From Gamsiella multidivaricata (Eukaryota > Mortierellomycota > Mortierellomycetes > Mortierellales > Mortierellaceae): DNA of 64,000 bases. Below the pieces are notes generated by a model, which was not told where the DNA came from, made no database searches, and worked only from the letters and a program-made list of their open reading frames with translations. Made by a program: the position numbers and the translations under genes. Of the stretch, positions 1 through 64,000 are shown piece by piece (the stretch's first letter is position 1; every line of letters begins with the position of its first letter). The DNA lies in assembly GCF_025024155.1 (NCBI RefSeq), contig NW_026251719.1, positions 62,001-126,000 on the forward strand. Direction: 5' to 3'.

Positions 1-347
1 GCCAGCAATGATCCCTTGGTGCCACCATTGGAGGCTGCACTGATGGGGGCTAATGCCAGATGAGTTGTGGACTGTCCGTCCTTGAGTTGTGTCCAGGATG
101 GAGATGTGGTCGACCAGGAAGTGGACAGATCGAGGGAGATGAATTGGTTGGAGGCGTCGGTGTCAAAACCGCCCTGGATATAGAGAGCGTCGTTGATCAT
201 GGCGAATCCCATGCGGCGGGAGCCCACGGGGGCGAATTGGGCATGTGCGAGGGGTGTGAAGGTTACGGTGGCGATGAGGGCGAGGGAGCTGGAGAGGAGG
301 AAGAGTTGTTTCCGGCTCCTGTGGGCCATTGTGCCGGATGTGTTCAT
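1..347 (-). CDS. Secreted kelch-like protein, 5' part (runs off the left edge)
   Basis: Reading leftwards from an ATG at 345-347 the frame stays open to base 1, giving 115 residues of a longer protein. It starts MNTSGTMAHRSRKQ, then a hydrophobic stretch rich in Leu/Ser/Ala ending in a signal-peptidase-like AHA-QF site near residue 36, so secretion or type I membrane insertion is likely. After it come RRMGFAMI, YIQGGFD and an aspartate/serine-rich stretch, which resemble the start of a kelch or galactose-oxidase-type beta-propeller; such proteins are common in Mortierella-like fungi. A second in-frame ATG at 327-329 could also start it. Only the N-terminus is visible, so propeller completeness and any transmembrane tail cannot be judged. 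Confidence 0.7.
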   Translation of the reverse strand, partial: MNTSGTMAHRSRKQLFLLSSSLALIATVTFTPLAHAQFAPVGSRRMGFAMINDALYIQGGFDTDASNQFISLDLSTSWSTTSPSWTQLKDGQSTTHLALAPISAASNGGTKGSLL

Positions 348-458
348 TAGAAGGCGATTGATGATGGGGAATCGAGGACAAGAAGGCGAGAGAGGAGAGG
401 AGAGGGAGGGGAGAGAAGGGCTGCAGCAGTTGTGAGGAGTCGTTAGATGGAGGGGCGT

Positions 459-490
459 GAAAGGAAATGAAAGGAAATGAAAGGAAATGG
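459..490. repeat. 10-bp tandem repeat AAGGAAATGA, three copies
   Basis: Units at 461-470, 471-480 and 481-490; the last has G in its final position. It lies about 110-145 bp upstream of the kelch-like start codon in a purine-rich leader. Confidence 0.9.
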
Positions 491-2185
491 AGGATGAAAA
501 GAATGAAAGGGGGAAGAGAGGGAGAGGCGGAGAGCCGGGGAGAAGAGAGAGTGAAGCGAGCAAGTAGGGATAGAAAGAAGGAGGGTGCGCGTGCTATTCT
601 CGGTAAAACTTCAGGAATGGGGGGCAGAGGAATTCGTGATAGAGAGCACTTTAATTAACTGAAAAACGCGAACGGTTCAGTCTGCTCTCTCGCACACACA
701 CTCTTGAACGAAAATAAGCGATCAGACCGAGGGAAGGGAAGAATGGAGGACAGAAAGCGATGAGCGATGACTGATGAGGATGGTGGGGGGGGAGGGGGAG
801 AAAAGGAATGGAGGAGGCACAAAGAGAGATGAGCTGTGTGGGCGAGTATTGGGCGCACCATTGGGCTGTACAGTGGCAGAGCAGCACAGGGGAATCCCGT
901 TTGAAGCCAATGTGGTACACCACTGTTTTTTTCTTTAGGCGCCATTCGTCAACACCGCACACAGCGTCCAACCTACCTAACGCAGCGTCTTTTTTTTTTT
1001 AATTAAAGAGCGGAGGCACAAAAAAAAGGTGAGAGCAATCTCATCCGCCTACTTCTCCCCACTCGGGGTTGTTTGTTCAGCGCCCGGCCTGCTTGCGTTG
1101 CCCGTTGTCGTTTTGTTCCCCTCATTCTGCATGAGTATGATGATGCATGTCGTACATTTGCGTAGAAAATAAAACGGCATGTACAATGGCCCGAGAATAA
1201 CACTGCAGATCTCGAGGGATTGACCTTCTTGCGGGTCTTCAATCTTGCCATTCTTTCTCTTCCTGATCTACTAATAAATCATGGGCAAATTCTTCTGTAG
1301 TAAGGCAACAAATCTAATCTTCTCTGCTAAATCGAAAGACGAGCGAGTGAAAATTGAGTCGTACAACAGACTACGACCACGCCGCCCATGGTCCAACTGT
1401 TCTGTAGTAGCCTCATCTTCGGCCGAGAAGAAAACAACAAGCATCCCCACCCATGGTCTCATTCTGCACAACACACTCTAGAGTCCAAATAAATTGGAGC
1501 TAAATTATCTCCGTTCTTCGCCTTGCTCCTCTTTGTTCTTCCGGTCGGTTTTGAAGACGAGTGCCTGAGGCGAAAATGCGGCGCGCCCTCAAACCGTGCA
1601 TGCAAGGTAAACTCCCTTCCCATTGTTCCCCATCCACCTCTAATATTTCGCATGATAGTTTACACCACATACATTGCATCGATGGTGTCTTATTGTCTCG
1701 AAATGCCAGCCTCGCTCATTGTGCATCAAACGGAAGGCGCCACATACTTCATGCAAGGTCGGCTAGAGACCCGCGGACAACATGAACATGTAGCAATAAT
1801 AGCTAAAATGTAGGAACCTTCGTCCTCATCTTTACCTACAGCCATTTGCAACAACAGATACACTCCAGTTCACACACACTCTCCTGGGTACCTTCGCTCT
1901 TTCGCCTCATGCTCTCTACCAATGTATATCCTGGATTTCTTCTCTATATGTCTGGCTCCCATAAATGTTTGAATCTCTCAACCGCTGTTGTCTTGTTGTA
2001 TGTACTCTGACATCCTGTGGCCAAAAATATCCATGCATCGGTCAAACGGCTCGGTGCTCACCAAAATTCTTATACTTTCTCAAAGCGCGTTGTACCGGAC
2101 CAGACCACTGAATTCTTCCCCCTTACTCTATTTTACTACATGTACAACTTGCACCAGTCTGCCATAACAACAGGTTCCACGAAGG

Positions 2186-2400
2186 CCCCCCCCCCCCCCC
2201 CCCCCCCCCTTTCCTTCCCCCATATGAGTCGCATTGCCTTTGTCATCTTTTTGTTGTGCAAGGAGACGGATCAAGGCTCATCTTGAGCACTTTTTTTTTT
2301 TTTTTTTTTTTTTCATTCGATATTTTCTTTGTCATTATCCCGATGCAACCTACGACAGATCCTTTGGACATCGCACAAGATCTGGGGGGGGGGGGGGGGG
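2186..2400. repeat. Cluster of homopolymer runs: C24, T23, G17
   Basis: C run 2186-2209, T run 2291-2313 and G run 2384-2400 within about 215 bp. Lengths of such runs are error-prone in sequencing, so exact counts are uncertain. Confidence 0.9.
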
Positions 2401-3468
2401 TGTGGAGTAGGCATATTGTAAGCAGGCAGATGGTATTACTCACAGCGACTCTTTTTTGCTCTGGCTATAGAACGCGTCCATTCGTTTTGGGTACCTAGTT
2501 TCTGAGGACACATCGTCGAAAAAGATCGCGATCGGGATAGAATGGATTTGCCTCGACGCTCACTGTTCTTGCTCGCCCTGACTTGCACTAGTTCCTTTCG
2601 TTATTCTATCCCATCCTTCCTAACTCAACCCTCTGGAGCATTTAATGAAGCGCTCAATTTGAGGAGATAGGGAACAATAGATCGGTTGAAGCCATGTTTC
2701 GTTGCAAAGATCATCGTCCACCTTGTCCTTTGGATACCATTGCGGGGACAATGCCGATTCACTTTTGTGTTTTTTTCTTTCTTACTTATACACGCGGATT
2801 AAACAAATAAAAGAGAAAAAGCATACATCTCTCTTATTTCAATGCTTAAGACCTTGAAGGTCGGCATGTTGTGCTGGTAGGCTCGTCACTAGGCCAATTA
2901 TTTCGACAACTTGTGGCTGGAGGTTTCGAGGCCAACTCATCGCACGTATATTTTCAAGGACCAATTAAAATACAGCGCCAGCATAGGCCCCAAAGAGGAG
3001 GATAAAGACGCCTGATCCAGCAGTTCGCTCTAAGTGAAGTACCTTAGAACGTTGCAAACCAGCAACGTACACTAATTGAAGCTGGTAAAGGAGATTTTTC
3101 CGCATCTTTCTATGTATGGCATGCTAGACAATGGTAAAAATAAAGATGCGCATTGTCCAAAATGATATTTTAACGACGCGTCTCTTGGTTACCTATCCTT
3201 GGAATGAAAATTATTTTCGCACTTTTTGCGAACAGAGACAAACGAGTGCTAGAACTTCGTTTTTTTTTTTGCTTCGTTCCGCTAACAGAGAATTTAAGTA
3301 TGTATCTGAGGATTCTAATGAAGTTCTTTTTACCAGAATCGGATCATGAGTTGTGGAAAAAACGCAATTGAAAGACGCTGCGGTCTTATATAAAACATAG
3401 ACATAGTCATCGACAGCCATTGACAGCTCTTATCTCTCGCGCTATTATAATAGTATATATCTGTTTTA

Positions 3469-4450
3469 TTAATATTCTTGTCGTCTTCGTTTGCAGAAAT
3501 GGTATTTTCTTAAAGGTAGTTCCTCAGCATACCCAATTAGCTTGTGTAGTCTATCTAAAAATGCTTCATCACAGTGTGATGCTCTAACGTATTTTTCGAG
3601 TGCCTCTACAGCAGCTAAAGCAGACACATCTAGAGTATCTTGCTGCCACTTCTCCTCTTGCTCCTTCATAGCCACCACTGCGTGCGCTTGATCCAGTAGA
3701 GGATCATCATACTGTCACGGATAGTACCATGGTGTGTGGTAAAAAATATCAACTGAGAGCGCAGCCGAATTGCCTCATGTTGATTTGTGACTTGGCCGAG
3801 GCGCTCTCTCTTTTGCACGCGTCGTTCAGATACGCGTAGAATCTCTGCCTGGTACTTTGCCTCAGTATTTGTCCCAGCCCGCCGTAGGCCTCAGCCTATT
3901 GGAACCCAGTATACGTTTAGCCGAATATTCTTTATTGCTATTGCCATTGTCATGCCCGCTGCATTATCTTGAACCCCCCTAGATCATTGGCGTATTCCTA
4001 GCCCATGTATATCGCGCCCTGTATCAGTAATCCAAGCACCCTTGTCCAGGACCCTAGAACACATAAATAAAATTATAAAACCCATAGCATGGAACCTCAG
4101 TCTGCAATACAATTCTTACCTACCTTGTCCATCTGTCTGCCTTCTGTCTTCCTTTCATCATACAGCCCTTCACCCTCCCTGAGTCTATCCTTGAAAGCAT
4201 CTCCTTCGCATGTATTTTTAAGGCTCTCGGAGAGTTCTCGAAATCGGCTCCATGCGTCATTGTATTCCGCTTTGGCCTGGATTGCCTCGGGTTCAGGACC
4301 GTCAGGATCGTCCGCACCGTGATCGTCCGTGATCGAGAGGTTCCCAAACTGCAGCAGGTCAATGCTTGCATCTTCATCCGCGATTATGAGGTCTCTCAAC
4401 TGTAAGGGATCAATGCTTGCAATATCATCGTCAGTGATATCGTCAGCTCC
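3469..4450 (-). pseudogene. Decayed multi-part reading frame, unknown family
   Basis: On the minus strand a protein-like reading runs from about 4450 down to 3469 but is broken. The first part (4450-4097) is acidic and has an internal duplication: ASIDPLQLRDLI then ASIDLLQFGNLSI, followed by a charged segment ending near QMDK at a GT splice-like site. After a possible intron ending TTCTAG near 4054 the reading resumes (VLDKGAWITDTGRD), meets one in-frame TGA, continues (DNAAGMTMAIAIKNIRL), meets a second TGA, runs through a basic helical stretch (SERRVQKRERLGQVTN), and then needs a one-base shift near 3712 to enter YDDPLLDQAHAVVAMKE and finish at 3469. The composition (helical, Lys/Arg/Glu-rich) would fit a mobile-element or expanded-family protein, but no diagnostic domain is visible. 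Two stops plus a frameshift argue for a relic. Confidence 0.45.
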
Positions 4451-4459
4451 GCACGGTAT

Positions 4460-5749
4460 GAATATCGGTAACGCGCTCCATTCTCAATCATAAAGCAAAC
4501 AGAAAGACGCATTGAAAGGTCAGTCAATGATACCTTCATGGTGAAACCGACTGTGGTACATTAATTGTCATACGTGTCCCATTGATTGACAATACTTACA
4601 AGCTTCGCTATGCTTAAGTTGCCGGTGGTAGTGTTGAAGTTTACAGAAGCACGCAATCGATACGCATGCAAGTATCAATGTCCTAGTCAAGATTAAAGCG
4701 GTCCGTTAGCATGCCAACTTAACACAGTCAAGTCACTTAGTTATTATTATCGACAGTCAACATATTATTCCCTAGCACTTTAAGCACCTTGCCCAGCGAC
4801 TAAAGATTATGAGTGCGCGGGATCCACGCGATGGTGCCGAAGATGGGACGTGAATGGAGCGGAAGGGATGGTCTGTAAAAAGGTCGAAAAGCGCGTTTAT
4901 TTTGCGAATCGTCCCCGCCGTTGCCACCACTCCCACGCAACCCCCACGCCTTTGTCCTCATTACAAGCCTTCTCAACATCACACGCCCCTCGTCATCACA
5001 CCTCTATTCCATCACCGTTGCCGCCTCTCCCACATCCTCGCCTTCACTCGCAAACCCATGTCATCACACCTTTTCCTTCATCAATCACTATTGCCACCCC
5101 AGCCCATTGAGAACATCTCTTCGCCGCCCTCGGCATCCTCCGCTGTCACGACCTTTTCGCCATTTCAGCATCCCCACCGTTTGCCTCCATTCCCACGCCT
5201 GTGTTCATCCCTGTCTTGTTATTCCTCTCTCTGTCATTGTTCTCTCTCTCTGCCCTTTCCTCCCTCGTTATTTCTGCCCCCTCTTACTCGACATCTTAAG
5301 GCTTTATTTGATCATGATAAGTATAATGGTGTGTATCGCCGACCTCGCCGCACTGGACTTTGAGTGGTTTGCCCTTTGTAAAGCACCGTTTTTTCTCTTG
5401 AAACCACCCTAAGCAAATGCAGAGGTGTGATGCGCAATGTTCTTTCGACATTGTGCTATCTCTGTGGCCAATCTTGTTTGCCAAGATGGTCTTGCACAAT
5501 AACTGCGCCCGGGGCTCACTCCGGTAGTTAAAGGTATAGTATGTGGTGGTGTGCCGTCCGGCGCTCATGTGTGGCAGCCCTTGGTTGTGACATGGCCGGG
5601 CACACCACACCACCTTGTTAGTGTCCAAGGTGGCCCCTTGTACAGGTTCTCCTCGCGCTCCCATGTTTTTGTTAACGACTGATAAAAATAACAGAAACAG
5701 AAACAGACAGTGGATAATGCGATTTTTTTTTTCTTTGAGTAGACCTTTA
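4460..5749. other. Intergenic stretch, C/T-rich
   Basis: 4840-5290 is strongly C/T-biased and produces overlapping plus-strand frames of low complexity; it looks like promoter-type sequence rather than protein. A minus frame at 5296-5772 contains many Cys and His but no recognisable pattern; I could not decide whether it is coding. Confidence 0.4.
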
Positions 5750-6021
5750 CTCCTACGCCTCCACTTTTGCATTTATTGGCAAGGCTGACGGAAGTGGAAC
5801 TACCGAACGCCGTTGCAAAAGATCCAAGTACCCATTTTTTCCGCTCGCATCCGCCCAAGGAATGGCTGCCCGAACCCTATCTTGAAGACGGGGAATCAGA
5901 CCTCCAATCGTTCTTTGATGCGTTGAGTGTCCTCAAGGTTTCTCGCGATCCTTTTAATGCCCAGATTCGATCGTTGTACTGTTACTGTATCTTGGTTTTG
6001 AAGATGCTTAAGGATCAATGA
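5750..6021 (+). CDS. Coding-like terminal exon, hypothetical
   Basis: After a T-rich stretch and a TTTGAGTAG acceptor-like site at about 5742 the frame reads TFTPTPPLLHLLARL, then RSHPPKEWLPEPYLEDGE, then SFFDALSVLKVSRDP, and stops with TGA at 6019-6021. Amino-acid composition is balanced and protein-like, unlike the shadows around it. No start codon or upstream exon could be fixed; it may be the last exon of a gene starting in the C-rich region or a relic. No family recognised. Confidence 0.3.
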
Positions 6022-8416
6022 GATGCCTACTGAAAAAAAAAAAAATCACTACAGATCTTATGGAAGCAGGGGGCCATCAACAAGAACAATAGGTCTCTTG
6101 TCACAGCCTCATTGTCATGTACCTTTTCGATGAATCCGTGTTTTCTGCATTGTTGGCTATAAAACGTTGAGATGGAGAGATAAAGCTGCGGAGACGAGGG
6201 GGGGAGGTGAGAGGGGAGGGGGAATAACAGGAGTGCAAACCGAGATAACAGTAGGACATGGAGAAGAAAGAATGATGGAAGACGGGAAATAGCCTCATTC
6301 ATTTTTTCTGATTTAACAGCGGAGTAAAGCCGTTAAAGGGGTCAAAAGCGAAAACAAACAGCTTCGCCCAATTTTGTGAGCAGGTAGAAATGTATACAAA
6401 TATGTCGCATTTGGCACTTACAAATCAATCGATTAATATGGAATCACTGGGACTTCGTGGAGATGAGGCCCGGCTTAGTCCTGGGGCGGGGGTACCGGAA
6501 ATAATGATCCATGGATTTTCTGTAATGGCTAGTGCTGGCTTTGGTGCTGGTTTGTCCGAGATCAATTGCGAGCGCACATATGATATTATTTACCTCCTCA
6601 AAGAATAACGGGAGTTCTGTTGTTCTTGCCCCATGTTTTTTCTGGTTTCTTGTAAAATCCTGTTGGGGTGCTTCGTCACCCCATGCGGGATATAGACCTT
6701 CATCACTATTCCATCAGGCGTACTCGCGTTAGGTCTAAAGATAGAAGTCTGATTGTGGATTCCACAAGGAGGTGCGTAGTGTGAACGAACGGTGCTTTCT
6801 CAAGTGGCGAAAGTGGGCAGCAGAGGTTTCGGCATTTCAGTGATCCTGTGGAGACGTAGGGCAGAGCCCTTAGCTAGATTTATCCACTTCCTTCTGCTAT
6901 TTGGCCTGGCACTGGTGGTAGTGGCCACGGTGTTGGTGATTGTTGCAAGGGCGATGGCAGGGATACTTTGGGAGGTTCGAGGCACACCGTAGAGAGAAAG
7001 TGTCATCTGTTACTCCATGATGTGCGCCAATCGATGTGCATAGGTATGGGCCGTCGGGACGAGTGCATGCTAGATGTGGGTTGTGGAGATAAATCACGCT
7101 GCGCTCCGTGTGGCATGGTCCATTGTGCGAGTAGAACGAGCTTTTCACATGGCAAGCATGCGGCCTCTGATTGCTTTTACCGCGCCAGTTGAATGGTATG
7201 AGTTGCAGTCGGATGGTCGCCACACACTATATACACATGCCATGGACAAAACATGGAAATTTTGCTCTAGTCTTCGGTGACCATACGACCGTTCATACCT
7301 CTGAATTTGTCCTATTATTCTGAAGATTATCATTGTTAAGTGAATAAACAAGGGAAGCGTTGTAAAACGCGTTTTCTTTATTTTTCGAGTTTTGTTCGCG
7401 TAAAAGCATGTAGACAGACATCCATTAGTGGACGTTTTCGCAGACCGATAGCGATGGGGATCGGTCCTGGTTTATTGTTCACTATCGGGAATGATCCATG
7501 CGATACGACTCGGATAACAGCCAAGGTGCCCGTGAACATTGATATGACGGCAGTGTTAATCGCAGTTATTTTGTTATCCTGGCTATTGCTGCCTTGCTAC
7601 CTTGTACCTGGGGCTTGCCACTGTTGTCCTCCTTTCTATATTATTGCTGCCGCTCCTGCATTGTACCTGTTTTGGTGCGCACGGAATTGTATGTATGAAT
7701 TGCCGAGCATTTGTTTGCGGTGGCCAATGGTACCCGTTCTCTGTCGCCGACATTTCGCTCGTCAAAATGTCTTCTAATTCATCGCTTGTTGCTAGGCGGT
7801 CGTGTTGTCGGAATAAAAGGAATTAAAGAAAAAAGAGAGGAGGAATGACTTAAAATGTGAGATTTAATCAGGGTGGTGCAGACTTCGATGGAATCGTCTT
7901 AAGAATAACATGTTTATTGAGAACACCAGCTTATTATATACATGACCAACCTTTTGGTGCTTTCCTCCCATGTTCTTAGGATGGGACTTGATGGATGGCT
8001 CGTGGAGAGCCCAGCCCAATGACTTGGGGCTCCATGGTCTGGGCAGGACGGACAACAGCCGACTCGACACTCAGATGGCTCCTATGCGAATTGTCCGAAG
8101 GAAGGATGTCGCTGCTCAAGTGAGAGGAACGCAGAATTTGTCCCTCTTCCATGACTAGAGCTGTATATGTCTAATACATCTAGGCTGGGACTCTTTCCTC
8201 ACGCCGCACAGTGCTTATGAGGTCCCATCACGTGGAGTCCATTGATCATTGTGTGCTGCGTCTCTCCAGCTCCTTCAGCTCCATTGCCCGCGAACAAAAG
8301 TCCTCTTCCCCAGTTCTCTCATTCCAACCGCGCTCCTTTCTCCTCTCCCCTCTCTCTGTCTCTCTCTCTGTCGCTCTCTCTCTCTTTCTTCGTCATCCAC
8401 ATACAAATAATTTACA
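6022..8416. other. Intergenic stretch without convincing genes
   Basis: Short frames exist (for example 7340-7777 plus) but have skewed composition and no splice context. A purine-rich block at about 6170-6290 and the CT-rich promoter of the AN1 gene are the only structures noted. Confidence 0.5.
8332..8392 (+). promoter_or_regulatory. CT-rich tract upstream of AN1 gene
   Basis: An almost pure C/T stretch ends about 25 bp before the ATG at 8417. Similar pyrimidine tracts precede other start codons in this window (acyl-CoA oxidase, ATP2), so it is probably the core promoter/initiator region. Confidence 0.5.
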
Positions 8417-9187
8417 ATGAGTTCCCGTACGACCACTGTTCGACCAACTCGAACAACCACGAAATCCTCACAGGACAATGCCACCTCTTCGTCCCAAGAA
8501 ACTACCCCACCGCCATCACAAGATCGCTGTGCCCATTGCAAAAAGTTTCTCCCCGCTGTCAAAGCCGAATGCAAATACTGCCGACTCGTCTTTTGCATGG
8601 AGCACCGGTAAATACCTGAGGCGATCATTATCTATCCGCCCGGTGACTCTGTTTTCTGGTTTTTTTTCTTCTTCTAGACGTGCCTCAATTGCTCGCCCTA
8701 CGCTTACCTCGAATCTCGAGCATATTCGCTCCTCCCTTTCTTTCGCATATTCTTTAGACATCCTGAAACCCACTCTCCACAAGGATGCGCCAAAAAGGCT
8801 CGGGAACAGACCCGCCAGCAATACCAACGCGACTCTGGACACATCCTCGGCTCCGAATCCCACGATCGCGGTTCCACACACCGTCTAGGCTGGAATCTGG
8901 AGCAATCGAGACAAGGTCTCCATCAGCGACTCAATCAACGTGTCCAATCGCTTAAAGAATCCTCCGGTAGAGCTTCGTCTTCTTCTTCATCACCAGGGTC
9001 AGCATCACCAGGGCCAGCATCAGGATCAGGATCAGGGACAGGAGGAGGCACAAAGAAAGGGAAAAAATCACCCAACAAACCAAAGACATGGGGGTCTGGA
9101 GGAAGCCGGTTAGGTGGCGTGCCTGGATCTGGTGCATCTGGAGGAGGAGGTAATAATGGCGATAATGGTCCAGGATCGGCATCATAA
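8417..9187 (+). CDS. AN1-type zinc-finger protein, 206 aa
   Basis: Two exons: 8417-8607 and 8758-9187 (intron GTAAAT...TTTAG, phase 2). Residues about 36-77 form the AN1 finger: CAHC, then CKYC, then C-MEH-RHPETH-SPQG-C, with one metal ligand pair split by the intron; splicing restores the His/Cys ligands, which supports the model. N-terminal 35 residues are Ser/Thr/Gln-rich. The second half carries a basic stretch (KKAREQTRQQYQRD), then a Ser/Pro/Gly low-complexity tail with KKGKKSPNK. AN1 proteins (ZFAND, yeast Cuz1/Tmc1) link to Cdc48, the proteasome and stress responses; the exact subfamily is not clear here. Initiator chosen because it follows the CT-rich tract and no upstream in-frame ATG exists. 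Confidence 0.85.
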
Positions 9188-9547
9188 AGACAAGCATTTT
9201 GTGCAGGTCAAGCTTGATCAGAGCGAATAGCTGATTTGTACTTTATTATTTTGTTGTTGTTGTTACTGCTGTTGCTGTTGCTGTTGGGTGCCTTAGGACA
9301 AGATTGTACAAGAATAAAAAAGAAATGAACAGAGATATTATGAAAACAAGTTCCCTAAGAGTTGTAAATGCGTAGATTGTAAAAAAAAGCAAGAAATACA
9401 TATGCACCGACTTGATTCGTCATGGTCGGAATAATTGTTGCTTGAGAAACAATGGACCCGAGTGGGTTGTATTTTTTTGATCCGCCACCAAATTGTGTAC
9501 ATGATACTTTTCGTCCGACGATCGACATCGATCAAAAACGGTGACGA
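9188..9547. other. Convergent 3' region
   Basis: Between the ends of the AN1 gene (plus) and the C2H2 gene (minus). Contains GTT/GCT repeats at about 9252-9290 and AT-rich sequence fitting 3' ends; no gene seen. Confidence 0.6.
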
Positions 9548-12305
9548 TTAAGATCGATGGCGGACAGGGATCGGCGCTGAATGGAATCTTCGATCGTCCA
9601 ACGAAGGCGAAGCATGGTGTCCACTACCACTATGGGGAGACTGATGATGATGGGAATAGTTATGAGATCCCTGCGGCGACGAATGAGATTGGTAGTAGGA
9701 CGAGGAGGAAGGCGACGACGAATAGTGATGATGCCCCGATTGCGGAGAGTGCTGCGACGAGGTCGATGACGAATGACGATGCGCAGATTGGTGCTGTTGC
9801 ATCGGCGAACTGTTTGGATACGACTGAGAAACCGGTCCTGGGCTTCCCATGGACGATGCCGAATTCGAGAGCGACCCCGATTGAGACTGCTGGTGGTGGT
9901 GTGGATGGTATGCCGGTCCTTCGCTATAGCCGCGACTGTGTTCGTATCCATGATGTCCGTTCGCGGGAGATGAGCTTGATAGGGGCGATCGGCTATAGTC
10001 CTGCGAGTGCTGTTGGCGGTGGTTAGAGGAGCGATGAGAAGAGTGTGTCGGGGGAGCAGTGCTACCGCTGCTGTGGTGCGCAAATGACATCGACGGCTGC
10101 TGGTGATGGGACGGAAGCGAAGGTAGCGACGACGACATGGTCACATCCATGGGCTCGGATTCCGGGCTCAGGCTATCTGTGCGACCATTGCTGCTGTGCC
10201 CATTGCTGTGCCCATTGCTGTGTCCGCTGCTGTGTCCGTTCGAGCCCTGAGGTTCCCATCGCAGGGGCCTTGACTGGGAGGGATGGTGGAAGTGAGAGGG
10301 CAATGACGATGACATCTCGTGGTGACCATGATCCGAGTGGTGTTGCTGGTGCCCAGAGCCTCCCTGCGGATAGTGGTGGTATCCATTGCTGCCATGATCA
10401 CCGCTGTGGCTGTGGTGGTGCATGTGGCGAGGGAGACTGCCACCCTCGCCCTGGTATGAAGACGAATGGCCGAAGGATGGCGAGGGACGGTGGAAAGAGC
10501 TGGGCGAGCTGCTCCCAAAGTACTTTGAAGATGCAGGGCCGATCGAGCGGGATCCATGGGGCGATGTGCCGTAGCGATCCTGGAATCCGTTGCTGTAAGG
10601 GTGGCCATTGGGGCTGGGCGAAGGTGGTGAAGAGTTGGAGACAGAGTGTGACTGCGACCTCTGCAAGTATGGGCGGTTGGGGGCAATGGCAACCTTGGAG
10701 CTGTAACTGAGTGAATCCAGCACTCCAGCAGCAGCAAGTTGCTCTCTGTTCTCGCTATTAATGCAGCAGATGACAACGGAAGGACAGGAAGATGAGTACC
10801 ATACTCAGGGATGTACACTATCCATTATCATAATTAACAAAATCCTAGATGTGTACCTGATAAAGCTCTTGATGTCGGGCTCATGGCCCTTTTGGTGACG
10901 GGTCAGGGTCGTACGACGGGTAAAGGTCTTGCCACACCCAGGATGTTCACAAACGTACGGGCGCTTTCCTGTGTGTGTCCTGCGGTGACGAGCAAGCGAA
11001 GAGGACTAATAAGGATCAAGGGATCAAGGGACCAAAGGCATTAGCCATCGCCGTTAATGTATACATATAACTCCTTGTAGGAAAACGGGCTCAACCAGTG
11101 CACACGCATCGAATGACGCTTGTTCACATGAATCTCCCGTTTTATCGTGTTGTTGCGCTGTTGCGTTGCGCACAAGCACCAAGAAATTCAGGGGCTTGTG
11201 ACTCCTTGACCATCTTTCCTGCCATGTTCTTGTGTGCTGCTTCCTGTTACCAAAATGTCCATCCGTGGTTCCATCGTGTCCATATTGCATCTTGTACTTT
11301 GTGTGTGCATGGGTGGTTTTGGTCCCATCGTTCTTGTAATTGCATGTCAGGGACTTGACTTACATCACTGAAGGATTTCTGACAGGATTCGTATTCGCAA
11401 ACATGGGGCCTTTCTCCGGTGTGGGTGCGATAATGAACGGTCAGGGCTGAACGTTGAATGAATTGCTTCCCGCAGCCAGCCCAATCACATTGGTACGGCC
11501 TAGGGGTAGCAGAACAACACAGCAAAAACAGAGATATAGAGTGTTCGTTAATATCACGGCGCCATCAATAGCACAAAAAAAGGGACTTGGCCAGACCATG
11601 CTGCTCCATAAGACTGCATCCAGCCCCCTTATAATCCTCAGAAGCATGACCCGGAAAAGGAAATGCGGTGCTGCATCAATGGGGGGTTTGCTCAGCAGTG
11701 CATAGGGACAAAAAACTTGATCACACACCATCCTTTTTCCTCACACTCGTTCTATCTTGCTTTTCCTCACACCCCCCGTTCCTTCTCTCGCAATTAAGAC
11801 ACATTGATGAGGAGGGAAGAAAGACTAAGGTAAGCGAGACCGGCTGTTGATCCTAGCCCAGTGAGTGATCAAATGACTCTACCCTGTTCTGTTCAGTCCT
11901 GCTCAATTCTATGCAGTCCTTCCAACTCAATTCAATCCATTACCTTTCGCCAGTGTGGATGCGCCGATGTCTTGCCAAATCAGATCGCCGAGAAAACGAC
12001 TTTCTGCAATGCTCCCAGGCACACTCATATGGTCGCTCGAGGGACTCCATTGAGACTGTACCTTCGGCCTCAGAGGAGCTGCCATTCTCGTTCTCGTCCT
12101 CGCCCTCGCCATTATCCTCGAGGTCGATATCAAGGTCGATATCAACATCGTCATCGTTGTTGCTGTTGTTGTTGCTGCTGCTGTTGCTGCTGCTGTTATC
12201 GTGCTGGGCTTGTCTGCGCATGTCCTCCTCCTGTTCTTGTAGTTGCTGCTGCTTGAGTTTCTTCTGGGCCTCAGAGCCCGAGTTCAGCATGCTTCGAATA
12301 TCCAT
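9548..12305 (-). CDS. C2H2 zinc-finger transcription factor, four fingers, 617 aa
   Basis: Four exons in order 12305-11944, 11499-11364, 11005-10857, 10754-9548; phases 2,0,2 all close and give 617 residues. The N-terminus ([10 protein letters not shown]) is followed by Gln/Glu-rich helix, a poly-Ser/Asn block, then an acidic Asp/Glu block that could be a transactivating region. Four consecutive fingers of C-x4-C-x12-H-x3-H type follow, beginning [24 protein letters not shown] and YVCEHPGC, joined by TGER/TGKR linkers; introns split the finger region, and finger 3 is only complete after splicing exons 2 and 3. The last exon is a 390-residue low-complexity tail rich in Ser, His, Gln, Pro and Gly. 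A nuclear DNA-binding regulator is a safe inference; the target is unknown. Start is the first ATG of the open exon. Confidence 0.88.
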
Positions 12306-13250
12306 TTGATCGAACGTAAGCACACGGACGATAAAAATAAAAAATAAAAAAAATAAAAAAATAAAATGAGAGGGAAAGAGAGAGGTGGAGAGGTGGCGAA
12401 AAAGGAGTCAGTGTTCAAAAAGGACAAAAACAAAAAAGAGGGTGCACGGGACAAGTTGGATGGGACTAGTGCCGAGTGATTCGAGGGTAAGAATGAGACC
12501 GTTTACGGGATGAGCAACAAAGGGGGGAGGAGGGATTGGCTGTAAGCAGAACAAAGATGTGAGCTGTGAACTGCTTCTTTTTTCTTTTTTTTTCTGCCTT
12601 TGATGGCAAGATGTGAATGTGAGTGTGTAGATGAATGAAGAAAGAGAAGAGGAGGAAGGAGGTCTCGGGGCCGTTTTTTTGTTTGTCCCAGCAGGCAGGG
12701 GCAGGAGGGAGGAGGGGGTGAGTGGGACGAGAGGTGGGGGGGAGAAGGAAGGTTCAGAAAACGTGGTGGTGGAAAATGAGAGCACAAAAAAACACAACTG
12801 AGCACAACCACTAACAAAACAACAACAACAAAAAGGGATTCGACGGATCCTTTCTACTTTTAATACTCAATCGAGGGCAGGGGGTGCTGTGGTGCTTTTG
12901 GTGGCAAACAAGCAGCAGAAGAGGGAGGAGAAATGAAATGCGTGGGCGAATGGAAGAAAGCGAGAGGGAAGGAAGAAGAAGGAAATGCAGGGCAATGAAA
13001 TCGCCTTGGGTTGGGTCTGTACACTAGTCTCAGACCAATCTGTCTATTCAAACCAATACAGACCGATTCAAACGTACTCTAACCCAGCACTCTATGTATA
13101 TTGGCACATTGAGTTTGTGCGGCATGCACAAAGGGAAAGGTCTGATCCACCCAAGGGCTACCTCTGAGCGCTGCTCTTGCGCAGAGGGACCGAGCGCACC
13201 CCTACCCCCGTCCGTCTATTTACTGTACTTGTTTTTTTACGCTCTGTCAA
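12306..13250. other. Upstream region of the C2H2 gene
   Basis: Purine-rich on the plus strand, so pyrimidine-rich in the direction of the C2H2 gene; long minus-strand frames here are low-complexity (Ser/Pro/Leu) and fit a promoter and 5' leader. No independent gene seen. Confidence 0.5.
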
Positions 13251-14116
13251 CATGCAAGCCAAGCAGTGGGAACCAGCCTACCACATCCCCGCCCGCGTAG
13301 CCACCCCGATCGAATGCACGGCCACTCGGACCCATTCCCAAAATTAGAGGGCGGGTAGTCAGCCTGCTTGGTCCGTTCTCTCTGGTTCTTGTTGAGAAAT
13401 CCATGCAGTCGGCTCAATCTCCACTGTCCCCAATCAACTGTCGTCCATAAGATCCGGTATCTCACTGATTATTCTTAAAACAATTTTCTATTGTCAGCCA
13501 AGAACCCTGCAGTCGATGTTCCTGAAACCAAGGAATACTTTCGCTCAGACTATTGGGTATGTTCCACGTCCAAAGAACCCTAAGCACTTGTACTACCGCA
13601 AGATTTATCTCCGTCAGCACTTACATCATTTGTCACTCGGCCTCTGTCATTTGTGCACTCACAATGTCCACTCACCGTGGATGCAGACACGGACGTACAA
13701 AGCAGGTCTATGGTCTCCAGAAGAGAACACTGTCATAGAACAGTGATATGGAGAACGGTCGCACACCGCAAATCAGACATGACTGTACATTCATCCTTAC
13801 CCAGATCCCTCCGTTACCTATGCATCGCTGCTGTCTTTTTTTATTTTCCATTGTTTTTTTCGAATAAACGATACCACATGTCGATGGCGAATGGAATTGC
13901 ACGTATTGTCAAGGGTACATAGGAGGAAAGATGTATCCGAAAACCACATCGCCAAAGACGGTTCCTCTCCTCGCAAAAGACTGGGAGAAAAGGGAGCGCC
14001 TGCAGGAGAGGAATAACTTTCGATCCATGTGCGATGATGGGTCGGCATTATTCGTAGTTGCCCCTCAATCTCTTGCTGTGGGTTTTTTTTTTATAGACGA
14101 ACGAACCACCTTGTGA
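13251..14116 (+). other. Scattered coding-like fragments, possible gene relic
   Basis: Several plus-strand pieces read like protein but do not join cleanly: MQAKQWEPAYHIPARVA from 13251, a piece reading EIHAVGSISTVPNQLSS before 13453, an exon-like piece after a TTGTCAG site at about 13498 (KNPAVDVPETKEYFRSDYW, ending at a GTATGT donor), YVPRPKNPKHLYYRKIYL in another frame, and MYPKTTSPKTVPLLAKDW from 13931. Frame changes between pieces suggest a decayed gene or an intron-rich gene I could not resolve. No family recognised. Confidence 0.25.
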
Positions 14117-15009
14117 ACGATTAATCGCTACGGCTACAACGACCACAAGAACCCACGGCCCCCTTCTTGACCGTGCCATTAAGCTCGGTCCTGCAACTTA
14201 CAATTGTGTACCTGCATGTTGGTCCAACAGTATGGCCGTGGGTCGGGCAAGAAAAAACGTGGAGTGAACGTTGCCCTTTTGTTGTTCAATGTTGTTCAGT
14301 GCTATTGTTCTGACGCCGGCCAAAATTACTCCGTTGGATTAAGTGAAATAGATGGAAAACGGAGATTAAGCCATGGGTAGGGGCGGGACCACCTTTTAGT
14401 TGGCCCATAACTTTAGCCTTTAGCACGTTGGTTGCCATAAAAGCCTTTTCTTTGACTTTACAGTTTATTATCTACGGATAAAACATAAATAAGGGTTCAC
14501 GAAAGTAACAGCTCGAGCCCACACGGCCTTCTTGAGAGCACACGGCGACATGTCTCTCCTCTCCGTGGGACAGAGCAACATGGGCTAAGGCCCTCAGAAC
14601 AGACCAAATCCTTGGTTATTGATTTCAAAATGAGCTGTGATAGTCTACTGTCATGGCGTGGTGGTGTGGGTGAACACATGTTGACAAAAGAAAGAAAATG
14701 CGGGGTAAAACTTACGACGCGCGATCCACTTCTTATTGAGGACGCGGCAAACTAATCTAGATGGTGTGTGCTTTTTTTTTTTATCGCACCAAGCCTGTAC
14801 CTGAATTACTGCCGCATGTTCACTTTAAAGAGCGAACGGCAAACAAGCTTCTGATCATCGTTTTCCTCTCTTTACTCTCCAGCCATTCGTCCATCCACAG
14901 GCTTTCGCCCACTACTATATCCTCCTCGTTCATACGCCCCTCCTCCAAATGGACAGGCACAAGGTTATAACGCATACTTCGTATTGGCTGCATAGCTGAT
15001 GAATAGGAT

Positions 15010-15065
15010 CTTTTTGTTGTTGTTGTTGCTGTTGTTGTTGTTGTTGGTGGTGTTGGTGTTGTTGT

Positions 15066-15099
<34 letters not shown>
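15010..15099. repeat. GTT repeats followed by (TG)15 microsatellite
   Basis: Interrupted GTT/GCT/GGT triplets from about 15010 to 15069 lead directly into an uninterrupted TG run at 15070-15099. Confidence 0.9.
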
Positions 15100-15100
<1 letters not shown>

Positions 15101-15733
15101 AACCGATACTAAATATTTCTCCCGGAAAACAAAAACGCAAGGCGAGTGAGCGCAGACCAGCGCCCGCATGCGCCCATAGGCCTTCATTAAAAGTGTTCCG
15201 TGTTGCACGCTCCCTTGTCCGAAACTTTGGCAGCTGACCTTTGGCGCAAGTTCTCTTTTTGAGCCCTGCGGCCGGTCGTGGAAGTGAACAAAGTATTATT
15301 TTTTATTTTTTATTTTATTTTTTATTAATCCATGGACAGGACAACAAGAGCAGCGAAGAAGACATAATAGTCGTTGCACGAGAAGAATGAAAGGAAGACA
15401 AGCATCTTCTCTCGTGAGAGGCTCAGTGGGAGGGATGGGAACGCGTTTAGCTTTGTCAAACCCGGACCGAGCATGAGAGCAAAGATGAAGGAAGGGCTGG
15501 TGTTTTGTTTTAGTCGTTGTTATCTGCATATGAGGTATCTATCCCTGTCCTTGATAGTAGTCTAGTTAGCTATCACCTTGTTTACGCTCACTCTCCATCC
15601 CCCTCTCTTTATCTCTATAGCATCGTGGCACAAAATCGACAGCATTAAACGTCGTACACACACATCCTTCTATCCTCCCTCACAATATAATCCTCCGCTC
15701 CTCTCAAACCTCCCCTCCTCAGTTTGTGTGGGG

Positions 15734-15801
15734 TATGATCGTACCCCCCATATGATCGTACCCCCCATATGATCGTGCCCCCCATATGATCGTGCCCCCC
15801 A
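15734..15801. repeat. 17-bp tandem repeat, four copies
   Basis: Units of TATGATCGTRCCCCCCA start at 15734, 15751, 15768 and 15785. The first two carry A and the last two G at the tenth base; otherwise they are identical. Each unit joins a near-palindromic ATGATCGT core to a C6 run. Confidence 0.95.
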
Positions 15802-17629
15802 ATTCATTTAAAACCTTACTTTTGTGCCCACCAGGTTCTTGCACTTAAAGGATTGCCCTCGATTGTGTGCTGTGAACGTACATACTTAAAAAAAAAGGCG
15901 AGGGCAAATTTACTGGGTTACTAGGCGACAGTTGTGGTGCACAATGACATCACATTCCAGCGCTAAGCTCGAGCGAGCTCCTCAAGGCTAAGACCTAGAA
16001 AATTGAACATCCGCGTGAGTTGGGATGGTAGGCTATAAGTAGTCTAGTATTTTTACTATTGACGAGCAAAAAGGAAAAAGTAGATGATGAGTCAAGCACC
16101 TCAGAAAAGAGATTGCCATGATTTCTGTGTACGTTCTTGAGAGTACCAGGACTGTGGGTCCAGTTGCTATGTTGCACACAAACTAACGAACCCAGTTCTC
16201 GAGCGATGACGGATGGTGTAGGGGAACCCAGATGGGGTTCCTTGGGTGCACGAATCCAGGTCCCTGCACCAGAATCCATTAGACTGTTCCGATTGACGAG
16301 CGTCATGTAAATCAACGGCCTTCGCATTCACGTTGTTGTGTGCTACATTTGCCTCTTCTCCGAGGAAAAATATTGGGTAGCTGCTTTTCTTGAGTGTATT
16401 CTATGTATATGTGCTCCCTTTCGCGCGTCCGCATGTGCATGTGTTGCCTATATTTGAAAGAACGTACTGCGGAGAGCAGATGGAGGCAAGTATCCTGCCT
16501 TGGCTTTTCATTGAGCATCGCTTTAGCTGCATTCGTGCTCGAACCCAATTTTTTTGAGCGCGAACAGATCACACATCGTACGATACTCGCATGGAAAGAG
16601 GGAGTGAGAGAGAGAGAGGAAAAATAAGAAGCCGTTGCTTAGTTGGGGGACGTGTGCTTGCAAGAAGAATTTCCCTTTTCCTTTTCCTTGCCCGGGCCCC
16701 TCCCCCCTTATTCCTCTCTCCCCCGCATGTCGCTTCGCCCTTCCCCGCCGTTAGACCTTACGCCCTCCAAGTTGCGAGCGGTGGACCCATCGTCTATAGA
16801 AAATTCTCGATTTGCAAGCTGTGGGGGCGATTTTACAGCATTCTCACTCGCTTTGTGCCAATTGTCATGTCATCACCAAGAACACGCGTCATACCATTAG
16901 TCTAACCCTACAGGCCTAGTCCCAACCAAACCTGGCACTCACTCCAATGATCATCCTCTTCAGACGAACTTAGTGTGAACACAGACAATCACCTAAACTC
17001 GAACTAACTAACCCCCCCATCCCTTGTTTATCCCGCCCAATGATCAAATAGACAAAAGGTCTTCCGGTTGGGGGGAAACGCATAGGTTAGTTCCGAATCT
17101 AAAATGCCGTCTAGCGGCACTGCTCCCACGGCCATGAACATATCACATCTCCGCGCGTGTCTGTCGGGCCGTTAGGACAATAAACTACCAAACACAAATC
17201 GACCAAGGGCGCATGCGCGTGTCCGGTTATATTACATCCGTACCCACCATTCACGCCCGCAGTGTTATTTTCTCGGATGTATCAATTTGTTTATCCCACC
17301 CTCTTCCTTTTCCTTTTCTCAAACCAAAGATCATGTAGAAATGGCTCGTGTATGGTACCTTTATAACGTGTGTATGTTTTTAAAGAAACGCGTGGTAACT
17401 ATGGCTCCGTGCGCTGCTCCTCGCGACGTGTAATCTTGACTGGCCATAATCTATTCAAACAGTTTCATTTGTTTTTTTTTTTATTCTTGCAGTTAGAGGA
17501 TGCATCAGCCTGGCCTTTGTAGTCTACTTCGGTACCAATTGCCACGCGAGAAAAATGAAAGGGGGGAGGAAGGACCAAGCGCAGCACGTATTTTCTTTTA
17601 TTTTTTCAGGGGCGGGAAAGTTTGTACAT

Positions 17630-17634
<5 letters not shown>

Positions 17635-17670
<36 letters not shown>
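17635..17670. repeat. 36-base T run
   Basis: Uninterrupted T from 17635 to 17670, about 250 bp downstream of the stop codon of the minus-strand coiled-coil gene, where it reads as poly-A upstream of nothing obvious. Confidence 0.9.
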
Positions 17671-17674
<4 letters not shown>

Positions 17675-17913
17675 GCGCGTGTCTGTGTCCATGAATGATG
17701 GATGTTGTCTATGCATGCATGGACGCACGAGCGCTCAAATTTGGCTTGCTTTATTTTGCATCACATTCAAGTCAGAGGAGCAAATGAGGAGAAAGGATTG
17801 AGGCGTACGATGAGCACTCGGTCGGCGTTTCTGTTTATTGGATCTTCATCGCCAAAACAAGCTGAAGGTTAGGACATTTCTTGTCTCCCCGGTTTCTTTA
17901 CCTCCTATTGAGA

Positions 17914-19968
17914 TCAGATCTCGATCAGCGTGCCCATGCAGCAACTGCACCTCTGGACATCATACTCGACCTGATCCACGATCCGAGGTATCCGATGCTG
18001 AGGGTACTCCCGCTCCTGGGTATAATGCTTCAACGACTTGCTCTGCGCTGCCGGACTCGCAGAAGAACTCAACAACGGTGACGGCGTAGAAGCTGATGAC
18101 GAAGATCCAGACGACTCTGCCTGCTGTAGTACCTGTTGCTGCGTCTCATGCGGCAGTCGCAACCGATCCAGGTATTTCAATTTTCCACGACTTGAGATAT
18201 TCACATTGGGACTATCACGCTTCGGTTCCAGTGACGCCAGAGCCCCCTGAATCTGCAAATCTTTCGCCTGCCTGTTCTTCTCGGTTGCCTCATCGACCTG
18301 TGCACACTGCTCCACCACCGTGTTTGATGACAACAGGCCCTTACTAGATTCGGTTCCTGTTACTGGTATTGTTGTTGAAGTATAATTTTTTTGCGGCTGT
18401 TGTTGCTGTTGCTGTTGCTGTTGCTGTTGTTGTGGTGTGTCATGACCAAGGGCTTTGCGTTGCGGGCCCCTGCGTCTCTCTCGTTGCTGCTGTTGAAACC
18501 CATGTTGCCGCTGCATCAGATCAAGTTGCAGCTCCAGCGTAATCTTTTCCTGCCGCAAATTGTCGTGTCCTCGTTGAAGCACCGTTATCTGGTCCATCAA
18601 TAATTCACACTTTCGTTGCTCCAGCGTTTGAGGCGCCTCTTTGGGCAACGCATTCATAGTGAACCGACGCGTTGGCTTGGACCGGCGGGAATGAGAACTG
18701 GCTGCAACCGAGGACAAGATCGATGCTAGGGCACCGTCGCCAAGAACGAGTCCTCCGTGGGAAGATAAAGCCGATGTCGAATGCGATGATGCACCACCAG
18801 TCACAGAAGAATGGGTCGAGGGCGAATACAATGCTGAAGAGGCCGAAGAAGGGCGGTGAACAAGTGCCTGCGCCTGTTCCTGTCCCTGCGAATCCGGATG
18901 CTCGATCGCCAACTGCTGTTTCTGCCCCATCTGCATCTGCGCCTGTGCTTGCTGCTGAAGAAACGCGAGCTGTCTTTGGACCTGGACATGCTTATGCCCC
19001 ATCGCCAGCACCAGATCCTGTAGCCTCTCGACCTCATCCCTGTACCTTGCCACCACCCTCTCCAGTTCCAGCGCAGCCTGTCCAGCCCGGTACCGTTCCC
19101 GACCCAGCGTGTCCGACAACTTTGCCCTCTCATCCAAGATTTCCACAATTCTAGCGCGCAGCTCCCGTAGTTGTTCGATCAGATGGCGGTTCTCGTCCTG
19201 TAACTGATCCGTCTTATCGTTCGAAGTCCTAAGCCGTCTCAGAAACTTTGCATTGTCCGCATGGCAATCGACCATTTCCAGCGACAGCGAGTCCCGTTCC
19301 ATGACAGCCTCCTTAAGATCGCGGGCCTGGTGTTGGACTTGTGTCTTCAATTCTTGAATCTCCTTGTGTTTTTCTTCCAAAAGTGTCCTGGACTGAGTCG
19401 CTTCGGCTTGTACCTTCGATAGCCGGATCAAGGTCATCTCGTGCTGCTGTTTCAATGTCCGTAATGACTGCTCCGTATTGTGCGATTTTTGCTGCGCCTG
19501 CGAAAGACGTTTCTCCCGAACGGTTAAGTGTTGTTCCGATCGCTGGAATCGGTTTCGTAACTCAGACAGCTCAGATTCGAGTGCTTCGCAGCGTTCCTGG
19601 AGAGGCGAATTCGACACGGAAAAAGACCCCGGTGACGGCGGATAGGTAGACGTGAGTGGAGGTGAAAAAAATGCAGACTGACGGTGGCTCTGTCGGCTAC
19701 CGTCGTTGGAGACACCCTTCATGGTAGAAGTAAAGGCCGAACCAATGGCATTGCCACTGACGGTAGCGAAAGAAGAGGGACTCTGAGGGTGATCGATGTG
19801 TTCTGTTTCTGTCAAGGCACTGTCGTTGCTTGTCCATAGGCTACGTGGTAGTTGCGCACTGCTCGATGAGGCAGTTGTCGTGGCAGTGCTGGTGGCGGTC
19901 TTTTTCAGCAAGGACATGGCGTTGTGGTGGTTACTGTCTTGCGATGCGTCCGATAGCTTGAGTGCCAT
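17914..19968 (-). CDS. Coiled-coil protein with polyQ tract, 684 aa
   Basis: A single open frame from ATG 19968-19966 to a stop at 17914. Residues 1-125 are Ser/Thr/Ala-rich and disordered. About 125-335 is a long coiled coil (heptad-like Leu/Glu/Arg stretches such as LQERCEALESELSELRNRF and LELERVVARYRDEVERLQ). A Gln-rich segment follows, then a Ser-rich linker, a basic patch (HSRRSKPTRRFTMNA), a second short coiled coil (LEQRKCELLMDQITVLQ), a polyQ run near residues 513-524 and a disordered tail. The last 15 residues, EYDVQRCSCCMGTLIEI-like, carry a C-x-C-C cluster. A scaffold or cytoskeleton-associated role is plausible from shape alone; no family was recognised. The gene points the same way as PEX7 upstream and has its own 5' region. 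Confidence 0.75.
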   Translation of the reverse strand: MALKLSDASQDSNHHNAMSLLKKTATSTATTTASSSSAQLPRSLWTSNDSALTETEHIDHPQSPSSFATVSGNAIGSAFTSTMKGVSNDGSRQSHRQSAFFSPPLTSTYPPSPGSFSVSNSPLQERCEALESELSELRNRFQRSEQHLTVREKRLSQAQQKSHNTEQSLRTLKQQHEMTLIRLSKVQAEATQSRTLLEEKHKEIQELKTQVQHQARDLKEAVMERDSLSLEMVDCHADNAKFLRRLRTSNDKTDQLQDENRHLIEQLRELRARIVEILDERAKLSDTLGRERYRAGQAALELERVVARYRDEVERLQDLVLAMGHKHVQVQRQLAFLQQQAQAQMQMGQKQQLAIEHPDSQGQEQAQALVHRPSSASSALYSPSTHSSVTGGASSHSTSALSSHGGLVLGDGALASILSSVAASSHSRRSKPTRRFTMNALPKEAPQTLEQRKCELLMDQITVLQRGHDNLRQEKITLELQLDLMQRQHGFQQQQRERRRGPQRKALGHDTPQQQQQQQQQQQQPQKNYTSTTIPVTGTESSKGLLSSNTVVEQCAQVDEATEKNRQAKDLQIQGALASLEPKRDSPNVNISSRGKLKYLDRLRLPHETQQQVLQQAESSGSSSSASTPSPLLSSSASPAAQSKSLKHYTQEREYPQHRIPRIVDQVEYDVQRCSCCMGTLIEI

Positions 19969-20445
19969 GGCTGAAGTGTACTAACTGTGCAGTGCAGTGA
20001 GATTTATTCCTGTTCCTGAGACCCCTTCAACACCTCCGCCTGCAGCCTGGGCAATACAAAACAGTGATGAAAAAAGAATGAACTAAGGAATGTGGATGAC
20101 AGCAGGAATGCGAATGAGGACAAGGTTGGAATGCAGAAAGAGAAGAAGAAGAAGAAGAAGAAGAGAGAGAGAGAGAGAGAAGGGTACACAAGTCGGACAA
20201 ACCTTTTACGCCCACCATAGTGTCTGCACTGGTCCACTTCCCATGAGTCTGCCCCACATGCGTCTGCTCCACATGCATCTGCTCAACTGCATATTCATTC
20301 GACATTTGACGTGCTGCCATACAATTTGAAGCATATGACATTCATGACAAGTAGCGGATATACGCGCAAAAACATAGTTCTTTAATAAAGTGTGCCTACA
20401 AAGAATGGCCTTGTCCTTGCCCCATTCAATGTCTCCTCATCTCCT
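19969..20445. other. Intergenic region between coiled-coil gene and PEX7
   Basis: Contains an (AAG)n/(AG)n purine tract at about 20138-20181, pyrimidine-rich when read toward the coiled-coil gene, so probably its promoter; the remainder is the PEX7 3' region. Confidence 0.5.
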
Positions 20446-22116
20446 TCACATCAGACACCTCGGTGTAAAAACATGTACGCTCTCATCCCACGCACAAGTG
20501 GCCACCTCCCGATCCCGATACAGATTAAAGTCGACTCCGAGCACAAACTCCGTGTGCGCATCATGGATCTCAATCATATCCCCTGTTGTAATATCCCACA
20601 TCCGCATCGTCATATCGTACGAAGTTGATGCTACTAGCGATCCCGAATGCGGCGAACACTTCACCTTCCTCACCGCATACTCGTGTCCCCTCAGACAATT
20701 CAGTTCCCGATCCGGACGACGCAAATCCCACACCTTGATCGTATGATCGACCGATCCTGTTACAACCGTATGATCCTGGTACTTATTCCAGTCCAGCGTC
20801 AATACCTCATTTCCATGAGCGAGGATTGTCTGGATCGGTGCCGGTGAATTCGCATCCCACAACTTTACGGTGTGATCTCCTGAACAAGATGCGAAGAGAC
20901 TAGGGGAGTGAGGAGACCACATTGCAGAGTACACGCAGTGAGAGTGTCCCTTGAACGTCTGTAATGACCGAGGACTATTTTGATTCCACTATGAGAGAAA
21001 GGGCCACAAGGAGGAGGAGGAGATTAGGTTAAGTTGAGTATTCCTTGGAGCATAAGCTTGATACGATCGAGCAATCGACTCATCTTTCTTTACCAGCTTG
21101 ATAGTATTATCCCATGATGCACTCAAAAACGTATCCTTGCTGACCAAGTTCCAGTTAACCGAAAACACCTCCCTCTGATGCTCATGCCAGTTTTGAATAG
21201 GAAAATCCTATAGAGAGACAAAGAAATAGTAGCAAAGGTCAATCAATGACTGGTTTCCTGGCCATAGGAAGGCAGCTAAAATATCGGTCCTGTCCATCAT
21301 CTGTTGCAATGAAGAAGAAAAACAACAACAGCGACCTACAGCCAATGTCGTATCCCAGAGCTTTATGGATCCGTCGCCGCTAGCAGTGATCAACTGGTTC
21401 TCGTTCACTTCGCTCCAGCACACATCAAACAGTCCATCCTGAGTATCGAACCTATATATACCAGAATATAAAAAAAAAACACGCACAACGCAGAGCGGAA
21501 GACAAAAGACAAAGCCCGTTAGTTGCCATTCCAGACATACATTCGAGTGAACTCCTGCTTCAATCGGGGCGCCGTGAGTTGTGTGCGTGAGAGTTATGTC
21601 TTCGGTCTGCCTGATCAATGGACTGAACAAATTTTCACTTTGACCGGAATTTAATTCCCCTGAGCCGATCAGTACCCGCCGATACCCACCCAGATCACGC
21701 ATACACGCACACCGTCCTCCCTCCTCCCCTCATCCAAAGAGCACAGCCAGACCAGGAAAGCAAATGGAGAAAAACGAAAGGAGGATCTCCAAACACTTAC
21801 ACTCGCTCGACGTCGATGGCTCCTGCTGTCGGTCCTGCTCCAGCTCTAAGGATATGTAATCTTCCGTTGCCGACCAGTCCAAAATTGGCAGCCGATGCCA
21901 CCGCCAGCTTCTCTTCAAAAAACGGGCTCCATTGCACCTGGTAGTCAGCAACACGCAATTGAAACAATAAAGTAGATGGCAGAATAGCAGCAGCGAAGGT
22001 CAGCGAAAGGAAGCGAAGGGAAGCGAGAGAAGCGTTGTCCGCTTCGAACAAAGTAACCGAAAAAAGGTTCGTACAGCGTATCCGTTGTAGCCGGTGGTGC
22101 GATGCTTTGCGAACAT
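20446..22116 (-). CDS. PEX7: Peroxin 7, WD40 receptor for PTS2 proteins, 315 aa
   Basis: Five exons: 22116-22075, 21937-21801, 21451-21340, 21207-21094, 20988-20446; phases 0,2,0,0 close exactly and give 315 residues (human PEX7 has 323). Exon 1 encodes only MFAKHRTTGYNGYA, matching the short GYNGYA/GYAVxFSP start typical of the family. Then come VQWSPFFEEKLAVASA and NFGLVGNGRLHIL, followed by six WD40 repeats with clear blades: GLFDVCWSE, DGSIKLWDT, REVFSVNWN, WDNTIKLW, SCSGDHTVKLWD, GSVDHTIKVWDLR, TSYDMTMRMWD and a final CAWDESVHVF. PEX7 binds N-terminal PTS2 signals in the cytosol and, with a co-receptor, carries cargo to the peroxisome. A likely cargo, an acyl-CoA oxidase with a PTS2, is encoded at 46270-48920. 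Confidence 0.95.
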
Positions 22117-22513
22117 GAGGAATGTATGTGCTGCAAGTCTTGTTACTGAGAACGAATTCGAATGTCACTCCTGAGGAAAAAAAGAACGGGTCGTCAAAGC
22201 TGTCCGCGGGTTGCAATCGTGCTGTGAGAGAAGATGCTGCCGTTGCAAGGGAAAGAAGGTGAAGGGTGAGGGAGAGGCGGGGAGAGGACTCATACTGCAA
22301 TTAGAATAACATGTGGGTCTCGGCACGTGAGTTGACCCTGCTTCCTTTGAAGCTTGGACAAGCACCATGCCCAACGAGAAAAATATACACAACAGCTTGA
22401 TTTATTTACATGAGTGAGGTTCCGCTGGCACTCCGTCTGTGCCTGTTTGCTCATTTACGACAATATCCGCAGCAACAAACGAATGTCGATCTAGTAATTC
22501 TCCAATTCTGTTT
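22117..22513. other. PEX7 promoter and ClpX 3' region
   Basis: About 400 bp between the ClpX stop and the PEX7 start, both genes on the minus strand. GAAGCGAAGG-like repeats lie inside the first PEX7 intron rather than here. No further gene seen. Confidence 0.5.
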
Positions 22514-25500
22514 TTACACAGATATTGCCTCCGCTGCAGGTGGTTCTTCATCCTGACTACCAGACTGCAGCTGTAGTTGCCTCGGAGATAGCCCCTGATC
22601 ATCACGATCCAGCGCCTCAGTAACAGCATTCTCCGCGCCTCTCGCAAAGCAAATTGCGGGTTTCTTGCTCAGCGTGACCTCTTTGTCAATCACTATGTGC
22701 TTGATGGACGATCCTGGAGCTTCATACATGACATCCAGTAGCAAAGATTCCTATTTCAATAAAGGCAATCAAGCCTTAGAAACACGTCCTGAAATAATAA
22801 GACGCATACATTCCGCGAGGCCTAACATGGAAAATGAGCCTTACCATGATTCTGCGCAAACCTCGGGCTCCTGTTTGCTTCTCGATAGCCTGGCCTGCAA
22901 TGGTGTAGAGAGCCGCCTGTGAAAAATGAATCTTGATGTCGGCCAGTCCAAAAAGTCCCTGGTACTGCTTCACAAGAGAGTTACGGGGTTCTGTCAAGAT
23001 GCGCACCAATGCTGCCTCATCTAGATGGTTGACTGACGCAACAACAGGCAATCTTCCAATGAATTCGGGAATCAGCCCAAACTTGATCAAATCTATATGT
23101 CATTTCCGCAAAACACAGTCAGTACACCAACACATAAGAACATAGGATAACCTAGGTCGTAATTGAGCCACCATTGCCCGGGCGCCTTACCAGTTGGGTC
23201 AACCTGCTCCAGGAGCCGGCTGACATGATCTGCGGCTCTCTTTGACGAACCAAGCTCGGACGACGGAGCTCGGACTGTCGCGTCAAAACCGATCGAGCCC
23301 TTGGAGACACGATCCATAACGATTCTCTCCAGTCCAATGAATGCACCGCTCAGGATGAACAAAATATTACTCGTATCGACCGAGTAGATTTCGCCCTTCG
23401 CCCCCGGTCCTCCACCACCAGAGCTAGGTCCACCAATGCCGGGGATGCCACCTTTGCGACCTGTATTTGATCCGTTCCAATTGGATCCATTCTTTTCCGT
23501 GACATTGACAACCGTACCCTCCAACATACGCAAAAGTGCCTGCTGGACACCTTCACCAGATACATCCTTCGAGATCGACATAGTGTCGGGACGCTTTGAA
23601 ATTTTGTCAATTTCGTCAATGAACACGATTCCACACTCTGCCTTTTTGATGTTGTAATCGCAGTTCTAGAAAACGACATAGGTTGGACATGTTAACACTG
23701 AGCAGTATAGAGGATCGTATCGCATTTTAGCACACCGGGCTCACGAAACATACCTGCAATAGGCGATGAATGACCATCTCGACATCTTCGCCAACGTACC
23801 CTGCCTGTGTGAACGGGGTGGCTATGTATCGTATTAAGAGTATGATTAAAATCTAGTGAGAATTATTGTAGATCAGGCGCAAAAAATAGCACAAGAGTTA
23901 GGACATACCATCTGACATGGAGAACGGGACATTGAGAACCTTGGCTAGTGTCCGGGCTAACAAGGTCTTTCCTGACCCTGTGGGGCCCAACAAGAGAACG
24001 TTACTCTTGTCAAAAATGGTAGGCGGTGGTTTGGGTGGACCATCGGCTTTCCGCGCTTGCTCCTGCTGCTGTGATGGGGGAGATGGCGGTGGCTTCTGAT
24101 AGGTATCATACGGCTGGGAGAACATCGATGGCGGATTCTGCCCATGTCCGTGTCCGCTCCCATGTCCGTTCGTCGCAGAATTGATCCAAGGTTGTCGGTG
24201 TGGGTAGTGAATGGCCTCTATTAAATTGCGGGAGTATATTGCGTGAGTTTAAGGTGTTCATTCCCGCCATTAAAGTTTCCGCATGACTGCTCCAAAATGG
24301 TTTCCCAAGTCCCATTTGAAATCTTATTCATCGCTTCCTTACGTCTTCCAGGCACATGCAGGTCAGCACTGCTATTAGTGCTGGGATCCTTGGAGTCAGG
24401 AGTCGAGTCCTGTCCAGGAGAGGTTGGGGCCGATGGTGATGACGATGGTGTAGATGGGCTGTATGGCTCGATGATCGGGTCGGGTGTGCTAGGTCCCTCA
24501 CTCATCAAAACACTGGAGCTATAGTAGACGTTGGAGGATGGTGACGGTGGATTGTTCGCAACGGCTGTCAATGAATCTTGGATCTGTTGCTGGCGCAAGT
24601 TTTCGTTGACACGCGAGTAGTGATTATAGACTGCGACAGCTAGGATCTTCTTCGCCTTTTCTTGTCCTATGACATATTCGTCCAAGTGTTGAACAATCTG
24701 AAGTATAGAGCGGTGTAAGAGAGATAGCAGAAGAACAAGAGTTAACATGTGTACGTCAAATGGAGATATCCCAATGTCGCATTGCTTCGGCTATTACCAT
24801 TCGTGGATTCTGGACACTGCCCATCCACTCTGAGGACTGCGATGAATTCCCGTTCTTTCTGGCAGAACCAGAGTAAGTCTCGCCAGCCCCACCACTACCA
24901 CCTCCTCCACCGCCACCAGTGACATCACGCGACTGGAAGGGACTTGAGTACGGCGATTGTAATGGGTAAATGGTAGACGAAGGCATAGCTGCATGAATAC
25001 TGTCACCCGACGGAGTGTCTCCTGCTGCGTAAATGAGCAATTGCGAATATGTGAGTAACCGGACTATCCAGGGTGGAAAGGGAGGGGGAGGACTCACTGG
25101 CTGCATGACTAAGGGCATCATCGGGTTAACGTACCTTTTGAGGGGTGTGATCCTGACCGACCCTTGGCAATGGCGCCCCTTACGTCCTCACCTGCCTTCT
25201 CTGATGAACGTAGCCCTGAGTTAATACTTGTGGCAGAGCTTGTTCGATCATCCCTCTTCAAAGCAGTCTGTGCCATGAGCCCTGAAGGTTCTGTGGAGCT
25301 CTGTTTCGGCTGCCTCTTTCTGGTGACTCGAGTAGTGTTGGTGGAAGCAGTCTCTGAAGCCTCGTGCGAAAGTCCTGTCGTCGCGGCTGAGGAGGAGGAG
25401 GAGGAGGGAGAAGAAGTCGAGGACGACGAGGACGAGGACGAGGACAAGGAGCTCTTGGGCGGCTGGCTTGTGTAGCGATGAACGGTCGACGAGGTGAAGA

Positions 25501-25663
25501 AGCGGCAGGGTAGGTCTTGACGGACGATATCACCCGTGGCATCCGTGTGGTTGCTGTGCATCCTGCCTCGTAGAATGAGACTGGCAGCCCGATAGTGATG
25601 AGGCCGTCTCAGCGCCATGGACCAATGAGCAGGACTGCCTGCTCGCATTGCAAGGACCATCAT
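22514..25663 (-). CDS. CLPX: Mitochondrial ClpX-type AAA+ unfoldase, 815 aa
   Basis: Eight exons: 25663-25135, 25024-24798, 24697-24343, 24217-23909, 23821-23754, 23665-23191, 23092-22845, 22750-22514; all phases close. The start has a basic, hydroxylated presequence ([20 protein letters not shown]), as expected for mitochondrial import. AAA+ signatures: [20 protein letters not shown], Walker A GPTGSGKT near residue 450, pore loop [10 protein letters not shown], Walker [11 protein letters not shown], loop [12 protein letters not shown], sensor region [14 protein letters not shown] and C-terminal [21 protein letters not shown]. The N-terminal C4 zinc-binding domain of bacterial ClpX is absent, and a Ser/Pro/Gly-rich insert of about 170 residues sits between the first AAA+ helix and Walker A. 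The IGF motif is the ClpP-docking loop, so a ClpXP protease is expected. The exon 2 acceptor has an in-frame alternative 3 bp away. Confidence 0.93.
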
Positions 25664-26123
25664 GGGTGGGAAGCAGATGTCGGAGTACGAAGTAGGGATA
25701 AGAAGGAGCAAAGTCGATAGCAGATGGCGATGAACAAGGGAAGGGAGAAGAGTGAACGGAAAGAGCAGGTCTACAGGGAAACGATAAGGAGGAAGTGGAA
25801 AGTAGAGGTGCCGCCAGAGGGGGGAGGTCCCTTTTGAGGGCGAATGCGGACTGCCTTCTGTTCCGATTCACTCATTTTGCTCGCCCATTTTGTGCAACAC
25901 CGCAGCACACCACTTGTTAGAGGAAACAATTGAACAATGGTACTTCATTGTATATAACTCGAATGTATTGCTGTTATATTATTGATGAAGATGAAGACAA
26001 AAACGAAGATGCAAAAGGATGAAAGGGGTGGTTGCGGTATTATAAGCCGAATGTTTGGAGGCCTATATGCATAGGGACGTAAAGAGGACTGAGACAGAAG
26101 AGAGGCCGATATCCATCTCTTTT
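25664..26123. other. ClpX promoter and Prp43 3' region
   Basis: Contains long minus-frame extensions upstream of the ClpX start without an ATG (5' leader) and AT-rich sequence near 25930-26050 fitting the 3' end of the helicase gene. No gene seen. Confidence 0.5.
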
Positions 26124-28766
<2,643 letters not shown>

Positions 28767-29022
28767 GGCAAAGTGGATCCCTGTAGATAGATGGAGAAAG
28801 GAGATGGGTGAACGAACTGAGAGAGCTTGAAAAAAAAAAACTAAAAACATAGCAAGATGGCAGTCAGAGTAGCCCTTAAGCTATCGATCCCACACCCAGT
28901 TTTGAATATGATTCGCTGGAAGCCGATATCCAATGAGATACGAGATCCGAGGGCCTTGAAGGCAAGCGAGGGAACTTTTCATCTCGTTTTCCATCACTCT
29001 CCTCTTCCTTCTTCTGAACACC
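28767..29022. promoter_or_regulatory. Divergent promoter between PRP43 and small membrane protein gene
   Basis: 256 bp separate two start codons pointing away from each other, so control elements for both must lie here. CT-rich sequence precedes the plus-strand ATG at 29023. Confidence 0.6.
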
Positions 29023-29433
29023 ATGTCGAGCCAGCCTCTGTATTACGCTGTGGGCTTTGGCGTCTTTCTGGTTGCCCTCCTGTTCTGCTATGTACGCTTT
29101 ATACAAATGTGACCCCTTCAACGGTTCCTGTCAGTCATCAAAGTCGGTACCCTCACACAATACCTGTCGTTTATTCTCTAGGCCTACGATCTAAGCAACA
29201 GCTACATTTACTATCCATTGGCGGTGCTCCTCGGATACAACATTTCCATGAAGCTCATCAACTATTTCATGCCGACTGCATTTGATCCTCCACCACCCCC
29301 TGCTCCCACGACCCGTCAGGGAAAGAAAAAGGCAGCCAAAGAAGCTGAGGCATTGGCGAAGCGCAACGAAAAACTTGCAAGGAAGGAGGCGGATGCTGAA
29401 CGGAAGGCTACTGAGGCACGGGAAAGAGACTAA
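29023..29433 (+). CDS. Small membrane protein with two predicted helices, 106 aa
   Basis: Two exons, 29023-29091 and 29182-29433 (intron GTACGC...CTCTAG, phase 0). Exon 1 encodes MSSQPLYYAVGFGVFLVALLFCY, one hydrophobic helix; exon 2 opens with AYDLSNSYIYYPLAVLLGYN and a second helix to about residue 52. A Pro-rich linker (DPPPPPAPTTRQG) leads to a highly charged helical tail of Lys, Glu, Arg and Ala repeats ending ARERD. The layout suggests a hairpin in the ER or another endomembrane with the charged tail in the cytosol. Family not recognised. Its start lies opposite PRP43. Confidence 0.7.
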
Positions 29434-31469
29434 AAGAAGGAATGGAGGTGCATATGGAACAACACTGTCTTCTTTTTAGACGCCACACTCCTTTTACGAT
29501 CGACTCCTGCATATCTTATGTACTCGTACTGGCATGCTGGCACTCATAGAAACCTGATTTGGGCAACAGCTGTATTCTAATATAGTCTATACATGGACGC
29601 GTCGCAGCCTCGCTATTTAATGGAAAACGTGTTTTCGATGAATAAATTAATAGAACGCCTTCTCGCAGAACTAGCATACTACGTGAATCGATACCTCAGA
29701 CCTCGGTTACAATCCCCCCAAGACCGATACTGTGATGATCATTGTCGCGATATCTGCTCATTTTCTGGGAACGTTTTATAAACTTCAATGCGTCAGCAGA
29801 GTACAAGAAGAGATTATGGTCAGGAACCAAGGTGTACCAGTTCTCTTATACAGGACATTGCATTAACCTTAAATGTGTGCCTGAGCCAAAAAAAAAAAAG
29901 AGGGGGTACCAAGGGGCGGCAAGGAGTCACAGCGAGAGTGAGGGAAGACCCAGGGAAGATGATTCTGCGTAACTTCTCTGATGCTCGGTCTTTGCTATCA
30001 TCATTTCGGGATGAAAGATTGATAGTAGCGCTCGTCGTCATATCACAAAAACCCTGAAGCCAGTAGATACACTATTTCAGAAACGACCCGCATATTGGAT
30101 TGAGGTAAATATCAAGCTATCAAGCACTTCGGTAAATAAATGAACCATCTGGTGCAATCTGGTCAGGATTGCGTGAACATGGATCAAATGAAATTCTCGA
30201 GGAGAATATAACGGTCAATCTAAGAGAGTCGCCACGTTTGAGTGGAGTAGGCGAAATATTGGACATCAAGATACACAAGGGCCCCTTCTTAGACCTGGAC
30301 CTACTACGGCTTCAGGGATCCTCAGTCGTAGGCGGTGTAGTAAGTGCACCACAAAAAAACACTTGATTAGGTGCAAAATCTAATCGAAACGCGTCAGTTC
30401 TGTCCCACCCCTGAGATCGCATCTCGTGCAGAATGCATCGGGTTGATAGAGATACATCTTCGAGCATCGCAGAGTGGATCGGGTCGATGGAGAGCAGTAT
30501 CGCCTTCATCCGAGCACTCTTTTCAAAGAAGTTCGATACGCCCAATTTATTACCAATTTAATAGACAACTGCCGACCTTTCCATATTTGAGCGCTCTGAG
30601 CTTTATTATTCTCTCGAGCACTCAAACATGCAGCTGTTCTGAAGGAGGAAGAAAAGGCGAGCTTCGGTTTCATCTCACTTCAGAGATGCTGCCGACTCCT
30701 GAATATACGATACACTGCAGCAACAATAATAAAGGCTTTCAGTTCTTACTGCTCGCATAGCCCTAGAGAACACTTGTATTTTATGCAATCCCTATTTTCC
30801 TGCCGACAAGCTTTTGTTGTTGTTGTGGGGTCCTCAATAGGTCCCAGCTTTGTTATGAACAAACCATCTATCCCGCGCTGGGAATCAAAACCATCCAAGC
30901 GATGTTTACTTTTTTAGTTGACCAAGCCAAACCAAGGTTCATAAGTTCTCGAGGAGGAAGCGCGCCTTCCGAAGATTCTTGTTTGTTCGATATTCTGTTA
31001 TGCAAAATGGCGAGAAGTGTCTTCTGTGTCAGGAGCAGCATACTATGAAGACGATGGGACGTCTTTTTGAGTTGTAGCACGTATAACGGGCGAGTACTCC
31101 ATGAGAATAAAGCAGTTTCGTTTATGGCCGATGCAAAGAATCCGCGTCGGTTCATCAAGTACTTAGTAATTAATGTTGAAAAAAAACAACAAGATGAGGG
31201 TATCCATGGGCAAATATTACATGTTGCGTCTCTCCTTCTTCCTCGCTTATTCCTTTTCCCTCATTCCATGAAATGCAGTACTATGTAAAATCGAGGTAGG
31301 CCAAACTAAAGAAACACCTTTCTACTTCATCTCTGTCCTCGGTCGGCATGCCGCGTCAGCAAGAGTAGCTTGATTCAGGATACGGCAACGTTCCTGGAGC
31401 AATGAAGAAACGCAAAAAGTAGGATAGTATCTCTTCCGCGGCTGATGATTGGCGTAAAGGCATTCTAGA

Positions 31470-31656
31470 AACGATCAGGTCATCCTGCCTGCACGCTACA
31501 ATGCATGTGCAGTCTCGTATGTCCGTCACTGTTTGTTTGCGGAAACCAAGAATGCGAGGAAAGGCCAAGCGGCCGGCAAGGAGATAGTGGACGACATGGC
31601 CGACGTGGTGCGCTGTTCTAATGGACTTGACTCTGCCATGGAACTGTCGAACCAGG
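31470..31656 (+). other. Coding-like fragment, about 62 codons
   Basis: After a CTAG acceptor-like site at about 31466 the frame reads NDQVILPARYNACAVSYVRH, then FAETKNARKGQAAGKEIV, then a segment ending in ELSNQAW and TAA. Composition is balanced and charged, unlike neighbouring frames. No upstream exon was found; it may be the 3' end of a decayed gene or of a mobile element. Confidence 0.3.
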
Positions 31657-34522
31657 CATGGTAATGCATTTTTTTTTCTTCTGGCGCATTAGACATCAAA
31701 CAAAAAGCAGGAGATGACAGACGATTCAAATGGCGATAGATAATTCAAGCTTTAGGAGCACCGCTTCCACGCAAAAGAAACAGCATGTCGTGGAAAGAAC
31801 AGTAGCTGATAGCTTAAAAAAAGGCCTTAAGTAAACAACAATGTGAGAAGATAAGAGACTACGAGTGAACCAATCTGGTCAGAGCGCATGGGGCCATCGC
31901 AGGTTATCAATCTTAGAGTCCTTCACGTTCCTACGGAACTAGATACTAGTCCGTCGCCTTTTGCGTGGCCGACTGCCTGAGCACGGCCAGAGACGACACT
32001 CCCTTTCCCCCCCCCTATTCGGAACATGATTGCATGGTATGCGCCACCTCCCACGTGGGTTGTATCTGATGGAGATAGTAGCCCTCATGGCGACTGTCCC
32101 TCCCTGTAAGCAAACCGCTTGAAGCGACGATCGTTTTCCGTCATATCAAAGTGAAACTTGCTGCGATGTACTCATTTGTAAACGATATCAAATCATACTA
32201 GAAATGAGGATGGTAGGTTGAGCGAGATACACTGCATGCATCATTGTCTTTGCTTGCAGACAATGATGATGCTTGGGGGAGGGGGTGGGAACGAGTCAGG
32301 TCCTCTGCAATTTGAAAATGGATATAGTTCTTGATTGTCGCCTAGGAAGCAGCATCGCTGATGGACTTGCAGTTGTTCATGACCTTAACAGAAAGCAGCA
32401 GAAAACCTGCAGGAATATGTAAAAGACGAAGGCATGCTGATTAGCAGTTCTCTTCATCCGCGCTCTACGCCCTAGCGCGCGGCGGCGCAACGATGAGCAG
32501 CACATCGATAGTTTTTGGTCTGTAGTACAATATATTTACTCGTGCTTGAATAGGCGACATGCGGTTAAAGGACGCGTTTGTGTGACAGGAAGTTGCTACC
32601 TCCTTTTTAGGTGTCGCCATTTGGCCTCATTCAGCTCCATGGATCTTCTACGACGACAATCATGACGATGTCTGCACGTGTGGCATGGGTATGATCGTAG
32701 GTTCATACCATACCCTGCTTGCTCGCGTAGGTCGCGACTTCATCATCGCCTGGTACTATGTTTCTGTCGCCTATACATATATTCGTACTTCACGATGTGT
32801 CTGTCGACATCTATCCTTATTATTCCCGTCAGAGGGAGACCGTGAGACAGCAGCACAATGTGGGTTAACTTGTTATTGTTTGCTTGAGCCTGGTCCGGGT
32901 CACTTACATGCGTGTTCGTAACAGACGATCATGCTATGCAGGCAAGGACGAGTGTTTGTTTATGACTCGGCGGCATAAAGCAGATGGCAGGGGCGACATC
33001 TGAGGAACGGATACTTGCTACTAGGGGGCTGAGGGATAGAGGGGGAGGAGACATCAAAGCCAGGAGAGTGCATAGCAGAGAGAGAGCGAATTGCAGTTAG
33101 TGCGTTACCGCCATCATTGAGCTTGTTTTTTTTAGGCGTCCCTTGGTGTCATACTCCTGCATAGCATACTGTCCACTTCCTCAACTCTTCGTTTTCTACC
33201 CACCATTGCAATCCACGTGCAGAGAATCAAGAAAAAAAAATAGAACAGCAGATCTCCGTCACGCAGCTGTGTTTTTTGCCCCAACCATACGCCATCAAGA
33301 CTGAGCCGTGCAGCTCAAGCATCTTTTCACTCTCGTGACAGCCTTGTCTTAATGTACATTAGTGTATCACGCACTCAAGTTGTACCCTTTCATCCGCCTT
33401 GAAGCACCGGGCATATGGTCAAGAGTCGGTACTGCACGTAAGTAGGGCTCCTAAGCTGCCTACTGTTTACGCTCTCTACTAATGTCGGAGGATCTGTGCA
33501 TGCATCCTTCAGACCTGTTGCTCCACAATGATCATGGGCGCGCCATTGTGTCGATGCAGGCGGACTTTGAGTAAAGATACCATACAATGAAACAAACTAT
33601 TGATAATCCTTGTAATGGAGTTGAGCCATTTGCGAACAAAGACAGGATATGGCTCCGCTTTCGAAAGGAGTGATGCACTACTGGGGGAGTTTTTTAACCG
33701 CAGTTCGTTGAGCCCTTGAGCAACATGAACAAGGCGCCGGGCGCCAGGGCATCCTGAAAATAATACGTGCGACTCAGGAACGGTACCGAAGCTCTTCGAA
33801 TTAAGGAAATGGACCATCTGCACTCGAGAAGCCATTTTACTCTACGTCAAATGTCGCCATGCTTTTGTCTTTCTCCTCGATAAGGATTGAGAGCGTGATA
33901 ATGGAACACGATCTTTGGTGGTCACCCGCACTCCAACATGATGGCCTGGCAATATAGCACAGTTTTCATTTCAACTGCTTCTTCAAAGAAGCCATCGGGA
34001 CAGAAAAAAAAAGGGGGTGAATCGAGAACACAGCGTACGTGTCCATATAAGGACAGTGCCTACAGACTACAGTTCCTTGTTCTTGCAATTTCGTTACATT
34101 AGCTTCAAGTTGCTGGATAAAGACGCGTGTGCTTCGGTGGTGAATTGGCCGCTGCAGACCTAGCACACTCCTTTTCTCCATTTGCAGTCCCTAACGATGT
34201 TGCTTCAGCTAGTGGAATTGGGAAGGATTCTATCCCCTATATGGAGCGGCTTCAATCCTTAGTCTATGGAGCTCTCATGTACTTATAGTCCCTTCTCTTC
34301 TGATTTATTCTTAATGTATGCTTCCTACGTGGGCGGCCATTCATGGCTGCCGTTGACGGATGAGTTCTCGCAAGGAGAGATAGAATCCTATCTTTTTTTT
34401 AGAGCCTCGAATTAATTTTTTGAGGCGGAATTTCTTCAGCTTAAGACGACCTCATTAATCCAGACCATCCGTAGGTCTACTCCGCTTCGCGAGGCCCCTT
34501 TTCTACTGCCGAGATAGCGCGC

Positions 34523-34543
34523 TTTTTTTTTTTTTTTTTTTTT
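34523..34543. repeat. 21-base T run
   Basis: Uninterrupted T tract inside the gene-poor region. Confidence 0.85.
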
Positions 34544-35295
34544 GAAAAGGAGCCCTGATCCCAGCAAATCTGTTCGTAGAAGCTATCCACAAGCAGATAT
34601 TAACACTCGGCAGATTCCGCCCTTGTTTCCGCGTTCGCTTTTGAGCTGTTTTGGACACAGATGAGAACGACGTTGTCAACAGAGCTGTTTCTTTGACTAA
34701 AATTAGGGTTCCACAGCACAATAGCCTAGCCTTTGCTTTGCGCCTTAACCCCTGATCAAGACCCACCTGTAAGAATGAAATTTACCCCTTCGTACTTTAT
34801 TTACTTGACTTGAGGTAACGGCTTTCACTTGTTCGGTCCCCTTCCTCCCTCTTTCTTTCTTTCTGGATCCTGTCCCTCTGAAATGCAATACAAGGGGGTG
34901 GGGGAGAGAGAGTAGTACACGGAGAGGCCAGGACACGAGCGACACCTATTCTCATCGCTCCCTCTTTTTGTGCGTCCTTTTTTCACACCCTCCTTTCTAT
35001 CCAACCATGCTCGCGCGGCTCTCTCCTTCGGGGCGCTTCTCTGGCGCCGCTTCTTTGCAGCAGGACACCATAGATTAACTTGTTTCCATCGACTCAATTG
35101 ATTTGGTCTTCTATACTGCGATCAGCTCCTCGGCTCTTACAAAGACAAACAGCTGTCTCCTATTCAATGCAATAGAATACCCTCCTCGTTCGTTTATTAT
35201 CCACTGCATTTACTGCATTCGCTGTATCGAAAAGGCACACGCTTGAAAAATGGGGTAGTAGGCGAGTAACATCCCTCGTGTCCCTCTGGCGATCG

Positions 35296-35302
35296 TATAA
35301 AT
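35296..35302 (+). promoter_or_regulatory. TATA-like element TATAAAT
   Basis: Lies 283 bp before the oxygenase start codon and is followed by a CT-rich stretch at about 35310-35350, the arrangement seen upstream of other genes here. The distance is long for a core promoter unless the 5' leader is about 250 nt. Confidence 0.35.
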
Positions 35303-35584
35303 GCTGGCGTATTCCTCTTCCTTTCTTCCTTTTTCTCCTCTTTCTCCACTCAGCAAACACATTCCTCATCTTCAGATCCACAGTGACCAAGACTTTTCGC
35401 TATCTACCGCTGTTTTTACTAGCACTACTTCAAAATTTAACGCGTCAACCCTAGATCTCATACCGAACCACATCTATCCAGTAGTTTCTTGCCATCCATT
35501 CTCTTGATCCCCAAGTCATACACCAGGGATTCGTTTCTTTCCATCCTACAAACCTCAACGTCGTGTTTAAAGAGGCAGAAAAAA

Positions 35585-36954
35585 ATGTCCAACCTCGTGC
35601 ACGCTTCTGTTGGCATGGTCGTACCAACCTTTGTCGAGGTCCCTGCCATCATCAAGAAAGCAACAGCACCCTCAGTTCAAGTCAAGACCCTCTCGTTGAA
35701 GGATTTCCATAACCAGGAAACGCGGCCAAAGTTTCTTCAGGAGATGCGTGAGTCCCTGATGAGGATTGGCACGTTTTACATAAAAGATCATGGCATCGCT
35801 GCCAATATGACTACAGACGCCATGAAGGCCGTGCAAGAATACTTTGCACTGCCTTTAGAGGAGAAGAAGAAGATGTTGATTGGAAACAGCAGACACTTCC
35901 GCGGGTACAAGTTGCTGGGTACGTTTCATCGTAATATGTCTCCACTGGACACAAAAGGTCGTTTTCTTCAATGGCTTATGCAGCATGCAAGGCTCCTTGT
36001 ACCCAGCATGTTTGATGGGGTTATCTCCTTCATTTCTCCTTGGTAGCGCGTTTCTACCGTTTACCATTTATAGCAGACCACTAATCGCACGCATTCTTCC
36101 CTCCTCCCTGAACATTTTGCTTGTCCACAGGTGATGAGTTCACGAACGACCAGCTAGACCACCGAGAGCAGCTCCAATTCGGTCCCGAGCAGGCTCCCAT
36201 CGTGACCTTCAAGCCTTCCGTCTCTCCAGACTACGAAGGGCTTCAAGGACCCAACCAATGGCCAGCCTCGACCGTGGCACTCTTACCCCATTTCAAGCCC
36301 TGCGTCCTCGAATTCATGAACCAGCTCGAGACGCTATCTCAGCAATTGATGGAGGCCATTGGGCTGTCTCTGGGGTTGAGGAGTTCGTTTTTCCGCGACC
36401 TTTTTGGCCAGACCCCATACTACCGCTTGAAATGCGCAAGGTATCCTTCAGTCAAGAAGGGGAACACGATCGGATGTGGGGCCCACAAGGACACTGGTTT
36501 CCTGACCCTCCTTTTTCAGGACATGGTCGGCGGTCTGCAAGGCCAGGACCCCCTGACGGGTCAATGGATGGACACGAAACCTATTCCCGGGACAATGATT
36601 GTCACGATGGGCGAGGCGATCGAAAAGTTGACCGGTGGATTGTATCATGCCACAGTTCACAGGGTGTTGAACAACACGTCGGGCCAAGACCGGTATAGCA
36701 TTCCCTTTTTCTTCGATCCTTCTTTGGACGCACAGATCGCTTGTAGGATCGAGGGCTTGGACACGAGCGCACAACTCGACTTTGTTACGAAGGCCGGGGA
36801 GAACAAGATCGATGAGCTGGTACATGGCTTGGGTATCACCACGCTCGAATCGTCAGAGCCAACAGAGACGTGGAGCAATGGTGCTCATGTCTTTGAGACT
36901 GTACATCGCTGCCATCCTGAGGTCTATTCGCGGTGGTACACTTGTGAGTTGTGA
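35585..36954 (+). CDS. 2-oxoglutarate/Fe(II)-dependent oxygenase, IPNS-like, 385 aa
   Basis: Two exons, 35585-35918 and 36131-36954 (phase 1). The N-terminal half contains the DIOX_N-type stretch with LKDFHNQETRPKFLQEMR and RIGTFYIKDHGI. The catalytic half has the iron ligands H230 and D232 in GAHKDTGFLTLLF, the distal His288 in YHATVHRVLNN, and the 2-oxoglutarate-binding R299-Y-S301 in DRYSIPFFFDP. All core residues of the isopenicillin-N-synthase-like superfamily are present, so an active oxygenase is likely; it hydroxylates or desaturates a small substrate that cannot be told from sequence. No biosynthetic neighbours are seen, so a housekeeping or stand-alone role is as likely as secondary metabolism. 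The ATG follows AAAA and no in-frame upstream ATG exists in the exon. Confidence 0.9.
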
Positions 36955-37409
36955 AAGAGCACAGCCCCCAAGGCCGATCTTTATTCCAATTCGGGCGATC
37001 CATACCCAGTTTTGCATTACCCCTCAAAAATTAAATAAAACATAGCTGCTATTACCATTCGCTTTTTTCTTCCGCCCAAGTATTCTAATAATATTGTTTT
37101 TTTCGTGCAACGGAGCGCGCCTTCATGGCATCAACATTGCTGCTGGCCTAATTGCTATTTACATAAGGATCCATATACTGCAGATCGCGTTGATGCATTC
37201 CTTTGCCCATATCCTGCAGATCGTATTGACGTGTTCCTTCGACCCCAAACAATGTGCTGATAAAAAACGAGCCTTGTTTGCAAAAGCAAACCATGAAAAC
37301 CGAAAGCTGGTCTTTATTTCGGACAATTTCACAGGTTTGCAGGAATGATTGACAGACACCACCACTACCACAGAACGCATGGTTACAAAAAAGAAGACCG
37401 TTTTTTTGT
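36955..37409. other. Convergent 3' region, oxygenase and eL18
   Basis: AT-rich sequence with AATAAA-like signals near 37031-37038; no gene. Contains a short imperfect duplication, CATATACTGCAGATCG / CATATCCTGCAGATCG, at about 37171 and 37208. Confidence 0.6.
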
Positions 37410-38489
37410 TTAAGCCTTGAAGCCGCGGGAGGCACGGCGACCACGGGCCTTCTCGAACTTGCGACCCTTGCTCTGGACATAGGGCTTGGCGTGCTTGCCG
37501 GGACCCATGCCAAAATGCTTAACGGCCTCACGGGTGTTCTTCTTGCCACGGAGCAAGACAGTGTTGGCACCGGTGGGGGCACGGAGGGCGAGCTGATCAA
37601 AGGTGATGACCTCACCGCCAGCCTTCAAGACGCGGGCCTTGGCGGTCTTGGTGATGCGCAAGCAGGCAATCGACAACTTGGGAACCTCGAGGAAGCGGAC
37701 ATCATCAGTGACGGTGCCAACAACGACGGCGGTCTTACCCTCCTTGCCAGCCAGGTTACGAGCAATGCGGGAAACCGACATAGGGGGGCGGTTGACACGC
37801 GACATAAAGAGACGCTTCAAGACGACCTTGTTGAAGGAAGAGTCCGTACGGCGGGCGAGGAATCTGTAGAGCTGTCAGCATTAGAGACAAATAAACAAAC
37901 AGTAGCGGTGAGTTTTCAGCATCCTTTGTTTGGTCGAAAGCGTAGCCCTTCTTAGGGAACTTGATGTCATTATTCTTCTAAAGATATTGGCTTTGATGCT
38001 CCTGCTGCAGATAGTGTGTAGTCCAAGTGTTGCGCGAAGGTTCACTGATGCAATCTGGAGACATCAGATTCTTAAAGGCCCTTCAAGCACTTTTGTGATT
38101 CATTCCGCCATGCTTTGAATCCAGAACTGGTCCACTTTCGAGTTGCCTCTTATCACCCTGACTTCACTCCAAAGCTTCCATATAAGGCGAGTAGGGACGA
38201 CAATGGCACGTAGACGTAGAGTCAGCGTTGAAATGACTGTATTCCTCAGTGTGCTGCCCGTGTTGAAGGCGGCGTATAACGAACAGCGGTTGTTTGACTG
38301 AGATAAAAGTGGTTGCTGAATCATGTTTCGTGTTGCAGACCGTGTTGTAAGTCTGGTTGTCCCTGTGTTTCCTGGCCATTGTATCCGGGCATCCATGCAT
38401 ACCTTGACAAGCAACAACAGGTAGACATCCTCGGACTTGGGAGCCTGACGGTTCTTGTTGCGAACGTGGTGCTTCTTAATGTCAATACC
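37410..38489 (-). CDS. RPL18: 60S ribosomal protein eL18 (initiator exon not located)
   Basis: Exons 38489-38403 and 37871-37410 encode [60 protein letters not shown] and the C-terminus [17 protein letters not shown]. This covers all of eL18 except the first Met, so the protein would be 183 residues (yeast 186). The first coding exon must contribute just ATG before a splice; one candidate is ATG at 38832-38830 directly followed by GTAGAAG, but it is not a strong donor, and the 5' leader may reach about 39150 where a GTGAGTG donor is seen. eL18 is part of the large ribosomal subunit central region. Codons are strongly biased to C/G-ending, as expected for high expression. The 531-nt intron before the last exon is unusually long. 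Confidence 0.93.
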
Positions 38490-39857
38490 CTATTGAAATA
38501 AGTATCAAAAGAACTGGTTAGTGTGCAAGATCAAAGGTCCATCATTGTCTTGGGTTCGATGGAAGGATTCCTTGGTCCTTGTCCTTTGGTGCTACTGTTG
38601 GAAAGGTTCAGAGCGAAAGGCGATCGGATTCCAGATCGTTAAGTGGACCAGTGGTGTCATCCTCTCCTTTACACTGATAGGAGAAAAAGAAAGGCAGAGT
38701 CGAGATAAGGGAGCTGATGTGGGTGGTTGCATCCTGTCCTAGATCTCATTCATTACTGCGAGTCGCATCCTGTATTCCTGCTTTGTAAACCTTTATACAT
38801 AGTTGATTCAAAGGAAAACCTTCTTCTACCATCGACTTCCAGCTGAATGATGGTGGACACTGATGAGATTTTCGTCCAAAAGTGGCAAAGTCGAGCAATT
38901 GATGTGCAACAAGGTGCTCCCGTATGATACCGATCCTTGATCCTGTATCGCACCCCGATGAACGAGCAATGACAACGATATATCGATCGATGGATCACTG
39001 ATGCCGGGAGTCGCATTGGATGTCGATAATGGGTTTTCTGGAATGTGTGTATCCGCTCTCTTCTCGTTCGTGACTTCTAACCATTTTTGTAAAGATTTAA
39101 AGCAAAGAGGGGGTTCGTCAAGTCCGCACAGGCAACACTCACATATTGAACGGACTTTTCAGCAGGCTACACTGAAATGAACCTTAGCCCTTAAGGCGGG
39201 CGAGAGATCTTTGTATACATCTCTTCACATTGGCACCAACACTTTTTTTTTACTCATCTTGCGCTGCTACCCTGTTTCCCCTGTATTCACTTTTCGATAT
39301 GCCCACTGATTGAGACTAATAGACTTTACGAGAATAAAGCTGAAGCGTTTAGTTGCACAGTTGATATGGTGCGAAGTAACTGGTCCTTGTCGCATGCTGC
39401 TGTCTTCCTCTGGCCCACAATTTCACGTACTCTCGCGTTCACTCTTCTCCCAAAAGATAACACAACATAATGCTCCTTCAGGTGTATCCATGAATATCGT
39501 TTTCATGTCTGCGTATAAGTTGAGCAAAGATTAAACCAAGCGATCCCTCTGAAAGTGCCCTGACGTGTTGACTGTTCAACGCTCGCTGTGCATTTGGGTA
39601 TGGACCATTCTGTGAGTAAAGATTGGTGTTGAAAAGGGATCGCACACCCCATTGAGAGTAGCATACAACACATCTAGTACTTAATAAACAAACTGCCAAT
39701 TAGTATCATGAAGTCATTTGCCGTCGACTGTGCCCAAGTAGTGGCTTTGGACTGAACGACCTGTTCTATTTCAATCGCAGCGGTATCTTGGGGCGCTGAC
39801 TTGATCGATCCTTTTCTCTTCTCATCCTTACATTCACTACCCTTACACTTACACATC
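38490..39857. promoter_or_regulatory. Divergent upstream region of RPL18 and LSO2-like gene
   Basis: Two translation-related genes start outward from this 1.4-kb region. It should hold the RPL18 initiator exon, 5' leader and shared control elements. A GTGAGTG donor on the minus strand at about 39139 may end a noncoding first exon of RPL18. No other coding unit is convincing. Confidence 0.45.
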
Positions 39858-41020
39858 ATGGCACCAAAAAAGGAAAACAGCAAAGGTGCGACACGAATGG
39901 TTGCGAGCTTTGTTTTATGAATGTCTAGCATGCCGTCTTGAATGTAGCGCAGCTTCGAAACTGATCTTGGTTTATTTTAACTCGTGGCGCAACTCGTGTA
40001 GTGGCGGCTGCCAACGAGCGCAAGGCCGCAGCCCAAAACCAGAAGAACGCCAAGAAAGCTGTTGAACAAGAATCTGCCGAAGCTGCCGAGTGGTCAAAGG
40101 GCTCCAAGGCCAACAAGAAGGAAGCTGAGGAACAAAAGAGAGTACGTTTCTTCAAGTCGTTTTTGAAACATGACACGGATACGATCGATTGTCATGCGGC
40201 AGCCGGTTGTATTCGCATTCACACAATTAGTGCATGAGCTCATGATGTCAATCTATTTGATGGATCTTTCTTTGAATAGCAAGAGCTATTGGCCAAGAAG
40301 CGCGAGGCCCAGCGTGCCCTTGAGGAGGAGGAGAAGACTCTGAAGAGCAAGCCAAGCAAGCCCGTCAAGGGAGAGGAGGTAAGTCATCTTTGGGGACCCA
40401 GTTTTGAGCGCTGCAGGACCCTGACGGTCTTTTTTTCACGTCGAACAATTGATTCTAAACCTTTTGCATGTCTCTATGGCTTTCGATCCTAATATGATCT
40501 AGAAAAAAGCAGTGAAGAAGGCCCAGAAGGTCGAGGCATTCTCGAGCGAGACCAAGCCTGTGGAAGAGTTTTCTGCCTCGAACATTGATGATGCTCTTGA
40601 CCTCCTAACGCTCACTGGACCCTCGACTGGCGGTTCTGGACAAGCACCCATTACCACCGGCAAGGGCAAGGATGTTGATCGTCATCCAGAGCGTCGTTTC
40701 AAGGTACGGAACATCATTTTGTTTGCGATTTGAAAATTCTAGATGGCGCAAGGGTATAAATGCTGACTTTGAATATGGGTTGTGATGATCATTAGGCTGC
40801 ATTCGCTGCATACGTAGAGCGCGAGATGCCCATTTTGAAGAAGGAGCATCCTGGACTGAGACAGAACCAGATGCAGGATATGCTGTACAAGCAATTTCAG
40901 AAGTCGCCCGAAAACCCGTTCAACCAGGCCAACGTTCTTGCCTATGATGCCAACAAGGAGGAGGAGCGTGCGCATGTTGAGGATCGCAGACAGGGTATTG
41001 CTAGCCGCTTGAAGGCGTAA
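39858..41020 (+). CDS. LSO2: CCDC124/Lso2-type ribosome-associated protein, 230 aa
   Basis: Five exons: 39858-39885, 40002-40141, 40280-40378, 40503-40703, 40796-41020; phases 1,0,0,0 close. The N-terminal half is a basic, Ala/Lys-rich helix (MAPKKENSK, NERKAAAQNQKNAKKAVEQE, EWSKGSKANKKEAEEQKR). The C-terminal part carries the conserved family block: NIDDALDLL, then VDRHPERRFKAAFAAY, MPILKKEHPGLRQNQMQDML and KSPENPFNQANV, matching human CCDC124 (DRHPERRMRAAFTAFE, SPDNPMNQ) in order. Yeast Lso2 is much shorter and matches the N-terminal part. The family binds the ribosomal GTPase centre and mRNA channel and helps restart ribosomes after starvation. The gene diverges from ribosomal eL18. Start is the only ATG in frame before the first donor. 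Confidence 0.9.
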
Positions 41021-41219
41021 AGCAACGAACCAATGAAGGCGTTGTTTTTTCAACACCAAGGATAGATGCCGCAGTAAGACTTGACTAAGAATTGCACACA
41101 GGAGGGTCATTGTTGGGCGATATAATCATACAATTAAAGTAGAGAAACAAGAAGAGGATTTTTGAAGACACAGAAAATGCATTACATCGTACAATATGAA
41201 CGCTCATATGAATAATGGT

Positions 41220-42004
41220 TTATTCTGGCAATATGAAGGTATGAAAGTAAGTAAAAGACGTATTTAGACTGTAGCTTCGAACTTGCAATGAGCTCTTTCC
41301 TTTAGACAACGACTTATACAGATTCCAGGTTAGAAAGAGCCAACTTGGCGATGCACTCTTCAGTCTTTCACTTGTCTCCGCTATAACCTTGCCCTGAGTC
41401 GTCTTGAATGTGTAGCTCTTTTCTTGCAGTGCATCTAGCAGACGTAGGGATGGCTCGAACTAAGGCATCTCATGCAAATGCAGAAGAATATCAGTATCAG
41501 ACCAAGGAGATTGCAGCAGTCGATCGACATTGATAGCACAAATTGTGCTCGGCGACCGCAAGAGGCAGCTTCAAAGACCCACCGCTAGTTTTCTTTCTTT
41601 CGTTGCCTTGCTTCTCTTAAACTTTGCGAAATCAACATAGAGGACCTTGTCCATTTGATCCGCATTCTTGACGAAGAGAACTATGCTGGGAGCATCCATC
41701 GGCATACCTACTTGACGAATGTTAACAGCCAGCGATTATTCATCTAAGAGAAGATGCCTCGGTTCTTGACTGTTCAAAAAAAAAAAAAAAAAAAAAAGCG
41801 ATACTTGAACTAGCATCCATACCTTCTTCTTCGATGCTGAGTCTAGTGCGTTGAGTTGATTGACCTTGATTTACGTACTCTTCTTTTTTTACTGTTGAGT
41901 TCGCAACTCTGCTAAACACTTACAGCAATGCCCCATGCATTGCACCCTATCAAGAAGTATTTCCAAAGTTGATCAAAGCCAGCGAAAAATGTCAAAGGGA
42001 TTGT
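41220..42004 (-). pseudogene. Hidden spliced reading frame, unknown protein, 5' end unresolved
   Basis: Four minus-strand exons join in phase: 42004-41924 (TIPLTFFAGFDQLWKYFLIG), 41877-41823 (YVNQGQSTQRTRLSIEEE), 41707-41583 (MPMDAPSIVLFVKNADQM) and 41459-41220 (FEPSLRLLDALQEKSYTFK), ending TAA at 41222-41220. Introns have GTAAGT, GTATGG and GTGGGT donors, and splicing the third one removes both in-frame stops (TGA 41573, TAG 41462) that otherwise break the frame. The 5' end is a problem: the frame above exon 1 reads MQTLSHTV then TGA at 42007. Either the gene starts elsewhere through another splice or it is dead. No family recognised. It lies between LSO2 and ATP2. Confidence 0.45.
41776..41797. 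repeat. 22-base A run
   Basis: Lies within an intron of the hidden minus-strand reading frame, where it reads as a T tract. Confidence 0.9.
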
Positions 42005-42373
42005 TCATACTGTATGAGAAAGTGTCTGCATGGGTGAGTACATATTGGTGGTTCATAGCGCTTTCCCTTTCAAGACTATGTTAAATGCTGACTCACATCC
42101 CATATCGCCCAACGTTGGATAGTGGATAGGTGCATCTCCGCTGGGTGGGACCCCGATTAAACGCGTGCAATTATAGATCCCTGAGTTTGGATGTGCAATT
42201 AAGGAGGGATCCTGATGACGTTGCAGAAGAGCGGCAGCAAAGCGGCTTAAAGGGCAGGTCCAGAGGTGTAAACAGAACAATAATAAGGCCGAGTCTTCCG
42301 CCTCTTTTTCGAAACTAATCCATCTTCTTCCCCCTCTCCCCTCATCCCCCACCCCGTCTCCGTGGATTAGACC

Positions 42374-44709
<2,336 letters not shown>

Positions 44710-45419
44710 ATTATCGACTCGACTCCCCAATGCCGCGCCCTCCTCTCTCATCCCTGTCATCTCGGTTTAAAAAACAAAATACAAATTCTTTTCACTTTCG
44801 CTTTTCCCGCCATGTTCGATACGATTCAACCCTACTCTTTTTTGTTCAAAACACGCCGTTCTCCGTTTTTATAAATTGATACAAGTATTTTCAAATACAA
44901 ACCCCATCTTTAAACAAAAAGGCGGACGAAAAAAAAAAATATACAGCATTCATTTCAACATTATGTGAAGAGAGTACAGTTAGATACGTGGATAGGTGAA
45001 GGTGATAATTGCACAGCAAAATATCCCCGGTTGTGGGACAAAGGGCCGAAAATGGTCAGTTTCTTGTAGGGAGTGAACTGTAACCGGCTGCAGCTTGCTG
45101 TGTTCCCATTTTGTTTGTCTCAATAGTCTATGCGTGCCGATGTTTACGATCGGTTCCTAAACTGATAAACAACTTGTCAACAACCATGTCGTGGGATAGG
45201 GTGGACTCCGAAGTTTATTCTACCTAGAGGAGCGGAGACTGACTACGGCACAGGCTCTTCCTTCCAATTCGTGTGGAGAAAGTCGTGGAGAACACTTGGG
45301 TACGTAGGAATGCGTTACTGAGTATAATCGCGTCGAGTCAAGTCGTCGTAATAAAGTGAAAGGAGAGTGGGGCGCTGCGATACGCGATTGTCTTCAAGAG
45401 ACATGGAGAGGACACTGGT

Positions 45420-46039
45420 CTATTGGATTGGTCTGGGAACAAAAGAAGCGTGGTCCATAAGCATGTGAGGCTCCTTTGAGGTCTTAGACTGGCCTTGTTG
45501 GTTAGCCTTGCAGGAAGAGATGTCCCCAAGATCTCTTTGAAAGTGACAAAGGTCCTTCTGCTTAGCCGAGGAAGGGCGGTCAAAAAGATCGGGCTGGTTC
45601 CTGAGGACTACATACCACTCCGGGACAATATATACATGACTAGAGATTGCTTCGTAGCTAGCCCTTGTCTGTAGGGAAAGGTGTCTTGGTGGGTGGATGT
45701 CCACTCCGTATGGCATGGCGCCCAGTGGGGGTGGAGTGGAGACGAGGTCTTCTGTCATTTCCTTCGCTTCGAGTGAATCTTTGTTTTCGAGTGAGCCGTG
45801 GATGCGCGGAAGAAAGTGTCACTTTCGTCTTCGGATGAGAAGTGACAAGCGTGGGGTTTTACTGCCTGCAGCAGGGCCCTGTTACTGAGGCTGCTTCTGT
45901 TTATGTTCTCCCTACATTCGTGGTGTAACCCAGCCGGAAGGTCGCTCTCCGCTCTTCGGACATATGGTGTTGGCTTCAAGGGTAACCAGGTGCACTCATA
46001 GCACATATGGTGTCGTATGGGACAGCACCCTTTCTTCAT
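45420..46039 (-). pseudogene. Broken reading frame, unknown protein
   Basis: A minus-strand frame from 46039 gives YVRRAESDLPAGLHHECREN, then RSSLSNRALLQAVKPHACHF, then SSEDESDTFF. Near 45820 a change of frame leads smoothly into PRIHGSLENKDSLEAKEM and on through TEDLVSTPPPLGAMPYGVDI and RASYEAISSHVYIVPEWYVV to a stop at 45420. The second part alone (45758-45420) could start at its own ATG and give 112 residues. Continuity of protein-like sequence across the shift suggests one gene with an indel, or an assembly error. No domain recognised. Confidence 0.35.
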
Positions 46040-46096
46040 GTGGCAATGGGGGAGAGGGGGCCCAAGACTTACCCCACATGCACATATCCACTTTAT

Positions 46097-46104
46097 TATA
46101 TAAG
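46097..46104 (+). promoter_or_regulatory. TATA box TATATAAG of the acyl-CoA oxidase gene
   Basis: Good TATA match 166-173 bp before the ATG, followed by a nearly pure CT tract from about 46112 to 46245 that ends just before the start codon. Confidence 0.55.
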
Positions 46105-46269
46105 GTAGCCATCCTTCCCTTCTTTCCCTTCTTCTTTCCTCTTCTCATCGAATCACTCACCCCTCCACCTTCCTTCATCATCTCATTCCTCCTCCTCCTC
46201 ATTCCTCCTCCTTCTTTGTTCCTTCCCTCGCTCGTCTTATTTTTTTAATCCAACCGAGACAGATACCAA

Positions 46270-48920
46270 ATGGAGCCTTCGTCAACCACAGCTTCTGCCC
46301 GTCTCGCCGCGGTGCAGAACCACCTCACGATCCAGCCATGCTTCCAGCGGTATGCGATCCACAACGATAAGCCCACAGGTCCCGCTGATCTGGCCCGCGA
46401 GCGTGCCAATGCATCCTTCAAGGTCGAGGACATGACCGAGGTCATCCTCCGCGGCAAGGAGAACGTCGAGGCCCTTGTACGATCACACATTCCTTAGACT
46501 ATGCAGCTCATTTGCTATGCCGATGCAGTGCAAGATGAACACAACTGACTGACATTTTATCCGCTGCCCTCTCGTTCAATTGATTCACGGGTACATGACA
46601 TTAGAACATCGCGTTCCAGCTGATCCAGCGCGACCCGGACCTGCGCATGCGTGAGGGCCACCATTATGACTTGACCAGGGCCCAGGACCGTGAGCAGACA
46701 ATGCGCCAGATCGCCCGCACGCTCGAGTTGAAGAAGCAGATCAAGGACCCTCGTCTTCATCAGGCCTTGTTCATGGCCATGGCCTTCTATTCCGAGTCGT
46801 ACTCGATGAGGATGTATGTCCACGACATGTTGTTCAAGCAGGCGTTGTTGCTCTTTGGAACTGCAGAGCAGCAGGATAAGTGGATGGACGATATCGAGAA
46901 CTGGAGAGTCATTGGATGCTTTGCCATGGTACGCAGGCCAGAAATTATGAACTGAACGCCACCGAATCGATGCTCTGAGGAGTAGAATGTGTTGTGCTAA
47001 CAGAGGAACGTTCTTTGGTTATTCGATTCTGGGTTACGTGTAGACCGAGTTGGGACACTCGTCCAACTTGCGCGGTTTGGAGACGACTTCGACCTACGAT
47101 CGCGCCACCAACGAGTTCGTGATCCATTCGCCCACCTTGACCGCCACCAAGTGGTGGATCGGCATGTCTGGCGAGACTGCAACCCACACCGGTAAGAGCA
47201 GTGACCAATTTTTCGTATATGTATTCAGTATTCAGAATACAGTCGTGAATTCCAGATGCAAGGAACAACTTGGGGTTCCTACAATGCTTCTTATGCAGCC
47301 GACCCACAGAACGTGTTCATCATGATCGTTTTCACGGGCAAGGGCTGGCAAGAAGGAGGGGGGGATTTGTAGTTTAAAGTGACAACTTTATATCCGCTCC
47401 CGCCCCGCTCCTCCACAAGCGATTTGATTCTTCGTGAAACCTTTACCTAACCATAAGCTTTCTTTATTTGTTGCTATGGAATAATAGTTGCTATTTGCCA
47501 AACCGTCGTTGATGGAGAGAGCCACGGTATCAACTGGTTCATCGTTCCCCTCCGCGATCCCAAGACCGGACGCCTCTTGCCCGGTGTGACCTGCGGAGAC
47601 ATCGGCCACAAGTCCTCTCGCCAGGGTCTCGACAACGGCTGGATCCAATTCACACAGGTCCGCATCCCCCGCGAGAACATGTTGATGAAATGGGCCTCGA
47701 TGAGCCCCGAGGGTGAGTTTACACCTTCGCCTAACCCTGTCCTGTCCTATGCGACCCTCATCCCCGAGCGTTTCACGATCCTGAGCGGATCCCAAGTCGT
47801 GTTGGCCCAGACCTTGACAATCGCCGTCCGCTATGGAGCCGTCCGTCGCCAGGGTAACCACGACGAGCAGATCTTGGACTACCAGACCCACTACACCAGC
47901 TTGATGCCCGGAGTTGCATTCATCTACATGCTTAACATCGTCGACCGTGAGCTGTTCGATAAGTGGGACGAAGTTGCTGAGTATGCCCAGACGGACGCTG
48001 GTGCGTTTATGCGCGAGATCCCTGATCAGCACGGAGTCTCGGCTGGTTTCAAGGGAGCCTTGGCCTGGTACGTGACCGACATCCTGGAGTCTTGCCGTCG
48101 TGCCTGCGGTGGTCACGCTTATTCCGCTTACAACTCGATCGCTGGACTGATCGGCGATTATGGTGTGGTCACGACCGGAGGTGGAGACAACGTGGTGTTG
48201 ATGCAGCAGTCGGCTCGCTACCTGATTACCACCCTGAAGTGGGCCCAGGAAGGCCAGGAGGTCGTCGGATCCGTCAGCTACTTCAACGACTACAAGAAGA
48301 TCCTCCAGAACCCCAAGACCACACTCCAGGACCCTCGCGATCTCCTCAACCACGATTTCGTGATCGATGTCCTGACCTGGGCTTGTGCCAAGAAGGCGAC
48401 TGACTTGGGCGCGATCCTTGCGGAAGCTGGCAAGGCCAACTTCGACCAGGCTTGGAATGCCAACCAGACGGAACTGGTTCGTCTTGCAGATGTGCACGCT
48501 TGGAGATACTTCTTGATCTTGTACCAGCGTGGTATTGACCGCGAGAAGAGCAAGACTGTGTACCCAATGTTGCGCAAGATGGGTCAGTTGATGAGCACTT
48601 TCGCGCTTCAGAAGCACTTGGATCTGTTCATGGAAGAAGGATACTTTGATGGCTCGCACTCGAAGATGGTGCGCCAGCTGTTCTTGGATCAGTGCAAGGA
48701 GTTGCGCAAGGATGCGGTTCCACTGGTGGACGCCTGGATCATTCCTGATTATATCATCAAGGCGCCCATTGGAAAGTATGATGGAAACATCTACCCGGCT
48801 TACTTTGCCACGGTCAACGAGGCCCAGAAGTCGTTCGACCCTCCAGCGTACTGGCACAAGTATGCGTCACCCTTGGTCAACGCCCCTCGCCCTGGTGAGA
48901 AGAAGGGATGCCATTGCTAG
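46270..48920 (+). CDS. Peroxisomal acyl-CoA oxidase with N-terminal PTS2, 703 aa
   Basis: Four exons: 46270-46476, 46605-46928, 47044-47191, 47488-48920; phases 0,0,1 close and give 703 residues. It contains the acyl-CoA oxidase blocks [57 protein letters not shown] and [20 protein letters not shown]. The enzyme does the first step of peroxisomal beta-oxidation, oxidising acyl-CoA to trans-2-enoyl-CoA and passing electrons to oxygen to give peroxide. The C-terminus is EKKGCHC, not a PTS1. Residues 11-19, RLAAVQNHL, match the classical PTS2 R/K-L/V/I-x5-H/Q-L/A. The usual catalytic T-Y/W-E-G-D/E-N motif reads T456-GGG-D460-N461, so Gly458 sits where the catalytic Glu is expected. Intron 3 (296 nt) contains a coding-like stretch. 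Confidence 0.93.
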
Positions 48921-49344
48921 ATTGTCGTCAAGTAACCGTGCACGCGCAATATAGACCGGGAAGGACGGAGTGAGATGGAGATATATCCTTGTACAAAGAC
49001 CAAAATAAAGCTGTTCAGCAGAGCAATTATTGTAATACTACGCCTTTATGAGGAAATGTTCATCTGGAGGCAGGGTATCTCGTAGGATGATGGCGCCAGG
49101 GATGCATACCATGGTACGAACCCGGATATACTTTCCCCGGAGTGCGGCGCGGCCACTCATTGGGCTGAATACATTTTGTGGAGTGCAAGAAAAAAGTGAT
49201 CGGCAGTCACTCTCGTGCCCTTCTCCCCCCCCCGAAGCAATAGAAGGATCTGCATCCTCCGCTTCTCTTCAACGCACTCTCCACTTTCCACTTTACTTCT
49301 CTGGCCAATTCTTCGTCCCCATTTCATATACCTTCAACATAAGA
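48921..49344. other. Intergenic region between acyl-CoA oxidase and SDR genes
   Basis: AATAAAG at about 49001-49007 fits the oxidase polyadenylation signal; a CT-rich tract from about 49210 to 49320 leads into the SDR start. Confidence 0.6.
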
Positions 49345-49977
49345 ATGTCATCCATGCAAAGCACTTCACTCTTCAGCGTCAAGGACAAGGTCGTCCTCGT
49401 CACCGGCGGAGGTCGAGGGTAAGATCCCTTCCTTTTCTCCTTCACCAAACCAGTACTTTTTTTCCAGTCTGTTGATCATCACTTTGACTTTTTCCTGTAC
49501 CACTCTACTTACAACTGAGTTTTCCATTGATGCCAACAGAATCGGATTGATGATCGCTCACGGATTCGTGGCGAACGGCGCCAAGGTGTACATCTCCTCT
49601 CGGTCCGCAAAGGTGTGTGACAAGGTCGCGGAGGAGCTGTCGAAGCTCGGTCCTGGCCAGTGCATCTCCATTCCTGCGGACCTCCAGAGCCTGGATGAAG
49701 TCAAGCGCTTGACGGCCGAGATCGCCAAGCGTGAATCGAGTAAGCAACAGAAACGCAGAAGATGAAGGAGAGACGAGAAGAGAAAGGAGAGACGAGAAGA
49801 GAAGAAGAGCGTCGATCGAAAGCCCTGTACCAGGATTTGGTGAAAGCTGATGTACATCATATTAATGCAAATGCTGTACCATGCATTCGATTTGTCTTTT
49901 CGTGTGAACAGAGGTCCATGTCCTCGTCAACAATGCCGGTGCCAACGTAAGTCCATCCACATTCCAAGCGTAGCCTA

Positions 49978-50032
<55 letters not shown>

Positions 50033-50607
50033 CTATCCTTCCATTCTTCTGTTTCATCTCACGCTCAATGTAATCAATGTACAAATATTTCCTCTCTTTC
50101 TCTCTCTCTGTCTTCTAGTGGGGCGAATCGATCAACACCTACCCTGACCAAGCCTTCGAAAAGGTTCTCAACCTGAACCTCAAACGCGTCTTCTCGCTCA
50201 CCCAATCCATGCTCCCCTTGCTCCTCGCCGCTGGCACCTCCTCCTCCCCTGCCTCCATCATCAACATCGGTTCCGTCGATGGTATCCGTAACCCCAGTCA
50301 AGAGACCTATGCCTACTCGGCTTCAAAAGCCGCGCTCCACCAAATGACCCGCGTCATGGCTGGACATCTGGGATCCAAGCATGTCACCTGTAATGCGATC
50401 GCTCCAGGACCCTTTGAGAGCAAAATGATGGCACAGACGCTCAAGGACCATGGGGATGAGATCGTGGCGGGTGTGCCATTGGGACGAATTGGACAGCCTG
50501 AGGATATCGCGGCCACGGCGATTTATTTGGCATCCAGAGCTGGTGCTTACACGACCGGGGCGATTATTCCCGTCGACGGAGGAGTCTTGGTCGCGGCCAA
50601 GGCATAA
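49345..50607 (+). CDS. Short-chain dehydrogenase/reductase, 265 aa
   Basis: Four exons: 49345-49418, 49540-49739, 49912-49946, 50119-50607; phases 2,1,0 close. Classical SDR signatures: VVLVTGGGRGIG (nucleotide-binding TGxxxGxG, completed by the first splice), VHVLVNNAGANWG, the structural SIINIGSVDG with the active-site Ser, YAYSASKAALHQM with catalytic Tyr and Lys, and CNAIAPGPFESKM. Length and order fit NADP(H)-linked oxidoreductases of the 3-oxoacyl-ACP-reductase-like group. No organelle signal is evident at the N-terminus (MSSMQSTSLFSVKDKVVL); the C-terminus is VAAKA, not a clear PTS1. Substrate unknown. Being next to the acyl-CoA oxidase may be chance. Exon 3 is only 35 nt. Confidence 0.92.
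49983..50025. repeat. 43-base T run inside SDR intron 3
   Basis: Uninterrupted T run between the donor at 49947 and the acceptor at 50118; it may serve as an oversized polypyrimidine tract. Exact length is uncertain by nature. Confidence 0.9.
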
Positions 50608-50802
50608 AGTAATGTCTCGTTCAGCGTGAAAGTCTGGTAGTCTGTCATTTTTGTAATAAATCGAATGAAAAAATATTTTGATCGCTCAAGGTCGAGCTCG
50701 CTTGCTTTTTTTTTTTATTTGACCTGTAAATTTTCCTGTCAAATCTCTTGATAAAAAAAAAAAAGCAAAGACGCCAGCAGGACAGTATAGCCCTCCCACT
50801 CT

Positions 50803-51877
50803 CTAGAGCGCCAAGAAAGATCCCATGAGTGCGGTTCCAGCCGCAAGAACCAAGGCCGTGAGACCCTGTCCATGACCATGAATCAATCCATTCGCAGTGT
50901 TGGGCGTAGTACTCGTGTTCATCGGTGCGATCACTTGAACTGTCGCCTGCCAGTAGTACACATTGGGTCCTGTACCTGGAGATGTAGGTGGTCCAGGGAT
51001 CGGGATCAAACTCGTCGATCCAGCTTGCACGGAGGAACTGGTCGGGGTCGCGACACTGCTGATAACGCTGCTACTGCCGGCGTTAGGGACTGAGCTCGTG
51101 CCTTGAGCAGTCGTGTTAGGTGTGATCACCATGTTGAGCTGTGAAATAAAAAAAAGGGATGGTTAAGATCCTGTGCAGAGTTAAAAAGAACAGCTGGACA
51201 AGATTTTTGCAAAAAGAACGTACAATGTACGCGCCCACGGGGTACTGAGCGGCGGTGACATTCCAGGTCTGGGTGGCCTTGAGAATGGCGCCCGAGGTGA
51301 TGGAGACGATCGTGGTGTTTGACGACCCGTCCTTCTTCGCGACCGAGATGTTAATCGAACCTATACATTCGAACGAGAAATATGAGGATGATAAATGTGT
51401 CAGTAACTGGTTGCCTGAGCAAGGGCTCATAATGCCGGAAGAAAGAGCGGGTACAGTAAAGAGTACAAAGCATGGGAAAACTCATTCTTTGCTCTCACTC
51501 TCACCCTCATCGACTGGATTCTGTGCACAAGGCGTTCTCAGCTGATAAACACCGCTCTACCGGTGATGCGGCAAGAACGAAGGTTGAGAAAACAATGGTA
51601 ACTTACTGATGGGTCGCTGGTCTTGGATACTGGCCGAGATGGACAGCATGGTACCCTGGATGACGGTCATGCCATTGTAGGGCGAGGTAACCTGGAGACC
51701 CGGGGTATTGATGAACGCGGATTGCGACGGCGTTGGTACCGTGGCCGAGGTCGATGTCGTAGCTGTGCTGGTGATGGCAGCATGAGAAGTGGTAATTGAC
51801 GACTGTGCCTGAGTACCGGACAGGTACTGGGCGCAGGTCAAGGCGATGAAGAACAGGGGTTTGAAAGAGGTCTTCAT
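50803..51877 (-). CDS. Kre9/KNH1-like Ser/Thr-rich GPI-anchored cell-wall protein, 247 aa
   Basis: Three exons: 51877-51607, 51360-51224, 51138-50803; phases 1,0 close. It begins with a signal peptide (MKTSFKPLFFIALTCAQYLS, cleavage near TQAQ), then a Ser/Thr linker. The fungal Kre9/KNH domain follows: PGLQVTSPYNGMTVIQGTM and LSISASIQDQRPIS, then TWNVTAAQYPVGAYILNMVI. The rest is Ser/Thr/Pro-rich and ends with a hydrophobic stretch (GLTALVLAAGTALMGSFLAL) preceded by Asn/Gly residues, typical of a GPI attachment signal. Such proteins are heavily O-mannosylated and sit at the plasma membrane or wall; a role in beta-glucan assembly is known for Kre9 but only suggested here. Confidence 0.85.
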
Positions 51878-52744
51878 AGTGAGGTTTCTTCTGCTGGGGC
51901 AGTGTGAAAATGTGTTGGTTAGGTGCGGACTGGTTAAAATTGTGGAGGAAGAACTTTAATAGCTTCTTTTTTTAGTACCTTTCGGGATGAGATGAGGAAT
52001 GGGCTGGCGGTTGAGGAGGAGGAGTGAATGAATGAGTTGGGTGCGGAGGAGCGGTGGGGTTGGCCGGGTACAGGTAGAAAGGAGAGGGGCGTTATGGGAT
52101 GTGGTGTTAGGGTATAGGAGGGCTGAGGGACAAGGAAATGTCTGTCAAGGATGGAGGTGGTCGTGTGCCTGAAGAAAAGAAAAAGAGAAAAGAGGAAAGA
52201 AAGAGAGGAAAGTAGTTTCTTTAACAATATTCTTTCTTCTTCCGCGACTGCATGCCCTTCCACCCATTCTCCTCTCCACACGCAGATCTCCCGTCTGGAG
52301 GTGCAAAATGCTCTCCTTTCACAATTCAGGCTTTACTGCCCGTAAACTGCTCAACCGTTTTTGTTTGCTTTAACAATCCCTCATTCTGTGAAATGTACAA
52401 AACGCGTAGCACAAAGAGCCTTCGCCTTTAATGCCTACTGCTTCCGTACTTTCCAGCCGACAGGGCGAACAGTTGATTCGTGCTACTTTAATGATGGCTC
52501 TCATGCGGAAAAAAAACGAGCACAACATCGCATAACACGCTAATGAAAGGGCAGAGGCACAGGCACAAGCGCGGACAGGGTGCGTTCTTAGGACGACCGA
52601 CCCACACCCGCTACTTGTTATGCAGACATTAATGGTTGGTACTCCCAATGGTTGCCCCAGAACCTAAACGAACATGCGTCAACACAGGGCCATGTGAGAA
52701 TCGATTTATCCATGAAACGGGGTAGTAAGCAAATAAGAACATAT
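51878..52744. other. Promoter of the GPI protein and 3' region of the hydrolase
   Basis: Purine-rich on the plus strand to about 52210, so CT-rich toward the GPI-protein gene. No gene is supported. Confidence 0.5.
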
Positions 52745-55700
52745 TCAATGTCTTCCATACCCTGCTGCAAGAATGCCACCTGCACCTTTCCATGGCATCT
52801 GAGGACCAGTGACAACTAAAACACATAAAGGTCACGTCGTTAGATACCTGTGCCCGTTATTATATCAAAAAGGATAGTGCTTATTGGCCTTACCCCAGTC
52901 AGGCACTAGTAGGCCAGTACGCTTGGGAAAGAGTCGTGCTGCAGTTTCCAGTCCTTGAACATCTAGTCCTGCGATTACCATCGCCAAGTTGGACGAACCC
53001 CATGGTCGGATCATGAGAAGCCCGGTTCCTGGTTCACGGAACTCGTTCGAGGAGGCAATCTCGGACTTTGGTAGGATGGATACAACGCCACTTTGGCTAT
53101 CAATGGTCACTGGAAATAAAATACATGTCTGTCAGTGCTGTGGCAAGGCGCCAGTTGCAGGTAAAACTCCTCATGTGCGTATGTTATCACCTTCTTGCTC
53201 CGATTGAATGAGGATGTGGTTCGTAATAGTATTTTGGTGGCTATCGCCAATCAACACTAGATTGGGTCTCTCTTCTTTGCTATGCTCGATATCTCCGATA
53301 GTAGCGAGGTATTCCTCGTCCGTATAGATTTCGACGTCGCCCCTTCCGTAAAGAAAAATATCGTGCGCGACAAGTTTCGCGATCCGATCGGCTGTGCTGA
53401 GCAGCTCTGGGGAGACCAAATGGGTGGTCCCTATTACGATGACAACCCGCTTTTCAAGCACCTGGATTGCTGGTCCATATGTTTCAGGGTGTCGCTCAGT
53501 CGCGGTCCACTCGTTAGAATCATCAAACTATATGCAGATGATCAGCGAGCGACACAGTAATTATAGCTATGGGATTATTGAAAGATACAGAGCATCCACC
53601 ACGACCGTTTCCGAAGAGTTGACATACCTGCCAACGATCTCCTTTTTTCGAAGTTCGTTCACGGATAAATGTGCTTGATGATAATGGCGCATCTTTTTGG
53701 AGATTAAATGTCATCCCGTCGATGACGATCGTCGAGATAGAGCCACGCCGTGCCTCCAGACTAGGCGAGTCAGCGAACGAGAATCGGCGAATATTTGTCG
53801 TTTGCAAGACCCAGATGGTTGAAGCCCCCTTAGATCGCTCAGTCTGTTCGTCGCCCAAGATGCTGACCTTGATCGTTCCTTTTCTACATAGACGTGAAAA
53901 AAGTCGTTCAAAAATGCGAGAATTGTGGACACCGGCGTACCCTCGATAACTTTATGTCCATGACCTGCTTACCTGAATGGGATCTGTAATTGTTCAACTT
54001 GAATGCCGCCTTTTGACCCCATGCCCGCAGGGTTGATAACAGTAATCTTGAATGACTTTGAAAATGGAAGATGGACTACAGCTTTTTTGTCATACTGATC
54101 CTCTACAGCACCTTCAGATTTCGACACTACATCATCGTGCAAGTGCTGTTTCAAGAAACCTTGCATGGTTCCGTCGTGCAAAATGTTTGTAAACCAATGC
54201 CCACCTCCCGAGATTTCAGATAAACTGGGCGTAAAGATTACATCGAGTCAGCACAAAGATTTGTCAGGACGATCGATGGCATCGTAGTGAACGCTATGCA
54301 ATGTACCTGATTGAAGAGAAATTGTGAGAGTTTTCTTGCCCCAGACGAACCATCTTGCGAGAGTTGAACGGAGGGACATTGTTGTCTGCACTACCTGTTC
54401 TTGCCAAGGTCGGGATGCCCACCTAGGAAGAGAGCAAGAAAACATATTAAACAGCTGTTCAGCCCAAGGTCACTCTCCTTGAGCATATATACGTACAGCA
54501 TTGGACATATGAACATCGTTGTCAAACTCAATAATGGACGACTCTAGCAGCTGCATTATTCGAAAATATAACATAGTGTTCAGTTAGAGTGCACTAGACA
54601 TTTGCTCCGCATGTGACTAGATATCAGGAGGACTCAAATTTACTCCACGAAGATAAGAATCCGTATGCGAGTTGCTTAGCCAACCAAGAAACGGTACATA
54701 TTGCTTGATATTCACGTATCCAGCAGCGGGTGTGGCTACGCGGTAGGAAAAAAAAAGAAAAGAAAAAAAGACCAATTATGAAAGATGTTTAGACAGTTCC
54801 GTATCACTCTTAGTAGAATAAAAGATTGAGAGTGCACCATCGAACGAACCTGCGATCGCCTTGTCGGGAAAATGTGTCACGAGAAACCATGCTCCTTGGC
54901 CCCCATTGCTGTGACCGGCCATGAATAGTCGTTCAGGATCGGGCTTAATGCCAGGAATGTTCTTAACTGCGTCGGGGACCCCTGGTAACTTGTCTGCAAG
55001 ACTATGGATAGCATTCATGGCATTCTTAACGCTCGCTCCATGCCAGTCGTACCCCCTACAAGCACATGTACAAACGTGGGGTTTAGTCCGTGCCCGACCC
55101 ACAGATATGGCGCCTCAGCTTGGTCAAGTAATACCGTACCAAGGCGAGCGTCCTGTTGGTAACACGATCTATGTCGAGAGTGTTGAAATGTACGGTAAGA
55201 GTTCGATGCCTTTCAATGAAGGTCGATGGATACTTTTCATATGGAGTATATATAGCGCTTACCCAAGTCCTTTCTCGTTGAGTATACTCTGCCAACCAGA
55301 ACGGACTCTGTGCAACTTCGACACCTAAGAAAATATTATGCTATCAGTCGCCGTTGTAGATATACTAAGAATAAGAGAGTAGATGCACGACCGAGACCTA
55401 CCCGCTCCATGGAGGGCTACAATGACGGGTGCAGAGTCCAACGGCTGCGACGACGGTTTGCTCGGTGGAATGGCAGCAGCATAATGAACAGTGCCGTCAA
55501 AATCTAAAAAGGTGTACTTGTACACCTTACCCCATTCCTTTTGTTCGATGCGAATTAAATCGGTTTCGAGTGCCCCCGTCGATTTTTCCATGTTGTTGCC
55601 AGATCTCATTATAGCCAACTCGAACCTTAGAGAAAATTCCAATCCCTGAATACGTTGGCCCTCCTGCAAGCTAAGGCGAATAGTAACCGGACGATGGGTT

Positions 55701-56937
55701 CCAGGATACAGACTAATGGATCTCAACTGCTCTTTCAATTCTGCTGAGAATTGGTTGGAACCATGCTCGACTTTGACCGACCTAACAAGAACCCTCTCTG
55801 GACCCACATTCCGGAGCGCCACACTGATATACTCGCCAGCGAGAGCATTATCCACAGCATCCATGACAACATATCCTCCATAGCCCTCCTTGGCTACCTG
55901 AACCATTATTCCGTGATCATGCTGTGTTGTCCGCGGTGCCACCTTGAGTTCGCATCGGAATTTGGAAGGCGGTGGCAACACAGCGCCACCAAATATTCGC
56001 ACCTCATGAATGACTCTTACAGAGATGGTATGTCGAGTGTTAGGAGCCAGACGGAGGGTATGTCGCGTGAGACCATATCCGTACCAGTCGCCTGAGAGCC
56101 GTTCGCTGTCGACATAAAAGTCACCGACGTTTTCGCACTGGATGGTGACAGAACATTTACCATCTTCATTTGGTGGAAAGCATGAGGCAATGGAGGGCAC
56201 GATAAAAGATGAGCGAGCCCAGGCTTGGAACTGGTTGAATGCCCAGCCCATAAATTGCTGATTGAATTTCCAACTGGCGATTCAAGAAAACCATAATAAG
56301 TCGTCAGAAGTCGAAAGCGTTGGCATTGAACGGACAGAACGATCGAGCATGTAACGTACTCGATCTCAGGATATAGAACATTGATCCATCCTTCTGAGTC
56401 TATTTCCGTAGTATGCCACCGCACGATTCCATCCTTCGCCAACTCTGATGGGTATTTTGCGTCCTTGTCATATGGGAGGTTCCTGAAACCGCCTACAACA
56501 TTGCATAGTAAAAGGGTTGAAAGGAAAGTCAGTAGCCTTATACGCGAAATTGCAAGTGCACTTAGTAAAGCCGCGAATTTGGACCACAACATACCGAATG
56601 CTTCCAAAGGATCTGCGCCGAAATCCTGCTCGCGCATCCCTGTCGGGAAGGGTCCCAGGACCTAATTTATCAAATACGACGATTTGTGTTATGTTGAAGT
56701 TACAAGAGAAGGGTTACATTTCTTTGCAAATTGGACAGCCCTTCTTGCCTGCCAGCTCCTGTCCATTGATATCGAAAGGTTATCTTCCTTTCTGGTGACA
56801 AAAGTTGAATCGGTACTCATAACAGTCTGTCCATGATCCTGTATAACAAGGTCCTCGAACAAAGAAGGCCGGCACTCGATGGTGGCTCCGATGCTAGCGA
56901 TGAGCATGGTCAGCGTAATTGCAGAATGGGACCTCAT
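52745..56937 (-). CDS. Secreted alpha/beta hydrolase (esterase/PHB-depolymerase-like), 998 aa, 15 exons
   Basis: Exons: 56937-56704, 56661-56595, 56492-56360, 56273-55402, 55324-55263, 55168-55140, 55055-54850, 54735-54644, 54550-54497, 54422-54307, 54224-53973, 53883-53628, 53527-53191, 53109-52894, 52815-52745. Every phase matches and the sum is 2997 nt. A signal peptide (MRSHSAITLTMLIASIGATI) is followed by VLGPFPTGMREQDFGADPLE, then a beta-rich N-terminal region (CENVGDFYVDSERLSGDWYG). The hydrolase domain has APVIVALHGAG, IVLPTGRSPWGYDWHGAS, the nucleophile elbow GHSNGGQGAW and GGGHWF with the likely catalytic His; the Asp is probably in GSADNNVPP. The C-terminus ends WKGAGGILAAGYGRH. 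Family members are fungal secreted serine hydrolases; substrate unknown. The smallest exons are 29 and 54 nt. Confidence 0.9.
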
Positions 56938-57493
56938 CAGCTTCCAATGACCCTTGTTTGTGTTGAATTCGGATGAGGGGAAAAGACGGAAAGCTTACAT
57001 TGGTGGTCGACCCTGTTACTACAAAAGGGGAGATAAGGTTTTCACGTTTGTGCCTCGTGGGAAAATGCCGCTCAACTGAAACACGCGCGTCAAACCTAAA
57101 GACGCCAAACGCCAATGGACTCGCGTCGCGGTCTTTGATCGTTTCAAGGTTTTTACGAAGCCTGCATTCAAAGATTGCAACATCTTTGTCAATTGAACAA
57201 GAGAGTAGCGCCTTTTGGAGATAAAGAAGCGCCTGCGAATGGCTACCGCTGCAATCCGAAATGGCTTTCCTGAGAAATACATGACCACATTGAGAAGCAA
57301 AGGATTCGCAATGGCTTTATCTACTAGATCGAATCCTCGAGGATAACTGTTAAATAGCAAGATTTCTCTCCAAGGACGCTCTATCTCTCCACTACATACC
57401 AAGACTCAACATACTCAGTAGCACCTCAACCGCCCATACCTACAACGCACATTTTTAGCCCGACTAAAAGCACCAATCTACAAAACCAACAAT
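56938..57493. other. Divergent intergenic region
   Basis: Lies between the hydrolase start and the first OB-family gene. Frames on both strands (57019-57402 minus is the longest) have no splice support or motif; I see no gene here. Confidence 0.45.
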
Positions 57494-58087
57494 ATGAATC
57501 AGGTAATTTTAAAATCAAATGCACCTGTCATCTTGGCACTGCGATCAAGATGGAGATACTAACATTTTGATAAATATCAATTCTTCCCCGTTGCCGAACT
57601 AGAACACGCACGTGCCTGTGTGCATGAACATAAATGGCACGCTAGTCCATGGCACAAAAACGACGACGACTTCCACGATGACTGAGGCAATGAGTCAAGG
57701 TAACACACGGCATTGAATGATTTCATGCGCTACTACAGCGGTAAAATATTAACATCTCTTTGACCGAATTTTAGGATTCGGGGCCCCTCTCATCATTGTT
57801 GTCGAACAAAGAAAGGATGAAGTAGTCAAGGCTGTAATAGGTGGCGAGACTGTAATCCAGCATTCTGCGGTAAGAGCTCGGCCCCATTATGTTTAACCTG
57901 GCTCTCCCTCGGCGAACTGCACACTCACATTCACATTCATTGGCCTACCATATTTTCTTGTACAATTTCATCCTCGCATTAAAAATAGTCGCGATGGAGA
58001 ACTGAATATGGTGACGAGATCCGCGACACTTACGGGACTGAAGTGAGATGGTGTAGCGTATCCAATGGGCAATGGCAGCTGCTCTAG
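57494..58087 (+). CDS. OB-fold-like family copy A, divergent, 99 aa
   Basis: Four exons: 57494-57502, 57603-57699, 57775-57869, 57989-58087, with phases 0,1,0. A TACTAAC branch-point-like site precedes exon 2. It reads MNQ, then NTHVPVCMNINGTLVHGTK, then GFGAPLIIVVEQRKDEVVK and GGETVIQHSA, and ends SRWRTEYGDEIRDTYG ... NGQWQLL. Alone it would be unconvincing, but it shares with copy B the same number of exons, the same intron phases, a last exon of exactly 99 nt, and an aligned pattern in exon 3 (LIIVVEQRKDE ... GG-x-x-VI against VIVFANQQDDL ... GD-x-IVI) and at the C-terminus (GQWQLL against GQWHLT). It lacks the DW and LP residues of the other copies, so it has diverged or lost function. 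Confidence 0.45.
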
Positions 58088-58872
58088 TCTCATTTATCCT
58101 GTACACACACACTCGCGCAAACAAGATGAGGATACACAACCTCAGCCGATGTCTTTAGAACATTAATCGCTTTATAAAATAAATTATGATACTTTGTATA
58201 TAGTCACTTGTTCCGGATTATTTAGCTTATAAACGAATCGATGCCAAGCATAGCAATCGACCAATTCCAGGTAGCTCCCCACCCTTCTAGAACTACATGA
58301 GGATTTTTTTAACGCTTCATATCAAGCTTATAACATAAAAAGATATAATATCTATCCTCCAAATAATATCTCCTACATGTTTATGAGACCCACTGATGAG
58401 CTTATTGGGTGTAGAGCGCATCATCCTTCCACGCGGCTTGAAAGAGCACCATGTTATCTATAAAAAACACATCCGAGTACAATAGACCACCATGCCTTCC
58501 ACTTCTATCGTTTCTCATCATCTCCATCATTTCTTCTAAAAAAAATCAGACAGCGATAGCTCCATCAACACCTCTGTATATCGCTTTCAATTTTTACGAA
58601 ATCATAAAGGCAGTACATTTTACAACATAATATCATAAGTTGGAAGACTTGACGCATTTCTGCTTTTAAATGCACTCTCAGACCTTCACACCTTTGAAAT
58701 GACTGAAGAGTAGAGACTTTTACGGCACCAATATCTGCAATGAGGTCACTCATATCACCTACAGAGTCATTCAATGCCTCTAAAGCACACGAGGTAATCC
58801 CAATGGTCTTAATGAGCTACTATGTCCTCTGGATAGTATAGTTATTCACATAAACTTCACTTTATTTTTCAG
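58088..58872. other. AT-rich spacer in the OB-family array
   Basis: No coding unit recognised. If the decayed copy at 58873 once had exons 1 and 2 they should lie here, but I could not find them. Confidence 0.4.
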
Positions 58873-59080
58873 ACTATGGGCTAAGATTCAATGTATCGAA
58901 AAAAAAAAATTTGGCGCGTGAAAATCGAAGATTTGCCAGAACTGACAAACGGGATATGATAGTCATCCAGAGCGCGTCGATAAGGGTTCAGAAGACGCTG
59001 CTTGCTTCTTTAACGTTAACCTGTTTGACTGGCAGGTTATTTTCGTCATGCTTCGCTTTAGACATCGTGTATCCACGTAA
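58873..59080 (+). pseudogene. OB-fold-like family, decayed copy
   Basis: After a TTTTTCAG acceptor (58871-58872) the sequence reads D/YGLRFNVS with the same phase as exon 3 of copies B and C (D-WAKIFKI, D-WCTWFEI). It then passes an A11 run where the frame is lost, gives RVKIEDLPELTNG in the next frame and, after a second shift, DMIVIQSASIRVQ. Joined by eye this follows the family pattern DLP-x-V-x-x-GD-x-IVI. Two compensating shifts and the lack of exons 1, 2 and 4 argue for a relic. The first frame stays open to TAG at about 59080. Confidence 0.45.
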
Positions 59081-59937
59081 GCCATAGCTATACGCTTCAT
59101 TCATGGTTCAACTACAAGATCCCCGTGGCACCTTATACTGGTGATGAATAGTACGGCAATACTTAATCGACGGAACTATGTAGTGCATAGCTGGTCTCGG
59201 AAGGACAGCTCATGACCAGCAACGGCAGCATTTTCTGAGCTACAGTAACCAGGAATAAAACTTCCATATTGATGGTCCATTATACGCGTAAATGTTCATG
59301 CCCCACAAGGCGGGTTCACACATTTCAAGCCTGTTTATTCCCCATACATTGCTTCGTCAAAAGGAGTTATGGATAAACAATCTGGTACTCCACCGTTACT
59401 GGTTGAAATGAACCACAGCGGCTGGGCTCCCGCATTGATAAATAAGAATACTTCAGAATAGCGTACTCTTCCTTCACGAAAACGGTACGAGAATAGACAT
59501 GGTCGGTCCTTTAAGATGAGGGTGGTGCGTGAGTAAGGCATGAGGGCCGGCATTACACTTCCCACTTTAAAGAATTATGCCCTCAAGTTCATAAACTCTG
59601 TCACCAGTTTCCTCTTTGCCACTCGCTCAAACGTACAAGTCGTTTCGTCATACTTTTACAACGCATGACCATAGTTCCAAGCCTGCAATGTTCTCATTCA
59701 TGCAGAGTCGTGCTGCGTAATGGATGCGAGGATAAGGGCAGCGTGACCCATCTGCTTTTCCAAAACAAAACAAAACAGCAACTTGAAAGCAGCTACTGAC
59801 AATGGTAGCTTCGCCCTCGTGCACAATGTAGAAAAATTGAGGAAACGGCAAATTGCTGTTCTCCACCTACCTTGTTCCTCCACCTACACATTCTTAACGT
59901 CCAACATTCATCACATATTCACTTCAATTAGAACAAG
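59081..59937. other. Spacer in the OB-family array
   Basis: A 76-codon minus frame at 59335-59565 (LILKDRPCLFSYRFREGRVR) has protein-like composition but no partner exons. Nothing else is supported; CT-rich sequence before 59938 probably belongs to the promoter of copy B. Confidence 0.4.
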
Positions 59938-60582
59938 ATGGCATTTACAGACCAGCAAAGGGTAAGTATGACTGGGAGCGTACACTTCTAGGCGCGAAAA
60001 GCAATGCCAGTGAAGGACCATTGAGACTTCCTTATCAATGGTACAACAGTTCATGGCGTTATCATCCTTGAACCAAGACATAGACATCTTCGGGATCCAC
60101 GTTCATGGTACGGTCACTGAGATCGAAAGATACGATTTCCATTGCCAACACGGAACTCAGGGTAAGTTAGGCAGCAGCACTCAGCCAATATGCTAGGCTT
60201 TTATCGCTTGTTATTGACAGAAAATACAAATCATGCCCCTAGATTGGGCGAAAATCTTCAAGATATGCGATCCTCTTAATCCAGGAGTGAAGCAACCAGT
60301 CATAGTGTTTGCGAACCAGCAGGATGACCTACCGGTGGTGAATCCAGGGGACTATATCGTGATTTGGAACTGTGGAGTAGGTGCTCGCTGTGATTCGCAC
60401 TCATGTCTAGTGACTCGATGGTGCTCATAGAGTGTGCTTTCACTAACACTGTTGTTCCCTTCATTGTTTGAAAACTGACGAAGTATTTCTACAAGAATAA
60501 ATGGGGTTACTCAATTCGTGCGTGGAAACATCTAGGCAGCATTTGGGAAACTATACCCAGAGGGCAGTGGCATTTAACCTAG
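59938..60582 (+). CDS. OB-fold-like small protein, family copy B, 122 aa
   Basis: Four exons: 59938-59961, 60050-60161, 60243-60376, 60484-60582; phases 0,1,0. It reads MAFTDQQR, FMALSSLNQDIDIFGIHVHG, TVTEIERYDFHCQHGTQ, DWAKIFKICDP, PVIVFANQQDDLPVVNPGDY, IVIWNCGYFYKNKWGYSIRA and ends IPRGQWHLT. The order hydrophobic strand-HG-V, G-T-x-DW, I-x-D, V-x-V/I-F, D-LP-x-V-x-PGD-x-I resembles the N-terminal OB fold of POT1/TEBP telomere proteins (Telo_bind), which binds single-stranded DNA; this is pattern recognition only. The exon 3 acceptor CCTAG is chosen because the earlier ACAG acceptor breaks the frame. Small size suggests a single-domain binding protein. Confidence 0.7.
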
Positions 60583-61112
60583 AGTCCGATAGCAGAACGA
60601 TCGCAAGAGATCAAGGAAGTTTGACCCTTGGCGATGCAGAAAATAAAATGTGTTTAAAATAAAAATCCTATTGACAGGCGTTTTTGTGTAACTATTGCTG
60701 TGCTCCTCCCAACTCTGGAAAAAAGAAAAATGGACATGGCCCTGACAACCATGATGCTTCGTCTTTCCCCTTTTCCCGCACCTCATGTGGTTTTCGCTGC
60801 TTGGCGTCTTTTGTTTTGCCTATGTGCTGTTCGCCAAGTGAGCTTGCAAGATGCTTCGCCATGTATGATGGCTTTTCATGCCTGCACTGCAATTGTTCAC
60901 GCATGCTTGTGCGACAGAATAATATGGAACTTTTGGCTCTCGTTGCACGCGAAACGTATTTTGGAAATAGGTAGCCAATGAAGACAGCCTCGCCGCACCT
61001 TTGCCTCTCATCGCAAAGCAGATAAAAAGACGACAATTCTTCTTTACTATCTTTTTAAACCACCCATCCCTTCCAAAACCAAATCCATAACACAATAACC
61101 CACTATATTAAC
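60583..61112. other. Spacer in the OB-family array
   Basis: Frames on both strands at 60684-61095 overlap each other and lack splice partners; no gene supported. It should contain the copy B 3' end and the copy C promoter. Confidence 0.5.
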
Positions 61113-62067
61113 ATGGTAGCTACGGCTCAATCAGATGTAATATTAACTGTGAGCAGCAGCTTATAAAATACGAGTATTTGGTCAGCAAAGGACGGAGATA
61201 CTAACAAATCTTAGTAAATGTGCTCTCCCAGTTCATTGCAGTGAGCGATTTGATCAAAAGCCAATTTGCTATCAATGTTCAGGGCATAGTTGTCAGAATT
61301 CATCGCGAGAAATTCAAGTGCAAAAATGGATCGGCCGGTATAGTACAATGAATTTCAAGCAACGCGCCAAGACGCTCTGTTTTTCACAGTTTTTAACCTT
61401 GACATTTGTCACTCTCAAGACTGGTGTACATGGTTCGAAATCCGCGATCTAATAACAGAAACGACAAGAGAAGCGGCTATTTATCAGAAAGAATACTCTG
61501 AGTTGCCAGATTTGAAGCCTGGCGATATTATCGAACTCAACCAGTGCAGTGTAAGTACTCGACCATTCGGAGTGTTTCTCTTGCTGTATAACCTCAAGCT
61601 CGCCTTTACTAATCCTGCTCTCTTAAACATACAATAAGTACTACTGGAACGAAAGATTTGGCTTTCAAGTCCGCATTTCCCCATCTTATGAAGGTGCGTC
61701 TTTCAGAGTAAACCCTCAACCGCAGTCTAATGGACTCTCACAGTCTCAGAGCGGCTACAGTAATGGCGGTGACGTAGCGCCAGCTGAACCCGTGCCTTCT
61801 TCGCCAACTCCGATGGGGCAGCAGCAGTCGACACAGTCGACGAAGTCTCCAGCAACTGAGCCCGAGAATCCGAATTCAGAACAAGAACAAGAGCAAGATA
61901 CTCATAGCGAAAACAGCGATGACAGCATCGTACCATCTGAACCCGCACGATCGTCACCAAACCGAACGGAGCAGCGGCAGCCAGGCCAGTCTCCAGTAAC
62001 TGAAGCCGCGAGTCCTACACCCTTCGATGTAGATGAGACACTTGGGCTGGGGTCTCTTGCAATTTAA
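61113..62067 (+). CDS. OB-fold-like protein with disordered tail, family copy C, about 229 aa
   Basis: Four exons: 61113-61136, 61232-61337, 61420-61550, 61639-62067; phases 0,1,0, as in copy B, and exon 1 has the same 24-nt length. It reads MVATAQSD, FIAVSDLIKSQFAINVQGIV, VRIHREKFKCKNGSA, DWCTWFEIRDLITET, YSELPDLKPGDIIELNQCS, YYWNERFGFQVRI. An alternative, more canonical CACAG acceptor at 61388-61389 would add ten residues in frame before DW. The last exon continues for about 125 residues rich in Ser, Pro, Gln and Glu (for example SPATEPENPNSEQEQEQDT), ending LGLGSLAI. The OB-like part fits a POT1-type nucleic-acid-binding fold; the tail could be a partner-binding disordered region. Copy B lacks this tail. 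Confidence 0.72.
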
Positions 62068-62730
62068 CCCGCATGTCCACTCCAATATCGCCGCAAATTT
62101 GCACAGTAGTAGCAACAGTACTCATAAGTAAGATCAAACTAAAGGTTCCTTTTCAAATCTATGTTCTTACATCCTCTTCGTATTGCATGTCGAGGAAAAA
62201 AAAATATTAAATAAAAAAGCTATAAAATAAAAAATTATATCAAATAGGCATTAGGTGTTGTATTTGACAGGGATTGAGAGGCGTCACACATCCAAATGGA
62301 CCTTCATCTTGAGGGAACCGACCGAAAAGATATAGCGAGAGAAACGAAGTGAGTACAGTAGGACTTGTCATTGCAGGCCTTGTTCCCTGATAGGTCGCTG
62401 CCTTCGTTTGACAAAGAAATCTCGGCGTGCTGTACCCATGCAAATCCTTATCGACAATAATTTTACGCGCTAGAGCCGCGCAAATCTTTCCTCTTTTTGC
62501 CCCTCGTTTATCGTCATTTCATTCTTGGATGATTTTACGTGCTGGACCATTAAATAAGGGGTTTTTATCTCGATGAATGACTGATGCCAACCTCCATCAT
62601 CCTGAACGCTTTGCACAGAAATCGATGTGTTGAGAGGAGCAGACTTTGATTAGCTTAACAAGGGGGGTATTAGGCATAAGATAACCCTCAGTTATCGCAA
62701 TTCTTAGTTTAAAGAAGCCGAAAATCGATA
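62068..62730. other. Intergenic region
   Basis: AT-rich 3' sequence of copy C, then a segment with two GCGC-containing imperfect repeats (TTTTACGCGCT near 62461 and TTTTACGTGCT near 62532). No gene seen. Confidence 0.5.
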
Positions 62731-64000
62731 ATGGCCCATACGTTGGATCATCCTGGCTTCCACACGCCCTGTTTAACTTTCGACCAAGATGCCTCCCAAA
62801 CGGTCGCCGACGACCAGGTTTCTCACTCCACTAATGCTACAGAAAAGTACCACGAGGTTCAATACAACTTCCTCGCCGAAAATGCACCATTCGAGTCTGC
62901 GATCCGATGCGCCGCCATGTTTTACAAACAATTCCACTTCGCAGGACCTTGGGACGGCAGAGACGCGCTTCGAAAGACCCTAAGGTCCTTGGAGCAATCA
63001 GGAAACAAAGATTTTGCGGGATTTGATAAGCAAATTGAGGTATGCGGACTATTGTCTTTACGCTTGTCGTTTACTATTCTTCAGTTTAACGATTTTTATA
63101 TGCTCTGTTAAATAGTCCGATTCATTCAAGGAATGGGAGCGCGACTACTTCGACATGGTCAGGACTTCTAAAAAATCAATCATGGATGGCTTTCTGACGT
63201 GGCAAAAGCAGCAGGCTCAACGAGCGAGTATTTCCGAAGGAAAGAAGGTGCTATTGACTCGTATATCCTTGGTCAGCAACCTGGCTTCGGAGGCTAATAA
63301 GGCAGCTGAGAAAGAAATGCTGGACTCATCAGACCAGGTAAGATGTACCAGACCTGCTCTTCCTTAATGTGCTACATTTGTATTAAATTTGACACCAATA
63401 ATTAGTTAGCCTCCTAATACCATTGTCTTATATCTTTAGGAGATTTCAACAGCTTCTGGCAGCAACTCATTACCGAGTGAATATTCTGTGCGACAACAAC
63501 AGACTGAGGATCCCACTGTGCCAGAACCAGTCTCTGTAGCACCATCCACTTTGTCGTCTTTATCCTCATCGTCGTCATCGCTCACCGTCTCTCCCCCAGA
63601 GTCCCCATTCATCGACGAGAAAAGCAAAGTAATGAATGTCGGAGGTTTAAAATGAATTGGCTGCGCCTTTGATTAGCAACCTCTGACTTTACCTTTGAAC
63701 TAATGCTCTTGCTTAGCATCCCGATGTAGAAGTTGATGTGGTATCGATAGCGGAGGTCGGAGCGATCTTTAAAATCAAGCTCTTCGACTTTACTGGCTGC
63801 CTTGGCGACATGAACGTGGGGAGGGACTTTAATAAGTACTTCACGCGATCTGCAGAGCTGAAGTACAACAAGGACTCGTTTCCCGACTTTCTGTGAGCGG
63901 ATGTGACAATATCGCATGTATCGTTTTTGAACACCCAACCACCATACTAACTGCTCTTACTCATGTGTGTTGTTAGGGCAATTAACGGTATACTTTTCTT
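62731..64000 (+). CDS. Hypothetical multi-exon protein, probably continuing past the right edge
   Basis: Exons 62731-63039, 63116-63337, 63440-63628 and 63717 onward join in phase 0 throughout. It starts MAHTLDHPGFHTPCLTFDQD; residues 50-100 contain KYHEVQYNFLAENAPFES and FYKQFHFAGPWDGRDALRK; exon 2 is helical and charged (FKEWERDYFDMVRTSKKSIM); exon 3 is a Ser/Pro linker; exon 4 reads DVEVDVVSIAEVGAIFKIKL ... FTRSAELKYNKDSFPDF. The frame can stop at TGA 63894-63896 (299 aa), but CT followed by a GTGAGC donor at 63893, a TTGTTAG acceptor near 63976 and a continuing frame (LAING) make a further exon beyond the window more likely. No family recognised; no OB motif seen, so it is not an obvious member of the neighbouring array. 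Confidence 0.6.

Follow-up and report, generated by a model that had tools for sequence, protein, structure and literature searches.

Two adjoining genes of Gamsiella multidivaricata probably encode stand-alone OB domains related to POT1 OB1

Do small tandem genes in a fungal genome encode free-standing OB domains of the POT1 type, and how many such genes are there? The question is raised by a 64-kb window of DNA (the whole stretch analysed here) from the soil fungus Gamsiella multidivaricata (Mortierellaceae), in which the initial annotation had described three intact copies of an OB-like family, here A, B and C, and one relic. Copies B and C were upheld, while A was not established and the relic was not found. 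Judged from the sequence, B, at 59938-60582, and C, at 61113-62067, are real genes that are homologous to each other; each has four exons, and the intron phases 0,1,0 are common to both. Their features are as follows.

Gene B exon 1: 59938-59961, plus strand, 24 nt, 8 aa, recovered with the C-only profile
Gene B exon 2: 60050-60161, plus strand, from the beta-1 region (FGIHVHGTV) to HGTQ/D
Gene B intron 2: 60162-60242, plus strand, phase 1, within the Asp codon of GTQDW
Gene B exon 3: 60243-60376, plus strand, DW...D...LP...PGDYIVI
Gene B exon 4: 60484-60582, plus strand, 99 nt including the stop, C-terminal GQWHLT
Gene C exon 1: 61113-61136, plus strand, 24 nt
Gene C exon 2: 61232-61337, plus strand, FAINVQGIV to GSA/D
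Gene C intron 2: 61338-61419, plus strand, phase 1, within the Asp codon of GSADW
Gene C exon 3: 61420-61550, plus strand, DW...LPDLKPGDIIEL
Gene C exon 4: 61639-62067, plus strand, final strands, then a 124-residue tail

In a splice-aware DNA search, all three introns of B were recovered with C alone and all three of C with B alone, and in neither direction did any of 100 shuffles score as well. This cross-recovery supports the proposed four-exon structure for B and C; the claim that A is intact is weakly supported. The first exons of B and C have the same length, as had been stated, but their sequences are not identical, and the 99-nt length given for exon 4 of A and B is correct when the stop is counted. 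The two products share 32% over 102 aa (E ~2e-19, BLASTP in a three-protein set). The product of B has 122 aa, and a homologue search with the B+C alignment returned no protein equal to this model. The 229-aa product of C corresponds to the GenBank hypothetical protein BC939DRAFT_441631 (100% identity over 229 aa); its tail is acidic and of low complexity, with S/P/Q/E/T/N making up 64% of the residues. In codon usage, each of A, B and C scored between the 5th and 25th percentiles of 134 control ORF pieces, which counts against the reading of B and C given below.

The products of B and C are, by their sequences, single POT1/CDC13-type OB domains with PF02765 as the nearest family. PF02765 (Pfam, model.23) was the best family for both, at 25.2 bits (E=1.5e-5) for C and 17.1 bits (E=0.0049) for B, each under the curated cut-off of 29 bits, but the protein database carries PF02765.24 as a precomputed domain of BC939DRAFT_441631. 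With a POT1-only spliced profile, 0 of 100 shuffles reached the score of B or of C. The protein motifs quoted in the initial annotation were present in both products, and alignment showed that the core residues G-x-V, G[TS]-x-D[WY], D and LP...G are retained at an identity of 17-26% to POT1 OB1. The T/S-x-D-W motif was likewise retained, together with aromatics at the F88 and Y115 positions, which we take to be DNA contacts in S. pombe Pot1. In addition, intron 2 of both genes lies in the Asp codon of GTxDW, and an intron was inferred at the same site in S. pombe pot1, so that this position appears to be common to B, C and the fission-yeast gene. The likeness to the POT1 N-terminal OB fold thus stood for B and C (Pfam, POT1-only spliced profile and intron site) and was not established for A.

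Other comparisons gave less. No RPA, SSB, STN1 or TEN1 family was listed for B or C at Pfam E<=10, a search in which the HMMER filters drop weak matches, and NCBIfam gave nothing useful. C alone had no match among PDB sequences at E<=10; when the two-row B+C profile was run against the PDB, two hexosaminidase chains ranked above Pot1, all at E>=0.11. Profile-profile comparison with three fission-yeast Pot1s was weak (probability 0.9%, E 0.058) and aligned the expected residues. Two alignments that included full-length Pot1 proteins placed the final strands wrongly and were set aside.

We consider it highly probable that B and C are tandem paralogues, each a stand-alone OB domain homologous to POT1 OB1 and derived from POT1-type OB1 sequence. 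For their origin and mechanism we infer the following course. A POT1-type OB1 sequence would have lost, or been separated from, OB2 and OB3; local duplication and fast divergence would then have given B and C, of which C has an acidic low-complexity tail besides. The single OB barrel would bind ssDNA, telomeric or other nuclear, through the retained T/S-x-D-W turn and aromatics, and B and C would act alone or beside a separate POT1 OB2/OB3 protein, like the worm single-OB POT proteins.

Structure prediction, also proposed with the initial annotation, agreed in part. The model was of low confidence (mean pLDDT 45), its strand order fits an OB fold, and its fold-search matches were mostly OB proteins, RPA and SSB among them. 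None of the 344 Foldseek matches reached E<=0.001, and no S. pombe Pot1 chain was among the best 50 matches listed in either fold search. A model of C alone (mean pLDDT 41.6) was set aside. From the low-confidence model, B and C would adopt an OB fold. Both domains are acidic (net charge -2.0 for B and -2.4 for C), whereas the POT1 OB1 domains compared, five of five, are basic (+2.2 to +5.8). Relative to these five domains, B and C also miss seven residues in the region of the TQG loop: two ahead of it and five behind. Because of the acidity and the shortened loop, telomeric DNA binding by B and C is plausible but unproven.

Of the possible mechanisms, ssDNA binding by a single barrel, by analogy with the worm POT proteins, is the most likely, although we advance it tentatively, at slightly less than even chances. 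Protein binding ranks second: B and C could be POT1-OB1-derived protein-protein adaptors that no longer bind DNA. The acidic domains and short loop region would fit this role, and a precedent exists in Ustilago, where Pot1 OB-N is reported not to bind DNA appreciably and to be implicated in the binding of Rad51 (PMC9119445). The motif and aromatics that both B and C retain argue against it, and we regard the adaptor role as possible but distinctly less probable.

Whether all four claimed copies belong to the family depends on A and the relic. The model of A is as follows.

Putative copy A: 57494-58087, plus strand, exons of the initial annotation at 57494-57502, 57603-57699, 57775-57869 and 57989-58087, 99 aa

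Several features would place A with B. Its exon 4 is equal in length and ends in GQWxL, and its third intron has the same phase; the B profile picked the annotated position and phase of this intron, and only three of 100 shuffles scored as well as A with this profile. BLASTP in the three-protein set gave 26% over 82 aa between A and B (E=4e-6). The splice sites of A had, however, been chosen to fit. On the other side, the GTxDW motif is missing from A and Pfam gave it no POT1 match, 21 of 100 shuffles scored as well with the B+C profile and 67 of 100 with the POT1 profile, and only exons 3-4 aligned with B in a blind test. The supposed relic region (58150-59900) gave no signal with the B or B+C profiles, being equalled by 50 and 99 of 100 shuffles, respectively; the B+C profile threshold was passed in the window at six open frames only, all of them exons of B or C. 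A family of three intact copies and a relic is therefore rather unlikely on these results, and A is possibly a decayed third paralogue.

A further reading is that POT1 is split in this fungus, an OB2/OB3 gene without an OB1 of its own being supplied with OB1 in trans by B and/or C. PF16686 has one locus in the genome, on contig C178, which is not the contig of B and C; a piece of this OB2 used as genome query found itself only, and an OB3-like stretch lies downstream. PF02765 had no match in the 16 kb around this OB2/OB3 (that strand, three frames). This absence carries little weight, because an unspliced Pfam scan of this kind misses B and C as well. Moreover, OB2 is separated from the apparent start of a divergent neighbour by about 1.1 kb, room enough for OB1, and the scores of this stretch with the POT1 (52.0), POT1+B+C (53.2) and B+C (45.7) profiles were equalled by only 2, 3 and 5 of 100 shuffles, so that a diverged OB1 may exist upstream of OB2. 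Three intron-spanning GTxDW patterns, which match B and C, gave 11, 13 and 19 rows in the genome against 9, 11 and 18 in backward controls. The profile test took in the 24 rows of the first two (ATTGG) patterns, with B included and one site on contig C47 present twice, plus a place on contig C1, and no ATTGG row other than B scored above 61.5. In the third (GACTGG) pattern, C was known by position and the other 18 of the 19 rows stood outside the profile test, which weakens the split reading. We judge a split POT1 unlikely. Its fuller form, with OB2 and OB3 retained at C178 and OB1 turned into a separate, tandemly duplicated, fast-diverging and possibly interchangeable pair that completes the telomere cap in trans, is a little more doubtful again. 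Lastly, that the POT1 likeness reflects convergence or chance, B and C being an unrelated orphan OB-like or other beta family, is very improbable: the sub-threshold PF02765 scores, weak profile-profile result and poor model would allow it, but two diverged paralogues share one best family, no shuffle reached either score, and the Asp-codon intron fits that inferred in S. pombe pot1.

Our reading of B and C as POT1-OB1-related paralogues can be set beside known systems. With POT1 OB1 (PF02765; S. pombe Pot1 1qzg/7cuh, human POT1 1xjv) they have in common the G-x-V, GT-x-DW, D, LP...G core, the OB strand order of the low-confidence model and the intron inferred in S. pombe. Canonical POT1, however, has a basic OB1 with a full TQG loop, fused to OB2/OB3, whereas B and C are acidic, short at the loop, tandem and one-domain. 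The initial annotation had held that telomere OB proteins are normally single-copy, but POT1-type paralogues are known in worm, Oxytricha, mouse, Arabidopsis and Tetrahymena. Stand-alone single-OB POT1 paralogues are already known from C. elegans, which has POT-1/2/3 and MRT-1; worm POTs bind telomeric ssDNA. They resemble B and C in having one POT1-type OB per protein and several paralogues per genome; B and C differ in being both OB1-type in a genome that also has a POT1 OB2/OB3 gene. The ciliate Oxytricha, with millions of telomeres, has six TeBP-alpha; these Telo_bind (PF02765) proteins are multiplied and extremely diverged in one genome, like B and C, but are described as made of multiple OB folds (PMC3558436). 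The basidiomycete/metazoan Pot1 OB-N is, like B and C, an additional OB domain of the POT1 system; it is fused to POT1 (PMC9119445), whereas B and C are separate genes with OB1-type motifs. Among the papers listed, our literature search showed no report of stand-alone tandem POT1-type OB genes in fungi, and little on telomere proteins of this early-diverging group. If our reading is true, the locus is an independent case of a telomere cap dismantled and multiplied, in an early-diverging fungus with a POT1 OB2/OB3 gene, and two adjoining OB1-type genes pose a clear question: which OB1 caps the chromosome ends?

Further copies and relatives were also sought. With C residues 1-120, only C itself was found at E<=1 among 13 candidate proteins, and of the 13 candidates for the B+C alignment not one reached E<=10. 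S. pombe Pot1 OB1 gave four matches among 64 candidates, three from Schizosaccharomyces and one S. pombe-like, and none was a Mortierellaceae POT1. None of 36 pattern matches in viral contigs was confirmed. The absence of relatives is weak, since these protein searches need shared exact words; that nothing but C itself turned up would fit the earlier notion of a lineage-specific family, but the searches reach close relatives only. Used as genome queries, B, C and A found nothing beyond themselves except, for A, the place on C1 (E=0.1), which lay outside the top five rows of every profile when tested. S. pombe Pot1 found nothing as genome query, and neither did PF02765, a null that is uninformative because B and C were also missed. 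(TTAGGG)4 occurred at no place in the genome and (TTAGGG)2 at two, with 1 and 13 in the backward controls. No obvious short tandem array was present at 40 contig ends (starts of C1-C20, ends of C1-C18 and both ends of C178, the start of C178 as its first 90 bases by eye), and because of this the telomeres are probably missing from the assembly. With the B+C profile, the flanking DNA (80 kb in all, 40 kb to either side) gave nothing above threshold. When the POT1-only profile was run on 80 tiles (64 of the window and 16 of C178), one place being reported per tile, the best two places were both B (73.6 and 71.4) and the next scored 62.5; C shares a tile with B and is hence unlisted.

The four-exon structure with intron phases 0,1,0, which the initial annotation had assigned to the neighbouring small genes B and C, was upheld by a splice-aware profile aligner, written to test the models independently of the choices made there. 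The exons of the two genes, in window positions, are as follows.

Gene B: 59938-59961, 60050-60161, 60243-60376, 60484-60582 (with stop)
Gene C: 61113-61136, 61232-61337, 61420-61550, 61639-62067

Each of the six introns has GT-AG borders; the phases in both genes are 0,1,0, and lengths are 81-107 nt. A profile made from C only placed the three introns of B exactly on B DNA (score 137.1, against 54.0 for the best of 100 shuffles), and a B-only profile recovered the three introns of C (120.7, against 49.5 for the best of 100 shuffles). The spliced C model matches BC939DRAFT_441631, a hypothetical protein recorded in GenBank for Gamsiella multidivaricata, with full identity over 229 amino acids. 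B may be unannotated, because the homologue search did not return its protein. C ends in an acidic low-complexity tail at window 61740-62064 (124 residues, 64% S/P/Q/E/T/N), and B has no such tail.

We regard B and C as a real, if modest, finding: a tandem pair of diverged, stand-alone genes of the POT1-OB1 type, whose role is putative. In line with the resemblance noted in the initial annotation, PF02765, the POT1/CDC13-type OB1 family, was the best Pfam family for both (C, E=1.5e-5; B, E=0.0049), although both scores fell below the 29-bit cut-off. The protein database lists a POT1 domain for C. The top three of six PDB matches to B were S. pombe Pot1 (E 0.22-0.65), C alone gave no PDB match at E<=10, and with a two-row B+C profile two hexosaminidase chains outranked Pot1, all insignificantly. 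A POT1-only profile, consisting of OB1 rows of four fission yeasts and human with columns taken from an alignment including B and C, scored 72.3 on B DNA and 70.6 on C DNA, values reached by 0 of 100 shuffles in each case. This profile placed intron 2 correctly in both genes; the outer introns were not all correct. In a profile-profile comparison the expected residues were aligned, with an E of 0.058 that is insignificant by itself. The core positions of POT1 OB1 are retained in B and C despite 17-26% identity.

A search with S. pombe Pot1 OB1 found a database protein, P0002, that equals residues 24-339 of S. pombe Pot1 save one residue, with 24 additional residues between HGTK and DW. Because the solved S. 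pombe Pot1 protein lacks these residues and their possible codons (Gly-Met start, Leu-Asp end) fit G/GT...AG/AY, we infer from the protein, rather than DNA, that the insert would be a retained 72-nt phase-1 intron in the Asp codon. Intron 2 of B (HGTQ/DW) and of C (GSA/DW) lies at the same site. By a rough estimate that ignores splice-site preferences, the chance that one of three introns hits a given site and phase in ~120 codons is ~1%.

The array is smaller than had been stated. The relic, claimed as a fourth copy, was found neither by a window-wide profile search nor by the spliced-profile test. The neighbouring candidate A, described as intact, has an open frame with the right phases, but it has no POT1 match in Pfam and no GTxDW motif, and shuffles scored equally well in 3 of 100 cases with the B profile, 21 with the B+C profile and 67 with the POT1 profile. 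Since its exons 3-4 are similar to those of B and the intron between them is located as expected, A is possibly a decayed paralogue of B and C; independent support for its membership is little.

In the source genome (180 contigs, 37.5 Mb), in which the window is C13:62001-126000, a search with PF16686 (POT1 OB2) had a single hit on another contig, at C178:95521-95736 (minus strand), followed by OB3-like sequence; a piece of this OB2 domain found itself alone. The sole recognised POT1 OB2/OB3 gene occupies C178:~94400-96150, minus strand. Its neighbour is divergently transcribed and matches Mcp5_PH at the far end, and no OB1 was recognised between the two. On that strand, Pfam did not find PF02765 in 16 kb around OB2, in a type of scan that misses B and C too. 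Upstream of OB2, the POT1, POT1+B+C and B+C profiles scored 52.0, 53.2 and 45.7 (shuffles as high: 2, 3 and 5 of 100), which suggests that a diverged OB1 may lie within the ~1.1 kb between the apparent start of the neighbour and OB2. If this POT1 is without OB1, B and C would be candidate sources of that domain. Such a split POT1 is the most interesting reading and is testable; a comparable idea, that POT-1 and POT-2 of C. elegans might form a heterodimer resembling canonical POT1, was raised by authors working on the worm (PMC3564990).

In B and C the T/S-x-D-W turn is intact, and aromatic residues still stand where S. pombe Pot1 has F88 and Y115; in that protein these residues contact DNA. 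Near the TQG loop both are seven residues short (two before it, five after), and both are acidic, with net charges of -2.0 (B) and -2.4 (C), as compared with the basic values of +2.2 to +5.8 in the five POT1 OB1 rows. We tentatively favour ssDNA binding by the single OB over protein binding, which seems less likely. Single-OB binding of ssDNA was measured for C. elegans POT-2 and POT-3 (PMC9881156). These are described as OB2-type, unlike B and C; among the worm proteins POT-1 is the one of OB1 type, and it binds the overhang of the C-strand.

There are precedents for the multiplication of POT1-type proteins. C. elegans has four POT1-type OB proteins. Oxytricha has six TeBP-alpha, and paralogues exist also in mouse, Arabidopsis and Tetrahymena (PMC3558436). 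Pot1 homologues of Ascomycota, Chytridiomycota and Zoopagomycota are described with three OBs (PMC9119445). The duplex telomere proteins of fungi have been reviewed in an article that refers to Mucoromycota but, in the portion available to us, not to their Pot1 (PMC7952879). In our literature searches we came upon no paper describing paired stand-alone OB1 genes from a fungus.

Telomeres are probably missing from the assembly, because 40 contig ends (C1-C20 starts, C1-C18 ends, both of C178) had no obvious short tandem array and (TTAGGG)2 was less frequent in the genome than its backward control. Downstream of C, open frames at window 62713-63896 (plus strand) resemble a multi-exon gene; in three frames Pfam gave none above cut-off and one KIF9 match under threshold. 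At window 54776-56281 (minus strand), open frames contain an AGHSNGGQGAW stretch, reminiscent of alpha/beta hydrolases, and two frames gave sub-threshold Pfam matches to MOV-10_Ig-like, Chlorophyllase and PGAP1.
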